From positions 1 through 49,734 of IMG/VR virus record IMGVR_UViG_3300042731_005083: a stretch of DNA of 49,734 nt; one strand, written 5' to 3'. The stretch comes from a virus. Below the pieces are notes generated by a model. The model had not been told where the DNA came from. It did not search any database and was given only the letters and a program-made list of their open reading frames with translations. The position numbers and the translations under genes were made by a program. This document shows, in pieces, positions 1 to 49,734 of the stretch. Within the stretch, counting starts at the first letter, position 1; each line of letters starts with the position of its first letter.

Positions 1-122
1 TGACCATATTTTCCCCGCCGTGGATTCCATTCTTTCGTCTTTCCACATACCGGACAGATCATTGAACATGGGTTTTCCCGATGTCTTTCAGCTATTTTGA
101 AGATGTCTATTCCGTTTCTCAA
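1..122 (-). CDS. Partial zinc-finger protein (N-terminus only, TTG start)
   Basis: The N-terminal 40 or so codons of a gene that leaves the window. I chose a TTG start at 122 because AGGAG lies 7 nt before it and no in-frame ATG comes earlier than residue 21. The visible protein is hydrophilic and carries the motif ICPVCGK near residue 24, half of a Cys4 zinc finger. It overlaps the 3' end of the preceding gene by 35 nt, the tight packing seen through this operon. The function is unknown. It may be a small replication or recombination accessory protein, judging only from its place after the recombination genes. Confidence 0.5.
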   Translation of the reverse strand, partial: MRNGIDIFKIAERHRENPCSMICPVCGKTKEWNPRRGKYG

Positions 123-375
123 CCCATATCTCCTTCAGTACTATGTTTTCCCGTGAGTCGTTATAGACCTCCAGCTCCTTACCATATCTCCGGCTGATCA
201 GGATTTCCGATTTGTTGAACTTCGCCCACATCCGAGGAGATAATTTCGATATCTTCCCTTTCCGATATATCAGGAAGTGAAGATCCGTCTCCGCTGGGAT
301 CTCCAGCTTCATCCTGAACTTCATCTCCGGCTGAATCTCCACTGATCCCGTCCATACTCTCTTCAGTCTCTTCAT
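88..375 (-). CDS. Hypothetical basic protein, 95 aa, overlapping the NinB-like gene
   Basis: Not recognised. It is a 95-residue Lys/Arg-rich protein with alternating hydrophobic and charged residues that suggest a small beta fold, and it has no membrane segment or Cys cluster. The start has AGGTGGGG just upstream. The first 197 nt lie in another frame of the gene for the NinB-like protein and coincide with that protein's acidic, Gly/Asp/Glu-rich tail. The compact, ordinary composition of this frame suggests it is really translated, and the neighbour's low-complexity tail may have been shaped by the overlap. Confidence 0.55.
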   Translation of the reverse strand: MKRLKRVWTGSVEIQPEMKFRMKLEIPAETDLHFLIYRKGKISKLSPRMWAKFNKSEILISRRYGKELEVYNDSRENIVLKEIWVEKRNRHLQNS

Positions 376-808
376 CTCCCCACCTGTTCTTTCCTTCGCC
401 TTCTACCAGTGGAATATCCATGAAATCGGCCATTTCATGAACTGCCTCAATAAGCATTCCACATTCCACGGTATCACATTCCGTCTCTGATATGGGATGA
501 AAGTTCCCGAAAATATCCTGTTTCTGCGGGTATCCACGTTTCAATGCCAGCTCTTTGACGTAATCCTTAATGATCCGGAAATCTTCTCCTGTGTATTCGC
601 AGATTGTCTGAATATGTCCGTTTAAATGTTTGTTTTGAGATTTTTTACCTGTTGTCCGTTTCTTTCTTTCCGGCTCAATGACAATATGGATTTTCCCGAA
701 CCGGTTCTTGTCGGCAAATTCTTTTATCCGGTTAAAAACCAGACTGTACGGTTCCGGCATTTCAATTTTGAAGAAATCTCTGTCAAAGATTCCGTCAATC
801 TTGTCCAT
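179..808 (-). CDS. NinB-like recombination protein with acidic tail
   Basis: A 209-residue protein. Residues 45-125 show the layout seen in NinB (Orf) family recombination mediators: a basic stretch, then QNKHLNGHIQ, a helix with CEYTGEDF, a 'KRGYP' turn and a C-terminal helix with LIEAVHEMA. In lambda, NinB/Orf binds ssDNA and assists RecFOR-type loading, and here the gene sits directly downstream of an ERF annealing protein and a RecB-like nuclease, which fits. The last 70 residues are acidic and low in complexity and overlap the next gene. SD GAGGAAATAG precedes the ATG, which overlaps the previous stop. The family call rests on pattern memory and is moderate. Confidence 0.55.
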   Translation of the reverse strand: MDKIDGIFDRDFFKIEMPEPYSLVFNRIKEFADKNRFGKIHIVIEPERKKRTTGKKSQNKHLNGHIQTICEYTGEDFRIIKDYVKELALKRGYPQKQDIFGNFHPISETECDTVECGMLIEAVHEMADFMDIPLVEGEGKNRWGDEETEESMDGISGDSAGDEVQDEAGDPSGDGSSLPDISEREDIEIISSDVGEVQQIGNPDQPEIW

Positions 809-1112
809 CTATTTCCTCAAAACTTACGATATGACGCATCACATCTGCCATAGTAAAGGGGTTTACCTTACACTCAACGGCAAATCCATTGCAGAACTCT
901 GCCTGTTCTCTGTTTGACGGCTCTCCCCTATAGAACTCTCTGAATTTGTCCACCATCCACGGCTGGATCACTGCTGGATAAGCGATTGACCCCTTCTCGT
1001 TATTGACAGCGTGCCAGAATCCGTACTCCCCTTTTACCAGATAATAATTGTATTGCGTTGCGTCTCCCGGCTCTGAAAAAACTCGATAACACATTCTTCT
1101 TTTCTTAATCAT
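795..1112 (-). CDS. Hypothetical phage protein, 105 aa
   Basis: Not recognised. The true start is the ATG at 1112, with AGAGGAA 6 to 8 nt before it. A longer frame runs upstream but only as a shadow of the nuclease gene. The protein is mixed alpha/beta, rich in Tyr/Trp/Phe, with the phrase YYLVKGEYGFWHAV near residue 20 and no membrane segment. It overlaps the nuclease stop by 8 nt and the NinB-like start by 14 nt, so it is translationally coupled inside the recombination module. Confidence 0.7.
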   Translation of the reverse strand: MIKKRRMCYRVFSEPGDATQYNYYLVKGEYGFWHAVNNEKGSIAYPAVIQPWMVDKFREFYRGEPSNREQAEFCNGFAVECKVNPFTMADVMRHIVSFEEIDGQD

Positions 1113-1962
1113 TCGGATTTCCTCTCTTCCACTGACAGCAGAATTCCTTCGCATTACAGTATTCGCACCGTGTCCACTGTTCTCCCATCCTTTCTTCGAT
1201 GAAGTCTCCGCCGTTGGATTCCATCCACTTCTCCGCGGTCTTCCTATCCGGAAGGACACGGAGCGCTGTTTTACGGCCGTTTTTCTTCACGGCAAACGTC
1301 GGCGGTTTCCCCCACCGTTCTTCCATTGTACATTCAGGAAGCTGATCATCCGGAAGATCCTTGCAGGCTTCGGCCTCTGCAATCCATATCTTCATCCGTC
1401 CTTCGATGTTCTCATCAAAGGGGATTTCCATGGTCATTACCTGGGACTGAGGATAACCGTCTGCCTTCTTTCTCTGCGCCTCTTTCTTTTTCCAGTCCTT
1501 CATGATCATAACGATCCGGAGTTTTTTCACGGGAAAGCCGGCTTTTTCAATCAACCAGCGGTATACGTTCAACTGGTCAATAAAATCCTGTTTTTTGTCA
1601 TCACGGAAAATCCATGACCAGACGGAAGTGAATTTGTAGTCGTCCACTATCCCATCATGGAAGTTGTCCATAACTCCGGAGACGAAAATCCCGTCCATGA
1701 TTTCCTCTTTCAGGTACTCTTCGGCCAGATCATTTTCTCCGGCGCCTTCTTCCAGAATCGCATGTACAGCTTTCCCCATCAACAGCCAGATAGAATCCGC
1801 AATGTCCATTTCAACATTATTCCAGTTCCGTTTTTCCAGAATGACTTTCTGTACTGGGGAAAACATTTCTGAAGCTGAATAATTCCGGCTTTTCTGATAT
1901 ACGCTTTTTTCCATCGTCCGGACAAAAACCTCCGGCAAATTTTGATTGTTTGTAAATTTCAT
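1105..1962 (-). CDS. PD-(D/E)XK exonuclease, RecB/Cas4-like
   Basis: A 285-residue nuclease that probably resects dsDNA ends to feed the ERF annealing protein encoded upstream. Visible motifs: GKAVHAIL (residues 63-70, the helix with the family His), SGVMDNFHDGIVDDYK (95-110) holding the first Asp and the D-x-x-DYK catalytic core, and a Cys-rich C-terminus (CEYC...CC, about 267-276) like the iron-sulphur-ligating end of Cas4/AddB nucleases. The GKxxH, Asp and (D/E)xK order matches the PDDEXK_1 superfamily. SD AGAGGAG lies 8 nt before the ATG. A structured non-coding segment separates it from the preceding gene. Confidence 0.85.
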   Translation of the reverse strand: MKFTNNQNLPEVFVRTMEKSVYQKSRNYSASEMFSPVQKVILEKRNWNNVEMDIADSIWLLMGKAVHAILEEGAGENDLAEEYLKEEIMDGIFVSGVMDNFHDGIVDDYKFTSVWSWIFRDDKKQDFIDQLNVYRWLIEKAGFPVKKLRIVMIMKDWKKKEAQRKKADGYPQSQVMTMEIPFDENIEGRMKIWIAEAEACKDLPDDQLPECTMEERWGKPPTFAVKKNGRKTALRVLPDRKTAEKWMESNGGDFIEERMGEQWTRCEYCNAKEFCCQWKRGNPND

Positions 1963-1974
1963 TGTCTTTTCTCC

Positions 1975-2222
1975 TCTTCCGATTTAATAAAACCGGTTCC
2001 GCTGGTATCAGCCTTTTCAGGCCGTCCAGCGTCGAACCGGTGACAGCTTGCGTGACTCCACAAGGTTCACAGGTTGCTCGCTTGTCTTCTCCCTTCCCGT
2101 TCCACGGATCAAATAGGCGCAGACCTTACGCCTTTCAGGCCTTTCCGCGTCCTGTTTCGTCTGGCCGTGTGCCGGATATGCTCCGGCTGTCTCGCTCTGC
2201 TGTTATGCTCCACGGCTCCGGT
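1975..2222 (-). ncRNA. Candidate structured RNA upstream of the nuclease gene
   Basis: About 260 nt with no convincing gene, more GC-rich than its surroundings and full of helices on the minus strand. At 1992-2041 there is a 50-nt hairpin: an 8-bp outer helix (ACCGGTTC/GAACCGGT), a 2-nt bulge, a 6-bp helix (CGCTGG/CCAGCG), an asymmetric internal loop and a GGCCT/AGGCT stem capped by GAAA. At 2164-2216 a GCCGTG/CACGGC helix encloses a GCCGGA/TCCGGC hairpin. Between them are smaller pairs such as ACAAG/CTTGT. The 3' hairpin is followed by TTTTATT, so it could also act as a terminator. It could be a leader, attenuator or independent RNA. Confidence 0.5.
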
Positions 2223-2223
2223 T

Positions 2224-2448
2224 TCAATATCGACCGTCGGCCAGTGCCTGACCGGTCAAAACTTCGTCGGCCTGATACTGAAATCTTTTCACATCTTCCA
2301 GTGTTCCGAATTTTGCGATGTCCTGAAGATTTTTTCTCAGGTCGCCGTCAAAATTCTTGGCTGTCTCCAACAGGCAAATTCTCATTGCCTGTTTTCTTTT
2401 TCTGGTTAACCTCTCTTTTCTGATCTTCTCTCCGAAAAGTCCTTTCAT
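2224..2448 (-). CDS. Hypothetical basic helical protein, 74 aa
   Basis: Not recognised. The N-terminus is strongly basic (KIRKERLTRKRKQ) and is followed by helices. The start ATG overlaps the stop of the 56-residue gene before it and has AAAGGTGA as SD. A nucleic-acid-binding role is possible but only from charge. It is the last gene before the structured non-coding segment. Confidence 0.65.
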   Translation of the reverse strand: MKGLFGEKIRKERLTRKRKQAMRICLLETAKNFDGDLRKNLQDIAKFGTLEDVKRFQYQADEVLTGQALADGRY

Positions 2449-2615
2449 TTTTCCGTCACCTTTGAAAGGCAGAATTGACCGTCTATTTCAAGCGTTCCGC
2501 TGAACGTGCAGGCCGGTTCCGCCTTTTTCAGTTTTTCCTTGTCGCTGAATTTACATTCAGAACATCCGAAAAATCTCTGTATTCTTCTCAATTCCTTCCG
2601 CTGGTCTTCCGTCAT
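2445..2615 (-). CDS. Small Cys-containing protein, 56 aa
   Basis: A short gene directly downstream of a TATAAT promoter, with a strong SD (GAAGGAGAA) 7 nt before the ATG. It encodes 56 residues with GCSEC near residue 18 and two further Cys (about 36 and 49), a spacing that could hold one zinc ion. The TGA overlaps the next ATG. The function is unknown. It is the first gene of its transcript. Confidence 0.65.
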   Translation of the reverse strand: MTEDQRKELRRIQRFFGCSECKFSDKEKLKKAEPACTFSGTLEIDGQFCLSKVTEK

Positions 2616-2645
2616 AAAAATTCTCCTTCTCTATATTGTTACTTA

Positions 2646-2711
2646 ATTATACCATTTTAAAACACTTTTAACATGAAGTTAACGTCTTGTTTCTATGAAG
2701 ATTATATGAAG
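2646..2711 (-). promoter_or_regulatory. Promoter with CTTCATA boxes (P1)
   Basis: Perfect -10 TATAAT (2646-2651) and a weak -35 TGTTAA (2668-2673) 16 bp upstream. Twenty bp beyond the -35 is CTTCATA (2694-2700), and a second copy lies 11 bp further (2705-2711), overlapping the end of the upstream gene. The same heptamer arrangement recurs at five other promoters in this window. Confidence 0.65.
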
Positions 2712-2968
2712 ACTCCTTTCCTTTCATTCAGTATGTACCGGCTCTCAAATTCGGCTTCCGTCATATTCAGGTCGGCTATGCTACATACGGAACAGTAAAC
2801 AGAAAACGTCCTCTCCTTTTTTGCTCGATATTTCACAACCAACCGGTAAGAATGTCCGTGCATCCAGCAAAAGAACCTTCTTCCCCCGTGAGATTTCGAT
2901 AAAATACCTGTTATCTCGTCTCTGGTGCGTGGGGAAACGATTTCCCGCCGTTTATATACCTTTCCCAC
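2702..2968 (-). CDS. Hypothetical Zn-finger-like protein, 88 aa (GTG start)
   Basis: Not recognised. The GTG at 2968 has GGAGAAAAGAC before it and overlaps the stop of the ribbon-helix-helix-like gene. The protein has CWMHGH (residue 34 on) and YCSVC (about 58), a His/Cys set that could bind zinc. The last codons are overlapped by the CTTCATA boxes of promoter P1. Confidence 0.65.
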   Translation of the reverse strand: MGKVYKRREIVSPRTRDEITGILSKSHGGRRFFCWMHGHSYRLVVKYRAKKERTFSVYCSVCSIADLNMTEAEFESRYILNERKGVFI

Positions 2969-3116
2969 GTCTTTTCTCCATTCGGCTCTTTCTACGTGAA
3001 ATTTCAGCGATTATGATATGCCTGATCCACTGTGAACGGGGCCGATGATCCATCCCGCAGATATGGTTGGCCTGACTCAGCTCCTCTTCAGTCAGATATA
3101 CTTTCACGGGTATCAT
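2952..3116 (-). CDS. Ribbon-helix-helix-like DNA-binding protein, 54 aa
   Basis: A short gene. The ATG overlaps the TGA of the ERF gene (ATGA). The layout is that of Arc/MetJ/CopG-type RHH proteins: a short N-terminal strand (VKVYLTEEE), a helix, a turn (MDHRPRS), a second helix (QWIRHIIIAEISRRK) and a very basic end. Such proteins bind tandem operator repeats as dimers. It is therefore one candidate for the factor that reads the CTTCAYA boxes near phage promoters. That link is inference. Confidence 0.6.
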   Translation of the reverse strand: MIPVKVYLTEEELSQANHICGMDHRPRSQWIRHIIIAEISRRKSRMEKRRGKGI

Positions 3117-3985
3117 TTCTTCCCGTCTCCTTTGGAAATCATATCCACGAATTCCTTTAGCTTCTTCCCGACTGCTTCCCGCTCTTCGTCAGTTTTTGCC
3201 TTCAGATAATCGTCTTTATATTTCCGCCTGTTTCCTTCTGGAATGAATGCCAGCTCAAGGAGGAATTTCCCGTACCATGCCAGTTCTTTTGTCACCTGTT
3301 CCTTGTCTTCTTTGCTGTACCGATCTCTCCAGCCGGCCTGTTCTATTCCGGGGATCTTTTCCAGATAACGGTTGAAGATATCCACGATGGTTTCACCTTC
3401 CGGAATACCATATGTATCCAATTCTGTATTTCCAATTTTTCCCGGCTCCTTTGTTTCTCCCGTATTCTTCTGATCACAATCCTTGTCCTTATCCGGCGCA
3501 ATATTCAGGATTGCTCCCAAGGCATACCGGCGTACATGCGTGATTCCGGCTCCTTCCGCCTGCGTCGGATTCGCATACGCATCGTCTGACGGGGAAAGCA
3601 TTTCACAGACAGATTTCTGGTACTGGCCAGACGTATGAATGATCCACGTTTCCACCCGGATAGTCGAATAGAAAAAAGCTCTTTCATACTGCTGTCCATT
3701 ATCCGCGAATTTGATCTTTTTCCCGATCTTCGTATCTCTGGACGTTGCGAACTGCTGAACGCATAGATGAAATTCTGCAAACACTCTCCGCACTTCTTCT
3801 GTGATTGCCTGCATTGGAATATATTCATAATCCTTCCACCCGATACCGCCGGGGAAAAGGTTCTGAATATTGTTGATTGCCTGCACCAGATCCGGCATGA
3901 TCTTGTCAACTTCCTTTGACCACTCGACCAGACTTTTTGATCCTGATTCAATCACTTCCCATTCTTCCTGTTTCTTCTCTTCCAT
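3113..3985 (-). CDS. erf: ERF-family ssDNA annealing protein
   Basis: A 290-residue single-strand annealing recombinase of the ERF family (P22 Erf type). The family core is clear: an N-terminal helical segment with IPMQAITEEVRRVF (residues 56-69) and the signature ITHVRRYALGAILNI (148-162) followed by an acidic PDKDKDCD, equivalent to the TYARRY...DDD motif of ERF proteins. It anneals complementary strands exposed by the RecB-like nuclease encoded two kilobases downstream. The C-terminal third is helical and charged. It begins one base after the AbrB-like stop and its own stop overlaps the RHH-like start, so the genes form one operon from the promoter at 4441-4495. Confidence 0.88.
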   Translation of the reverse strand: MEEKKQEEWEVIESGSKSLVEWSKEVDKIMPDLVQAINNIQNLFPGGIGWKDYEYIPMQAITEEVRRVFAEFHLCVQQFATSRDTKIGKKIKFADNGQQYERAFFYSTIRVETWIIHTSGQYQKSVCEMLSPSDDAYANPTQAEGAGITHVRRYALGAILNIAPDKDKDCDQKNTGETKEPGKIGNTELDTYGIPEGETIVDIFNRYLEKIPGIEQAGWRDRYSKEDKEQVTKELAWYGKFLLELAFIPEGNRRKYKDDYLKAKTDEEREAVGKKLKEFVDMISKGDGKK

Positions 3986-3986
3986 T

Positions 3987-4421
3987 TTACGCTTCTCCTT
4001 CTATGTTTTCTATAACGATTTTCAGATCGTTCGTCACTGCACAGCGGACAATGTCTCCCGCTTTGAATCCTGCCAGCTTTCTTGATATATGAGGGATTTT
4101 CGCAGTATGACAGTATCCTTCGAATTCACGGAAAAAACCTTCGTCTTCCCGTATAATCCTTCCGTACTCCATAGGGATTCCGGTTTCCTTGTCATCATCC
4201 TCGGTGATTCTCATCTCTTCCCCGTCCATTTTTTCCAGAATTATCTTTTTGTTTGATGTAACCAGAATTCGGAAAGCGTCTCCGCCTTTGAACCTTGCCA
4301 GCTCTCGAACTTCAGGAGGAATAGAAAGGCCGTACACCTGATTTCCTGTCCCCTGCCATCTTCCCTTTTTCTCATAGATCACTCTTTTTCTCGTGACCTC
4401 TTCTCCAATTTTATGTTTCAC
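3987..4421 (-). CDS. Tandem AbrB/SpoVT-like DNA-binding protein (GTG start)
   Basis: A 144-residue protein with two AbrB-type swapped-hairpin motifs. The first is at about residues 30-62 (SIPPEVRELARFKGGDAFRI then LVTSNKKIILEK). The second is at about 107-140 (AKIPHISRKLAGFKAGD then VTNDLKIVIE). Two half-domains in one chain would form a pseudo-dimer. It is the first gene after promoter P6, so it may autoregulate the recombination operon. The start is GTG with GAGG 9 nt upstream. I see no other DNA-binding fold. Confidence 0.75.
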   Translation of the reverse strand: MKHKIGEEVTRKRVIYEKKGRWQGTGNQVYGLSIPPEVRELARFKGGDAFRILVTSNKKIILEKMDGEEMRITEDDDKETGIPMEYGRIIREDEGFFREFEGYCHTAKIPHISRKLAGFKAGDIVRCAVTNDLKIVIENIEGEA

Positions 4422-4440
4422 AATTCAATACCTCTGATAC

Positions 4441-4495
4441 TATTTTAATAATATTCTGAAAAAAAACAAGTCTTTTTTTGTGTTTATTTTGTGAA
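4441..4495 (-). promoter_or_regulatory. Promoter of the recombination operon (P6)
   Basis: -10 TAAAAT (4441-4446), a 16-bp spacer and -35 TTGTTT (4463-4468). A CTTCACA box at 4489-4495 ends exactly 20 bp before the -35, as in three other promoters here. The box overlaps the last codons of the upstream 185-residue gene. Confidence 0.65.
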
Positions 4496-5041
4496 GAAGT
4501 GAATTATTTTATCCGTCACCCATCCTATGACCAGACCCGAAACTCCGCCGATTGTTCCTCCGGATATGATCCATATTGCTTTATTGTCTTTCGCTGTGAT
4601 ACTGGCCGTGACAATTCCCGTGACAGATCCGGAGACCGTGCATCCGACATAAATCCCGATCCGGTAATTCCTATTACTTCTCTCCCATGAGATCCTGTCC
4701 CTCTCCCACGAGTCGTAGAATTGTGTCAGCTCTTCCTCTCGCTGAATCAAGCGATTCTCCAACTCCCGTGAGTCCATCAATGCCTGATTCAACTCCGTCA
4801 ATGCCTGATTCAACGCTGTCTCCGATATCTCCAGCGAGTCCGCCATCTCCGACAAGTCCGCTTTTAATATGATCGTATTCTGTTCTATGGCCTGAAATAT
4901 CTCCCTTATTCTCTGTTCCTTTATCCAGTCCTCTGTTCCTGTTCCAGACTGCGCCTGTAATGAAGCCAGAGACGAAAAGCAGAATAGAAAGAACAATCCC
5001 GACCAGAACAGCAACGGCAATATTCTTAACGCTTTTTGCAT
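4484..5041 (-). CDS. Secreted coiled-coil protein with C-terminal membrane segments (spanin-like candidate)
   Basis: 185 residues. Residues 1-31 look like a signal peptide (LPLLFWSGLFFLF...SLQAQS). Residues 40-115 form a heptad-rich coiled coil with a repeated NQAL(T/M) phrase that comes from a 21-bp DNA repeat at 4777-4818. Residues 125-178 are Gly-rich and hydrophobic, giving one or two membrane passes or a glycine zipper. It lies at the end of the lysis cassette, where diderm phages place spanins, so an envelope-disrupting role is plausible. There is no convincing lipobox. Most of its length is overlapped by a second membrane-anchored frame that shares the same SD (GAGGGAG). Confidence 0.6.
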   Translation of the reverse strand: MQKALRILPLLFWSGLFFLFCFSSLASLQAQSGTGTEDWIKEQRIREIFQAIEQNTIILKADLSEMADSLEISETALNQALTELNQALMDSRELENRLIQREEELTQFYDSWERDRISWERSNRNYRIGIYVGCTVSGSVTGIVTASITAKDNKAIWIISGGTIGGVSGLVIGWVTDKIIHFFTK

Positions 5042-5045
5042 TCAT
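4674..5045 (-). CDS. Nested signal-anchor protein, 123 aa (i-spanin-like candidate)
   Basis: A second frame almost wholly inside the 185-residue gene. Its ATG is 4 nt earlier and closer to the same GAGGGAG SD. It has an N-terminal basic patch and one strong membrane helix (about residues 8-33), then a Gly/Asp/Ser-rich periplasmic-type stretch with a repeated VESGIDG and an amphipathic end. An N-in signal anchor plus extended periplasmic part is the design of i-spanins, and Rz/Rz1 genes are known for nesting. The 21-bp DNA repeat keeps both frames open. Either frame could be a shadow, but both carry membrane-targeting signals. Confidence 0.5.
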   Translation of the reverse strand: MNAKSVKNIAVAVLVGIVLSILLFVSGFITGAVWNRNRGLDKGTENKGDISGHRTEYDHIKSGLVGDGGLAGDIGDSVESGIDGVESGIDGLTGVGESLDSARGRADTILRLVGEGQDLMGEK

Positions 5046-5619
5046 TCAACTCCCTCACAAATTCTCCATAATATTCATGATTCTTCCGAAATCTCCAGAA
5101 CGGATACGGTGTCTTTATCCACTGAATACTGAAAGCCTGCTTCCAACCCAGAGGCCAAATCCTCACTAGGTCCTTTTTCGTATAAACACAATCCAGCTTG
5201 AATATCGGCTCTTTCATTGCCTTTACCGCTCCGAATAAAAGAACCTTGACATTATTAGGACTGACTAGTCCCTCCCAGACTATGTCTATATAAAAGAATG
5301 TAGAGAGAACGGCTCCCATGCTCGCGGAACAGATAATAATTTCATCCGGCTTTCTACTTGTCAGTTCACTCATGACCTGATCTCTGATCCGGTTCCAGCG
5401 ATTCAGCATTTTTTTACTGACCATTATTCCGTTGTAAAGCACCTTTTCAGGAAACAGAACATCTTTTAAGTCTTCACCAGAATTCGCTCCATGAAAAGAA
5501 AAAAACAGCGTTTTCCCGCCGTCAAATTCTTTTACCATGTATTCAGTGTCTTCCGGTTTTCCTCCGGTATATTCAAAATCCGGGTCGAATGCGTACTTTG
5601 CCAGATTCCATTTATCCAT
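5026..5619 (-). CDS. Class-3-lipase-like alpha/beta hydrolase in the lysis cassette
   Basis: 197 residues from the ATG at 5619, which has an SD ACGGAG 7 nt away and overlaps the holin gene. Features match lipase class 3: FSFHGANSGEDLKDVL (residues 40-55) resembles the oxyanion segment, SASMGA (98-103) is the nucleophile elbow with Ser100, and KKDLVRIWPLGWK (148-160) followed by His181 resembles the D-x-V-P...H end of the family. The first glycine of GxSxG is a serine here. Its place between holin and spanin-like genes suggests it attacks membrane lipid or an envelope ester during lysis. A longer upstream frame is a shadow of the holin gene. Confidence 0.6.
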   Translation of the reverse strand: MDKWNLAKYAFDPDFEYTGGKPEDTEYMVKEFDGGKTLFFSFHGANSGEDLKDVLFPEKVLYNGIMVSKKMLNRWNRIRDQVMSELTSRKPDEIIICSASMGAVLSTFFYIDIVWEGLVSPNNVKVLLFGAVKAMKEPIFKLDCVYTKKDLVRIWPLGWKQAFSIQWIKTPYPFWRFRKNHEYYGEFVRELNECKKR

Positions 5620-5857
5620 TGTCAGACTCCGTGCCTCCATGCAATTCCGGGCGGAAATATTTCGACTTAACCCATGTATCAGCAAAAACGCCACCAATAA
5701 AAACAGCATTAAAAGAAGTAAATGCTCCGAATATGATATAAAGTCCGACGTAATACTGAGGATCAGCTTTAAGGACTGCACCAACAATATGGCACCCATA
5801 AGTGCATAACCCGAAAAGGATCTCAACGACCCACGCTTTTACTTTTCTGTGCTTCAT
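5612..5857 (-). CDS. Holin-like protein, two membrane helices
   Basis: 81 residues from the ATG at 5857 (SD AAGGATGAGGGT). Two hydrophobic helices, about residues 8-27 and 37-57, are joined by a short loop, with a basic N-terminus and a charged tail, the size and layout of class II holins. It lies between the endolysin and the lipase-like gene. The role is inferred from topology and position. Confidence 0.65.
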   Translation of the reverse strand: MKHRKVKAWVVEILFGLCTYGCHIVGAVLKADPQYYVGLYIIFGAFTSFNAVFIGGVFADTWVKSKYFRPELHGGTESDNG

Positions 5858-5867
5858 ACCCTCATCC

Positions 5868-6575
5868 TTAAATGTTGAATACTGCTCTTGTATCGTAATA
5901 AGTGACAATCCGGAGCTTTGTAAACATGTCCCGCATTTTCATTCTGTTTTCAGTCATGAATTTCACCTCTCTTTTCTGGACTATCTTTTTTTCCACATAC
6001 TCCTTTTCTTCGGGAGTATATTTTTTTGACTTCCTGATTTTCTCAATCAGATCCGGTTTGTCGAAAATCCCCTTTTCTTTGAGGATATCGTCACATATTT
6101 TTGAAGTCTCTCCGAGTGACACAATCTCTGCATGGGAATGCGGATATTTTCCGGTTCCTTTGCTTCCCGTCTCTCCGACGTATTCTCCTGCCTTTGCTTC
6201 TTTTTCTTCAGCATGTTTCTTTTTCATCTCTGGAGAGATATCGTCCATGTGCATCCAGCGTAATGCAAAATCAGCTCCTTCCGGGTAAAGGACAAAAACG
6301 CTCCCATATCCTTTTATGTCCGGATACCATCTGATCTCGCCGACAAAAGGAATTACAATTCTTCCTCTCGCCCTGTCATGACCGGGGTGTTCATAAAACC
6401 ATCTGTCCTCATTCGGCCAGACTTCCTTCATCCATGCTCTTTGTTTCGGGTCTTTGTAATAAAAGAGTCCCATCGGCAAAGTGTCTCCAGCCTTTCCTCT
6501 GAATCTTACAGTCGGGAAATCCCACTTTTCTCCCTCCGGGTATCTGTCCAAAAATTTCTCTGTTATTATGTTCAC
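5868..6575 (-). CDS. M23-family peptidase endolysin
   Basis: 235 residues with the LytM/M23 zinc-peptidase layout: HPGHDRA at 63-69 (first zinc His63 and Asp67), a strand YGSVFVLY (90-97), WMH109, a GEYVGETGSKGTG turn (130-142) and the HxH motif H146-S-H148 followed by AEI, equivalent to HLHFEI. It should cut peptidoglycan cross-bridges. No signal peptide is visible, so export relies on the holin just downstream. The start is GTG with a strong GGAGG SD and overlaps the previous stop (GTGA). The C-terminal 85 residues are Lys/Glu-rich helices of unknown use, possibly cell-wall binding. Confidence 0.8.
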   Translation of the reverse strand: MNIITEKFLDRYPEGEKWDFPTVRFRGKAGDTLPMGLFYYKDPKQRAWMKEVWPNEDRWFYEHPGHDRARGRIVIPFVGEIRWYPDIKGYGSVFVLYPEGADFALRWMHMDDISPEMKKKHAEEKEAKAGEYVGETGSKGTGKYPHSHAEIVSLGETSKICDDILKEKGIFDKPDLIEKIRKSKKYTPEEKEYVEKKIVQKREVKFMTENRMKMRDMFTKLRIVTYYDTRAVFNI

Positions 6576-7018
6576 TTCAATCCTCCGTTTGCAACTGCAT
6601 AAGAAATTATAACGATTGCTCCCATGGCAACATACCGTACTATTTCAGATATAACTGACTTCCGCACTGTCGCCTTCCTCTGCTCCTCTCTCTCCAGAGC
6701 CTCCTTTGCCGGAGCATTTTTCAGGTCTTCAATTTCTCCTTCTACTTTTTCAACTTTCTGATCCCAATTTTTTTTTACACCATCAATCTTATCGTCAACT
6801 TCTTTTTTGAATATTTCTATTTTATCATGTATTTTTGCACGGGATTCTAAAGCGTGTTCCTGATTGACTTCGATTCTCTTAAACCTTTCGTTTGTCTTTT
6901 CTGCATAATTCTCTATTCGGTCTCCCAATCTTTCAAGCTCGCCATTTGTTTTTGTCTGACCTTCCTGAATCTTTAACAGGATCTGATATGTTTCTTTGTC
7001 CACGCTTTTTCCCTCCAT
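6572..7018 (-). CDS. XhlA-like coiled-coil protein with C-terminal anchor
   Basis: 148 residues. A long charged coiled coil (about 10-120) is followed by one hydrophobic helix near the C-terminus (VRYVAMGAIVIISYAVA). This is the design of XhlA-type lysis accessory proteins that sit on the inner face of the membrane next to the holin. It is the first gene of the lysis cassette. Two starts are possible: the ATG at 7018, coupled to the fibre stop, or a GTG 5 codons later with an ideal GGAGG SD. Confidence 0.6.
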   Translation of the reverse strand: MEGKSVDKETYQILLKIQEGQTKTNGELERLGDRIENYAEKTNERFKRIEVNQEHALESRAKIHDKIEIFKKEVDDKIDGVKKNWDQKVEKVEGEIEDLKNAPAKEALEREEQRKATVRKSVISEIVRYVAMGAIVIISYAVANGGLK

Positions 7019-7794
7019 TACATGTACCTTATTATTTTCGTTTTCCCTATACCGGCGGTTCTTGTCGTGGTTCCTGTTCTGGGTGTCCCGCTTGGTCCAT
7101 CTGTGATGGGTTCGTGAACAAAAGAGATTCCGGCATTATCAACCAGCACTACATCCGAAGGCTGACCACCAAACGGGGCGTCTCCAACGCCGCCCCCGAA
7201 AGCCGCATTTGTACCCTCCAGAGTGTGGTAGTGCCCCTGCAATTTGTCAGAGTGTTCAACACCCAGAGGAGAAGCATCCTGCGTCACTCCGTTGACCGCT
7301 CTTGTGCTGGCGTTCGCTCCGAAAACAGGAACGTTCCGTGTATCAGGAATTTTTACCGTTCCACCTGTCGCGAAAACAGCAGATCCGGGATTTCCCCAAC
7401 GGCCGGCAACATTACAGATATCAAATAGAGCCTCAAATTCCGGACCTTCGTGATCAGCACCTGACCCTGTGTCTCCTATCGTTGTCCCGTCTTCAATCAG
7501 AAAACCTGTCGGGGCCACCGCTCCGGCATACTCGATTGTCCCACCGATGGGAACAACTATCTGCTCCAGAACCGCCACCCTTGCCGTCAGTGCGGTAAGG
7601 GCATCTTCATTGTCTTTTACCGTTACAGTTCTTCCTGCTCCGCCGATGTTTGATTCCGCTTCAGCAAGATTTTCCGCCAACACATCTGTCCACGGCATCC
7701 GTCTGTTTGGATCTGACCCCGGCTCGTGTACATAAACCCCTGCCGCTCCTGATGGAGATGATATGTTTGTTAATTCAGTTATATCCTTTCCCAT
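7018..7794 (-). CDS. Tail fibre with phage tail-collar domain
   Basis: 258 residues. Residues 80-160 contain the T4 gp12-like collar sequence: VPIGGTIEYAGAVAPTGFL then the GT...Y/LFDICN...GRWG stretch and FATGGTVKIPDTRNVPVFGA, a fold that caps short tail fibres. A GHYHT metal-binding-type motif follows near 188, then a Gly/Thr-rich receptor-facing part. It follows the repeat-bearing fibre gene by 13 nt. The stop overlaps the lysis gene start. Probably a receptor-binding tip. Confidence 0.75.
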   Translation of the reverse strand: MGKDITELTNISSPSGAAGVYVHEPGSDPNRRMPWTDVLAENLAEAESNIGGAGRTVTVKDNEDALTALTARVAVLEQIVVPIGGTIEYAGAVAPTGFLIEDGTTIGDTGSGADHEGPEFEALFDICNVAGRWGNPGSAVFATGGTVKIPDTRNVPVFGANASTRAVNGVTQDASPLGVEHSDKLQGHYHTLEGTNAAFGGGVGDAPFGGQPSDVVLVDNAGISFVHEPITDGPSGTPRTGTTTRTAGIGKTKIIRYM

Positions 7795-7807
7795 TTATTT
7801 TCTCCTA

Positions 7808-9154
7808 TTATATTCCTGGCGTCCAGACTGAATCTCCTGATGTCCCAGCAATATAAAGCCCGTTGCCGTAAGTAAGGGATATAACAGATCCATCCAATGT
7901 CTGGCGATTTGTCCATGTAATTCCGTCTGAAGATGTCCAGACTGAATCTCCTGATGTCCCAGCAATATAAAGCCCGTTGCCGTAAGTAAGGGATCTAACA
8001 GCTCCATCCAATGTCTGGCGATTTGTCCATGTAATTCCGTCTGAAGATGTCCAGACTGAATCTCCTGTTGATGTCCCAGCAATATAAAGCCCGTTGCCGT
8101 AAGTAAGGGCATAAACTGGTCCATCCAAAGTCTGGCGATTTGTCCATGTAATTCCGTCAGGGGACGTCCAGACTGAATTTCCTGATGATGTCCCAGCAAC
8201 AAAAAGCCCGTTCCCGTAAGTAAGGGATATAACAGATCCATCCAATGTCTGGCGATTTGTCCATGTAATTCCGTCTGAAGATGTCCAGACTGAATCTCCT
8301 GTTGATGTCCCAGCAATATAAAGCCCGTTCCCGTAAGTAAGGGCTAAAGCATTTCCATCCAAAGTCTGACGCTCTGTCCATTTTACTGTTGACATCAATA
8401 CTCCTATAGACATTCCCAAAAGAGAGGTTTCCGGATTAGAAAATGTTTTTTTTCCTGTTATTGTTTGATCTCCGTCTAATAGATCAACGTTCACTTCCGA
8501 TGGTCCGTCCTCCAATCCTCCGCCTGATTTTGCAACCTGAACATATCCAGCCGTCCCTTCCAGAAGATATGATGACGGATCAGGCTTTGCATCCGTGTTC
8601 CGTGGCGTTATCGTGAGAAAAGTTGACCCGTCTCCGACCAATGTCGCGATAGAAAGATCCTTTGAAGTGGGAGGAGTTGTGTTTATCGTAATTGTGTATG
8701 ACGGAGTCTTTTCATAAGCATAACTCCCGCTGGCCTTTTTTCTGTCCCGAGAATATGCCGTTGTCTCTGCGTACTGAATTTTCACATAATTTGTTGAAGC
8801 TCCGTCCAGTGTTGCCGATGACATAACTTCGTTTGTTATCGCCGGTGCAGAGACGAAAACATCCATTTCTTCCGTACTTGTCGAAGGAGGAGAGGAAGAA
8901 TCCCAGTCTCCTGGTATTGTTACATCAAATCCCACTACTCCAAAAAGCGCAGTAACATTTATCCTGTCATACCCTGAACCCTGAGAAACAACTCCGCCAT
9001 ATATCAGGCAATTCTGGTTCCCGAATATCGCCTTCAGCGCTTTCCCCAGCTCTGACCTGTGGAAATTGATATCTCTCATGAGATCCTGTGCGTAGTATTT
9101 GTCGCCAACTGCCAGCGGATACCCGCCTGAATACTCTGTATTGTGCTTATTCAT
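7808..9154 (-). CDS. Tail fibre protein with tandem beta-propeller-like repeats
   Basis: 448 residues. The first 130 are unique and probably attach to tail protein I. From about residue 255 there are five to six tandem 39-40-residue units containing LTYGNGLYIAGTS, SVWTSSDGITWT and NRQTLDG. Regular blades with this S-x-DG-x-x-W phrase occur in beta-propeller and sialidase-like folds, which suits glycan binding. The repeats are nearly identical in DNA too, so unit number could change by recombination. It lies between tail protein I and the collar fibre. Confidence 0.7.
   Translation of the reverse strand: MNKHNTEYSGGYPLAVGDKYYAQDLMRDINFHRSELGKALKAIFGNQNCLIYGGVVSQGSGYDRINVTALFGVVGFDVTIPGDWDSSSPPSTSTEEMDVFVSAPAITNEVMSSATLDGASTNYVKIQYAETTAYSRDRKKASGSYAYEKTPSYTITINTTPPTSKDLSIATLVGDGSTFLTITPRNTDAKPDPSSYLLEGTAGYVQVAKSGGGLEDGPSEVNVDLLDGDQTITGKKTFSNPETSLLGMSIGVLMSTVKWTERQTLDGNALALTYGNGLYIAGTSTGDSVWTSSDGITWTNRQTLDGSVISLTYGNGLFVAGTSSGNSVWTSPDGITWTNRQTLDGPVYALTYGNGLYIAGTSTGDSVWTSSDGITWTNRQTLDGAVRSLTYGNGLYIAGTSGDSVWTSSDGITWTNRQTLDGSVISLTYGNGLYIAGTSGDSVWTPGI
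7815..8392 (-). repeat. Five to six near-identical 117-120 bp tandem repeats in the fibre gene
   Basis: Units of about 117-120 bp differ by a few bases and by 3-bp indels (GTST, GTSS or GTS at one point), so the frame is always kept. The DNA identity exceeds what protein conservation needs, which points to recent duplication or gene conversion. Confidence 0.85.
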
Positions 9155-9165
9155 TGCCCTTCCCT

Positions 9166-9903
9166 CTAATATATCTGTCCGTTCGCATACGGAACGAATT
9201 CTCCTGTATCCATATATCCCAGATAAACTCTGAAATACGACGGTACTGTATCCGATAATGAAGCCTTAACTGCTTCTATCTGATCAGCTGTAAATGTCGA
9301 ATTTATCACATCAATATAAACGACCCCTGCCGTATCCCCGAAATCATCATCTCCGGCCAGATCCAGTCCTGTATCTTCGTCAATTCCGTCATATCCCATC
9401 GTTGCGATATATGTGTCATCTGCCTGAAACTGTGTTTCATTGAGAAGGAATCTTTCGGGTCCTACAAGATAGAACGACTCGCCTCCGACCAACAGGAATT
9501 CCACAACCGTTTTATCTCCCTCAATTCCCCCCTGAAGATACCATGCAGAACTGTCTCCGGGTTTCCAAAGTTGAGAATTGACACTCAATAAAGTATCAAT
9601 TTTCACCTTTGCATCCCATTCCCATGTCCCTTTTAGTTTTTTTGATTCGACCGCACTGGCTACCTTTACCCTTTTGTCTCTTTCTGTGTCACTGGCCTCG
9701 AATTCAATATTCAAAAAATATGCCAACTCCGGAAGGAATAGAGCATCACACCTGTATGGATCATAAAGATGATTAAACTCTTCTATGTTTTCCGATATTA
9801 TCTGCTGTTCTTCGTCAACCTTTTCTATCAGGTCACTTCTCAGGTCCGAGTCTTTAAATCCCCGCGGAATGTAATTTTCAAAAGGATAAGGCAATAATTT
9901 CAT
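9166..9903 (-). CDS. Tail protein I (P2 gpI-like baseplate protein)
   Basis: 245 residues directly after gpJ, the usual order of P2-like baseplates. The N-terminal region has the family phrase FLPELAYFLNIEF (56-68) and a run of 'ERDKRVKVASAVESKKLKGTWEW', which resembles the gpI segment that follows. gpI joins the wedge to the fibre. The C-terminal half is beta-rich and Asp-rich, probably a fibre attachment region. It starts one base after the gpJ stop. Confidence 0.75.
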   Translation of the reverse strand: MKLLPYPFENYIPRGFKDSDLRSDLIEKVDEEQQIISENIEEFNHLYDPYRCDALFLPELAYFLNIEFEASDTERDKRVKVASAVESKKLKGTWEWDAKVKIDTLLSVNSQLWKPGDSSAWYLQGGIEGDKTVVEFLLVGGESFYLVGPERFLLNETQFQADDTYIATMGYDGIDEDTGLDLAGDDDFGDTAGVVYIDVINSTFTADQIEAVKASLSDTVPSYFRVYLGYMDTGEFVPYANGQIY

Positions 9904-11649
9904 CTACGGTATCTCCAGAATTGTCATCGACCCGAAAGATGAAATTTCGTCTTCTTCAATCAGGATCGGGAACGTCAATGACGTTGTATAATAGTCCACT
10001 CCATCCACCAGTGAGTCAATTATTCCAACATCAGAAGCCTGAATGCTTTTCCCAAAATCCGCCGGCTCGAATGCAATTACCAGCTTTTCAATTTGATCAG
10101 AATCTGCCTGAGATGAGAAACTCGTTCCCAGCGCTGTATTGAGATATGTCAGAACTGCCGATATTCCGGATGTTTCATAAAGTTCTGATATTTCCTGCCC
10201 TGTCTCAGAAAAGGTTAAATAAAGTCCCGCTTCCACATAATCCTGAATCCCTGCAAACGTATATCCTGTCTTTACCTTAATATTGAAAGTCCCTGAAGTT
10301 ACGATCAGCGTTGCGTCCACAACCCTTATGTCCGGCTCTTCCAAGAGTGTTCTTTCCAGAAGATAGGTCTGCATTGATGCCTTTACTCCCGTTGACGGAT
10401 TTCCTCCTCCGTTTAATATCGCCTGAACCTTTGTCGATAAAACACCGTAAGCGTTTGGAATCATATTCACAAGAGACACAGGGAAATTCGCTTTCAAAAG
10501 ATTTTTACCGTCTGTTGGCGTGATAAAAGTATCTCTCGTGTCTAGAAGGGCTGGCCCAAGAATTTTCCCGTTTTCAATGCTTTCTTCTTCCGCTCCTCCA
10601 CTTATTGCTGTATAGTTCGCCACTCCTTCCAGATCAGTGTCAGATCCCGCATAAACATTTACGCTGTTGAACGGTGAAATATTGCTATCAATTCCCCCGC
10701 CCACCGCATAGGAGACTGTCACGTCCTGATTTCCCGGAATGGCTCCAAAATTCACTCCGTCTCCAAATTGGATATAAGCACTCCCGTCCTCTCTGTATAT
10801 TACTCTCAGGTGTTCATCTGTCGGCTGTGAATTTATCCATCTGTCAACAACTGTCCACGGCGTTGCTCCCACCCAGACCTGAACCGTGTCCTTTAAAATA
10901 TTGCTGTCTCTCAGGTCAAATTCTTGCCATGCTGTTGTTCCGTCCGAAGTCCCTACGATATAACTGTCTTTCGTTTCCTGCTGATATAATGTCTTTGCAA
11001 AAGACCGTCTCGCGACAGTGAAAGACCCTGTCCCGCTTGTTGACAAGTCAATATTCGTTCCGGAAAAAGCGTTTGAAACCGATGTCGCCAGCTTGATTTC
11101 CGTCGATGATACTCTGATCACATAATATCCGGTATTCAGCGAAATCTCTGCCGGGAGAGTTCCTGCCGTAAAGATGATCTTTTCTCCTGTATAATATTCC
11201 TGTGCTACAGTAAAAATGTCCGTCCCTGCGTCGGCCGTCACTCCTGTCTCTGTCACAGCACTGACCGTCTCTGAGGATCTTGCTTCAAATCTTTCTGCAG
11301 AGGCTGTGATATTTCCCTGCGTGGAAGCCACAAGATCATCAGCTGTGAAGGTTTTCGGTAGTGTCACGCCGTCTATCATATAGAACCACACATCTCCCGA
11401 AGAGGTAGAAGCATTCGAAAGAAAATAATTTATCAGCTCCAAAAGATCCGCTGCCCCTTTTCTCGTGAACGCTGTTCTGAGATAAGCGTCATTCACTCCG
11501 GCGTTTATCAACATAGAGACCATGTCTCCAATCCCAGCCCAAAGATTTTTCCACCATGACGGCCTTCCGGCCAAACTCGCCACGGAATTTATGTCATTCT
11601 GAATAGTCAAAAAATCTCTGCTTGTGTATTTTATCGGACTACTTGACAT
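9904..11649 (-). CDS. Baseplate J-like wedge protein with inserted beta domain
   Basis: 581 residues. The N-terminus (YTSRDFLTIQNDIN) and the core (WVGATPWTVVDRW, then FGDGVNFGAIPGNQDVTVSYAVGGG near residue 300) are typical of baseplate_J proteins, which form the wedge around the hub. Residues about 130-210 hold an extra beta domain with ...LPAEISLNTGYYVIRVSSTEIKLA..., a module I know from many phage structural proteins, where it is inserted in surface loops. It overlaps the gp25-like gene by 11 nt. Confidence 0.85.
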   Translation of the reverse strand: MSSSPIKYTSRDFLTIQNDINSVASLAGRPSWWKNLWAGIGDMVSMLINAGVNDAYLRTAFTRKGAADLLELINYFLSNASTSSGDVWFYMIDGVTLPKTFTADDLVASTQGNITASAERFEARSSETVSAVTETGVTADAGTDIFTVAQEYYTGEKIIFTAGTLPAEISLNTGYYVIRVSSTEIKLATSVSNAFSGTNIDLSTSGTGSFTVARRSFAKTLYQQETKDSYIVGTSDGTTAWQEFDLRDSNILKDTVQVWVGATPWTVVDRWINSQPTDEHLRVIYREDGSAYIQFGDGVNFGAIPGNQDVTVSYAVGGGIDSNISPFNSVNVYAGSDTDLEGVANYTAISGGAEEESIENGKILGPALLDTRDTFITPTDGKNLLKANFPVSLVNMIPNAYGVLSTKVQAILNGGGNPSTGVKASMQTYLLERTLLEEPDIRVVDATLIVTSGTFNIKVKTGYTFAGIQDYVEAGLYLTFSETGQEISELYETSGISAVLTYLNTALGTSFSSQADSDQIEKLVIAFEPADFGKSIQASDVGIIDSLVDGVDYYTTSLTFPILIEEDEISSFGSMTILEIP

Positions 11650-12052
11650 CCGCTACCTCCCCGTCGCTGTAAACCAGTTTTTCTTCTTCCGCCGTTGCGA
11701 ATAATATATAATAGATATTCAAATCTCTGTTCCCGTTTGCGTCTCTTCTGATTTCCATTCTCTCCTGAGAGCTGGCAACTCGTAGATCCAGCGTGTCATT
11801 TCTTCCGTCTGATACTTCCTGATTTCGGGAAGCAATAAATTCCTGCGCTGAGTACTTCATCATTACATCGCTGAAGGAAGCAACGGGATGATTTTCAAAT
11901 TTCGTTATATCCGCGCCGTAGTATCTGCTGTAAAAAAGTCTTCCTTTGGATTCCAAAAGCCCGACCATGAGATCATTTTGTACTTGATCTTCAATGGGAA
12001 CTGACTTTTCTCCGGCGAAAAAGAAATAATCAATGTCAACCAGTCCGCTCAT
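11639..12052 (-). CDS. gp25/gpW-like baseplate wedge protein
   Basis: 137 residues between the spike and gpJ genes, the position of gpW/gp25 in P2 and T4. It carries VQNDLMVGLLESKGRLFY near the N-terminus, where gp25-like proteins have a helix with an Arg/Glu cluster, and a beta-rich end (RRDANGNRDLNIYYILF). The role is inferred from the order plus general similarity. Confidence 0.6.
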   Translation of the reverse strand: MSGLVDIDYFFFAGEKSVPIEDQVQNDLMVGLLESKGRLFYSRYYGADITKFENHPVASFSDVMMKYSAQEFIASRNQEVSDGRNDTLDLRVASSQERMEIRRDANGNRDLNIYYILFATAEEEKLVYSDGEVADVK

Positions 12053-12624
12053 TTATCTCCCACCTTTACTTGAGAACTGCCTTCTGTTATTTCTCCGTCC
12101 AAAATGATGTCTGTCGGATTAAACACTGCATGGTCAGCTCCTACCAAGACCGTCCCCGCCGGGATCACTGCCTGTATTGCGTCTGTCTTTCTCGCTGATT
12201 CCAGAAAGTCGGATTTCCCGATCTTCAGCTCATTCTCTCCCTTGTCGAACTGGACAAGGATTTTATTATCATAATCATTATATAACAGATCCTTGTTTAA
12301 GTCACCTGTCCATTCATCTGGGATCATGTCTTTAATTTCAGCGGTTATTCCGAGATATACCGGCCTGTCTCTTCTTCCTTCCATGAAATAGACTTCAACA
12401 TATTCTCCCCTTTTCGGGACAATCCGGCTTCGCTTATCACGAGGATTCATCCATGGAATATTCTGTTCTTCTGTCCATCCGAGAGCCAGAATTTCACATT
12501 TTACACGGCCGAAATTCTCCGGATCATCGGCATTGATCACTTTTCCGATATAATGACGGAGAAAGATTGTCTCTCTGAGTACGATCTCTTTTATCAATGC
12601 CAGTAAAGTCCTGTCTCTTGCCAT
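12049..12624 (-). CDS. gpV-like baseplate spike protein
   Basis: 191 residues. An OB-fold is suggested at about 23-95 by IGKVINADDPENFGRVKCEI...IPWMNP...PKRGEYVEVYFMEG...PVYLG, the pattern of gpV/gp5 N-terminal domains. The C-terminal part is a short beta region with evenly spaced turns, like a spike stem. It follows the gpD-like hub and overlaps the gp25-like gene by 4 nt. Confidence 0.75.
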   Translation of the reverse strand: MARDRTLLALIKEIVLRETIFLRHYIGKVINADDPENFGRVKCEILALGWTEEQNIPWMNPRDKRSRIVPKRGEYVEVYFMEGRRDRPVYLGITAEIKDMIPDEWTGDLNKDLLYNDYDNKILVQFDKGENELKIGKSDFLESARKTDAIQAVIPAGTVLVGADHAVFNPTDIILDGEITEGSSQVKVGDK

Positions 12625-13853
12625 TATGCCCTCATGCCTGTCGGGGAAAGAGTGTAGGTGTCAACAACATTACATGAACACCTGTACCCTGCCTGAGAAA
12701 CGGTATGCCCCACTTTCCGCAGATACCAGTCAACCTGTCTGTTTCCCACTCTGTCCGGAAACCCGAATCCGAAGTCCACAAGACCTCCGATCACATAGGC
12801 AACGTTTCCAAGCGTTTGAATATTCAACTCTATTCCCGTTCCATCCGGCGCTGTCTCTTGCTCAATAGGTGTGAAATAACGCTCAATTTGATCGAAAGAG
12901 TCCACCGCCAAAGCATCAGTAAGAAACGCGTAGGCGCCCTCCGCTCCATCTTCTTCATATCTGGCCTTTATCTCCCCGTCCAGCATTTCTGTATTCAGCC
13001 GGTAAGTGACAACTGCTTCCTGTTCCATGACGTAGCGCCTTACCACCGGAACCCCGTCAATGATCATCAATTGTCCGTTTGACCCTATTCCGGAATCCAT
13101 GGATTTGTCCTGCCAAGTGTAAGAAAGAACATTTGAATCCTGCGTTCCATATTCAAATAGATTTGATCGTTTGTTCACCTGTTCCAGAACTATACTGCTA
13201 CCTTTTATCCGGGAAGGATCAATAAAAAACGCAATAAGCCGGCCCTGCCTGTCGTATCCTGTAAAGAAATATGTTCTCCACTCCCATGACAGTCTGGAAA
13301 GAAACTGAAAATCCGTTTCCCACTGCATAACTGCCGTGTTTGAATTTATGACTTCACTTCCTCTTTCAAAATCAATTTCAGCCCTGTATATTCCCATTCT
13401 TGCCATGACATCTTGAATGACATCTTTTTTTGTTCCGGATTCATACAGCTTTATTTCCTGTTGCCCTCTCATATCAATCGAAAGGAAAGAACAATTAAAC
13501 ATGATTTTTCCAGCTCCTCCGGCTGTTCCTGAAGGGCTTGTTACAAATACCTTCAGACCTCTTCTTTCCAACGGATCACTTAAAAGATCCAGTGTCTCGA
13601 AAGAAGCGTCTGCGATAGTCTCTATAAAATTGTTCTGCTTATATCCCCAAGCAAGAGTAAAAGAGGCTCCCGGTCTGAGAATTCGTGAATAAACATTGTT
13701 CTGATCCCACATTGAGATTGATCCGGAAGCAACCTGTCCCATCTCTTCCGCTACAGACAGAGAAATTAAATCATTTGGTTTTATGGATTCCGTGTTAAAG
13801 TCATCGCTTTCTATTTCAAAGAATGAAAGATCCTTGTTTTCCAGTCCTATCAT
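12624..13853 (-). CDS. gpD-like baseplate hub protein
   Basis: 409 residues, of the length and position of late control protein D / gp27-type hubs. It has a beta-rich N-terminus, the phrase WETDFQFLSRLSWEWRTYFF (about 175-194), which matches the family's 'sdfeFl.rLa...g' helix, and a C-terminal end with a hydrophobic domain. It caps the tail tube and holds the spike encoded next, overlapping it by one base. Confidence 0.75.
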   Translation of the reverse strand: MIGLENKDLSFFEIESDDFNTESIKPNDLISLSVAEEMGQVASGSISMWDQNNVYSRILRPGASFTLAWGYKQNNFIETIADASFETLDLLSDPLERRGLKVFVTSPSGTAGGAGKIMFNCSFLSIDMRGQQEIKLYESGTKKDVIQDVMARMGIYRAEIDFERGSEVINSNTAVMQWETDFQFLSRLSWEWRTYFFTGYDRQGRLIAFFIDPSRIKGSSIVLEQVNKRSNLFEYGTQDSNVLSYTWQDKSMDSGIGSNGQLMIIDGVPVVRRYVMEQEAVVTYRLNTEMLDGEIKARYEEDGAEGAYAFLTDALAVDSFDQIERYFTPIEQETAPDGTGIELNIQTLGNVAYVIGGLVDFGFGFPDRVGNRQVDWYLRKVGHTVSQAGYRCSCNVVDTYTLSPTGMRA

Positions 13854-14113
13854 TTCGGTATTTTCAGACTTTTGATTTTCGTAAGATCATATCCGTATTC
13901 CTTCAGGGCTACCCTGTTAAAATCGAATAGCTTATACGTCAAAGACTGACTTCTCCCACCGTAGATTTTAAATGCCACTTCGTCCAAAGTTTTTTCGCCT
14001 CTCAGCCGATATACTCCGGTAAGCTGATATTCCGGATATTCTCTCCGCGGCTTTATTTTTACTGTCTTGCTTCCGTCGTAAAAATCAACAGAATCAACAT
14101 CAAGATATCTCAC
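13850..14113 (-). CDS. gpX/LysM-like small baseplate protein
   Basis: 87 residues just before the hub gene, where P2-like phages place gpX. It has TLDEVAFKIYGGRSQ (about 40-54) and ends with LFDFNRVALKEYGYD..KIKSLKIPK, the 'N......dl..G..L.iP' finish of LysM/gpX folds. Probably part of the hub platform. It overlaps both neighbours by 4 nt. Confidence 0.65.
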   Translation of the reverse strand: MRYLDVDSVDFYDGSKTVKIKPRREYPEYQLTGVYRLRGEKTLDEVAFKIYGGRSQSLTYKLFDFNRVALKEYGYDLTKIKSLKIPK

Positions 14114-14640
14114 TGGTTCAATACCTCCAGTGTTCCGGCAAACGTCCCGGCTATTCCTGTGAAGAACCGGAAAGCCTCTTCAGCTTTATACATGATATTC
14201 CTTTCATCCAGTATTAATTCAATGTTTACGATTGAATATTGCGGAATTCCGAATCTATTATTCCAATGTTCTTTATTGACAATGTCTGCCTTCGCTACCC
14301 AGTAAACAAGCGGAACAGAGCCGGTCCCGTAATAATAAATGACACGGGGATTCTTTGCAAACTGCTTTCTTCCCGCATTAAACAGAGAACCGACCTGATT
14401 CCTTAAAAGCTGGAACTGTTTCAACCAGATAATATTTCCAGCGTCTCCCTTGTGAAGAAGCGGAAGAGAAAAGGAAATTCTCCGATTTCCATTTCCTCCA
14501 GGAACTACAGGGGAATAATTTCTTCCCGGTATCGGAACTTCTGTCAAAATAACTCTCTTCGTGTCCTGAATGTCTGACGGCACGAATTTTGAAGTGATAA
14601 GCTGATTGTTTTCAAAATCATACATGAACCATGGGATCAT
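14110..14640 (-). CDS. Tail/baseplate protein after the tape measure
   Basis: 176 residues, not assigned to a named family. It is rich in Asn/Arg/Pro with strands in the second half (QYSIVNIELILDE). Its position between the tape measure and the gpX-like gene corresponds to gpU-like or hub-adaptor proteins. Stop and start codons overlap on both sides. Structural role inferred from context. Confidence 0.55.
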   Translation of the reverse strand: MIPWFMYDFENNQLITSKFVPSDIQDTKRVILTEVPIPGRNYSPVVPGGNGNRRISFSLPLLHKGDAGNIIWLKQFQLLRNQVGSLFNAGRKQFAKNPRVIYYYGTGSVPLVYWVAKADIVNKEHWNNRFGIPQYSIVNIELILDERNIMYKAEEAFRFFTGIAGTFAGTLEVLNQ

Positions 14641-16127
14641 AATGCCACTCTCTCCATTTCATCCAGAAGCTCATTTCGTAACTGTTTCCCGAGACCCTGT
14701 GCGAAATTCATTCCGGCCTGCTCTGCGTTTCCTTCCGTTACCGTGAAATTCGCCCCGCTCATATCTATTGTTATGTTCACTCCTCCGGCCATTGATTCAG
14801 GGTTTTTCGTTGCGAATAAAAAGTCTTCTGGCGAAGTCTCGATGATCTGCCCTCCGGGTGTGATAACAACATCCTGGACACCTCTTCTTTCGTTCCGTCT
14901 TCTCTCAGAATACCCTTCTCCGTAAACATCATCTTGAATAAAATCCCATGCTCCGGTTAACGCACCTCCGACGGTCTGAAAAAATTCATTGCTCATCAAC
15001 TCATTGACTTTCTCTGCCAGCCTCCCGACAATATCAATCAACCAGTCAAAATATCCGTTTTCCTTCCATTCCGCAATTTTATGCCCCAAAAAATCAAAAA
15101 GAAAAAGCAGTGCTTCCGCTGTCTGCTTTATTGAAAAGGCAATTATCGTGAAGGCGACTCTCAAAGTGGTTCCGACTACTTGCCCGAGAAATCCGAAAAT
15201 GTCCTTCCAAACTTTTAAAGATTCTTCCGCTCCAAAAATCGCTTCCGCAACCGACTGAATTGAGTCCAGCAGAACTCCGAGTGGGGTCATTATTCCTTCT
15301 ATTGCTTCTGCGAATCCTCCAGTAAAAGCGGCTGTCAATTCTATGACAAACGCCAGCATTCGCATGAACCCATCAACCACCCCTTCGATTATATACTGAA
15401 GATTATATCCTTCCTCGTTCACAGAAAGAAATTCTTCCAGAATTTTCTTTATATTCTCGAAAGTATCTGTCAATGGGCCAGAAACGGCCATAAGCCCTTC
15501 CATTATAGAACCGAATACCCCTCCCAGTAATTCCACAAGAGGCGGAAGAATCACGGCAATTAATTCTCCGATCCTCATTACAATCGGCTCCAGTAATGCT
15601 CCCAAAAACATAAAGATCGTTGCCACTTTGAAAGTGAGAATATTCAGAATATTTTCAGCTTCTCTCAACCCGAACATATCCTGTATAAATCTTTTGACCC
15701 CGCCAAGCGCTTCCTTCAGGACATTCCAGAAATTCGTTACCATGGTTTTTACAACACGGAAAATGCTTACCAGCGTTTCTCCCCACTTCACGAATCTTGC
15801 CCTGTTGTCTCTCACCCAGTCCATCATTTTCTGAAGCATCGGCATAATTTCTTTTCTCAGAGGCCAGAGGAGGTTTTTCATGAACACATCTTTCATAACA
15901 CCCAAAGTCTGAGTAACTTCCGGAAGCTGTTTGAGCGCGACGACAACAGACCCAACAGCTCCGGCAATCATCATCAATCTGCGTACCATTGTTGATACTG
16001 TTTTTGTTATGGCCTTTGAAACGTTCTCTCCCGATTTCTTCAGGTTTCCCATTTTCTCTGAGATTGATTTTATACCATTCTCAAATGGTTTTTTGTCAAA
16101 CGTAAAGGATATGTCTTCTTTAGCCAC
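14637..16127 (-). CDS. Tape measure protein
   Basis: 496 residues of mostly helix with several hydrophobic stretches (about 50-66, 165-195 and 290-330) and a beta-rich end (VNITIDMSGANFTVTEG). It follows the frameshifted chaperone pair, the canonical place. If tail length scales with the tape measure (about 0.15 nm per residue), the tail would be short, roughly 70 nm. That estimate is inference. It overlaps the chaperone extension by 8 nt. Confidence 0.85.
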   Translation of the reverse strand: MAKEDISFTFDKKPFENGIKSISEKMGNLKKSGENVSKAITKTVSTMVRRLMMIAGAVGSVVVALKQLPEVTQTLGVMKDVFMKNLLWPLRKEIMPMLQKMMDWVRDNRARFVKWGETLVSIFRVVKTMVTNFWNVLKEALGGVKRFIQDMFGLREAENILNILTFKVATIFMFLGALLEPIVMRIGELIAVILPPLVELLGGVFGSIMEGLMAVSGPLTDTFENIKKILEEFLSVNEEGYNLQYIIEGVVDGFMRMLAFVIELTAAFTGGFAEAIEGIMTPLGVLLDSIQSVAEAIFGAEESLKVWKDIFGFLGQVVGTTLRVAFTIIAFSIKQTAEALLFLFDFLGHKIAEWKENGYFDWLIDIVGRLAEKVNELMSNEFFQTVGGALTGAWDFIQDDVYGEGYSERRRNERRGVQDVVITPGGQIIETSPEDFLFATKNPESMAGGVNITIDMSGANFTVTEGNAEQAGMNFAQGLGKQLRNELLDEMERVAL

Positions 16128-16377
16128 CAGGCTTCCCCTGCATTGCTTTTATCAGATTCTGGGAAAACAACAGAAGATCGTTAAATTCATCCCAGTCCAA
16201 ATCTCCCAGATACTCCGGGGAAAAAGATCCTTTTGAAGCGAATCCTATGATAAAACACTCCGTAAGGAACTTTCCCTTCGAATAATCAATATATTGCAGG
16301 CTCTGAAACAGCCAATGCCGGTTTTTATCCGGCTTCAGGGCTTTTAAGTCCTGATAACCTATTCCAGAGCGGAAGCG
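16120..16377 (-). CDS. Tail assembly chaperone extension, made by -1 frameshift (gpGT-like)
   Basis: An 85-codon extension read after a -1 slip at 16377-16383. It is helical, with a Lys-rich start and an acidic LDWDEFNDLLLF end. An open frame reaches up to 16422 but has no SD for independent initiation. Fusion to the preceding 254 codons gives a 339-residue product, analogous to lambda gpGT, whose T part recruits tail tube subunits to the tape measure. Confidence 0.75.
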   Translation of the reverse strand, partial: RFRSGIGYQDLKALKPDKNRHWLFQSLQYIDYSKGKFLTECFIIGFASKGSFSPEYLGDLDWDEFNDLLLFSQNLIKAMQGKPGG

Positions 16378-17138
16378 AAAAAAGAGGCAGTATTCACCTC
16401 CCCTTTGTAATGCTTCCCGCATTTCCGGCAGTCTATTTCAATATAGGTCTGAAGGCCGAATTCTCTTGTGACCTTTCTTCCCAGCGCCTCCAAGTCATCC
16501 CATCCCATTTCTCTGAAAATAAGAATTCCTGTTGCGTTCCTGATTCTTGCTGAAACAGGCAGCCCGTCCCCGTTAATTTCTTCGAGACAATTCACATAAA
16601 TCCGGAACTGTTCTTCGTCCTCCGTTCCGGTCTTCTCTGCTTTTATCCCGTCGGCCAGTGTCGGATACCTCATTCTCAGAGACTTCACGACAAACGGCTC
16701 CCCGTCTTTGCTCATGGCTTTCAATTCTACCGGTTCAATCAACTCGATAGTGAAGTCTTGCGCCGGGACTTCCTGTTTTCTCGACTCCAGATCATGAATA
16801 CTCAGCCTCATGTCATCGTCCGGATCGTCACTCATCAACATCCTTTTTTCTTCTGTCCCGCATACTGGACACTTAAAAAAGCCGTCGAATTTGTCTCCTA
16901 CAACTTTGATCATCGACTGAAGCGAAATTTCCTCTGCGCTCTTTATCGGGATAAGCTCCGGCCTCACGTCCTCTTCTAAAATATTGCCGATGAAACGGGC
17001 CATTCCCTTAAAGAAATAGCCCTGATCCACCAGCTTTCTGATTTCAGCCACCTTTCCGGGTTTCGGCTTTCCGATCTCCACTTCCTGAATAAATTCATCT
17101 TCAGTCTTGAAAATAGGAATCGGTAATATGTAACCCAC
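16359..17138 (-). CDS. Tail assembly chaperone with zinc-finger cysteines (gpG-like)
   Basis: 259 residues, the zero-frame product. Unusually it carries two Cys pairs, CPVCGTEE at about 90 and CRKCGKHY at about 238, which could bind one zinc. Between them is an alpha/beta region with conserved-looking RNATGILIFREMGWDDLEALG. Position between tube and tape measure and the slippery end identify it as the tail chaperone. It could also be compared with T4-type baseplate hub assembly chaperones. SD is AGGAGAG before the ATG. Confidence 0.7.
   Translation of the reverse strand: MGYILPIPIFKTEDEFIQEVEIGKPKPGKVAEIRKLVDQGYFFKGMARFIGNILEEDVRPELIPIKSAEEISLQSMIKVVGDKFDGFFKCPVCGTEEKRMLMSDDPDDDMRLSIHDLESRKQEVPAQDFTIELIEPVELKAMSKDGEPFVVKSLRMRYPTLADGIKAEKTGTEDEEQFRIYVNCLEEINGDGLPVSARIRNATGILIFREMGWDDLEALGRKVTREFGLQTYIEIDCRKCGKHYKGEVNTASFFASALE
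16377..16383 (-). promoter_or_regulatory. Programmed -1 frameshift slippery site
   Basis: Minus strand reads T TTT TTC in the zero frame (codons TCT-TTT-TTC), an exact X-XXY-YYZ heptamer. Six codons later the zero frame meets TAG. The -1 frame stays open for 85 codons up to the tape measure. Position between tail tube and tape measure is where most long-tailed phages frameshift. Confidence 0.85.
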
Positions 17139-17156
17139 TTCTTCTCTCCTTTCGGC

Positions 17157-17573
17157 TTATGCCGTTATCGTGATGATATCTTCGGGCAGGATCGTTATTG
17201 ACGATCTCGCATAATCGGGACTGGACGCATCATAAGCATTGATACTCTTCTTTGAACACTCACAGCGGGAAAGAAGATATCTTGCATATTCAACACCGTG
17301 TCCATCTGTTTCAACAAGCACTCCATCCTTTTCCTCATTGTCTTTGAAGAACTCTTCAAAAAAATTGAAGGTTTCAGAATTCTTTTTGTACTTGTAGACC
17401 ACTTCAATCGGGGGGATCGTTTCTGTTCCGTTGTGTCGAGAATAAATCTTGTGAAACGACGGAATGGGAACGGCTCCCTTTTCACGGCTGATCTCGCTCA
17501 CGCTGACCAGACCGTCGGGTTCAAACCCGTCAAAAAACAGCTTTTTCTTGCTGACCATGTCTCCTGTCTGCAT
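17157..17573 (-). CDS. Tail tube protein
   Basis: 138 residues directly after the sheath gene, the standard tube position in contractile tails. The sequence is beta-rich with a helix in the middle (SETFNFFEEFFKDNEEK), like the tube fold. A second in-frame ATG five codons later also has an AGGAG upstream. The role is inferred mainly from order and size. Confidence 0.65.
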   Translation of the reverse strand: MQTGDMVSKKKLFFDGFEPDGLVSVSEISREKGAVPIPSFHKIYSRHNGTETIPPIEVVYKYKKNSETFNFFEEFFKDNEEKDGVLVETDGHGVEYARYLLSRCECSKKSINAYDASSPDYARSSITILPEDIITITA

Positions 17574-17587
17574 TCAATTTTCCTCCA

Positions 17588-19420
17588 TTACAGCCGTAAG
17601 ATTCCGAGACCGATCTTGATTGATCCGTTCGGAGCAGGGAATGTGAAGTAACAGTCAAAATTTGTCTGTCCCGCATTCAACCCTGTCTGAGTATTATTTG
17701 TCAGATCCGCTTTGCACTCAAAGTGATCATCCGGTTTTGATTCAACTCCGGTATCGGGATCGAAAGTCTGCCCGAAAGTCTCTCCGACCGGGACGCTTCC
17801 TGTTGTTCCTTCGTTCCACATTTTATGGAAAAACTGAAGAATCGCCGATTTGTTGTTTTGGAGCCGTGCATAAGTGGTCGGCATATTTTCTTCATCCCTG
17901 AGACTGTCGATGAAAGAAACCTTGAAAAAGTTTCTCATGATAATCCCTTCGGAGAATCTGTATGCTTCATCCGTTGAATAGGTAAAAGCGTTTCTCACAA
18001 CAATTCCCACGCCTGAAATTTCCTGAATACAATTTATTCCGGCGTTCGCCAGATCCGTCCTGTCAAAGTTATCGGGAAACTGAATTCCGATAACTGAATT
18101 CGCGCCGACAAGCGGTTCCTGCTGGATTGCCTGTGAGTGGTGAATCCCGTATTTTGCGATAACCCTTACCCACTGGCCCATGACATGACCGACGTTCGGG
18201 ATCTCTCTGTCCGGAGCGTTTACGGCAGAAGAGAAAGGATCTGTTACACCCAGCCAGTGTGCCATGATCTTTCCATATACCGCATCCGATCTCTGAAGAT
18301 TGTTCCCGATAGTAATTAACTGACTCTTTGAACGTTCACTCTGTATTGTCCTGAACCATACCGGATTATCGTCCTCACGGGAGGCGCAGTATGCTTCTCC
18401 TGCTGTCTGCACCACGTCCACGATCGTTTCAGGGTTCGCCAGCATACGGACAGGAAGATCATCAAAAAGATGAAGTGTTACATCCCAGTGTCCCGCAGTA
18501 TATCCGGCTGTTCCGTATGCGCCATTCGTGGGGTATGTCACGGCAGAGTCTGAAGAAATCAACCTGTCCGCCAGTGTGTCCGAGGAGGAATATACAGCAG
18601 AAAGCCACGGGGAATCATTGAAAATGTTCCCGACGTAGAATTCCGTCACTTCGCTCTCTGTTGTGCATACGATCTTTCCCCTGTCAATATCGACTTCCTG
18701 TTCAACCCCTGTGATATCTTTTCTGTAAGTCTGAATAGTAAATCCTGGAATGCTGACAACATCATTTACGGCAAGAGCGGCTGCGCTGGCCGAAAAATTT
18801 CCTGACCATGAAATCCTTTTCAGGTTTTCATCAATGGCAGTTATTTTTTTATACTCCGTTCCTGGAGTACCGCCTGTTGCAACAAATTTGACAATGTCTC
18901 CGACTCTGAAGCCTATAACAGAATCCAGTTCCGCATAACTCTGCCCTGTCGCGGCGCACGTTGCCGATGCCTGAGTTGAGAAACGATCAGCTGCTGTGAT
19001 CAATGTTCCTGTCCTGTTACCGCTTGCTCCGTATTCAGGCTCACCTTTGTATGCCCCGGAGAGGATTAAAGCGTCCGCATCTGCTCCGTCATTCGCAACT
19101 TCTCTTGTCGCCACAACAGCGTCAATATTTCCGGCGCCATCGTTTCCCAGATATCCGGCAATGTAAACCTCTCCGGGAACGTTTTTAAGGTTATCGAAAA
19201 AACCTTTTACCACATCGGGGCAAAAGGCAGACTCGTCAATCTGTTTCCCGAAAATCTCCTGAAATTCAGAATATCTCCGGCAGAGCATTGCCTTGTTATA
19301 TCGCCTCTCAAGAAAACCCATATAACCGGCTTTATTGAATTCGGCCTGCCTTACCTGTCTGGAACGCTTCACCGGCAGATTTTCGCCGTAGGTTCCAAGC
19401 CTGCGTAATTCCTGTGCCAT
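17588..19420 (-). CDS. Contractile tail sheath protein
   Basis: 610 residues. The C-terminal half has the family features: a segment with IQSERSKSQLITIGNN, GHVMGQWVRVIAKYGIHHSQAI, an ISGVGIVVRNAFTYST stretch and the YRFSEGIIMRNFFKVSFID strand-helix used for sheath-sheath contacts. A beta-rich insertion (about 150-240, with GFRVGDIVKFVATGG) probably projects from the surface. It is the gene that shows the phage has a contractile tail. It follows a 66-residue gene by 3 nt. Confidence 0.85.
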   Translation of the reverse strand: MAQELRRLGTYGENLPVKRSRQVRQAEFNKAGYMGFLERRYNKAMLCRRYSEFQEIFGKQIDESAFCPDVVKGFFDNLKNVPGEVYIAGYLGNDGAGNIDAVVATREVANDGADADALILSGAYKGEPEYGASGNRTGTLITAADRFSTQASATCAATGQSYAELDSVIGFRVGDIVKFVATGGTPGTEYKKITAIDENLKRISWSGNFSASAAALAVNDVVSIPGFTIQTYRKDITGVEQEVDIDRGKIVCTTESEVTEFYVGNIFNDSPWLSAVYSSSDTLADRLISSDSAVTYPTNGAYGTAGYTAGHWDVTLHLFDDLPVRMLANPETIVDVVQTAGEAYCASREDDNPVWFRTIQSERSKSQLITIGNNLQRSDAVYGKIMAHWLGVTDPFSSAVNAPDREIPNVGHVMGQWVRVIAKYGIHHSQAIQQEPLVGANSVIGIQFPDNFDRTDLANAGINCIQEISGVGIVVRNAFTYSTDEAYRFSEGIIMRNFFKVSFIDSLRDEENMPTTYARLQNNKSAILQFFHKMWNEGTTGSVPVGETFGQTFDPDTGVESKPDDHFECKADLTNNTQTGLNAGQTNFDCYFTFPAPNGSIKIGLGILRL

Positions 19421-19423
19421 TTC

Positions 19424-19624
19424 TTATCCCTCTTTCTTGACCCGTTTTTCGGTCAACTCTGCAAGATTTTTTTTCAGAGAAGGATCTTTCTCGAATATAT
19501 CAGCCGGTACGTCCTCCGGCTTTCTGGGTTCCACTCTGAAAAACTGTCTTCCAAGATAAAATTCAATCGTTCTGTTCTTCCGCGGAATAACCTTGATTGT
19601 TTTTACCTTTTCCTCTTTTTTCAT
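19424..19624 (-). CDS. Hypothetical protein, 66 aa, before the sheath
   Basis: 66 residues from an ATG that overlaps the previous TGA (ATGA). It begins MKKEEKVKTIKVIP and has FFRVEPRKPEDVP, short strands of the type seen in small tail or connector accessory proteins. Not recognised. A longer upstream frame is a shadow of the preceding gene. Confidence 0.6.
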   Translation of the reverse strand: MKKEEKVKTIKVIPRKNRTIEFYLGRQFFRVEPRKPEDVPADIFEKDPSLKKNLAELTEKRVKKEG

Positions 19625-20811
19625 CCCTCTGACTTTTCCTGATCTATCGTCAGTGTTTGCGTCACCAAGGGAACTGTTGTTATTCTTTTCCATACGGCCT
19701 CATTTACCTCCACCTCGAAAGTATAAATCAAACGGGGAATTATGTCGATAGGATCTTGTGGATCGTTCTCCGTCGGTTCACTATCCCAGTCCAGACGGAG
19801 CTTCACCCCGTTACACCACAATTCCCTCTTTATCAGGATGTCTCGGAGTATCCGTGACATTTCTGAAATGCTTTCATAATAATGAGCGTCTATTTCCGCC
19901 TGCACCGCCCACTTTTCGTTCCGGGTTCTTTTTTCCTCATAATACAAAACAGCGTCAGAAGCCGACAATAAAACTCTCTCTTCCTCATTGGAAGTGACTA
20001 CCGGCTCCGGAGACATCCCCCAGAAAATAATCGACGGAAATACCGCTGTTTTCTCAAAGTGTCCATACCCGCCATAATAATACAGATATATCGGTGCGTC
20101 AGTATAATCATGAAGAATCTTCGTCCCATCGAAAAGATCCCCGAGAGTTATCTGTCCATTTGAAAATTCTTTTACATTATGGATTTCCGAATTCACCCCG
20201 TCGTCTATCTGAAAAACAGAATTTCTGATAATCGACGGTATCACCCTCCCGGAAACCGAATCCACGATCAAAAACGTTTCATCATCCTGAGACAAGCTGA
20301 TTGTTCCGAGAAATTTTCTGATATTTTCTCTTTCCCATGCCGTCACCATGGAAGCAAAAATATCCTTCGGGATGTTCTCTTTCACCACCACCATGTATGA
20401 AACCAGTAAAATCCCGATATCTGTCCCGTGATATTCAAATTTAATCTTCGTTATTGTGCTGTCTACCGCCGGAATTGCAATATGAATGAATTCTCTTTTC
20501 GGCTGGAAATACCGTCTTCCTGAACCAAAATCCACTGAAAAAATGAAATCGTCTTTCTTCCTGGCTGTCGCCGTCTCCTGATCTGTCCAGCACGAAAAAA
20601 CGATATAATCATCTCCTCCCGTTCCCGTATCAACTGAAACCGGAGTCGATAGTGTCTTTTCGCAATATCCGCCGTTTTGAAACTGGAACATGAGAGATTT
20701 TTCCTGCCAGCCTGCAACGAATTCCGGGATCTCATTATACTGCCTAAAACTTGCGTCTGAATATGAGAAACCTGTTTCATCCGTTAAAAGATCAACTACC
20801 CTCTCTGACAC
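19621..20811 (-). CDS. Structural protein between tail completion and sheath genes
   Basis: 396 residues, not recognised by family. It is beta-rich in the first two thirds (strands with YIVFSCWTD, FIFSVDFGSGRRYF, IHIAIPAVDSTITKIKFEY) and helix-rich after residue 290. The last 100 residues (IPRLIYTFEVEVNEAVWKRIT) resemble tail-terminator-like domains in that they follow the virion morphogenesis gene. Position supports a neck or tail-terminator role. Confidence 0.55.
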   Translation of the reverse strand: MSERVVDLLTDETGFSYSDASFRQYNEIPEFVAGWQEKSLMFQFQNGGYCEKTLSTPVSVDTGTGGDDYIVFSCWTDQETATARKKDDFIFSVDFGSGRRYFQPKREFIHIAIPAVDSTITKIKFEYHGTDIGILLVSYMVVVKENIPKDIFASMVTAWERENIRKFLGTISLSQDDETFLIVDSVSGRVIPSIIRNSVFQIDDGVNSEIHNVKEFSNGQITLGDLFDGTKILHDYTDAPIYLYYYGGYGHFEKTAVFPSIIFWGMSPEPVVTSNEEERVLLSASDAVLYYEEKRTRNEKWAVQAEIDAHYYESISEMSRILRDILIKRELWCNGVKLRLDWDSEPTENDPQDPIDIIPRLIYTFEVEVNEAVWKRITTVPLVTQTLTIDQEKSEG

Positions 20812-21388
20812 GTCTCTCCCTCGATGACAACCTCTGCATTTTGATTAATTCGTCTTTCTTGTTGTCGTTAATATATCTCGCCATAGCCCTTCTGACTTTT
20901 TTTGCCGACTCTTCTTTTTTCATTTGGCGGAGCGTCCGACTTAATGCTCTGATCCGTGCCGGACGTGGAGGAATTCGGATCAGAACATCATCTCTCTTTA
21001 TGATTGCTCCGTTTTCATGGATCATAAGCAATTTTGCCAGTGTCAAATCTGCTTTATGATGTTTTTTACGAGATAGAACAATTTTCCACCCGTTTGACTG
21101 TCTTTTCAGCACCAGCGCATTAAACAGACTTCTCTCTTCATCCTCTCCCTTCCCATAGAGCGGAGAACGCGGCCGGCTCAGTCCTTCGTTTGTTTTCTGT
21201 TTTATCGTCGCATCCTTCAGCCGTTCCAGCCGGAAATTATTCTTTTTTAACCCATCCTGATAATTCAGGATCGTGTTGACGGCATATTTCTTTGTCATCG
21301 AGTTGATGCTTTTCCCGGCCAGCTTTGGAAGCCGTCTCATTCTTTTTCTTTTTGCGTCGTATGATTCAGAAAACTTGAAACCTATCAT
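20792..21388 (-). CDS. Phage virion morphogenesis / tail completion protein
   Basis: 198 residues, strongly basic. The phrase LMIHENGAIIKRDDVLIRIPPRPARIR (about 121-147) is the hallmark of the gpS / HK97 gp10-like family ('IHEnGg.....ipaRPFl'). These proteins complete the neck or tail terminus. It overlaps both neighbours by 4 and 20 nt. Confidence 0.75.
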   Translation of the reverse strand: MIGFKFSESYDAKRKRMRRLPKLAGKSINSMTKKYAVNTILNYQDGLKKNNFRLERLKDATIKQKTNEGLSRPRSPLYGKGEDEERSLFNALVLKRQSNGWKIVLSRKKHHKADLTLAKLLMIHENGAIIKRDDVLIRIPPRPARIRALSRTLRQMKKEESAKKVRRAMARYINDNKKDELIKMQRLSSRERRVREGS

Positions 21389-21846
21389 CTGTTCTGCACC
21401 AACCCCAAAACAATATACAGGTATGTATTATTATGCCTGTTTTCCGTCGCTTTGTATTTAATCGTCCACTCTGCTCCGTCCACGACTACCGTGGCCTTAT
21501 TCATGTCCAAATCGTTGTAATTCCATCCGGCATCCATCCAGTCTTTCATTGCCGTTTTTGCCACAAGATCGACTCTCTCCGTCCATCCCAGCTTCAGGAG
21601 ATACTGTTCCGAAGGTTTGTCATCCAGTGGCCATGCTTTCAGGTTAAAAATCTTTGTCTCATCTTCGTAGTTTTTCCGCTTTATGGAATTATAGGAATCC
21701 CGGTCAACGTCGGCTTCTCCCCTCATGTAGATTCTCATGTCCTGTCCATATTCATGGACAATTTCCTGCACATCGAGAAGGGCATGAAGTCTTTCCAGTT
21801 CTACTCTGGCCGGGATCGTCGTGGTCAAAGGTCCGAGTTGTGCCAC
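21385..21846 (-). CDS. Head-tail joining protein (head-closure candidate)
   Basis: 153 residues directly after the adaptor gene and before the tail completion gene, the slot of head-closure proteins. It has a helical N-terminus, a LLKLGWTERVDLVAKTAMKDW helix and a beta-rich end. No signature motif is recognised, so the assignment is positional. Confidence 0.55.
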   Translation of the reverse strand: MAQLGPLTTTIPARVELERLHALLDVQEIVHEYGQDMRIYMRGEADVDRDSYNSIKRKNYEDETKIFNLKAWPLDDKPSEQYLLKLGWTERVDLVAKTAMKDWMDAGWNYNDLDMNKATVVVDGAEWTIKYKATENRHNNTYLYIVLGLVQNR

Positions 21847-21853
21847 TATCTAC

Positions 21854-22687
21854 CTACCTGAAGAAAAGTTTCAAAGATGAAAGTGCTTGATTTGCAAGAT
21901 CGTTTCTTATGTCCGAGAATTTTCCTCTGTTCCCGAAACTCCTGCTATACCCCTGAGAAGAAAGCTGTCCGCCTCCGGTTCTGTTTGCCACCTGTCCCAG
22001 CGCTACTTCCAGCGTCAATTTCATTATGATGTCTTTCATAAGAAGGACTTCATTATCCAGAACGTCGTCTTCCCCCTCTGTGATAGAGGCCACTTTATAT
22101 TCACAGAATATGTTATCTTCACCTTTCAGGAACAGAGAAGCCACCTTTTTTATCACTCCCGTTTCCTTGCTGAGAACATATCGTCCGATTTCTGAAATAC
22201 TTGCCGGTTCATACATATCCTCATTGACGACATATTTCAGGGTCACGATCTCCGTTACCGGCGCATGATCCAAAACCAGAACAGACTCTCCCATCCCGGA
22301 ATAAAATCTCTGATATGTTTTTTCTTCAGATATCTTTCTCCCGAGATACTGTTCAATCCATGGGATAATGAACCCGTCTCTCTGCCGGGATATCCATCCG
22401 TCTGTCAATTGTGAATAATATGTGATTGTCAGAGAAACGCCTGCTCCTGTTTCCGTTGCATTGGCTGAAATGGTTATTTGTCCACTCTGGACAACAAGGA
22501 TTTCAGACCCTGCCGGAATTCCGGTTCCGGCTATCCTCATTCCTTCTTTCAAAGTCCGTGTGTCTGCGATAACGATATCAGGAGAATCCTGAGTTGTGTT
22601 TCCTGTCACTGTTTTTGATGACTCTATATCGAGTTGGAAATTTTCCAGATATTCTCTGATTTCTCTTGTCGTCGGTATCGTTGCCAT
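21854..22687 (-). CDS. gp6-like head-tail adaptor with inserted beta domain
   Basis: 277 residues from the ATG at 22687 (SD GGGGAAGAC). The N-terminal helix (REIREYLENFQLD) and the C-terminal helices (LLMKDIIMKLTLEVALG) match connector proteins of the gp6/gp15 type. Residues about 22-90 hold a small beta module with MRIAGTGIPAGSEILVV and ITISANAT, a widely mobile insertion in phage proteins ('GtGIPaGT...itlSanAT'). In the mature particle the adaptor ring bridges portal and neck. Confidence 0.65.
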   Translation of the reverse strand: MATIPTTREIREYLENFQLDIESSKTVTGNTTQDSPDIVIADTRTLKEGMRIAGTGIPAGSEILVVQSGQITISANATETGAGVSLTITYYSQLTDGWISRQRDGFIIPWIEQYLGRKISEEKTYQRFYSGMGESVLVLDHAPVTEIVTLKYVVNEDMYEPASISEIGRYVLSKETGVIKKVASLFLKGEDNIFCEYKVASITEGEDDVLDNEVLLMKDIIMKLTLEVALGQVANRTGGGQLSSQGYSRSFGNRGKFSDIRNDLANQALSSLKLFFR

Positions 22688-22802
22688 GTCTTCCCCGTTT
22701 TCCAATTTAAACGAGGAGGAGCTTTTATGGTTGAATCATCGGTAATTTTTCCGCTTTGACCCATCCCACTTTTGCATCCTCCCGTTAAAAACAAATCAAC
22801 AT

Positions 22803-23246
22803 TTATGCTTTTTTCACAACTACGGTAACGAGTCCTCTGTCGTTTGCTCCCGCAGTTATGACATTTATAGCATCACCTTCTGACAGGATAGAATAAGTAT
22901 CATCTATATTCCCCGCCAAAACCTTCGCTGTGTCCGTCGCCATTGCGATTGCATCGGTAATGGCATTTGTCCCGCTTCTCAGTGTTGCTGTTCCACTTCC
23001 GGATGTTGCCCTTGCCTGGACGATCACATCGACGATTTCACAATCGAACGGGGCATTTACACTCACCGGTGTTGAATTTGCGGCCGCCGTTATGGGAATG
23101 TCAATGAAGTAAAGAGCGGAATCCTGAATCTCAATGATTTCTTCCTGCGCCGCTTTTACTACGCTTCCCAGTCCCACGTTCTGTGAAGCCGGATTCATGT
23201 TGTTCAGGACACTTGCTTCGCCTGCGCCTATTGCTGATAAATTCAT
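22803..23246 (-). CDS. Head decoration-like protein
   Basis: 147 residues, small, Ala/Thr/Val-rich and beta-rich (IPITAAANSTPVSVNAPFD, VDVIVQARATSGSGTATL), like capsid cement or head-fibre base proteins. It is two genes after the major capsid gene. The role is inferred from composition and place. It overlaps the upstream stop by 4 nt. The 100 nt after it hold only a possible 14-codon frame and no clear signal. Confidence 0.55.
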   Translation of the reverse strand: MNLSAIGAGEASVLNNMNPASQNVGLGSVVKAAQEEIIEIQDSALYFIDIPITAAANSTPVSVNAPFDCEIVDVIVQARATSGSGTATLRSGTNAITDAIAMATDTAKVLAGNIDDTYSILSEGDAINVITAGANDRGLVTVVVKKA

Positions 23247-23884
23247 TTTCCTTCTCCCTCTTTTTTGTCCTCACCCTTTTTTGAAGGTTTATTGAACGGA
23301 GGATCTTCTGCTGTTCTTGTCCGGGAAAGTTTTCTGCACCCGGAAGATCCTTTCTCTTTTACTTCCAGAATTTCGAATTTCGATCTCAGAAGCTCTTCTT
23401 TGACCAATTCCCCTTCTACAACGACGATGGAGTCCTCCATAAGAATTCCGATGTTCCAGTCCTCTTTTCTTTCTTTGTCATATCCACCGACATGGATTTC
23501 TCCATTCAGTTTGTTTTCAGGTCCGTTTTCAGGGTGTGCCATGGTATAGACCGGATTTTTGAATATGACTTTCTCCGGAGGAGGATTTTTCTTGACAACA
23601 GATTTGTCAATCCATCCTTCACGGGTAAGAATACCTTTAAGCCTGATTTTTTCGGCTTCGGTCATCTTTTCCGGAAATTCGTAGATCCCGTCTTTTGTCA
23701 CAATTGTCAGATCATCTGTGATAAAAGCTGTTGCTGTTCCTTTCTCCGGCGCATGAGGATTCTGGAAGATCCATTTTTCGATCTTGCTTTCTTCTTTCGC
23801 CTTAATGGGAGAAGCGGAGGCTTTCTGGGCCTCCGCACTCTCTTTAAGGTATTCCTTTGATGTCAATACCTTGTTATTTTCCAT
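23243..23884 (-). CDS. Hypothetical protein after the major capsid gene
   Basis: 213 residues. Charged helical ends flank two similar beta segments: IFQNPHAPEKGTATAFITDDLTIVTKDGIYEF at about 39-70 and IFKNPVYTMAHPENG... at about 106 on. The shared 'I-F-x-N-P' start suggests an internal duplication. It shares one base with the capsid stop. Possibly a head accessory or vertex protein. Not recognised. Confidence 0.55.
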   Translation of the reverse strand: MENNKVLTSKEYLKESAEAQKASASPIKAKEESKIEKWIFQNPHAPEKGTATAFITDDLTIVTKDGIYEFPEKMTEAEKIRLKGILTREGWIDKSVVKKNPPPEKVIFKNPVYTMAHPENGPENKLNGEIHVGGYDKERKEDWNIGILMEDSIVVVEGELVKEELLRSKFEILEVKEKGSSGCRKLSRTRTAEDPPFNKPSKKGEDKKEGEGK

Positions 23885-25260
23885 TAAGCAACCCTCAGAC
23901 CCCGTGCCAGGTAACTTGTCGCCTCAAAAGAGTCAACCAGCGCACTGTAAGACTTCAGCAGGAAAGGATAGTTGTCATCTGTCCGGTAGATTTCCATGGG
24001 GGTAATCAGACCCTTAAACCGGCTTCCGCCCTTGTTAGTGTAGGCCACTTTTCCCATACCCTGAAATTCATCAAGATCCCAGAGGATCAGACATTCCGCG
24101 GGAATCCCACCTGTCGCAACAAGCGGAACATCTGACTGCATGTGAGTCGGAACGCTCGTTGCATCGGGAGTTGACGGATTTGAAGTGAACTGAAGTGAAG
24201 CAACATTTCCCGTGATTGTTCCGTCAGCGTCATAAGTGAAGGCCGAGAACACTTTACACAGGGCCAGAACACCCGTTGCCAGACCGCAATAAACCTTGTA
24301 GTACAAAGCACCGGGATATGCGGTAAAGGACAGAGTGATCGTGTCTGCGCTCGAAGTTGTCACGTTTGCTTCTGCGGAGGCCATCTGTTCTCCTTCCCAT
24401 GTTACGGGAGCAACACGGAAGAAATACTGGTCATCAGGAATTCCAGACCCTGAACCGGCGGAGGCCGTTGTTACAGTCGTCATGGTTCCGGTAGGCCGTG
24501 TTACAGTGGTTTCCAGAAAAGGAACGCCCCTGTATGTTTCCAGCCGATACCCACCGGATACCATTCTTTCCATCGTGGTTCCTGTTACGTCTGCGGGACG
24601 GGTATCCCGGACAACTGTCCAAAGACGTGAAAGCTGAGAAAGCAGTTCCGGAGAGATCAGGAACGCTTTTCTGTGGCTGTTTCCCTGCCGGCGAACATTC
24701 GCGTCAATCATTTCATCGAGCAGGGACAGGTCTGTCTGTACCGCTGTTGAAACGGTTGTTCTGTTTGTTGCGATAAATTTATCCAGTCCATCGAAAGTGT
24801 AAGCGTCGGCTCCCCTGTTTCCATATACCATGTAAGTCCGGAGGTCATTTCCAAACGCCTGAACATGACTTTCCAGTTCAGAGGCGGAAGCGTCCTTGTA
24901 TCCCTCGGAAGCATCCTGAAGGAATCCGGTAACAGCGCCCTTTCTCTTCATGATCTTCAGTTCCACGTTTGCACGGGCAAACACGGAATTCCTTGTCGGA
25001 GTCGTGGAGTTTTCACCCATTGCAGAACCGGCTGAAGGAAGAGTAGTCAGTCTGTTGAATTCATGGTATTTCTGCGGATCGTACTTCAGAACCGGCATTG
25101 CCAATTCGGGAACGAGTCTCACAGCCGTTGTGGTGATTACTGTTTCCAGTTTTTCCGGAATCAGCGCACCACCTACGCCGGAACCGGATGTCAGAGCTTT
25201 ACGGATCAGAGCCTTATTTTCAGGGTGAGCGTAAAGCTGGTTAAATTCTCTTGCATACAT
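23884..25260 (-). CDS. Major capsid protein (HK97 fold) with Fn3-like insertion
   Basis: 458 residues. The flanks show the HK97-fold layout: an N-terminal arm, PELAMPVLKYDP, an E-loop-like region (MGENSTTPTRNSVFARANVELKIMKRKGAVTGFLQDASEGY) and a final P-domain stretch ending in ARGLRVA. Residues about 262-372 are a different domain with YFFRVAPVTWEGEQMAS and ALYYKVYCG, strands typical of fibronectin-3 / Ig-like modules, probably displayed on the capsid surface. A scaffold-like gene lies before it. The start has a GAGAGGG SD. Confidence 0.85.
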   Translation of the reverse strand: MYAREFNQLYAHPENKALIRKALTSGSGVGGALIPEKLETVITTTAVRLVPELAMPVLKYDPQKYHEFNRLTTLPSAGSAMGENSTTPTRNSVFARANVELKIMKRKGAVTGFLQDASEGYKDASASELESHVQAFGNDLRTYMVYGNRGADAYTFDGLDKFIATNRTTVSTAVQTDLSLLDEMIDANVRRQGNSHRKAFLISPELLSQLSRLWTVVRDTRPADVTGTTMERMVSGGYRLETYRGVPFLETTVTRPTGTMTTVTTASAGSGSGIPDDQYFFRVAPVTWEGEQMASAEANVTTSSADTITLSFTAYPGALYYKVYCGLATGVLALCKVFSAFTYDADGTITGNVASLQFTSNPSTPDATSVPTHMQSDVPLVATGGIPAECLILWDLDEFQGMGKVAYTNKGGSRFKGLITPMEIYRTDDNYPFLLKSYSALVDSFEATSYLARGLRVA

Positions 25261-25289
25261 TTAAGTACCCTCTCTGTTGTTTTTCGGAT

Positions 25290-26111
25290 CTACTGAGACT
25301 GTCTCAGGTTGTCCTGAAAAATGTAATCCATTGAGTTCCTCAGGTCTTTCCGAACGTTTTCCAGCCCTGTTTCGGGGCGGGCAAAAGGATCGCTGGCCTG
25401 TGTACCCTGCGCTTTCATAACCATTTCCACAAATGACTGCATGAAAGCATTGGCGTCGGGAGAGGAAACAGGAGCGGATTTCTGGACAGTGTTGTTCTGC
25501 CCCGCCATAAGGCTTTTTTCCACTGACTCCGTCAGTCCGATCGCATCAAGCAGATTGGCCTGCGCTGTTTCCATCTGTCCGATCCTGTCGGAGATACCTT
25601 TCAGAACGATTGCAATATTGTCACTCTGGGAACCAGCTGATTTCCGGACGGATTTCTTTGCGAAAAGATTCATGAAGGCTTTTCCCACTTCGCTGTAATT
25701 CTCTTCGGTGATATCCGTTCCGTCTTCAGTTCTCAGCTCGGCTTTGTCGTCGGCTGTGGGGCCTTCGTTTGCCTTGCGAACGTCATCGTCTTCAGCCCTC
25801 TGATTATCGACCATCTTCTGTGCCTCGTCAGAAGGAGGAGGACTTCCGGCGGGAGGTTTCATGTTCCCTGCGCTGGCTACTCCGATATCACGGACTGTAT
25901 CCAGCACTTTTCCGGCCATCTGTCCTTTACCCTTGTCTACTTCCGGTTTCTGCATCATCCCCTGTGCGGTATTCGCCAGAGTCATGGCTGTTGCCGGATC
26001 AATTTTTTCAACCTCGCCGGCTTCGGCGGGTTCTGCTGTTTCCATTGAAAGGATCTGATTGACTCCCTCAACAATGGTCTGAAGCAACTGTTTTTCCTGC
26101 GGTTCGAGCAT
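25290..26111 (-). CDS. Scaffold-like head assembly protein
   Basis: 273 residues from an ATG with ideal GGAGG SD (an earlier in-frame ATG lacks one). It is acidic to neutral, helical and disordered in the middle (PPAGSPPPSDEAQ), ends in helices, and has no Cys: the composition of phage scaffolds. It sits between protease and capsid and overlaps the protease 3' end by 44 nt. Confidence 0.6.
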   Translation of the reverse strand: MLEPQEKQLLQTIVEGVNQILSMETAEPAEAGEVEKIDPATAMTLANTAQGMMQKPEVDKGKGQMAGKVLDTVRDIGVASAGNMKPPAGSPPPSDEAQKMVDNQRAEDDDVRKANEGPTADDKAELRTEDGTDITEENYSEVGKAFMNLFAKKSVRKSAGSQSDNIAIVLKGISDRIGQMETAQANLLDAIGLTESVEKSLMAGQNNTVQKSAPVSSPDANAFMQSFVEMVMKAQGTQASDPFARPETGLENVRKDLRNSMDYIFQDNLRQSQ

Positions 26112-27033
26112 TTCGTTTTCCTCCATAGAACCTTGTTAATCTGTTCACAGCGACGGCCATATCCTTGAAAACCTTGGCTCGTGCCTGCGCTGTCGGGTCA
26201 ATCTCAGCCTTTTGGACTTTCTGTTCAAATTGATCCTGATTGTCCAGAAGAAGCCGGATCATTTCATCCCGGAACTGATCAAAGACGATTTCCAGAGTTT
26301 TATCTTTGTCAGCATGAAAATCGGCCATGATTTCTTCGACCATTTCCCATAGTATGTCCATGAGAGAATACTTTTCCTCGAAGAAATCTTTCTGCCTTTC
26401 TCTCTTTTTCAGCCTGTTTCTCAGGGAATCCTGCACTTTCGGCGGTAATTCATTCAGAGCTTTATAGACTGAAGAGAGAACAGAAGGCTTGTATGACGGC
26501 TTTGCGACTACCACAACCCCGTCCAGATCCACTTTGTCAATGACTCTTCTTCCTGAAGAATCCATTTCAACAATGTGTCCGTCCGGGATTGTACCTTCCA
26601 CTGAAAACCCTTTCTGTTTCGGGGTCTTATAGGGCGGAAGACCGTTGACCTGTCTCCATAACTTATCGGAACGCTCCAATGTAACTGATCCCGGAGCAAA
26701 TCCGTCATCCTCGTCATAAAGACGGTATTCTGTCAACCAGTCTCCCGTGGGAAGGATTTCAGAATGTGTCAGTATTCCCAAATCGTCGGTGTAATCAACG
26801 CCGTGCTGACCTTCAAACAGCAAGACGTCTCCATTGCTGGCCTGTTCATGGAAAGACTTTATACAGGCCGAAGTCATTCTTTCCCCGTGGTGATCAGTCA
26901 TGATTCCTGAAGACACGCCTCTGAGATATCGGCGCTTTCTTCCGCCTTCAGTTTCTGCCTTTTCGACAGCGAATCTGTCCAGTGCCTTGTCGTAGGGTGT
27001 GAAAAAAAACTTTATTTTTTTATTGTCTCCCAT
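26068..27033 (-). CDS. Prohead protease, XkdF-like
   Basis: 321 residues from the ATG with GGAG upstream at 27033. The first 170 resemble XkdF-type head proteases: GIMTDHHGERMTSACIKSFHEQ (about 44-65), LLFEGQHGVD with a His, and PKQKGFSVEGTI (about 142), which matches the 'GfSvEg' motif. The C-terminal 130 residues are a long charged helix, possibly an internal scaffold portion. It probably matures the capsid. Position between the Mu F-like protein and scaffold agrees. Confidence 0.7.
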   Translation of the reverse strand: MGDNKKIKFFFTPYDKALDRFAVEKAETEGGRKRRYLRGVSSGIMTDHHGERMTSACIKSFHEQASNGDVLLFEGQHGVDYTDDLGILTHSEILPTGDWLTEYRLYDEDDGFAPGSVTLERSDKLWRQVNGLPPYKTPKQKGFSVEGTIPDGHIVEMDSSGRRVIDKVDLDGVVVVAKPSYKPSVLSSVYKALNELPPKVQDSLRNRLKKRERQKDFFEEKYSLMDILWEMVEEIMADFHADKDKTLEIVFDQFRDEMIRLLLDNQDQFEQKVQKAEIDPTAQARAKVFKDMAVAVNRLTRFYGGKRNARTAGKTVASDHC

Positions 27034-27067
27034 CTTATTCTCCATTCTATCGTAAATTGTTTAATTG

Positions 27068-27937
27068 TCAAGAGTACAGCTCAAAGTAATACTGGCTGTC
27101 ACAATTGCAGTTTATCACCTGCCCCGCCGATCCTCTCGGATCATGAGGATGTCTCATCTTTTCTGTGTACTGATAAATAAACCGTCCTCCCCGTCTCAGA
27201 AAAACCGGAACAACGAATTCTTCCTCAAAACGCACTCTGACTCCTCTTGCCGTTCTCTCCGCTCCCCGTGTGAATCTGGCTATTATATCCGGATCATGGC
27301 CGTGTCTCGGCTGTTTCGCGAGCTGTTTGTTCTGTATCCACTCTCTCCACATCTGGCCTGATCCCTGATTCTTATGGTAAAATTTCCGGTTGTATTGCTC
27401 TTTTGCATCATCAACCGCAGACCTCACCTCTGTTATCGCGATGGCTTTTATGTTTTTTGGGACACCTGTTTCCGGATCTCTCTTCCTGTAATCCGAAAAC
27501 GTCTTTGTCATTCTCTTCTGGAAATCTTCAATCAATGCCGGACTTATTGTTCCCGCATCCCTTCCGCCGGCTCGAACCATTGTCGGCCGTCCTCTGGCTG
27601 TATGTGATTCCAGAGTTTTCCGCAAATCCCTTGTCAGCCGGTCTCTCATGCCGTCTGAGAGAATCTGTCCTCTTTCCGCCGATTTCCTCATGAAAACGGA
27701 TCTTTTCGGCAAGGCTTCTGAAACATCCGGAAGAATCATTCTCTTCTGTTCTCCTACTCTGACCTTTTTGAACTGTTTCTCAAAATTCTCTCTGGATATT
27801 CTGCCGACCGCTTTCCCCGTGTTTTCGGTGTTGTTCTGGATTATGTCATTCATTATTTTCCGGTAGTTATGGCCGGATACCTTATTCTGCGGGATGTTGT
27901 ATTTCTTTAGAAGATCGGAAGCCTTAATTTTTGCCAT
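27068..27937 (-). CDS. Mu F / SPP1 gp7-like head morphogenesis protein
   Basis: 289 residues ending with HPHDPRGSAGQVINCNCDSQYY, the diagnostic C-terminus of the Phage_Mu_F family ('HP.DP...ge.iNCrC'). Upstream is the typical AIAITEVRSAVDDAKEQY helix. These minor head proteins ride on the portal and enter with the DNA. The N-terminal 130 residues are basic and helical. It overlaps the previous gene by 14 nt. Confidence 0.85.
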   Translation of the reverse strand: MAKIKASDLLKKYNIPQNKVSGHNYRKIMNDIIQNNTENTGKAVGRISRENFEKQFKKVRVGEQKRMILPDVSEALPKRSVFMRKSAERGQILSDGMRDRLTRDLRKTLESHTARGRPTMVRAGGRDAGTISPALIEDFQKRMTKTFSDYRKRDPETGVPKNIKAIAITEVRSAVDDAKEQYNRKFYHKNQGSGQMWREWIQNKQLAKQPRHGHDPDIIARFTRGAERTARGVRVRFEEEFVVPVFLRRGGRFIYQYTEKMRHPHDPRGSAGQVINCNCDSQYYFELYS

Positions 27938-28520
27938 TCAATTCCTGCATACATTTGTTGATCTTGTTCAGCGAATCCCGGCATTTTGTTGCTCTTTTTG
28001 CCTTTGAATAAGCAATGGCCTTTGCCTGCTCAATACTGTTAACGATATCCCCTGCCGATGTCTTCAGCTTTCCTTCTCCGTATTCTCTCATTGCAGAATG
28101 AAATTCCGGGGAATCTTCCAGTGCTTTATTGATCATCAACTCCGACGGCTCCACAAGTCCGGCATCAATTAACTTTGAATAATATTCCGGGTTTTCGTTG
28201 ATATGATCCTGTGCGATTTTCTGCGCGGTCTTCATGTCGTCCGTATGTTCTCTCTCTATAAGCGTCCCGATTGTCAATTCGTCCATGCTCTTTCTGACCT
28301 CCACTTCCTCATAAATATTGATCGGCTGTTCAAAGAGTCCTTCGACTTCAGAAATTAACTGCTCCGGAGTCCATCCCTCTTCGACTGCCTGCTTAATCAA
28401 TTCCTCTACGGCCATTTCCAGCAGTTCATAAAAATAAATTAGGTCTTCTTCCATGGGCTTCTGCATTTCGTCCATTTCTGCCTGAGTGAATTTCTTGTCG
28501 ATCAGCCGTACTCCAGCCAT
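27924..28520 (-). CDS. DUF5661-like protein
   Basis: 198 residues. The segment LIEREHTDDMKTAQKIAQDHINENPEYYSKL matches what I recall of DUF5661 ('vEmEHT.d...A..IA.DHl.E.p.YY..L'), found in phage and bacterial proteins of unknown function. The rest is acidic helix, with a Lys-rich C-terminus holding KCRDSLNKINKC. Encoded between portal-side genes, so it may be a head component. The start overlaps the previous stop by one base. Confidence 0.65.
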   Translation of the reverse strand: MAGVRLIDKKFTQAEMDEMQKPMEEDLIYFYELLEMAVEELIKQAVEEGWTPEQLISEVEGLFEQPINIYEEVEVRKSMDELTIGTLIEREHTDDMKTAQKIAQDHINENPEYYSKLIDAGLVEPSELMINKALEDSPEFHSAMREYGEGKLKTSAGDIVNSIEQAKAIAYSKAKRATKCRDSLNKINKCMQELNGKN

Positions 28521-28684
28521 TAAATGAGTCCTAGCCGTATTTCCCGGATTATCCTCTTTGCCTCTTCTCTCTGCATTTTGCGGAGAATCTTATTTCCGGG
28601 CTTCCCTTTCGCTCTTTTCAATTTGCTCTTCCTCAATTCCATGTCGGCTTTCCACGCCATTTCCATCCGTTTTCCTACGCTCAT
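28520..28684 (-). CDS. Small very basic protein, 54 aa
   Basis: Short gene after the portal, with an ideal AAAGGAGAA SD and an ATG at 28684. Half of its residues are Lys/Arg with a few Met and Leu, and it is entirely helical. It could bind DNA in the packaging or head-entry region. Not recognised. Confidence 0.65.
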   Translation of the reverse strand: MSVGKRMEMAWKADMELRKSKLKRAKGKPGNKILRKMQREEAKRIIREIRLGLI

Positions 28685-28694
28685 GTATTCTCCT

Positions 28695-30239
28695 TTAAAT
28701 CTGTTTAACGTTCATCGGGTTCGTCTGCGTTCCATCCGGAATCGGCGTGCCTCCGCCTTGCGGTTTATCGTATTCCTCTCCGGGAATCGCGTCGTCTCCC
28801 CGATCTCTTCTGACTTCATTCATGGTATATCCGGCAGAAAGTTTCTGCTGATCAAGCTGGACTCTCTGCTGTTCTGTCTGCGATATCTCAAATTCGAATT
28901 CAAACATATCACCGAAGATCGGCCTGATTATGTCTCTATCCATGAATTCTTTAAATTGCTGGGCAACCGGCTGAGTCCCTTTCCCTTCCTCGATCTCTCC
29001 CTGGGTTTCAGAGGTTTCCTTTCCTGAAGTGAATTCTCCTCCAGCAAGGTTCACTTCCATGTTTGACATATTGAAAACAAGGGCGCAATCCCTGAGAAGC
29101 TTATCCTGTCTTTGCATCTGCACGCCGACAGTGTCCGCTCTCGTCAAATCCAGAACAGTAGGAGTCCCAACACCAGTGAGAACAGCCACGGCATATTCCC
29201 TGTACTGGGTCAGTGTCTCTTCTACTCGCTTTTTTTCCACGGTGTTCATCGGGACAGTTATGGGATTCCCTCCTGTCATATCTCCAAAAGGAACCCTGTT
29301 ATCTCCAAACACGACAACTTTTTCAGGAGGTTTTGACCCATCTGCCGATTTTGCCATTTTCTCATCAAAAAGCATAGACTCGGCAATTTTGTTGATCAAC
29401 GCCTCAATCGGAATATTTCCGTAACTGATATTTGAATTCGGAACATAACTGTCAAAACTGATTTCATCCTGAAAATATATTCTTGGTGTATATCCGGGGA
29501 TCATCTGTGCGTATCCTGTCACCTGTCCGACAAATTCTCCACGCAGAGGATAAACAGACCCACCTGGAAGAATATAAAAGTCCTTTTCACCTTCTCCAAA
29601 TTTCTTAAATGCCGAAGCGACTCCATGCAAGTGGAGGTCTTTTACCCACTTCTTTCTGAAGTCTTTGAACGTGACATCTGAAGACGGCGTTTTGATCCAT
29701 TCCTGAATTTCCTCCGTCCTGTCATCTATCGCCATTTTCGCCCTGCGTTCCAGCCTCCGGATTGAGTTGTCAAAATTGGAAAGATCCATCCTGATATCCG
29801 GGAGCTGTTTCCTTATCTCTGTTACTTGGCGCAACCGAAGGAGCATTTCCGCCGGAACAGTCGTTCCTTCATACTCATCATAAATCTGTTTCCGGGATTT
29901 CAGCATATAGACTATTCTTTCCAGATCACGCTTTTTGAAATTTATCGTCCATTTCAGGGACGCAATCCTGTTCATCCGGCTTGTTATGACTCCGAAAACC
30001 ATGGAAGATTTTCTGAATATTTCCTCTCTCTCATCTGGTGTCAGAATGAAAATGGGAGACTGTATTGTCTCCTGAACCATATTTCCAAATCTATCATATC
30101 CAGATAACGGCATAAGTTCAGACCACGTCCAAACATTCATTCCCCGTTTATGCCGTTCATCGTTATTGACAAAGATATTATTCTGTCCCGGCTGGTCTCT
30201 CAGAATACTGTCCGCTCTGATTGCTGGTGCTGTAATCAT
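28695..30239 (-). CDS. Portal protein
   Basis: 514 residues immediately after the large terminase. It has the portal layout: an N-terminal region with IFRKSSMVFGVITSRMNRIASLKWTI (about 74-99), a wing with helical and beta parts, and a stem/crown region with IPIEALINKIAESMLFDE and a Met/Gln-rich DTVGVQMQRQDKLLRDCALVFN. The C-terminus is disordered (PQGGGTPIPDGTQTNP). It forms the dodecameric DNA channel. SD GAGG precedes the ATG. Confidence 0.8.
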   Translation of the reverse strand: MITAPAIRADSILRDQPGQNNIFVNNDERHKRGMNVWTWSELMPLSGYDRFGNMVQETIQSPIFILTPDEREEIFRKSSMVFGVITSRMNRIASLKWTINFKKRDLERIVYMLKSRKQIYDEYEGTTVPAEMLLRLRQVTEIRKQLPDIRMDLSNFDNSIRRLERRAKMAIDDRTEEIQEWIKTPSSDVTFKDFRKKWVKDLHLHGVASAFKKFGEGEKDFYILPGGSVYPLRGEFVGQVTGYAQMIPGYTPRIYFQDEISFDSYVPNSNISYGNIPIEALINKIAESMLFDEKMAKSADGSKPPEKVVVFGDNRVPFGDMTGGNPITVPMNTVEKKRVEETLTQYREYAVAVLTGVGTPTVLDLTRADTVGVQMQRQDKLLRDCALVFNMSNMEVNLAGGEFTSGKETSETQGEIEEGKGTQPVAQQFKEFMDRDIIRPIFGDMFEFEFEISQTEQQRVQLDQQKLSAGYTMNEVRRDRGDDAIPGEEYDKPQGGGTPIPDGTQTNPMNVKQI

Positions 30240-30242
30240 AAT

Positions 30243-31829
30243 TTACCTCATGGCTCCCATGGCATAAAGCCTATGTGCTATTAATTCGTATGCTGAAGAG
30301 TGGAAAAAATGGTCCGGGTTCGATCCTTCAACCCACCGGTATCCACCTTCTCCTCCATTCATCTTTTCATCGTACACCCTTGTACTTGCTGTCATGTGCT
30401 GTGCAAATTCCGGAAGCATCAGGACATTTTTCGGGAACAATACCCTCTCCGTCATAATCGCACTTTTCACATTGTCCAGAGCAGACGTTCGATATACGGT
30501 TACTGTTGATCCCAGAACATCTATTCCGTCTCTCCTGTTTCCTCCGTAGAAGCATAAAAACCCTCCCTGCTTCGACTGGACGATCTGCCGTGCAATCCTC
30601 GTCTCCGGGTTTGCATCTATAACATAGCATTTTACATTATATTTGAAAAGCCATTCAACCACTCTCTTTTCATCCCGTGTTGAATCGACAAGAACCGTTC
30701 TCAAAGTATCGTCCGGAAGGATCTCTGAAATTTTGACATGGAACCTCTTTCCCACGTCAATCCCGGCAACACAGTGCTTTTCAGAGCTGGCCGGCATGAG
30801 ATAATCACGAGAACAAGCCTTCAGCATTTCGTCGTCTATCTTCGCACCTTTCGCTGTATACGCCTGCCCCAAATCCGCATTGTAGAATCTCTGCATCTCT
30901 TCGTCGTCCTCCAGACCGCGGATGAATCTCTTCATCGTCTTTCTCAGTGGGACTCTCGCAGAAAACATTTTCGTTATCCTGTATCCGGATCTATAATGTT
31001 TTTCATGACTCGCCCAGACTCCCTGAGAAAACCTGTTTACTGGTCTTCCGCATTTCTCACATATCAGTCGGATATCATTTTCCCCAACAGGATCATAATC
31101 CGGATCTCTAATAATATACCTGTCATCCTCAATTTGCCTCACAACATGGGTGAACCAGTCCGGAGTAAACCAGTGTCCGCACTCGCACTTTATATACCAG
31201 TGTTTTTGATCGGTATTTTTGAATTCTCTGTCAATTCCCATATCAAGAAATGACGGATTCGCCACAAGAATTGTCTTCGGATCTCGGGAATGACTCTGTC
31301 TTTCCGGCGCGCGTATAATATTATCCTGATCACATTCATCCAGCTCGTCGATAATAACATCATCAGCAGGAAACTCTGAAAATGAAGACTGAGACCGGCT
31401 GGAAACAAATGCCACCGTCCCTGTTCCGACATGCTTCGTACTCATTGACTCCGCATATCTGCTTCCCTCGTCTTTTCTCGACTCCCGAAGAACCGCTCTA
31501 TAATAATCTGTATATGATATTGACTTGTTTATCCGGTTCTGGACAAAACGAATCCTGATATAATCCGTCGGAAGGACATGGAAGACATTCCTCCCCTGTA
31601 TCGCTGAAGTTAAACAAAGAATAACCAGATACTCAGAAATTCCATTCTGTGTGGATTTTATGACTACCCGTTCCTTTGCTTCGTCTGCGAAAATTGCCTT
31701 CTGATATGGATGATCATGAAAAGTCATTCTCTCGTTCTTGTGCGTCTTATGAAAATTTATTGCTACCCACAACGGAAGACAGGCTTCTCTCAGAGCTTCA
31801 TTTATCCGTCTTTCTTGTGTTGTTAGCAC
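30243..31829 (-). CDS. terL: Terminase large subunit (GpA-like)
   Basis: 528 residues. ATPase: a deviant Walker A KSTQNGISE (58-66), as in lambda GpA-type terminases, and Walker B VIIDELDE (158-165). A zinc ribbon is inserted at C215/C217 and C257/C260. Nuclease: the RNase H-like motifs GIDVGKRFHV with Asp358 and VIDANPE with Asp405, plus a final Asp near HF. It packages DNA with the small subunit and portal. The start is GTG with GGAGATAAGA before it and overlaps the small terminase by 32 nt. Confidence 0.88.
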   Translation of the reverse strand: MLTTQERRINEALREACLPLWVAINFHKTHKNERMTFHDHPYQKAIFADEAKERVVIKSTQNGISEYLVILCLTSAIQGRNVFHVLPTDYIRIRFVQNRINKSISYTDYYRAVLRESRKDEGSRYAESMSTKHVGTGTVAFVSSRSQSSFSEFPADDVIIDELDECDQDNIIRAPERQSHSRDPKTILVANPSFLDMGIDREFKNTDQKHWYIKCECGHWFTPDWFTHVVRQIEDDRYIIRDPDYDPVGENDIRLICEKCGRPVNRFSQGVWASHEKHYRSGYRITKMFSARVPLRKTMKRFIRGLEDDEEMQRFYNADLGQAYTAKGAKIDDEMLKACSRDYLMPASSEKHCVAGIDVGKRFHVKISEILPDDTLRTVLVDSTRDEKRVVEWLFKYNVKCYVIDANPETRIARQIVQSKQGGFLCFYGGNRRDGIDVLGSTVTVYRTSALDNVKSAIMTERVLFPKNVLMLPEFAQHMTASTRVYDEKMNGGEGGYRWVEGSNPDHFFHSSAYELIAHRLYAMGAMR

Positions 31830-32286
31830 TCTTATCTCCAGTTTTCTTCTTTGCCGGTGTTTTCTTTTTTGTCGGTTTCTTTTTCTCTTTTCCGATCAAT
31901 TCTTCAACACTCGTAAAAAGCCCTTTAAACTCTTCCTTCACTCTGTCCACGTCTTCAGGTAATGGCTCATTGAAATTCAGGTTCGTGCTGATAACTTCAT
32001 TTCTCGTGCTGTATCCCCTGTCTTTCCCGATTCTTCCCATATACCACTTTATCGTCGGAAGATCGCCTTCAGAAATTTTTCGTAGTAAATGCTGTTCTCC
32101 CATATCCAACACTCTTTCTCTCTCTTCCTGAAAAGCCTGAACCGTCTCAGGATGTTCTTCTATAACTTTTTTCGCCACCCCCCAATGAACATCCAGCTTT
32201 TTTGCCACAACAGAAACGATTCCTCCGCTTCCTCTCACGGCTTCCAAAACTGTGTCAACCGGTATCCCGATGTTGATTTCACTCAT
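31798..32286 (-). CDS. terS: Terminase small subunit
   Basis: 162 residues. An N-terminal helix-turn-helix (SVVAKKLDVHWGVAKKVIEEHP, about 25-46) is followed by a helix with QAFQEERERVLDMGEQHLLRKI typical of small terminases, and by a Lys/Thr-rich tail (KKKPTKKKTPAKKK) for DNA. First gene of the late block, 7 nt after the -10 of promoter P7, so the transcript leader is very short or leaderless. Confidence 0.8.
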   Translation of the reverse strand: MSEINIGIPVDTVLEAVRGSGGIVSVVAKKLDVHWGVAKKVIEEHPETVQAFQEERERVLDMGEQHLLRKISEGDLPTIKWYMGRIGKDRGYSTRNEVISTNLNFNEPLPEDVDRVKEEFKGLFTSVEELIGKEKKKPTKKKTPAKKKTGDKSANNTRKTDK

Positions 32287-32292
32287 AAGTCA

Positions 32293-32321
32293 ATAATACC
32301 ACAACTTAAAAATATTTTAAA
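32293..32321 (-). promoter_or_regulatory. Promoter upstream of terminase (P7)
   Basis: -10 TATTAT (32293-32298), a 17-bp spacer and -35 TTTAAA (32316-32321). No CTTCAYA box lies near it, unlike the early/middle promoters. The -10 is so close to the ATG at 32286 that the message may be leaderless. Confidence 0.5.
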
Positions 32322-32374
32322 GCGGTTTCTTTTCCTGTGTTTTATCTATCATGAATCACTCTCCAACTTAAAAA

Positions 32375-32650
32375 TCAACGTATATTTGTATACATCCCAC
32401 AATGCCTACATTTCACCCGTACCCTACCTTTAAGCTCTTCAATCCTCTTCTCATATTGTTCAATGGTTCTTTTGAGCCTATTTGTAATTATTCCGATTTC
32501 CATGATATACCAGATTGGGTTTATTCTTTCACCGCATTCTTCACAAATAAGCTCGTTGAGGGTTTCATCAACGATAATAGAACTATGCTTGCACTCGCTG
32601 AATTCCTTCCTCTTGACGGCGATATCTATTATATTGTTTTCTTCACTCAT
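32375..32650 (-). CDS. Zinc-finger-like protein, 91 aa
   Basis: 91 residues from the ATG with GGAG 11 nt upstream. It has CKHSSII, CEEC near residue 37 and a C-terminal CRHCGMY, enough Cys/His for one or two zinc sites. The middle holds a charged helix (LKRTIEQYEKRIEELK). Last gene before the late promoter. Not recognised. Confidence 0.6.
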   Translation of the reverse strand: MSEENNIIDIAVKRKEFSECKHSSIIVDETLNELICEECGERINPIWYIMEIGIITNRLKRTIEQYEKRIEELKGRVRVKCRHCGMYTNIR

Positions 32651-32692
32651 ATTGTTTCGTTCTCCAGCATACCTCAAACAGTTTTTTGAAGT

Positions 32693-33733
32693 TCATAAAC
32701 CCTCCGATAAAATTAAGAATGCTATTGCCGCAGCTAATGGCACCTGTCCGTTTCCAATTGCTTTCAATCTGTCAACCCTGTTTTCGATAGACTTTCCCAC
32801 GCGCGGAACCTGTCCACCGAAAGCGGATTCAATGATGTCCACGTTACCGGACAGCCCATCAACCATTCTACCCAGTCCGGATTTAGTTGTCCCTGCCCAT
32901 CCTTGTCCCTGATAGCCTGATTGATCTTGTATTGTGCGTGATGCCCACTCGGCCGTATTTTTCGAAAGTTCGGAGATGTCCCCCGTGTTCCCATTGTTGC
33001 ATCCGGTGTCGGGTAAGTCTGCCGGGTCGATGTCCCACCATGATATACCTGACGGGCAAGCTGATCTGTCCTCTTTCTCTCTGTCCCGTCCGGATTGGTT
33101 CCCGTCTGACTCATTCCCGGACTGTCCTTCCAGTCCCGGCTGGAAGGTGTTGCCCACTTGACAGCTAAATGTAAATTGACTTGTCTCCCTTCTTTCCGGC
33201 TTTTTTGTCCACCCTTCCCCCTGCTGTCTGCTCTGCTTTGCTGCGTAGGCCAATATCCAGATCCTTTTTCTTCGGTGAGGAGCGCCGGCGTCATCAGCTC
33301 CCAGCACACACCATCGCGCATTATACCCCATTTCGGCCAAGTCTCGCAAAACGGTTCCAAGCCCCCGAGAAGTGAGCATTGGAGAGTTTTCCACAAGCGC
33401 GAGCCATGGTCTAACTTCGCCAATAACACGGGCCATTTCTGACCATAGGCCAGACCGTTCCCCTTCGATCCCGGCTCCCTTCCCGGCAGCGGAAATATCC
33501 TGGCAGGGAAACCCTCCGGTAACGATATCGACTTTTCCCCTCCACGGCTTTCCGTCGAATGTTCTGATGTCGTCCCATATAGGGAATTTAGGTAAGATTC
33601 CGTCAGCTTGCCGTTGCAATAAAACCGCCCGTGGATACTCTTCAATTTCGACGGCTGCCACGGTTCGCCACCCGAGCAAACAGCCACCGAGTATTCCCCC
33701 GCCGGCTCCCGCAAATAGTGCCAACTCATTCAC
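32693..33733 (-). CDS. Dcm-type DNA cytosine-5 methyltransferase
   Basis: 346 residues with C5-MTase motifs: I (LALFAGAGGGILGG), IV (GGFPCQDIS with catalytic Cys77), VI (VENSP, the usual ENV has Ser), VIII (RRKRIWIL) and IX-X at the end (RVDRLKAIGNGQVP). It methylates cytosine at C5, probably to protect phage DNA. The variable target-recognition region is between 175 and 305. SD GGGGAG lies 8 nt before the ATG. A second frame runs open across nearly the whole gene (see the next entry). Confidence 0.88.
   Translation of the reverse strand: MNELALFAGAGGGILGGCLLGWRTVAAVEIEEYPRAVLLQRQADGILPKFPIWDDIRTFDGKPWRGKVDIVTGGFPCQDISAAGKGAGIEGERSGLWSEMARVIGEVRPWLALVENSPMLTSRGLGTVLRDLAEMGYNARWCVLGADDAGAPHRRKRIWILAYAAKQSRQQGEGWTKKPERRETSQFTFSCQVGNTFQPGLEGQSGNESDGNQSGRDREKEDRSACPSGISWWDIDPADLPDTGCNNGNTGDISELSKNTAEWASRTIQDQSGYQGQGWAGTTKSGLGRMVDGLSGNVDIIESAFGGQVPRVGKSIENRVDRLKAIGNGQVPLAAAIAFLILSEGL
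32764..33729 (-). CDS. Long alternative frame over the dcm gene (overprinting or shadow)
   Basis: 321 codons open in a second minus-strand frame, starting 4 nt inside dcm. The Trp/Pro/Gly-rich sequence looks like a family of unnamed phage ORFs I know from memory: SRLWKTLQCSLLGGLEPF, ETWPKWGIMRDG, PTPDAT and LNPDWVEWLMGCPVTWTSL. Those phrases lie exactly opposite dcm motifs: NPDWVEWLMG is the other frame of the GLGRMVDG segment. The likeness could therefore come from dcm constraint alone. There is no separate SD. I list it because nobody could dismiss it on length or composition, but translation is unproven. Confidence 0.3.
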   Translation of the reverse strand: MSWHYLREPAGEYSVAVCSGGEPWQPSKLKSIHGRFYCNGKLTESYLNSLYGTTSEHSTESRGGEKSISLPEGFPARIFPLPGREPGSKGNGLAYGQKWPVLLAKLDHGSRLWKTLQCSLLGGLEPFCETWPKWGIMRDGVCWELMTPALLTEEKGSGYWPTQQSRADSRGKGGQKSRKEGRQVNLHLAVKWATPSSRDWKDSPGMSQTGTNPDGTERKRTDQLARQVYHGGTSTRQTYPTPDATMGTRGTSPNFRKIRPSGHHAQYKINQAIRDKDGQGQLNPDWVEWLMGCPVTWTSLNPLSVDRFRAWESLSKTGLTD

Positions 33734-33745
33734 GCTTCTCCCCTT

Positions 33746-34042
33746 TCATTTTATACACTCCTCATATATTTTTCTAACCTCTGATAATGGGAGGCCGGAA
33801 GCGGATTCTATAGGCTCTTTACAAATATCAATTGTTGCGCCGGCCATTTCGCAAAGATTATTCATCTCTTCCCCGTGAATAGCTATCTCAACCAAAGCCA
33901 GAAACATTTTTTTGTAATTGTCTTCAAAGTATCCTGCAAAATCTTTTCTGTTTACCGGGAAGTGATAAGAAACATTTTCCAGTTCAGAAATTATGTCAAT
34001 GTTAATTTTTTTAAAAAACCTTTCTTCCTGTTCTTGTGTCAT
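33746..34042 (-). CDS. Hypothetical protein, 98 aa
   Basis: 98 residues, acidic and helical, with FFKKINIDIISELENV at the start and two Cys late. Not recognised. The ATG overlaps the previous stop and the gene ends 12 nt before dcm. One of a series of small accessory genes. Confidence 0.6.
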   Translation of the reverse strand: MTQEQEERFFKKINIDIISELENVSYHFPVNRKDFAGYFEDNYKKMFLALVEIAIHGEEMNNLCEMAGATIDICKEPIESASGLPLSEVRKIYEECIK

Positions 34043-34221
34043 TCTTTCTCTCTTGATTCATGTTGATTTGTCTTTTCAGAAAAACGAAATGTATAAGTGT
34101 CTCCATAAGTGTATGTTATCGTGCAATCCTCTTTTTTATCACGGTGCATTGCCCTGTGTCTGTTAATTCCAAGAGAATGGAAAGCTTTTTCACATGTATG
34201 ACAATAGCAGGAGTTCTTCAT
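34039..34221 (-). CDS. C2H2-like zinc-finger protein, 60 aa
   Basis: 60 residues from the ATG at 34221 (SD GGAGGAAGTG). CYCHTCEKAFHSLGINRHRAMH is a classic single C2H2 finger in the short phage style, followed by a beta-rich tail (CTITYTYGDTYTFRF). Similar small fingers occur in many phage accessory regions. Nucleic-acid or protein binding is likely, target unknown. Confidence 0.65.
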   Translation of the reverse strand: MKNSCYCHTCEKAFHSLGINRHRAMHRDKKEDCTITYTYGDTYTFRFSEKTNQHESREKE

Positions 34222-34231
34222 CACTTCCTCC

Positions 34232-34402
34232 TTATTTCTCTCCTGATCGGGTGTTCCATAGTCTCACCGCTTCTGCTTCTGTACACTCTTCATTTGTTTG
34301 ACACCAACACCCACAACAATAAACAATGTACCTCCCGTTTTTTGGACCTATTTTCTTAACTGTTTTACTCCCACAAAACGGACACGGCTTAAGTTCTTCC
34401 AT
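34232..34402 (-). CDS. Lar-like restriction alleviation protein
   Basis: 56 residues with the Lar family pattern: LKPCPFCGS at the start, then a strand (GRYIVYCCGC) and the closing 'EAVRLWNTR' (family: eAi..WN.R). Lar of the Rac prophage lowers EcoKI restriction and raises modification. The four Cys should bind zinc. It fits with two DNA methyltransferases in the same region as an anti-restriction set. SD is GTGAGAG. Confidence 0.75.
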   Translation of the reverse strand: MEELKPCPFCGSKTVKKIGPKNGRYIVYCCGCWCQTNEECTEAEAVRLWNTRSGEK

Positions 34403-34409
34403 TAGTCTC

Positions 34410-34586
34410 TCACTCCTTTCTGGTGTTCCACGATTGCTGGACAAAACATCTCTCTGCTCCTTCATAACAATCGGAACAAATAAATTGACGGCCGTCATCA
34501 TCGGCAACCTCATAGACTATTCCAAGATGCACAACGGTGCCGCAACTTATGCAGCAAACACATTCTTTTATCTTATTCTCTTCCAT
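34410..34586 (-). CDS. Cys-rich zinc-finger protein, 58 aa
   Basis: Short gene whose ATG overlaps the previous TAA. It has CVCCISCG at residues 9-16 and CSDC at 37-40, two Cys pairs about 25 apart as in zinc ribbons, and ends in CFVQQSWNTR, close to the Lar end 'WNTR'. It may be a diverged relative of its Lar-like neighbour. Confidence 0.65.
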   Translation of the reverse strand: MEENKIKECVCCISCGTVVHLGIVYEVADDDGRQFICSDCYEGAERCFVQQSWNTRKE

Positions 34587-34852
34587 TATTCTTTCTCCCG
34601 TTGTTTGAGCATGGCGTCGGCAAGTTCATAAGCTTCTTCACTTATTGCATCATGCCAATTTTCAGAACACCCTTGACGTGGCTTGTATCGTGTAGAATGC
34701 GCAAGCATGCCATTAAGAGATTCAATTGCAAAATAATCTCGTAGAGCCATCCCTGGATACGGTTCATCGTCATAAACCGGAAGACTGTCATTCGTCGCCA
34801 TATTTTTTCTTACCATACCCGGAAACGCCGGGCCTCCCGTTTCTTTACTCAT
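34586..34852 (-). CDS. Conserved small phage protein (TGGPAFP family), 88 aa
   Basis: 88 residues from the ATG that overlaps the previous stop. It begins SKETGGPAFPG and has PGMALRDYFA, a combination I know from many unnamed phage proteins in gut and proteobacterial phages. A helix with AISEEAYELADAML closes it. Function unknown. Confidence 0.7.
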   Translation of the reverse strand: MSKETGGPAFPGMVRKNMATNDSLPVYDDEPYPGMALRDYFAIESLNGMLAHSTRYKPRQGCSENWHDAISEEAYELADAMLKQREKE

Positions 34853-35036
34853 CTGTGGACTCCTCAAAAATAGAATGTGGATATTGTTCCATGGCATAAT
34901 TTTCATTTTCACAATAATCGCAATACGTCAATTCAAAATCATTCGGGTTGTATCCTTCCGGGATTTCTTTAATGGCATTTTTATTTTCATCCAGAGGAGT
35001 GCCACAAACACCACAAGCAAACCTTATTTCTGTCAT
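34845..35036 (-). CDS. Zinc-ribbon protein, 63 aa
   Basis: 63 residues. FACGVCGTPL (6-15) and YCDYCENE (38-45) form a two-knuckle zinc ribbon, with an acidic tail. Overlaps its neighbours by 4 and 8 nt. Not assigned to a function. Confidence 0.65.
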   Translation of the reverse strand: MTEIRFACGVCGTPLDENKNAIKEIPEGYNPNDFELTYCDYCENENYAMEQYPHSIFEESTDE

Positions 35037-35383
35037 TTTGTTTCCTCCAAATAGCTCACAAGTTTTCCGTGTACCTGTGCATAGCGGATTTCCGACCTTG
35101 TTGATTCTCCGATATATCCACCAACGTTTAAAACAAGAATCTCATCAGCCAGATCAATTTTTCGCTTATGAAGTACATCCAACATATCTTTTTGCTCATA
35201 TGTATAGCTCACACATTCTCCATGCATCTCTTTCTGTGCATGCGGAAAAAATCCAACAGAAAGAACGATGTTTCCCTTCATTGTTTCTTCATAATTTGAT
35301 TTTTGAAATTGCTTATAAAAGCGTGTTGATCCACAAAGACAAATAATTTTCGGCCTTTTAGAGTTTATTTTTTCTTTACTCAT
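35033..35383 (-). CDS. Nucleoside 2-deoxyribosyltransferase-like protein
   Basis: 116 residues. CLCGSTRFYKQFQKSN (15-30), LSVGFFPHA, MLDVLHKRKIDLADEILVLNVGGYIGESTRSEIRYA (67-102) follow the deoxyribosyltransferase/DUF4406-like fold seen in phage and host proteins, with a glycine-rich first loop and the ADEILVLN strand. It may act on nucleotides or their analogues. No clear pathway in the window. Confidence 0.7.
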   Translation of the reverse strand: MSKEKINSKRPKIICLCGSTRFYKQFQKSNYEETMKGNIVLSVGFFPHAQKEMHGECVSYTYEQKDMLDVLHKRKIDLADEILVLNVGGYIGESTRSEIRYAQVHGKLVSYLEETK

Positions 35384-35721
35384 TTTGTTTCCTCCGGGAT
35401 AAAATCAGCTGGGGGCTTGCCGTGTTCGTTGGCTATGACAATAAACAGGCTTTCAAGTCTATTTATAATACTGTATTCAGTATGTGTCCACTCGTCATCC
35501 TTACTCCATTCCCTGTCCCTAAACCAAATCAGCCCATCCCCCGGCCAATCCTTCCCATCTGGATGATCCTTATCTTTTGTTCGTTCCTTGTACTGTTCAG
35601 GGGTTATCCATTTGTTCCAGTCGTCGGGTTTGTATAATTTTTCTGCTTCTCTGGCAATCTTGGGACATAATTTCCAAGCATCCTTTAGCCATTCTGGCAA
35701 TTCTGAATATTTACCATCCAT
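35380..35721 (-). CDS. Hypothetical protein, 113 aa
   Basis: 113 residues, Trp/Lys/Asp-rich (DDWNKWITPEQYKERTKDKDHPDGKDWPGDGL), mostly polar. A helix near the end (INRLESLFIVIANEHG) may be a small domain. The start has a GGAGTGAGTG SD. Not recognised. Confidence 0.6.
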   Translation of the reverse strand: MDGKYSELPEWLKDAWKLCPKIAREAEKLYKPDDWNKWITPEQYKERTKDKDHPDGKDWPGDGLIWFRDREWSKDDEWTHTEYSIINRLESLFIVIANEHGKPPADFIPEETK

Positions 35722-35731
35722 CACTCACTCC

Positions 35732-35911
35732 TTAATACTCCGGGTCAAGATAAGCTTCTTTTTCAATCTCTTCGACCTTTGTTGAAATGACATCTTCCGG
35801 ATCTATACAATATTGCCACAAGAGACACTCTCTTGCGGATTTTTCGTCTTCGGCCTCTATCTTTTCAACAAGCTCACCTTTGTACTTTATATGTACCTCA
35901 TAATATGCCAT
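35732..35911 (-). CDS. Hypothetical protein, 59 aa
   Basis: 59 residues from the ATG that overlaps the previous TGA (TGATG), with AAGGAGGGAG as SD. The protein is beta-alpha-beta-like (YYEVHIKYKGELVEKIEA, then SARECLLWQY). A longer upstream frame is a shadow. Function unknown. Confidence 0.65.
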   Translation of the reverse strand: MAYYEVHIKYKGELVEKIEAEDEKSARECLLWQYCIDPEDVISTKVEEIEKEAYLDPEY

Positions 35912-36111
35912 CACTCCCTCCTTAAACGTTCTGGCCAAGCGCCCTCTGAGATAAGATATGAAACAATATCAGGACATGATTTTTCAGCATCTTCAAATCT
36001 TACCGATTTAATCATCTGCTCATAAAAAATATCTATGACCTGATTTTCATACCAGTATGCTTTCAAAACTGTCATATATCCGTCAATGAATCCTTCATCC
36101 CATTTCCTCAT
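35911..36111 (-). CDS. Hypothetical protein, 66 aa
   Basis: 66 residues, with many aromatic residues in a helical frame (DGYMTVLKAYWYENQVIDIFYEQ). A GTG one codon before the ATG is an alternative start. SD GAGGAGTGA. Not recognised. Confidence 0.6.
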   Translation of the reverse strand: MRKWDEGFIDGYMTVLKAYWYENQVIDIFYEQMIKSVRFEDAEKSCPDIVSYLISEGAWPERLRRE

Positions 36112-36114
36112 CAC

Positions 36115-36228
36115 TCACTCCTCAACTCGCTTTAAAATCTTGGATTTCTTAGGAGTGATGGCTTTTTCCTGTATAGTTAAAATCTCCGGATCAATCCCGG
36201 CTTCTTTCCATAGGGCGGGCCAGTTCAT
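36115..36228 (-). CDS. Small protein, 37 aa
   Basis: Its ATG overlaps the previous TGA (ATGA). It encodes 37 residues: NWPALWKEAGIDPE, then a basic KAITPKKSKILKRV end. The coupled start supports translation. Function unknown. Confidence 0.5.
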   Translation of the reverse strand: MNWPALWKEAGIDPEILTIQEKAITPKKSKILKRVEE

Positions 36229-36434
36229 TGCTCCATCCCAGGACGCCAAAACCTCGAACTTGTAGGATATACACCGTTCATCAATAATAAAACGTCGTTC
36301 ATCGCCCTGACATAACCGCCGGAAAAACCTTCAGAAGAAAGACCACATGAGAAAGGTGAATTTTCATCAGTCATTCCTTTTATTTCATCCTCGGCACAAT
36401 CTCTCATTCTTTTGATTATGGTCTTAACCTTCAT
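36225..36434 (-). CDS. Hypothetical protein, 69 aa
   Basis: 69 residues, helical N-terminus with RMRDCAEDEIKGM, then GLSSEGFSGGYVRAMNDVLLLMNG, resembling small phage regulators of unknown role. SD GGAGG. Not recognised. Confidence 0.6.
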   Translation of the reverse strand: MKVKTIIKRMRDCAEDEIKGMTDENSPFSCGLSSEGFSGGYVRAMNDVLLLMNGVYPTSSRFWRPGMEQ

Positions 36435-36447
36435 CCCAAAACCTCCA

Positions 36448-37212
36448 TTATCTTTCCGGAACCCATTCGTAGACTATTTTTGCATCCTGACCAGTATGAA
36501 GTCTCCACTTCTCCCCGTCAAATGATGGAACAAATCCACGCTTCCATAAATCTATTCCCGGCTGAAATGGATTTTCTCCGACTTTATGTTCTATGTATTT
36601 CCACTTTTCTATCCCGTAAAAAAGAGAAGATACATAAGCCCAGACCGAATTCCAGACCGAAGCCCTGACCGAAACCCCGACCGAAGCCCCGACCGAATTC
36701 CAGACCGAAGTCCAGACCGAAGCCCCGACCGAATCCCAGACCGAAGCCCCGACCGAATCCCTGACCGAAGCCCAGACCGAAGCCCTGATCGACGTCCATT
36801 TTTTTAAAAGATCAATATCTTTTTCCGTTACAGGCTTTTCTTTTTTTAACGGATTAACGGGAAACGAAATATGCAAAAGATCACGTCCAGCAGCTTCTGA
36901 ACCATTTTTTAATCCGTCCATGACTTCTTTTTTGTTCAGTTTCCGAAGGATTTTGATGTATTCATATCGCCGCTTGAACTCGTTTATTTCAACAGATTTA
37001 CCCCACACTTCACATTCGAAAACCGTTTTATCCTGTCTGAAAGCGTAAGAAAGTCCATCAAAATCAACGGCATAAAATCCAGTAGAACATTCATTATTTT
37101 TGTTATTATCAAAATCATTACAATGATATTCTTTACCAATCTCAAACCTGAACCCTTGATACGGGCTTGTAAGGTCTGTGTTAAGAACCTTATATAGTAT
37201 TTTCTCTTTCAT
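36448..37212 (-). CDS. Repeat protein with SVW/GAS hexapeptide-type tract
   Basis: 254 residues. The N-terminal 130 have an FRFEIGKEYHC phrase as in a family of phage proteins that accept pentapeptide-like repeats (recalled as DUF7666). Residues about 140-192 are a run of four-residue units of the type (G/R)-A/D-S-V with W or R, probably a beta-helix-like coil. The C-terminus has EKWRLHTGQDAKIVYEWVPE. The repeat arises from a 12-bp DNA unit. Function unknown, perhaps a DNA-mimic or binding scaffold, but charge is not strongly acidic. Confidence 0.6.
   Translation of the reverse strand: MKEKILYKVLNTDLTSPYQGFRFEIGKEYHCNDFDNNKNNECSTGFYAVDFDGLSYAFRQDKTVFECEVWGKSVEINEFKRRYEYIKILRKLNKKEVMDGLKNGSEAAGRDLLHISFPVNPLKKEKPVTEKDIDLLKKWTSIRASVWASVRDSVGASVWDSVGASVWTSVWNSVGASVGVSVRASVWNSVWAYVSSLFYGIEKWKYIEHKVGENPFQPGIDLWKRGFVPSFDGEKWRLHTGQDAKIVYEWVPER
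36640..36792 (-). repeat. 12-bp tandem repeat array inside a coding gene
   Basis: About 12 copies of a 12-bp unit close to GACCGAAGCCCC on the + strand, with C/T and A/C variants. Each unit adds four codons, so gains and losses keep the frame. Confidence 0.85.
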
Positions 37213-37850
37213 CCCAAAACCTCCATGATCCTGGCCTTCTGCTCCGGTGTTAAAACTGAGAAAAGCTCATTAAAAAACTCGGCCTGCTGTAGATTTGTTG
37301 CTCCGGTTATTCCTGAAATCTTTTCAATCATTCCAAGGTAATCTTTCTGTTCTTCCGTATCAGCAATACTCGCAAGGTCATAGCAAGGATCACCAAACCA
37401 ACAATAAATTGCGTTTGTCTGTTCATAATCAAATTTCGGCTTCTTCTGCTCTTCCATCAATTCGTTCTCTTTGCCGTCTAGGGTGATGGTGTGGGTGTCG
37501 GGGAGAAGTTTGTAATTGGGCCTCTCAACACCTCTATAATCTTTACTGCCTAATTCAAACTTCTTCAAGTCAGATGTCACATAACAAAAACCATCAGGCG
37601 TTGTAAAAATGATTGAAACCTCTGGCATATCATCAACCATCGCCCGCTTCCCATAATGCCGGAAGACGGATGGGGTGAGGAATTCAATATGCTCAAAATA
37701 TTCTGTTGATTTTCCACCTTTTGTACGATGATACACAACCGCGTATTTATTATCTATTGAGCGTGTCCCAAAGAACAAGCCCCAAGCTTCTGATCCGTCA
37801 TCATCCCAACCCCTCACCGGCTCGCCGATTCTGTCTTTGTAGTCTTCCAT
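37209..37850 (-). CDS. Hypothetical protein, 213 aa
   Basis: 213 residues from the ATG with GGAG 10 nt upstream. The first 90 residues form a beta domain (VRGWDDDGSEAWGLFFGTRS, AVVYHRTKGGKS). The last 70 are helical and end in LTPEQKARIMEVLG. It follows the adenine/cytosine methyltransferase and is coupled to the next gene. Not recognised. Confidence 0.6.
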   Translation of the reverse strand: MEDYKDRIGEPVRGWDDDGSEAWGLFFGTRSIDNKYAVVYHRTKGGKSTEYFEHIEFLTPSVFRHYGKRAMVDDMPEVSIIFTTPDGFCYVTSDLKKFELGSKDYRGVERPNYKLLPDTHTITLDGKENELMEEQKKPKFDYEQTNAIYCWFGDPCYDLASIADTEEQKDYLGMIEKISGITGATNLQQAEFFNELFSVLTPEQKARIMEVLG

Positions 37851-37854
37851 CTCT

Positions 37855-38622
37855 TCATTCTCCTCCGAATAACTGCGCCTGAACCAGCTCGTCATCATTC
37901 CTGATCAATCCCGGCTGGCTGTCAACGTCTCTCTTGTATTTCTCAAATCTGAATTCTTGCCTCATCCAGATTTCTTCATTGTGTTCCAATCCTTCATAGT
38001 CCAGACCCATATCATAACAGGCAAGCCGCATGCTTCCAGATCCACAATGAGTATCCAGTATCTTCATTCCCGGTTTCGCATCCATGGACAACTGCCACTT
38101 ATACAAGGCAACCGGCTTCTGACAGGTATGGATTCTCTTCTCTCTCCGTTCGCTGTCTTTAAAGACTCCGCACCATTGATGTTCAAATATCCGCATTGTC
38201 CCAGTCTTCAAACTTGTCCAGCAGAATTCACCATCCGCAAATCTATTTCCTCCGGTCTTCTTGTTCCAGATCCGGGGAGCAACACATTTCCCGAGATTAT
38301 CCAGAAAATAGTTTCCTCCCCATATCTCGACCACTTTCCCGACTCTCAGCACTTCACGGAAAAACTCTTCCGGAGGCGGTTCATCCGGTTCCAGCAGATC
38401 CCCGCCAGAAAACCTGTTCTTTGCGAATCCTGTCAATTCTCTGTTTGATCCTATTCCGTACCATGGGTCAGAGAATATTAGATCATAGGAATTATCCGGC
38501 TGTTTTTTCAGGAAGTCCAGATTGTCCATACATAAAACCAAATTTGTCACGTTTTTCTCTCCTCTCTGCCCTCTGGAGCGTGGGGAATGCGTCAATTCCA
38601 TTTGACCGGCAATCTCTTCCAT
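37855..38622 (-). CDS. Beta-class N4/N6 DNA methyltransferase
   Basis: 255 residues from the ATG at 38622 (SD AGAGGTG). Motif IV is SDPWYGIG (51-58, DPWY instead of DPPY). Motif I is LDTHCGSGSMRLA (189-201, the FxGxG loop as CGSGS). The order IV then I marks beta-class enzymes. Between them HTCQKPV (166-172) resembles the HPTQKP motif X. It methylates an exocyclic amine of A or C, probably for protection against restriction. A longer upstream frame is unlikely to be translated. Confidence 0.85.
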   Translation of the reverse strand: MEEIAGQMELTHSPRSRGQRGEKNVTNLVLCMDNLDFLKKQPDNSYDLIFSDPWYGIGSNRELTGFAKNRFSGGDLLEPDEPPPEEFFREVLRVGKVVEIWGGNYFLDNLGKCVAPRIWNKKTGGNRFADGEFCWTSLKTGTMRIFEHQWCGVFKDSERREKRIHTCQKPVALYKWQLSMDAKPGMKILDTHCGSGSMRLACYDMGLDYEGLEHNEEIWMRQEFRFEKYKRDVDSQPGLIRNDDELVQAQLFGGE

Positions 38623-38653
38623 GAACACCTCTTTACGGCTTTTCACGGCGTTT

Positions 38654-38914
38654 TTACCATTCCACCCCGTCCAGCGGATCATCAACCTCAATTCCTTCTT
38701 CGGTTTCCTCTGAATCATTTTCCACGAATATGTAATACTCCAGAATCCATGACGATGTTATCCCGGTTCCTTCATAGGTAGGCCGGACACTCTTTATCCG
38801 GTCGGCTGGAATAATTGCAAGCGTGTTATTCAGCCGATCAACAGCGGAATGGAATTCTCCGTCGCTGGTAAATCCCGTTTCAATAACCTTTATCTGTAAA
38901 TGCTTAATCCTCAT
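38654..38914 (-). CDS. Hypothetical protein, 86 aa
   Basis: 86 residues with a beta-rich body (IKHLQIKVIETGFTSDGEF, SWILEYYIFVEN) and a very acidic tail. It overlaps the 50-residue gene by 11 nt. Not recognised. Confidence 0.6.
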   Translation of the reverse strand: MRIKHLQIKVIETGFTSDGEFHSAVDRLNNTLAIIPADRIKSVRPTYEGTGITSSWILEYYIFVENDSEETEEGIEVDDPLDGVEW

Positions 38915-39056
38915 CCTCTTCCCCCTCTTCAGGTATCATCGCCATAAGACGATCAAATTCTTCCTCTTCTCTCCGAAATTCCTCTTCTTCGTTGATGGTG
39001 CTGATCCGACCTTTCCGGTCTATCGACATATAGTCATACGGTAAATCAACTGCCAT
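38904..39056 (-). CDS. Small acidic protein, 50 aa
   Basis: Short gene downstream of promoter P5, with a strong GGAAAGGAG SD. 50 residues: a short beta start (VDLPYDYMSIDRKGRI) and then a Glu/Asp-rich helix. Its strong acidity might suit DNA mimicry, but it is only a hint. Confidence 0.6.
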   Translation of the reverse strand: MAVDLPYDYMSIDRKGRISTINEEEEFRREEEEFDRLMAMIPEEGEEDED

Positions 39057-39083
39057 AAAAAATCTCCTTTCCGTGTTTTCTAT

Positions 39084-39139
39084 AGTCTATCATTTTTAAC
39101 ACCGTCTTACAATATTTTTAATGTGTTTTTTCTGTGAAG
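39084..39139 (-). promoter_or_regulatory. Promoter P5 with one CTTCACA box
   Basis: -10 TAGACT (39084-39089), a 17-bp spacer and -35 TTGTAA (39107-39112). CTTCACA (39133-39139) lies exactly 20 bp upstream of the -35 and within the last codons of the upstream gene. Confidence 0.65.
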
Positions 39140-39369
39140 TGAAAGTCTTTTATTTCCGGATAGTTTTTCATCTCTTGCCACTGCTCCGGAAAATGTTTCT
39201 TCATGGTTTTCAGCAAAATCTCTGCTGTTCTTTCCGGTTTCACCGTTACAAATATTATTTCCGACATTGGTATATTGTAGAATGAAGACAGTCGGGCAAG
39301 GGCATTAAATTGCTCTTCTGTCATCTTGACTGTGATATCCAGTTTTTTCATTCCGTCAGTTTTCGACAT
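39118..39369 (-). CDS. Ribbon-helix-helix-like protein, 83 aa
   Basis: 83 residues from the ATG with GGAGG 7 nt upstream. LDITVKMTEEQFNALARLSSFYNIPMSEIIFVTV (about 9-42) has a strand followed by two helices, as in RHH regulators with a longer C-terminal helix. Candidate transcription factor. Its 3' end contains the upstream box of promoter P5. Confidence 0.55.
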   Translation of the reverse strand: MSKTDGMKKLDITVKMTEEQFNALARLSSFYNIPMSEIIFVTVKPERTAEILLKTMKKHFPEQWQEMKNYPEIKDFHFTEKTH

Positions 39370-39853
39370 AAAGATCCTCCAGCTCGTCGAACCAATCCTC
39401 CGGGATATACTTGTCTGCTTCAACAAATCTTCGCATGGCGTCAATAATCTCCAGCGCTCTTCTCCTGTCATTCTCTTTTCTTGGCATCAACTCCAGAGGA
39501 GGCTTTTTGTACTTCGACTTTCCGGTATTCCGTGAAAATATTTCTTCTTCTGACATAGGGGAAAATGTCTTTGCGGAATCCATGTATTCATTTATATCGT
39601 CTCTCAGTCCGGGATTTAATTTCCCATGTCTCCACTCTTTCGGCATTACCTGAATATCACGACAGCATCCGGGACAGATCGCTTCTCTCGGTATTTCGTT
39701 CACCATCATTGCACACTCGGAAATAAAATATCTTCTTCCCGTTTCCAGCTCTTCGTGTCTTTCATAGTAACACTTCATCGGATCGTAAGATGTTATGTCT
39801 CTATACTCTCTCGGTCTGATCGGTCCCTTGTCTTCAGAATTTTTCCTGCTCAT
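39356..39853 (-). CDS. Hypothetical Zn-binding protein, 165 aa
   Basis: 165 residues from the ATG with GAGGAG. The Cys cluster ECAMM...CPGCCRD (about 48-71) suggests a zinc site. The C-terminal half has helices (KENDRRRALEIIDAMRRF). It overlaps both neighbours by 14-20 nt. Not recognised. Confidence 0.6.
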   Translation of the reverse strand: MSRKNSEDKGPIRPREYRDITSYDPMKCYYERHEELETGRRYFISECAMMVNEIPREAICPGCCRDIQVMPKEWRHGKLNPGLRDDINEYMDSAKTFSPMSEEEIFSRNTGKSKYKKPPLELMPRKENDRRRALEIIDAMRRFVEADKYIPEDWFDELEDLYVEN

Positions 39854-39986
39854 CTGCCTGCTCCTCTTCTCTTTTCCGCTGTTCTTCCAGCCTTTTTCTG
39901 GCGCAGATATAACAACGGGGTTCTCTCTCGTGATAATCAACACCACGGAGAATCTTTCCGCAGTCTACGCATTTATCCGTTCTCAT
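39834..39986 (-). CDS. Small zinc-ribbon protein, 50 aa
   Basis: 50 residues. CVDCGK (6-11) and CYICARKR (25-32) form two zinc knuckles followed by a Glu/Arg helix. Such proteins commonly act as small adaptors in phage. The start overlaps the previous gene's end. Confidence 0.6.
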   Translation of the reverse strand: MRTDKCVDCGKILRGVDYHEREPRCYICARKRLEEQRKREEEQADEQEKF

Positions 39987-40194
39987 TTTTCGTCTTCTCC
40001 CTTTCCGTGTTTATTTCTGAATCGGCCGGCTTTCCTTCCAGTAAATACCTCATTTCTTCCTGCTCGATCTCCATCATTGTCTGCCCCAGCCAAAGAAAAG
40101 TTTCCGCAGTGAAAAGAATATCTTTTTTCGGTGAAGCTACCAGCCTTCCGGATTCCTTGTCTCTGAATATCGTTACAAGATCGTCAATGGTCAT
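39973..40194 (-). CDS. Hypothetical protein, 73 aa
   Basis: 73 residues from an ATG with GGGGG 8 nt before. A GTG start at 40221 overlaps the previous stop and is an alternative. Contains an LFTAETFLWLGQTMMEIEQEEMRYLL helix. Not recognised. Confidence 0.55.
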   Translation of the reverse strand: MTIDDLVTIFRDKESGRLVASPKKDILFTAETFLWLGQTMMEIEQEEMRYLLEGKPADSEINTEREKTKNENG

Positions 40195-40217
40195 TTCACA
40201 ACCCCCATAATCACTGA

Positions 40218-40523
40218 TCACTCAGTCGAACACATAAAAAACGCTTTTCCGGTTTCAGAAGGACCATGTTCACCGTTAAAAGCTTCTTCCAATGTAACAA
40301 GACATTTGTCCTTTATTTCCTTCTCATAAGTCTTATCCGTCTTCATACGCTGAAAATCAACATCTGGATCAACCCACATACGTTCTTTTTTTGAAACTTC
40401 TCTCCAATCTTCAGGGTCAAACGGCCACTCCTCGGATACAACTCCGAGAGCTTTCAATTCTTCTTCCAAATCCTCTATGCTTTCTGCGGCATAGGTTTCA
40501 CAATCATCACTCCAAAATTTCAT
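40218..40523 (-). CDS. Hypothetical acidic protein, 101 aa
   Basis: 101 residues from an ATG with an ideal GGAGG 8 nt upstream. The sequence is acidic (IEDLEEELKALGVVSEEWPFDPEDW) with two Cys in the C-terminal half. Not recognised. Confidence 0.6.
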   Translation of the reverse strand: MKFWSDDCETYAAESIEDLEEELKALGVVSEEWPFDPEDWREVSKKERMWVDPDVDFQRMKTDKTYEKEIKDKCLVTLEEAFNGEHGPSETGKAFFMCSTE

Positions 40524-40536
40524 TCCAAAACCTCCG

Positions 40537-40971
40537 TTATCCATCTATTCCCACGAACCTGTCCTTATCTTTTCGGACAACTGTTTTTACAACAGGCCAT
40601 TCATTGAACCACTCGACACGGAAAGAAAGTTTTCCTTTCTCGTATCGATCCTTTTTCCCGGCTCCTTCCAGTGCTTCCATGGCATACCGGACAAGCCACG
40701 CATGAAGTCCTTCTTTTTTCTTCCGTGTTGAAAGAAAGATGTCCCACGCGTCCATCGAAACCCTGTCAATGGCATGGCCGGATATCTCTATTTCGGGGAA
40801 TACCGTTCCTCTCCGTTTCAGCTCTGCTTCCGCAATTTCTTTCCGCCTGTCATCCTCCGGGAACTGGTTTAAGATCCACTGAAGATATGAAACCGGCAGT
40901 CTCGTGTAAAGCTCTCCTTTATGTCTCCCGAATTCACACCGGAGATTATGAACTTCTTCAGGTTTCATCAT
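40537..40971 (-). CDS. DUF3820-like protein
   Basis: 144 residues. CEFGRHKGELYTRLPVSYLQWIL (12-34) matches the DUF3820 / putative quorum-sensing-regulated protein core ('mpFGKhKG..l.dlP.dYl.Wl'), followed by ISGHAIDRVSMDAW (62-75) and a helix with LHAWLVRYAMEAL. Found in many phages without a proven role. SD AAGGAG, start overlapping the previous gene. Confidence 0.7.
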   Translation of the reverse strand: MMKPEEVHNLRCEFGRHKGELYTRLPVSYLQWILNQFPEDDRRKEIAEAELKRRGTVFPEIEISGHAIDRVSMDAWDIFLSTRKKKEGLHAWLVRYAMEALEGAGKKDRYEKGKLSFRVEWFNEWPVVKTVVRKDKDRFVGIDG

Positions 40972-41188
40972 CTTTCTCCTTTTTCTTCTCCTCCGCTTCG
41001 TTCAAAAGATCAGCTAAATATTCAGCACCTTTCTTCAAAGCCTCAAACATTCCATCGAACGCCGGGACAATCACTTTCTCCATTACTCTGTTAATTGATC
41101 GAGCAATAGAGTTCACCAGTTTCCACTGTTCTTTCACGGATAACTGCTCTCCTTTCAGGAACTTTCTCTGTATTTTCTTCATACCCAT
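40958..41188 (-). CDS. Hypothetical helical protein, 76 aa
   Basis: 76 residues, with a basic N-terminus (KKIQRKFLKG) and then amphipathic helices and a charged end (EEKKKEKDDE). SD AAAGGAGAA. Not recognised. Confidence 0.6.
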   Translation of the reverse strand: MGMKKIQRKFLKGEQLSVKEQWKLVNSIARSINRVMEKVIVPAFDGMFEALKKGAEYLADLLNEAEEKKKEKDDET

Positions 41189-41271
41189 CGAATTTCTCCT
41201 TTCCCCGTAATTTTTCCTGTTTTAAAATATTCCTGAAAAATCATGTCGATCCCGTTCCGGTTTCTCCAGTG

Positions 41272-41484
41272 TTATTTCTTCTCTGCTGTTATCTGATCAG
41301 GCCAGTATCGGAGATATCCACGCTTCATGTGTTCTGCTTTGATAATGTCGGATTCGATCCCTTTCGGATTATCCAGCATAACATTGTAAAGGACGGCTTT
41401 TCTTCGGTCTTTTTCGTCCAAAACGATTCCGATTATCTCTCCGGCTCCATGGAATGTCTGGACACGATCCCCTATTTTTCTCAC
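41272..41484 (-). CDS. Small SH3/KOW-like protein, 70 aa
   Basis: 70 residues. GDRVQTFHGAGEIIGIVL (5-22) has the strand-loop-strand of KOW/SH3-like barrels, with later strands AVLYNVMLDN. Might bind nucleic acid or a complex, as many small barrels do. SD is GGGAACGC and the identity is unproven. Confidence 0.6.
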   Translation of the reverse strand: MRKIGDRVQTFHGAGEIIGIVLDEKDRRKAVLYNVMLDNPKGIESDIIKAEHMKRGYLRYWPDQITAEKK

Positions 41485-41520
41485 TGATCTTCCTTCTTCA
41501 TATTCTCTCCGTGCGTTCCC

Positions 41521-41604
41521 TTACAGTAAAGCGATTAAAGCACCGGTGATCACTGCACCGGCCACAACACAAAGAAAAATTATCCGTTCTTTTTTCTCAG
41601 TCAT
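41521..41604 (-). CDS. Tiny membrane protein, 27 aa
   Basis: A 27-codon gene: TEKKER followed by one hydrophobic helix (IIFLCVVAGAVITGALIALL) that ends the protein. GGAGGGAG lies 5 nt before the ATG, which overlaps the previous stop (ATGACTGA). Single-helix phage peptides like this often act on membrane partners. Confidence 0.55.
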   Translation of the reverse strand: MTEKKERIIFLCVVAGAVITGALIALL

Positions 41605-41947
41605 CTGCTCCCTCCATGCCTTTCGGCTGTTTGTATGGCATATTATGTGCCTGAAGTATATTTTTCCCTTCGGTAAGGATTTTGTCAATGGACTGGGATA
41701 CGGCTTCTCGTGCGGTCTTCTCTCCGTCCTCTTTCCTAATAAAAACGTAAACATCCAATATCCCGACCATTTTATAGAGACTCACCAGAACCTCGTCTAT
41801 CCCGGAATTCGCTCTTTCGTCATGGACACCGGCCTGATACGCTCTTCTCAACTCGCGGAAAAGCATTACCCCCGAAAGTGACAAGTTCGTTCCTTCGTAC
41901 ATTTTCTCCATGTACCTGTCACTCATTGCCTTCGCTGATCTGCTCAC
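41597..41947 (-). CDS. Hypothetical helical protein, 116 aa
   Basis: 116 residues with MLFRELRRAYQAGVHDERA (about 28-46) and helices VLVSLYKMVGILDVYVFIRKEDG. Composition and overlap with both neighbours suggest a soluble phage protein. Not recognised. Confidence 0.6.
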   Translation of the reverse strand: MSRSAKAMSDRYMEKMYEGTNLSLSGVMLFRELRRAYQAGVHDERANSGIDEVLVSLYKMVGILDVYVFIRKEDGEKTAREAVSQSIDKILTEGKNILQAHNMPYKQPKGMEGADD

Positions 41948-42285
41948 GCTTTTACTCCTTTCCTGTGAAGCGTACCATGGGAATCATAAACATATCCCTG
42001 CGCTCTTCTCGCCTGATAGAAATTCTTTTTACATTGAACGCATTTGAAGTACATCTTCCCTTTCTTATATTTTCCCTGCATTTCTCTCGATCCAGAGTAG
42101 CAGAGACAAACAGGACACATGACCTTTTTCCCGTACTTCTTTTCCGCTTCCTCGTCTGCCAGCTTCAGGATAACCTTTCTCACCCTTCCGGCATATTTCT
42201 TTTTCCGCTCCAGAAACTTCCGCTTTACGCCGAACGCTTCTCCAGTGATTTTCAGGTTTTTCCATTTTATCCTTTCTTTTTTCAC
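41944..42285 (-). CDS. Basic zinc-finger-like protein, 113 aa
   Basis: 113 residues, very basic. CPVCLC (57-62) and CVQCKKNF (82-89) give two Cys pairs, typical of a zinc beta-ribbon. The N-terminus is Lys-rich helix. The start has AGAGTG. It could bind nucleic acid. Confidence 0.65.
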   Translation of the reverse strand: MKKERIKWKNLKITGEAFGVKRKFLERKKKYAGRVRKVILKLADEEAEKKYGKKVMCPVCLCYSGSREMQGKYKKGKMYFKCVQCKKNFYQARRAQGYVYDSHGTLHRKGVKA

Positions 42286-42296
42286 TCTTCCGCCCT

Positions 42297-42743
42297 TTAG
42301 AATTCGAATCTGACATAAACCTCTTCGTATGCTCTATTCTGCAGCATTACCGGATCTCGTGTCGATACAACGGGGTGTCCGCAATAATGCCTCATTCCGA
42401 TCTCCAGTATCATCCCTTCTATTCTGAAGATAAATCCCACTGTTGCCAGATAGTCTATGATTATCGGCCTGAAATTAAGTTTTCCCGATCTCATAAACTG
42501 ATACGTCCTCGCTCTTCCTCCTATAAAGAAATGCCTCTCCGGAGAAATCCTGAAACTCGTTTCCACATAAGACAAAAAATCTGTAAGCTCTTCTGTTGTC
42601 CCGGCTGTCATATTTGAAGCCCACTCTCTTCCCATTGGAACCCACCCTATCTCAACGTGGCCGGTCAATAGCTTATGTTCTTCCTGTGCAGAAATTCCGA
42701 CTGAGGACAGAATCATCATTAAAACTAAAAATAATCTTTTCAT
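42297..42743 (-). CDS. Secreted outer-membrane barrel-like protein
   Basis: 148 residues. Residues 1-20 form a signal peptide (KRLFLVLMMILSSVGISAQ) with cleavage near SAQ. The mature part alternates polar and aromatic residues in strands (VEIGWVPMG, SFRISPERHFFIGGRARTY, YLATVGFIFRIEGMILEIGMR) and ends in YVRFEF, the aromatic/Phe-terminal signal used by outer-membrane barrels. It could be a lysogenic conversion or superinfection-exclusion factor like Lom/Cor-type proteins. It has its own upstream terminator and an inverted repeat (GGATAC...GTATCC) before its SD. A strong SD (ACAGGAGG) precedes it. Confidence 0.65.
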   Translation of the reverse strand: MKRLFLVLMMILSSVGISAQEEHKLLTGHVEIGWVPMGREWASNMTAGTTEELTDFLSYVETSFRISPERHFFIGGRARTYQFMRSGKLNFRPIIIDYLATVGFIFRIEGMILEIGMRHYCGHPVVSTRDPVMLQNRAYEEVYVRFEF

Positions 42744-42763
42744 TGTCTTCCTCCTGTAAAATA

Positions 42764-42778
42764 GGATACCATGTATCC
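42764..42778 (-). promoter_or_regulatory. Inverted repeat upstream of the barrel-like gene
   Basis: GGATAC-ATG-GTATCC is a perfect 15-bp palindrome. It lies between a weak TTTATC (-35-like) and TATTTT (-10-like), so it could be an operator within the spacer. It is also a possible RNA hairpin. Confidence 0.4.
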
Positions 42779-42783
42779 CAGAT

Positions 42784-42828
42784 AAAAAAAGGAGAAGAGA
42801 GGCAACCGGATTTAAAGGTCTCTCCTCC
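42784..42828 (-). terminator. Intrinsic terminator after the tRNA-like gene
   Basis: A 10-bp stem (GGAGGAGAGA paired with TCTCTTCTCC, one G-U) with an 18-nt loop and seven T. It ends the unit that begins at promoter P2. About 130 nt lie between it and the tRNA-like gene with only a 20-codon frame that I do not call. Confidence 0.8.
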
Positions 42829-42956
42829 GTAGTGCGCTATACACTCATAAATCCCGTGCTTGGTTTTTCAACCGGAATACTCCAGTTGACCGATTACCAT
42901 TTCACGTCTTTCCGTGCTGTCAATTAACATAAAGGCCTACCCGCCAACGGCGGATA

Positions 42957-43086
42957 TGGCGGCGGCAGGACTCGAACCTGCACAGGTGTCGTCAATTCCA
43001 GATACATGATCACTCGGCACCCTCTATATTTGGCTTTTAGTATCATTGGCCAAACTTCCTGTGTCTACCAATTCCACCACGCCGCT
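42957..43086 (-). tRNA. tRNA-Leu-like RNA with a non-canonical centre
   Basis: The 5' part reads like class II leucine tRNA: a 7-nt acceptor strand, TG, and a D arm GTGGAATTGGTAGACAC. The 3' part has a perfect T arm (GCAGG-TTCGAGT-CCTGC) and an acceptor strand CGCCGCC giving 6 bp plus an A-C at position 1-72. There is no encoded CCA. The centre is 78 nt instead of about 31. No canonical 5-bp/7-nt anticodon arm can be formed. Instead TTTGGC/GCCAAA closes a 14-nt loop, and GGTG/CACC or ACAGG/CCTGT can pair. It is either an interrupted or degenerate tRNA or a tRNA-like structure. Confidence 0.55.
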
Positions 43087-43094
43087 GTTCAGGT

Positions 43095-43238
43095 CTACAC
43101 CTCCAATCTTCTGACTATATCACGGACCATGTTCCTCATGTCTGTGATAATACTTTCCTTGTCCTGAAGATACAAAGCATAGGAAGAATGCACGGCTTCC
43201 TTGTCAACCAGTACAGAATCTTCAATTCCTCCTGACAT
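43095..43238 (-). CDS. Small protein, 47 aa
   Basis: 47 residues. AAAGGGG precedes the ATG at 43238. SGGIEDSVLVDKEAVHSS and a helix with MRNMVRDIVRRLEV. Not recognised. Last protein gene before the tRNA-like RNA. Confidence 0.55.
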   Translation of the reverse strand: MSGGIEDSVLVDKEAVHSSYALYLQDKESIITDMRNMVRDIVRRLEV

Positions 43239-43259
43239 TTTTTACCCCTTTAAAATTCG

Positions 43260-43412
43260 TTATGTATAAAGCTTGATTATCAGCTTAACAGCCAGAGCCA
43301 CCACAACAGCTGAAGCGCTCACCCCCAAACACAGAACAAAAATAATCCCGATCCCTCTTCCGATCTTCTCCGTCAGTGTTTTTTCTTTTGTTCCGAATGA
43401 TTCTTTATTCAT
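43260..43412 (-). CDS. Single-pass membrane protein, 50 aa
   Basis: 50 residues with a charged N-terminus and a membrane helix (IIFVLCLGVSASAVVVALAVKLII). SD AAAGGAGG precedes the ATG. It overlaps the previous gene by 8 nt. Role unknown. Confidence 0.6.
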   Translation of the reverse strand: MNKESFGTKEKTLTEKIGRGIGIIFVLCLGVSASAVVVALAVKLIIKLYT

Positions 43413-43650
43413 ATTTCCTCCTTTTCAGTGTTTTCATGTCTTCCATGTCTATTTCCTGATTTCCCCAGAACATAGAATTCGCACAGCCGGCAGAGCCTTC
43501 CCACTCTCCGTCTGCTGTCTCAAAAACAGCATCAAAGAAGCACACGCACTCTTCCATTTTACACGGTGTTCCTCCCATAAGCGGACAGGTTTTTGTCTTC
43601 ATTTCGCTGTACTCTCTGTCCCTTGATTCCTGCGCCTGTTTTTTTGTCAT
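43405..43650 (-). CDS. Cys-rich protein, 81 aa
   Basis: 81 residues with CPLMGGTPCKMEECVCF (22-38) and a later Cys (SAGCAN), a Cys pattern like that of small Fe-S or zinc proteins found in phages. The start overlaps the previous stop. Function unknown. Confidence 0.6.
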   Translation of the reverse strand: MTKKQAQESRDREYSEMKTKTCPLMGGTPCKMEECVCFFDAVFETADGEWEGSAGCANSMFWGNQEIDMEDMKTLKRRKYE

Positions 43651-43856
43651 GGCCGGGGAACCTCGGCCCAGTCGGTGATAATCCCAGATACGGACGCTTC
43701 ATCTACGATCCTTCCCACCGTTTCTTCTTCAATGTAAAGTCCGGCAGAACTGATAATCTTCGTACACCCGGTTTCTCTGGCATGGACAATAATATCCCTC
43801 TTCCCTACAGGACGTACCTTTTCCGGATCAAACCATTCAATAAGTTCTGTTTTCAT
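43647..43856 (-). CDS. Hypothetical protein, 69 aa
   Basis: 69 residues from the ATG with GGAAGGAG, the first gene after promoter P2. Mixed beta/alpha (DIIVHARETGCTKIISSAGLYIEEE). Not recognised. Confidence 0.6.
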   Translation of the reverse strand: MKTELIEWFDPEKVRPVGKRDIIVHARETGCTKIISSAGLYIEEETVGRIVDEASVSGIITDWAEVPRP

Positions 43857-43884
43857 TAAAAATCTCCTTCCGTGATATGCTGTC

Positions 43885-43962
43885 ATTATACTTCATCTCT
43901 TCTTTCGTTGCAATAATTTTAATATGTTGTTTATTTGTTCGTTTTATGAAGATTTTATGAAG
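43885..43962 (-). promoter_or_regulatory. Promoter P2 with two CTTCATA boxes
   Basis: -10 TATAAT (43885-43890), a 17-bp spacer and -35 TTGCAA (43908-43913). CTTCATA boxes lie at 43945-43951 and 43956-43962, 11 bp apart, 31 bp and 42 bp upstream of the -35. Downstream genes run to the terminator at 42784. Confidence 0.75.
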
Positions 43963-43988
43963 AAAAAGGCCTCCCGGTTAAGGAGGCC
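43963..43988 (-). terminator. Intrinsic terminator of the minigene RNA
   Basis: A 7-bp GC-rich stem (GGCCTCC/GGAGGCC) with a 7-nt loop and a run of five T followed by CTTC. It lies immediately before the CTTCATA boxes of P2. Confidence 0.8.
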
Positions 43989-44084
43989 CGACTCTTTAAA
44001 ATCTTATATTTCAGTTTGATTTTACTACTTCATCCCTCTCACCTCCCTTCCGTTTTTGTTACATCTCTATCAAATCTTATTGGT
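43963..44084 (-). ncRNA. Minigene RNA: short transcript with perfect SD and a two-codon ORF
   Basis: A discrete unit of about 120 nt between a promoter and a terminator. It contains GGAGGTGA (44039-44046), an exact 8-nt complement of the 16S 3' end, five nt before ATG-AAG-TAG (44025-44033), so ribosomes would bind well and make only Met-Lys. A GTG nine nt upstream in the same frame gives a five-codon variant. Lambda bar minigenes (ATG-ATA-TAA) are toxic through peptidyl-tRNA drop-off. By analogy this could deplete Lys-tRNA or tie up ribosomes. Its own function is unknown. Confidence 0.6.
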
Positions 44085-44090
44085 AAATTC

Positions 44091-44119
44091 ATCATACCAT
44101 TTCTCAGAAAATTACGCAA
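44091..44119 (-). promoter_or_regulatory. Promoter of the minigene RNA
   Basis: -10 TATGAT (44091-44096), a 17-bp spacer and -35 TTGCGT (44114-44119). It follows the terminator of the ParB operon at 44131 and is not preceded by a CTTCAYA box. Confidence 0.6.
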
Positions 44120-44130
44120 CAACTTTTCAC

Positions 44131-44160
44131 AAAAAAAAGGCTCCCCGTTTTGGGGGAGCC
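44131..44160 (-). terminator. Intrinsic terminator of the ASCH-ParB operon
   Basis: A perfect 8-bp stem (GGCTCCCC/GGGGAGCC) with a 6-nt loop (CAAAAC) followed by eight T. 83 nt separate it from the ParB-like stop. Confidence 0.88.
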
Positions 44161-44243
44161 ACAGAAAACACACGGAAGAGAAGACAGGAAAGGTGTTCCT
44201 GTCCATGAAGATAATATCAGATTAACACCCTTTCAAGATATTG

Positions 44244-45008
44244 TCAACTATCATCTTCTTCGGGTCCGAAAATCTTATATTTTCCTTCTGCTATATCATA
44301 CAGCTTCGTATGCTTCAGGAATTTCTCTTTTTCTGATTCTTTCATTCTCCTCATAAAATCTCTTTTCTCGCTGTTATTTGGGAAAACGAAAGTTACTGTG
44401 TAATCGTTCGCATCGACCATGTGAGTCGTCCCTGTCTGGTTTTCTTCCTTGACTTTGTCTCTATGTTCTTTCTTGGCCTGTTTGATCTTGTCGATTTCTC
44501 TCATCCTTTCCAGCGTATCCTGATCCTCTTTGACCTCCTCTGGAGTATTCATATCGAATTCCGTCCCGGAGAACATCATGTCCAGACCATACTTGTCAAA
44601 GAGCAGATCCTTCTCAAAATCAATATCCGGATGATCAATGTGAATCTCCCCCAGAGCTTCAACATCAAATTCCCCCATGATATCGGTGTTGTTAAGCCGT
44701 ATATTGGCCGTGATCTCCTCTTTCTCGTCCATGGAAACAAGGGCAATCGTCAGATCATAGTCATCTTTTTTCAAAATATTGTCCATCTGCGCGAGTCTCT
44801 GATGCCCTCCCACTATGTTCCCCGTTACCTTGTTCACGATTATGGGGTCCAGAATTCCATGCTCCCTGATTGACTTTCTCAGGTTTTTCTCCGCTGTTGC
44901 GGTTATCTTTCTCGGGTTGTACGGTGCTTTTTTTATCTGCTTCCGGTTCATCCTGACAATTTCGTATCTCTCCAGTCTGTTTGCACCTTTCACCTTATTC
45001 TCATCCAT
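44244..45008 (-). CDS. ParB-like (ParB/Srx) domain protein
   Basis: 254 residues. The N-terminal 110 match the ParB nuclease-like fold: NPRKITATAEKNLRKSIREHGILDPIIVN (31-59) and VGGHQRLAQM (66-75), with GGHQR as the CTP/catalytic loop. The C-terminal half is charged and helical with a late beta region (YTVTFVFPNNSEKRDFMRRM). Phages often pair such a gene with a PP-loop sulphotransferase-like gene, as here, overlapping by 8 nt. The reaction is unknown. DNA modification is one possibility. Confidence 0.75.
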   Translation of the reverse strand: MDENKVKGANRLERYEIVRMNRKQIKKAPYNPRKITATAEKNLRKSIREHGILDPIIVNKVTGNIVGGHQRLAQMDNILKKDDYDLTIALVSMDEKEEITANIRLNNTDIMGEFDVEALGEIHIDHPDIDFEKDLLFDKYGLDMMFSGTEFDMNTPEEVKEDQDTLERMREIDKIKQAKKEHRDKVKEENQTGTTHMVDANDYTVTFVFPNNSEKRDFMRRMKESEKEKFLKHTKLYDIAEGKYKIFGPEEDDS

Positions 45009-45642
45009 AATTCTCTACCCTTATCCTTTCCGCCTCAATATGCGGATATAAAGTGATAATTTTCCTGTAATCCTCCGGAAAATTGTTATAGATATACATT
45101 AAAGCGTCTCCTTTCAGAGAGTTAATATCCCTGTATCCCATCCGGTAAGAATCCGGCAGAACAAGTCTTTTTTGCTTCACATATTTTCTGATATGCGGTT
45201 CTCTCCATTCTGCCAGCGGATAGATTTTCTTGTATTTCCAGTCAATTCCATGGTCTAAATGCGCCATCATTCCTCGGCGCTGAAGTGATTCATCTTTTCT
45301 GTATCCGTAAATAATAAATGAAATATCAAATTTGTCACGGAGAAAATTCTCCATATCTGCCTGACCAATTTTCCGCTTTTTGTCTCTTTCCATTATGAAT
45401 TTTACGTCATTATGCGGAAATCTGTTTATTTTTATCTTGTATCGTCTTTCGTAGTATTGAATTACCTTTTCCTGAAATGATAATCCTTTGACAAAATATA
45501 AAAAAACAGGCTCCAGCGTTAAATTCTGCGCCTCTTCCATCAATAAAGACAGCAAACAAATTGAGTCTCTTCCTCCGGAGAACATAAAAATTGACTTTCC
45601 GACTTTATGATTGATATATCGTATGTCTTCCAGCAAGTCCAT
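45001..45642 (-). CDS. PP-loop ATPase, PAPS-reductase-like
   Basis: 213 residues from the ATG at 45642 (SD AAGGAAAG). SGGRDS (22-27) is the PP-loop that binds ATP pyrophosphate. FPHNDVKFIMERDKKRKIGQADMENFLRD and YPLAEWREPHIRKYVKQKRLVLPDSYRMGYRD are like the C-terminal half of PAPS-reductase/DndC relatives. Together with the ParB-like partner it resembles a module seen in many phages. An intrinsic terminator (attenuator?) stands between the previous gene and this start. Confidence 0.8.
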   Translation of the reverse strand: MDLLEDIRYINHKVGKSIFMFSGGRDSICLLSLLMEEAQNLTLEPVFLYFVKGLSFQEKVIQYYERRYKIKINRFPHNDVKFIMERDKKRKIGQADMENFLRDKFDISFIIYGYRKDESLQRRGMMAHLDHGIDWKYKKIYPLAEWREPHIRKYVKQKRLVLPDSYRMGYRDINSLKGDALMYIYNNFPEDYRKIITLYPHIEAERIRVENYG

Positions 45643-45659
45643 TAAATTCTTTCCTTGTA

Positions 45660-45704
45660 AAGAAAAAGGCACGGTTTTTCACTGGTAGAAACTTCCGTGC
45701 CTTT
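45660..45704 (-). terminator. Terminator or attenuator ahead of the PP-loop gene
   Basis: A 9-bp stem (AAGGCACGG/CCGTGCCTT) with a 20-nt loop and a run of T interrupted by one C. It begins 5 nt after the 39-residue gene stops and ends before the SD of the PP-loop gene, and no promoter follows it. Either readthrough is allowed or the element is regulated. Confidence 0.7.
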
Positions 45705-45709
45705 GCGTC

Positions 45710-45829
45710 TTACCGCCTCGGTACTCTTGTAGGCGGTCTGGCTCTGGTCTGCCTTGTGTTTGACGGTGTCAGCCTGGCTCCGCTTCTGGATCTCAGACCT
45801 CCTCCGCCTTTGCTCGAATCATTAGGCAT
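45710..45829 (-). CDS. Small basic Gly/Arg-rich protein, 39 aa
   Basis: Short gene. An AGAGGTGA SD lies 4 nt before the ATG. 39 residues with GGGG, many Arg and Pro (RARPPTRVPRR) and no hydrophobic core, so probably disordered and nucleic-acid binding. It is similar to tiny proteins I recall beside ParB/PAPS-like phage genes. Role unknown. Confidence 0.6.
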   Translation of the reverse strand: MPNDSSKGGGGLRSRSGARLTPSNTRQTRARPPTRVPRR

Positions 45830-45858
45830 ATTCTCACCTCTTCAAATTCGTTCTGGCC

Positions 45859-46425
45859 TCACTCGACCTTTCCGAAATCATAGCACATTTTTTCCGGCTT
45901 GTCTTCATGATTCCACAATTTCAGCTTTCCTTTTACCGGCTGGATAGGATCACAGAAAAAATCCGGTTCCTCCAGAATCCAGTTGAAAGAATCCGGATCA
46001 CTCCAGACGGAATTATTATTCTGCTGGATGTCCACAAGATCAACACGGCCGATTATGGAGTGAAGCGGATAAAAGTCTTTTTCCGGCTCATAATATCTTT
46101 CTGATAAAATGGCTTTCAGAAATTGAAACTCTTTCCGGATCTCTTCATTTTTCCAGCATTCCGCCGTCAATTTCAAATCTCCGTCCTCGTCAATCTCCAG
46201 CATACGAAAAACGGCGTTTTCTTTGATTACTCCGTCTTTATCAATGTTCCTCAGATATTCTTGATGAACCGGTAACGGCAGATCAAATTCATTGATTTTT
46301 TCATCCTTTGACGCATGGATTAAAATCGTTCCTCTGTAATCCGTTTTCCATGACCGATTTTCTATCGTCTTAATTCCTGCACAGATCAAAGACGCGAACG
46401 GCTGGCGCACTGATAACACTTTCAT
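45859..46425 (-). CDS. ASCH-domain protein
   Basis: 188 residues. The N-terminus is diagnostic: KVLSVRQPFASLICAGIKTIENRSWKTDYRGTILIHASK (2-40), the ASCH 'lsi..p....i..G.K..E.R' layout in a PUA-like fold that binds RNA or modified nucleotides. The C-terminus with FYPLHSIIGRVDLVDI closes the barrel. First gene after promoter P8. SD GGAGAG. A role in RNA handling is likely but unproven. Confidence 0.8.
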   Translation of the reverse strand: MKVLSVRQPFASLICAGIKTIENRSWKTDYRGTILIHASKDEKINEFDLPLPVHQEYLRNIDKDGVIKENAVFRMLEIDEDGDLKLTAECWKNEEIRKEFQFLKAILSERYYEPEKDFYPLHSIIGRVDLVDIQQNNNSVWSDPDSFNWILEEPDFFCDPIQPVKGKLKLWNHEDKPEKMCYDFGKVE

Positions 46426-46449
46426 TTTTTCTTCTCTCCTCTTGTCGGT

Positions 46450-46478
46450 AGTTTAATACTTTATAGAAATTTTATCAA
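46450..46478 (-). promoter_or_regulatory. Promoter of the ASCH operon (P8)
   Basis: -10 TAAACT (46450-46455), a 17-bp spacer and -35 TTGATA (46473-46478). Same TAAACT -10 as promoter P3. No CTTCAYA box is near. Between it and the RNA element copy A (46480-46620) I see an AGCC/GGCT hairpin and a run of eight T but no convincing gene. Confidence 0.7.
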
Positions 46479-46620
46479 GTACCTTTTCTCTTTCTCTATA
46501 CTGCCAAAGATCATACAAAAAAAACGATAGTATTGGACTCGTGTTTTTCTCCGTCGCTCCAAAGATGGACGGCACATACCAACTTTACCAGTTTTAGCCT
46601 TTATGGCTGACTATCTATTT

Positions 46621-46690
46621 CGGCATTCAGCCGTCCGGCTTCACTGTCTCCAGTGATTCCGGATAGCTGGCCGGATTGCTCCGGCCTGCC
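46621..46690 (-). ncRNA. Three-hairpin intercistronic RNA element, copy A
   Basis: 70 nt. Hairpin 1 GGCCGGA/TCCGGCC with GCAA. Hairpin 2 TCCGG/CCGGA enclosing TCACTG/CAGTGA with GAGA. Hairpin 3 CGGC/GCCG. It starts 4 nt after a stop codon. Unlike the others it is not followed by an SD and gene. It lies in front of a gap and promoter P8. Its helix 2 differs from copy C at two base pairs, both compensated. Confidence 0.75.
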
Positions 46691-46694
46691 GTTT

Positions 46695-46874
46695 TCAGCA
46701 TTCCAGATATTCGTACTCCTCCAGATAATTCTCACAAATACTTTTCATTCTCTCGGCGTACGATCTTTCAGAATCGGAAAGCTCTTCAAGCTCTCCAATT
46801 TCTTTCAGTGCATCAACGCAGTCCTCAAGATCTCCGGCAGTGTTTTGAAATCGGCAGTAACTCATGTTTGACAT
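46695..46874 (-). CDS. Conserved small phage protein (SNMSYCRF family), 59 aa
   Basis: 59 residues. It starts SNMSYCRFQNTAGDLEDC, a phrase common to unnamed phage proteins from many hosts, and continues with an acidic helix (EIGELEELSDSERSYAERM). SD CGGAGG is provided by the end of RNA element B. Function unknown. Confidence 0.7.
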   Translation of the reverse strand: MSNMSYCRFQNTAGDLEDCVDALKEIGELEELSDSERSYAERMKSICENYLEEYEYLEC

Positions 46875-46890
46875 AAAAATTCCTCCGTTT

Positions 46891-46960
46891 CGGCCTTCAG
46901 CCGTCCGGCTCCGCTGTTGCCAACGGTTCCGGATAGCTGGCCGGATCTCTCCGGCCTGCC
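46891..46960 (-). ncRNA. Three-hairpin RNA element, copy B
   Basis: 70 nt. Hairpin 1 with GAGA tetraloop, hairpin 2 with CCGTTG/CAGCGG (one G-U) and GCAA, hairpin 3 CGGC/GCCG. It begins 3 nt after the upstream stop. The sequence after it (AAACGGAGG) is the SD of the next gene. Confidence 0.75.
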
Positions 46961-46962
46961 GG

Positions 46963-47346
46963 TCATACTCTGTTTTCTTTCTTTCTCAAAAAACTTTCAG
47001 AAATTGCTTTCAGCTCTTCCATTTCCATTACAGCAAAAACGGAAGTTTTTGAAACACATTCCAGCCTTACACACTCATGATAATAATTTTTTTTCGCCTC
47101 TTCGTTCAAATAATTCATGACGTTTTTAATGTATTCACATCTTTCTTTCTGTCTTTTCAGATAGTACTCAAGCTCTATTTTATGATAGGTGTTTACAGCG
47201 TGAAGAATTCCAATTTTAAAGTAATAATAATCCGGATAGGCTTTCTGTACTTCTTTCACCAGAACGTCTGTTATCACTTTTCCGGTTTCTGTTCTCACTT
47301 CCGGTAATTCCTCTTCCACGTTCAAACTGTCAATAACAATTTTCAT
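46963..47346 (-). CDS. Hypothetical protein, 127 aa
   Basis: 127 residues, with a beta start (KIVIDSLNVEE) and helices rich in Tyr/Lys/Glu. Three Cys are scattered. The start overlaps the preceding gene's stop. Not recognised. Confidence 0.6.
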   Translation of the reverse strand: MKIVIDSLNVEEELPEVRTETGKVITDVLVKEVQKAYPDYYYFKIGILHAVNTYHKIELEYYLKRQKERCEYIKNVMNYLNEEAKKNYYHECVRLECVSKTSVFAVMEMEELKAISESFLRKKENRV

Positions 47347-47525
47347 CTTCTTGCCTCCGTCTTTCTTCCGTGAACATTCTCCAGCCTTTCAAGCTCTTCG
47401 GTTGTTATGGTTGATTCATCAACAATAACAGTTCTACCATTTCGGCATACCAGAATACCAGATTTTCCGACAAAGTCACGATGAACTCTTTTTTTGATTC
47501 TCTCAAACCTTTCAGCCTTTGTCAT
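47343..47525 (-). CDS. Hypothetical protein, 60 aa
   Basis: 60 residues. Basic helix (KAERFERIKKRVHRDF), then a beta pair (ILVCRNGRTVIVDES). SD AAAGAGGAA follows RNA element C. Not recognised. Confidence 0.6.
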   Translation of the reverse strand: MTKAERFERIKKRVHRDFVGKSGILVCRNGRTVIVDESTITTEELERLENVHGRKTEARR

Positions 47526-47543
47526 TTCCTCTTTCCTCCGTTT

Positions 47544-47613
47544 CGGCTTTTAGCCGTCCGGCTCCGCTGTCTCCAGCGGTTCCGGATAGCTGGCCGGATT
47601 GCTCCGGCCTGCC
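47544..47613 (-). ncRNA. Three-hairpin RNA element, copy C
   Basis: 70 nt. Hairpin 1 GGCCGGA/TCCGGCC with GCAA, hairpin 2 with CCGCTG/CAGCGG and GAGA, hairpin 3 CGGC-TAAAA-GCCG. It begins 3 nt after the previous stop and ends with AAACGGAGG before the next gene. Confidence 0.8.
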
Positions 47614-47616
47614 TGC

Positions 47617-47883
47617 TTATTGCGCGAATCTCGGACAGAAACAATTTTGCAGCTCAATTTTTTCTCTGTCCAAATTGTTAACAATTCCGGCTACATCATG
47701 CCAGAAATTAAATTCGTCCGCATTCAGAAAATCATCAAGTCTTAACGGAATGATGTTACAGTGAACCGCTTCCAAGTCCATAGTGATAGAAAGTCTACCA
47801 GTTGAAAGTTCTGGTTTTTCCTTCATGATCCTATCAACGATCTTTCCGATTTTTTTCCGGTCTTCTCCGTCTGCAAAATTCAT
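47617..47883 (-). CDS. DUF6874-like phage protein, 88 aa
   Basis: 88 residues. SITMDLEAVHCNIIPLRLDDFLNADEFNFWHDVAGI and a C-terminal NCFCPRFA match a phage family I recall as DUF6874 ('mdl.avHl...pL.l..lL.a.dfnF.HDv.GI......l..cF.PRf'). First gene after promoter P3. SD GACGGAGG. Function unknown. Confidence 0.7.
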   Translation of the reverse strand: MNFADGEDRKKIGKIVDRIMKEKPELSTGRLSITMDLEAVHCNIIPLRLDDFLNADEFNFWHDVAGIVNNLDREKIELQNCFCPRFAQ

Positions 47884-47917
47884 CCTTTGTTCCTCCGTCT
47901 CTCAATCTTATACCTAT

Positions 47918-47983
47918 AGTTTAATACATTTTTAATAATTTGTCAATGAATTGTTTGTGAAGAAGTATGAAGATTATGTGAAG
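47918..47983 (-). promoter_or_regulatory. Promoter P3 with three CTTCAYA boxes
   Basis: -10 TAAACT (47918-47923), 17-bp spacer, consensus -35 TTGACA (47941-47946). CTTCAYA copies at 47956-47962, 47966-47972 and 47977-47983 are spaced 10 and 11 bp, that is 9, 19 and 30 bp upstream of the -35. Immediately preceded by the terminator at 47984. Confidence 0.85.
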
Positions 47984-48036
47984 AAAAAAACGGCCTGTCT
48001 GGAGGCTGGAAAATGTCCAGACGTCCAGAACAGGCC
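47984..48036 (-). terminator. Intrinsic terminator
   Basis: An outer stem GGCCTG/CAGGCC extended by TCTGG/CCAGA, a large loop, and seven T. It ends the SSB-proximal transcript after the small membrane gene (48097) and precedes promoter P3. Confidence 0.8.
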
Positions 48037-48096
48037 AAACAAAACGGAGACCGGCAAGGATAACCGGCAAAAGAATTTCCTTTTACTCTTTCGCCG

Positions 48097-48216
48097 TTAT
48101 CGCTTCTTCCGGTTCCTTCTCTTCTTTACTTTTTCGGCGATTTCAAAAATAGAAACCATGATAACACATGATACACTCATGAAAATAATCGTCCAGTCAA
48201 ATCCTGTCCATTTCAT
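48097..48216 (-). CDS. Small single-pass membrane protein, 39 aa
   Basis: 39 residues: KWTGFDWT, one hydrophobic helix (IIFMSVSCVIMVSIFEIA) and a very basic end (KKRRNRKKR). N-out orientation is likely by the positive-inside rule. SD CGGAGG at the end of element D. Function unknown. Confidence 0.6.
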   Translation of the reverse strand: MKWTGFDWTIIFMSVSCVIMVSIFEIAEKVKKRRNRKKR

Positions 48217-48232
48217 AATAATTCCTCCGTTT

Positions 48233-48302
48233 CGGCTCTCAGCCGTCCGGCTTCACTCTCAGGAATAAAGCCGGATAGCTGGCCGGATTGCTCCGGCCTG
48301 CC
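48233..48302 (-). ncRNA. Three-hairpin RNA element, copy D
   Basis: 70 nt. Hairpins 1 and 3 as in copy C. Hairpin 2 has a longer continuous outer helix (TCCGGCTT/AAGCCGGA) and an inner part without GNRA loop, so it has changed sequence but still folds. It begins 3 nt after a stop and is followed by AAACGGAGG. Confidence 0.75.
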
Positions 48303-48305
48303 GGT

Positions 48306-48635
48306 TTACATTATCCAGAGCGGCCTTTTTAAAGCAATGGTCAATCCGGTTTTCTCTTCAATCAGATCAATAAGCTGATCACCGAAAACGCCGTCAATTT
48401 TTTCCTCTCTGGTTATTCTCGGATTCATGCCAGAAACAAACTTGACAAATCTTATATCGTAAAGGTCTTCGCCTTCGTCATATTTGATCGTCACATGGTT
48501 AAATCTTGCACGGCATTTCAGGCCGTTCAAAATCAGCTTGTTGTCTCCGTCATGAAGAATCCGACAACCTGTCATCATGGCAACCTGTCCGGCTCCGCCG
48601 ATCTGATCAGCTATAACCTCGTAAGTCTTTTTCAT
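48306..48635 (-). CDS. Conserved small phage protein, 109 aa
   Basis: 109 residues: helical start (KTYEVIADQIGGAGQVAMMTGC) and a beta-rich body (VTIKYDEGEDLYDIRFVKF). Similar to an unnamed family with 'QlG...f..mTGak...l.i...DlY.v.f' that I know from phage genomes. First gene after promoter P4. SD GACGGAGG. Function unknown. Confidence 0.65.
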   Translation of the reverse strand: MKKTYEVIADQIGGAGQVAMMTGCRILHDGDNKLILNGLKCRARFNHVTIKYDEGEDLYDIRFVKFVSGMNPRITREEKIDGVFGDQLIDLIEEKTGLTIALKRPLWIM

Positions 48636-48666
48636 TTCCTCTTCCTCCGTCTGTTTTGTTACCTTT

Positions 48667-48732
48667 AATTTAATACGCTTTTAACAACTTGTCAATAAAT
48701 TTTGTATGTTGTTTGTGTGAAGAAATATGAAG
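48667..48732 (-). promoter_or_regulatory. Promoter P4 with two CTTCAYA boxes
   Basis: -10 TAAATT (48667-48672), a 17-bp spacer and consensus -35 TTGACA (48690-48695). CTTCACA (48716-48722) lies 20 bp and CTTCATA (48726-48732) 30 bp upstream of the -35. It follows the HNH-like gene. Confidence 0.85.
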
Positions 48733-48734
48733 TT

Positions 48735-48989
48735 TTATAAAGCGGAATTCCTGTGTTCCTTTCCATGGCAGACAGGACAAAGCCAGACGACGGAAAGCGG
48801 TTTTTCATAGTCCGGATGATGCGCTTGACTGTCCGGCCTTCCGCATTTCTCACAAGGCTGTTTTTCTATGTCTCCTTTTTTCCGATAATATCTGACCATA
48901 CAATGAATGTTATGAATTTCTCTGTTTTTTCTCTTCCACTTCTGGACGGCTTTTGCATGGTTTCTTCTCTTCTCTTCCGCCGTCAGCAT
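48735..48989 (-). CDS. HNH-like zinc protein, 84 aa
   Basis: 84 residues. CEKCGRPDSQAHHPDYEKPLSVVWLCPVCHGKEH (46-79) has two CxxC knuckles with HH and H at the HNH positions, as in a small phage HNH-like family. The N-terminal half is a basic helix. It may be a nuclease or a DNA-binding relic. Follows SSB by 9 nt. Confidence 0.7.
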   Translation of the reverse strand: MLTAEEKRRNHAKAVQKWKRKNREIHNIHCMVRYYRKKGDIEKQPCEKCGRPDSQAHHPDYEKPLSVVWLCPVCHGKEHRNSAL

Positions 48990-48998
48990 GGATTCCCC

Positions 48999-49403
48999 TT
49001 AAAATGGAATTTCGTCTTCAAAATGATCATGGCCGTCTGGATAGTCTGCCTTTGCTTCATCCGGGACAGCCGGTCTCTGTTGCTTTTCTTCAGGCCGGGA
49101 AAGCAGAGCAATTTCCTGAACGATTACTTTATCTCCGGAGAATTTTATCCCATCCTTCTCCCAGCGCTCATGTTTCAGCTCTCCCTGGATGTTTACCATG
49201 ATACCCTTTTTCATATACATGGCCAGCCGGTTTACTCTCTCTCCCCACATCTCAACACGGAAGAAATTGCAGTATTCCTTTCCGTAATATCTGTTGTTTG
49301 CGATAGAGAATTTCCCGACTGATTTTCCGTTCGGGGTTACTGATACCTTCATGTCATCCGTGAGTCTTCCCTGTACGGTGAAGACGTTTATCATATTGCT
49401 CAT
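48999..49403 (-). CDS. ssb: Single-stranded DNA-binding protein
   Basis: 134 residues. OB-fold strands: VFTVQGRLTDDMKVSVTP, VGKFSIANNRYY, CNFFRVEMWGE, YMKKGIMVNIQGELKHERWEKDG. The disordered tail ends in the acidic tip DEIPF, which recruits replication and repair partners. It starts inside the stop of the 49-residue gene. It shows that replication genes lie upstream outside the window. Confidence 0.88.
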   Translation of the reverse strand: MSNMINVFTVQGRLTDDMKVSVTPNGKSVGKFSIANNRYYGKEYCNFFRVEMWGERVNRLAMYMKKGIMVNIQGELKHERWEKDGIKFSGDKVIVQEIALLSRPEEKQQRPAVPDEAKADYPDGHDHFEDEIPF

Positions 49404-49549
49404 TCCCCTTCTCCTTTTTTCTCATTATACAGTAAAATCAACTCGCGGGAAAGCTTTCTGATAATATATCCTTCCGGCGAAGGGTCGAATTCATACTTGG
49501 AATAAACTGATTCCAGCCGTTCCACCCGTTTCATTTCTTCTTCTGGCAC
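49400..49549 (-). CDS. Small helical protein, 49 aa (GTG start)
   Basis: 49 residues. The GTG at 49549 has GGAGGAGGAAA as SD, better than later ATGs and than a longer frame. It is a helix with RVERLESVYSKYEF and a charged IIRKLSRELILLYNEKKGE end. It overlaps the partial gene by 59 nt and SSB by 4 nt. Confidence 0.6.
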   Translation of the reverse strand: MPEEEMKRVERLESVYSKYEFDPSPEGYIIRKLSRELILLYNEKKGEGE

Positions 49550-49734
49550 GTTTTTCCTCCTCCATCTCCCGAACCATATCCGCCACTTTGTCGGCCAGAA
49601 CAGGCTGAGATTTCCGGGAAACCTGTACCGCATTGTTGCAATTCAGGTTACAGACTTCCGCTCCACAGAATTCAGAGTCTACGATTTCCCGTCCGTAAAC
49701 CTTCAGATTTATCTTGTCCGGCTCCAGAAAATGT
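49491..49734 (-). CDS. Partial hypothetical protein (C-terminus), Cys-rich
   Basis: The last 80 codons of a gene that begins beyond the window. GREIVDSEFCGAEVCNLNC (about 14-32 of the visible part) has three Cys; the end is basic (MEEEKRARRRNE). Overlap of 59 nt with the next gene is rather long. Function unknown. Confidence 0.5.
   Translation of the reverse strand, partial: HFLEPDKINLKVYGREIVDSEFCGAEVCNLNCNNAVQVSRKSQPVLADKVADMVREMEEEKRARRRNETGGTAGISLFQV

Follow-up and report, generated by a model that had tools for sequence, protein, structure and literature searches.

Four copies of a 70-nt element in a phage genome form a conserved RNA structure of the sense-strand mRNA, supported by covariation in the tip of one helix among the four copies of this one genome. 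The window, meaning the whole stretch of DNA analyzed, comprises the 49,734 bases of a phage record; its GC content is 44%, and 86 of its 89 gene calls fall on the minus strand. Phages LE3 and LE4 of the spirochete Leptospira are distant relatives, with aligned identities of 36% for the sheath, 46% for the major capsid, and 37% for the portal. Repeated intercistronic RNA structures are a kind already known from phages, and the element differs from the published analogues; as far as the collections searched can tell, it is of no named class and has no homolog. Its location at cistron junctions, its sense-strand structure, and its structure-preserving changes were established computationally, and from these we infer an action on RNA fate. 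We propose that the element would act in cis, between cistrons of non-structural operons, in mRNA processing or stability, and we put the probability of this reading at roughly 0.45.

Placement of the four copies

All four copies are confined to 1.7 kb and run in the same direction as the genes, on the minus strand, a point that the first-pass annotation left unstated. Copy A (46621..46690) begins 4 nt past the TGA of a 59-aa gene (TGA AAAC), copy B (46891..46960) 2 nt past the TGA of a 127-aa gene (TGA CC), copy C (47544..47613) 3 nt past the TAA of a DUF6874 gene (TAA GCA), and copy D (48233..48302) 3 nt past the TAA of a 109-aa gene (TAA ACC). The first-pass annotation had listed four copies of exactly 70 nt, and both coordinates and lengths were confirmed by a gapless alignment in which 52 of the 70 columns are invariant. 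Its placement of the copies 3 to 4 nt past a stop codon stands as to the anchoring, with a measured range of 2 to 4 nt. A repeat finder independently recovered the copies as an 81-nt family with 80 to 91% identity to the reference copy, and a search for a fifth copy in the window returned nothing at E <0.2 besides the four and their plus-strand mirror images. Other repeats in the window lie inside genes: three to four units of 114 to 117 nt in a presumed tail gene (7808-8381) and an array of a 12-nt (four-codon) repeat (36612-36810).

The four genes whose stop codons precede the copies are mutually unrelated, and all genes of the region are on the minus strand. Upstream of copy D is the 109-aa gene (48306..48635; phrog_9437, unknown function), upstream of copy C the 88-aa DUF6874 gene (47617..47883; PF21779, E 3e-26), and upstream of copy B the 127-aa gene (46963..47346), and the 59-aa gene (46695..46874; phrog_8760, unknown function) sits between copies B and A. 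Downstream of copy D follows a 39-aa gene (48097..48216) and downstream of copy C a 60-aa gene (47343..47525). Two minus-strand promoter-like sites, each matching 10 of 12 consensus positions, precede the 109-aa gene (TTGACA-17-TAAATT, 48667..48695) and the DUF6874 gene (TTGACA-17-TAAACT, 47918..47946). A terminator-like long stem with a T run, called from sequence and predicted fold, lies on the same strand after the 39-aa gene (47984..48035). These sites and the stem between them delimit two small units, the first comprising the 109-aa gene, copy D, and the 39-aa gene, and the second the DUF6874 gene, copy C, the 60-aa and 127-aa genes, copy B, the 59-aa gene, and copy A.

This arrangement bears on whether the element could act in processive antitermination on the polymerase that made it, by analogy with the put RNA of phage HK022, which it may resemble. 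The element is about 70 nt long, forms hairpins, occurs in several copies, and occupies the first intercistronic position in both small units, and a terminator-like stem lies downstream of copy D. However, three successive copies in one unit, one of them past the last called gene, would be redundant for such a function, and we regard this explanation as very unlikely.

What follows the element is less constant than what precedes it. Directly 3' of the 70 nt in copies B, C, and D stands AAACGGAGG, the SD of the 59-, 60-, and 39-aa genes, respectively; the first-pass annotation was right about this role, but it had placed the motif inside the copies. Behind copy A stands AAATAGATAG instead of an SD, and some 195 nt there hold no called gene; the constant neighbor is therefore the upstream stop codon. 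An element that insulates or couples the downstream start site could account for the same strong SD at a fixed distance behind three copies, and predicted SD accessibility ranks 1st of 88 genes behind copy C and 6th behind copy D. Yet it ranks 84th behind copy B, and copy A has no start site to serve. The earlier suggestion that the element may set the translation of each downstream cistron is thus not supported as a general rule, and we consider translational control distinctly unlikely. A protein-coding repeat was also rejected, because stop offsets of 2, 3, 3, and 4 nt span all three frames and the frame relative to the upstream gene is not constant; within the element, frame 1 is interrupted by a stop in all four copies and frame 2 in two of them.

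Folding and covariation

The copies fold with energies of -43.5 to -46.0 kcal/mol, which correspond to z values of -8.4 (A), -6.4 (B), -7.3 (C), and -7.1 (D) against 200 dinucleotide shuffles each. Per base, no scored gap of the window is more stable than the three that hold copies B, C, and D (about -0.5 kcal/mol/nt), and the sense-strand fold is stronger than the antisense fold in all four copies. For the isolated 70-mer, the predicted minimum is a three-way junction composed of P1 (1-3/67-69), P2 (5-11/16-22, with a GNRA loop), and P3 (23-62). In a predicted three-hairpin alternative, positions 1-3 are paired to 24-26 and positions 58-62 to 66-70. Each fold precludes the other, and they differ little in energy: the three-hairpin fold lies within about 1 kcal/mol of the junction and becomes the minimum for copies B to D once the sequence is extended by 12 nt of 3' flank, and longer sequence context is predicted to tip the balance differently copy by copy. 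The three hairpins originally described for every copy are therefore retained as this near-equal alternative, but not as the minimum of the isolated element. The P2 loop is GCAA in copies A, C, and D and GAGA in B, and the P3 loop is GAGA in A and C, GCAA in B, and CUGA in D; this agrees with the earlier report of GNRA loops in hairpin 1 (P2) of all copies and in hairpin 2 (P3) of three.

A separate stretch of the window (2013-2223, minus strand), flanked by one gene that ends at 2224 and another that starts at 1962, is GC-rich (about 60%) and strongly folding without a convincing gene. It has no Rfam match and could be a non-coding RNA.

Variation among the four copies is concentrated in one helix, with 13 of the 18 variable columns falling in the P3 tip, the 20 nt at positions 33-52 (p about 7e-6, hypergeometric). 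Across the six core pairs of this tip, the stem columns differ from copy C at four positions in A, one in B, and eight in D, and none of the 18 pairs is lost. In a simulation that assumes copy C as the starting sequence, the same number of random changes leaves 10.6 of 18 pairs intact on average (p about 5e-6). Both sides have changed in three pairs, 35-50 (C-G/U-A), 37-48 (G-C/A-U), and, in copy D, 40-45 (G-C/C-G). The first two, together with the wobble at 38-47, had been noticed in the first-pass annotation, and the third adds to them. Copy D, whose helix had been described as changed wholesale, turns two mismatches of the other copies into pairs and pairs throughout. The covariation score was matched by 8 of 500 column shuffles and was abolished when the pairing partner was slid. 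The kept pairs and double changes bear out the earlier claim of covariation evidence for an RNA structure. The remaining helices (P1, P2, the P3 base, and hairpin 3) are invariant except for pair 62-66; they vary too little for a covariation test and draw their support from folding energy.

The structure can also be assigned to a strand. G-U pairs occur on the sense strand at 26-59 in all copies, at 38-47 in copies B and D, and at 36-49 in copy D, and since these wobbles become mismatches in the complementary strand, they point to a structure of the mRNA. Such strand specificity, along with exact placement past stop codons, argues against a function at the DNA level, such as replication iterons, packaging, or protein-binding palindromes. 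The repeats do cluster near an SSB gene and contain CCGG-rich palindromes, but CCGG is common genome-wide (367 found versus 344 expected from the genome's trinucleotides), and there is no skew turn at the region of the copies. We therefore judge a DNA-level role to be extremely improbable, and the CCGG count likewise led us to reject a restriction-site cluster.

The invariance of the constant half may reflect either sequence-specific recognition or recent duplication followed by homogenization. Extending the second possibility, the copies could be a selfish or recombination-mediated intergenic cassette, recently copied, whose fold is a by-product or an aid to copying. Their high identity over 81 nt between unrelated flanking genes, their close spacing, and the failure to find relatives elsewhere are consistent with such a cassette. 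However, the clustered changes all keep pairing, the wobbles are found on one strand only, and every copy has the same orientation and a near-constant stop offset, which together make a cassette improbable. The first-pass annotation had itself named recent duplication, with no conserved pairing elsewhere, as an outcome that would count against an RNA element. Part of that concern stands, since no homolog was found in the collections searched, but changes that cluster in one helix and invariably keep pairing speak against plain duplication.

Recognition of the constant half is the basis of another explanation, in which the element serves as a switch or as a site bound by a regulator. The constant half would be read by an RNA-binding protein of the phage or the host, or by another ligand, which would shift the three-way junction to three hairpins or back, coordinating both units. 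The number of invariant columns, where pairing alone would permit change, and the two exclusive, nearly isoenergetic folds are in line with such a switch. So is the loss of hairpin 3 in copies B and D when the first nucleotides of the element are masked, as by a simulated terminating ribosome. On the other hand, the regulator is hypothetical, the simulated-ribosome response differs among copies (SD accessibility rises in C and D and falls in B), repeated GGC/GCC segments by themselves yield alternative pairing, and recent duplication or gene conversion could explain the invariance. We consider a binding site or switch of this kind unlikely.

Homolog searches and nearest known systems

No curated family of Rfam release 15 matched the element at or above its gathering score, in agreement with the first-pass annotation, which recognized no named class. 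The best permissive match, PtaRNA1, was rejected as below the cutoff (23.1 bits versus a gathering score of 47) and lies on the opposite strand. BLAST of the copies against phages and plasmids returned short chance matches only. The exact 17-nt core occurs in 40 stretches of viral contigs, none of them a homolog and nearly all from one unrelated coding-like context, and the core with a variable middle matched 2 genome contigs and 25 viral contigs in unrelated contexts, with covariance model scores of at most 17.8 bits. A pattern for helix P2 found nine GC-rich matches, the best at 18.3 bits compared with 92 to 101 for the real copies. A host REP/BIME-type repeat was sought by the exact core pattern only, and the two matches among 84,980 prokaryote species genomes were judged to be chance.

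The relatives were searched with the covariance model that had been proposed at the outset. We gathered 23 related phage contigs by an alignment-based capsid search, and neither their whole records (best 8.6 bits) nor the retrieved relatives together with LE3 (12.8 bits at best, with an E value of 3) contained a convincing match. Queries with the terminase, ASCH, and PAPS-reductase genes found relatives that were only distant or short, or none. As no homolog was found, the conservation of the element is that of four copies in one genome. In the window, the PAPS-reductase-like gene adjoins a ParB-like gene with an 8-nt overlap (44244-45672, minus strand), a pair that presumably resembles phage-borne IbrB/IbrA pairs.

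Several familiar kinds of RNA were sought at the element itself. An intrinsic terminator is not indicated, as no minus-strand terminator-like call or U tract occurs at any copy, the 3' flank being AAACGGAGG or AAATAGATAG, and ARAGORN called no tRNA or tmRNA there. A hammerhead was defined by a CUGANGA ... GAAA core and an NUH cleavage site in a three-way junction; the window has no match to RF00008 or RF02276, and the element has no such core. Element and hammerhead (RF00008 and related) are alike in being compact and multi-helix, but the element has no Rfam ribozyme match, and hammerhead-like sequences occupy a similar gap in one relative, described below.

The nearest published analogues are the SAS and ESAS of cluster K mycobacteriophages, which occur in several copies close to gene starts in the non-structural genome region, are joined to the SD, and have no known function (PMC3203893). 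The SAS, located at the start site, is a 13-bp GGGATAGGAGCCC-type repeat, and the ESAS consists of two 17-bp inverted repeats upstream; their variation gives no support to pairing in the mRNA, and the authors favor DNA-binding sites (PMC3203893). The element is likewise multi-copy, non-structural in setting, and joined to the SD, but a visual comparison with the account in PMC3203893 revealed the defining features of neither. Unlike the ESAS, it varies in a manner that supports pairing, is a multi-helix RNA of fixed 70-nt length, and is anchored to a stop codon, whether a start follows or not. In T4-like phages, PeSL cassettes are, on what PMC4503421 relays of Arbiol 2010 and Comeau 2014, repeated intergenic stem-loops with an early promoter and a terminator stem-loop. 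Measured against that account, the element differs in having neither a terminator nor a strong promoter-like site, the 10/12 sites standing ahead of the units. One weak 9/12 promoter-like site overlaps the 3' end of copy D. Between its early genes, phage T7 has RNase III sites that are single irregular hairpins, intercistronic in polycistronic messages. Both they and the element are structured intercistronic RNAs, and the element differs in having three helices.

Structured RNAs of related phages and the proposed role

Related phages carry other structured RNAs in comparable positions. Using nhmmer, we found a different long hairpin of about 85 to 90 nt, unrelated to the element, in three copies each in G016 (L135-L137) and G019 (L141-L143) and in one copy in L115 (L115:8314-8395). 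Six of the seven copies lie 0 to 12 nt past a stop codon, and one G019 copy is 57 nt away. In each of G016, G019, and L115, one copy follows a sheath-sized gene at the sheath/tube junction. In G016 and G019 the gene after it has a homolog directly behind the sheath gene of LE3 and of the window; in the window, this gap is only 14 nt. The consensus helix is kept in most copies with no net covariation support (covariation term +0.74), and several members are at structural-gene junctions, unlike the four copies of the window. G017 has two hammerhead-like sequences in consecutive stop-to-SD gaps (L139:18060-18109 and 18418-18476, which are G017:38060-38109 and 38418-38476), with E values of 9e-5 and 0.009 for one genome. 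The second contains CUGAUGA, GAAA, and a GUC; both score under the Rfam gathering threshold, and among 14 control genomes, 2 likewise gave weak matches. The similar placement of these unrelated RNAs suggests that the phage group repeatedly recruits structured RNA to separate neighboring cistrons.

We prefer processing or protection of the message to downstream translation control because of copy A, the anchoring to stop codons, and the unrelated folds similarly placed in relatives. In the model we propose, the element would mark the cistron junction for RNase processing or would shield the 3' end of the upstream message from decay, and the small genes of one unit could thereby be expressed at separate levels, uncoupled from their neighbors. 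The constant sequence of P2, the junction, and the P3 base would be the part read by a nuclease or partner, and the P3 tip would need only to be double-stranded. In the predicted folds, the ends close either as P1 with an extended P3, giving the three-way junction, or as an extended P2 with a third hairpin. A more active RNA can also be imagined, in that a self-cleaving ribozyme or a ligand- or ribosome-sensitive switch of a new class might cut or gate the message between cistrons, the element filling the place taken by hammerhead-like sequences in a relative; we hold this to be a long shot. For processing or protection, the four copies offer a natural series with a common constant half and different tips and neighbors, in which the effect of an intercistronic structure on mRNA fate can be tested.

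Two minor observations concern the other contigs. The contig ends of G009, G017, G019, and G020 are direct terminal repeats of 55 to 204 bases, which suggests that these related contigs are complete. G004, a 60-kb phage tied to the window solely via an ASCH-domain gene, carries a GC-rich 56-nt structured repeat in three copies that start at stop codons (L050:3194-3249, 6967-7022, and 8368-8423).
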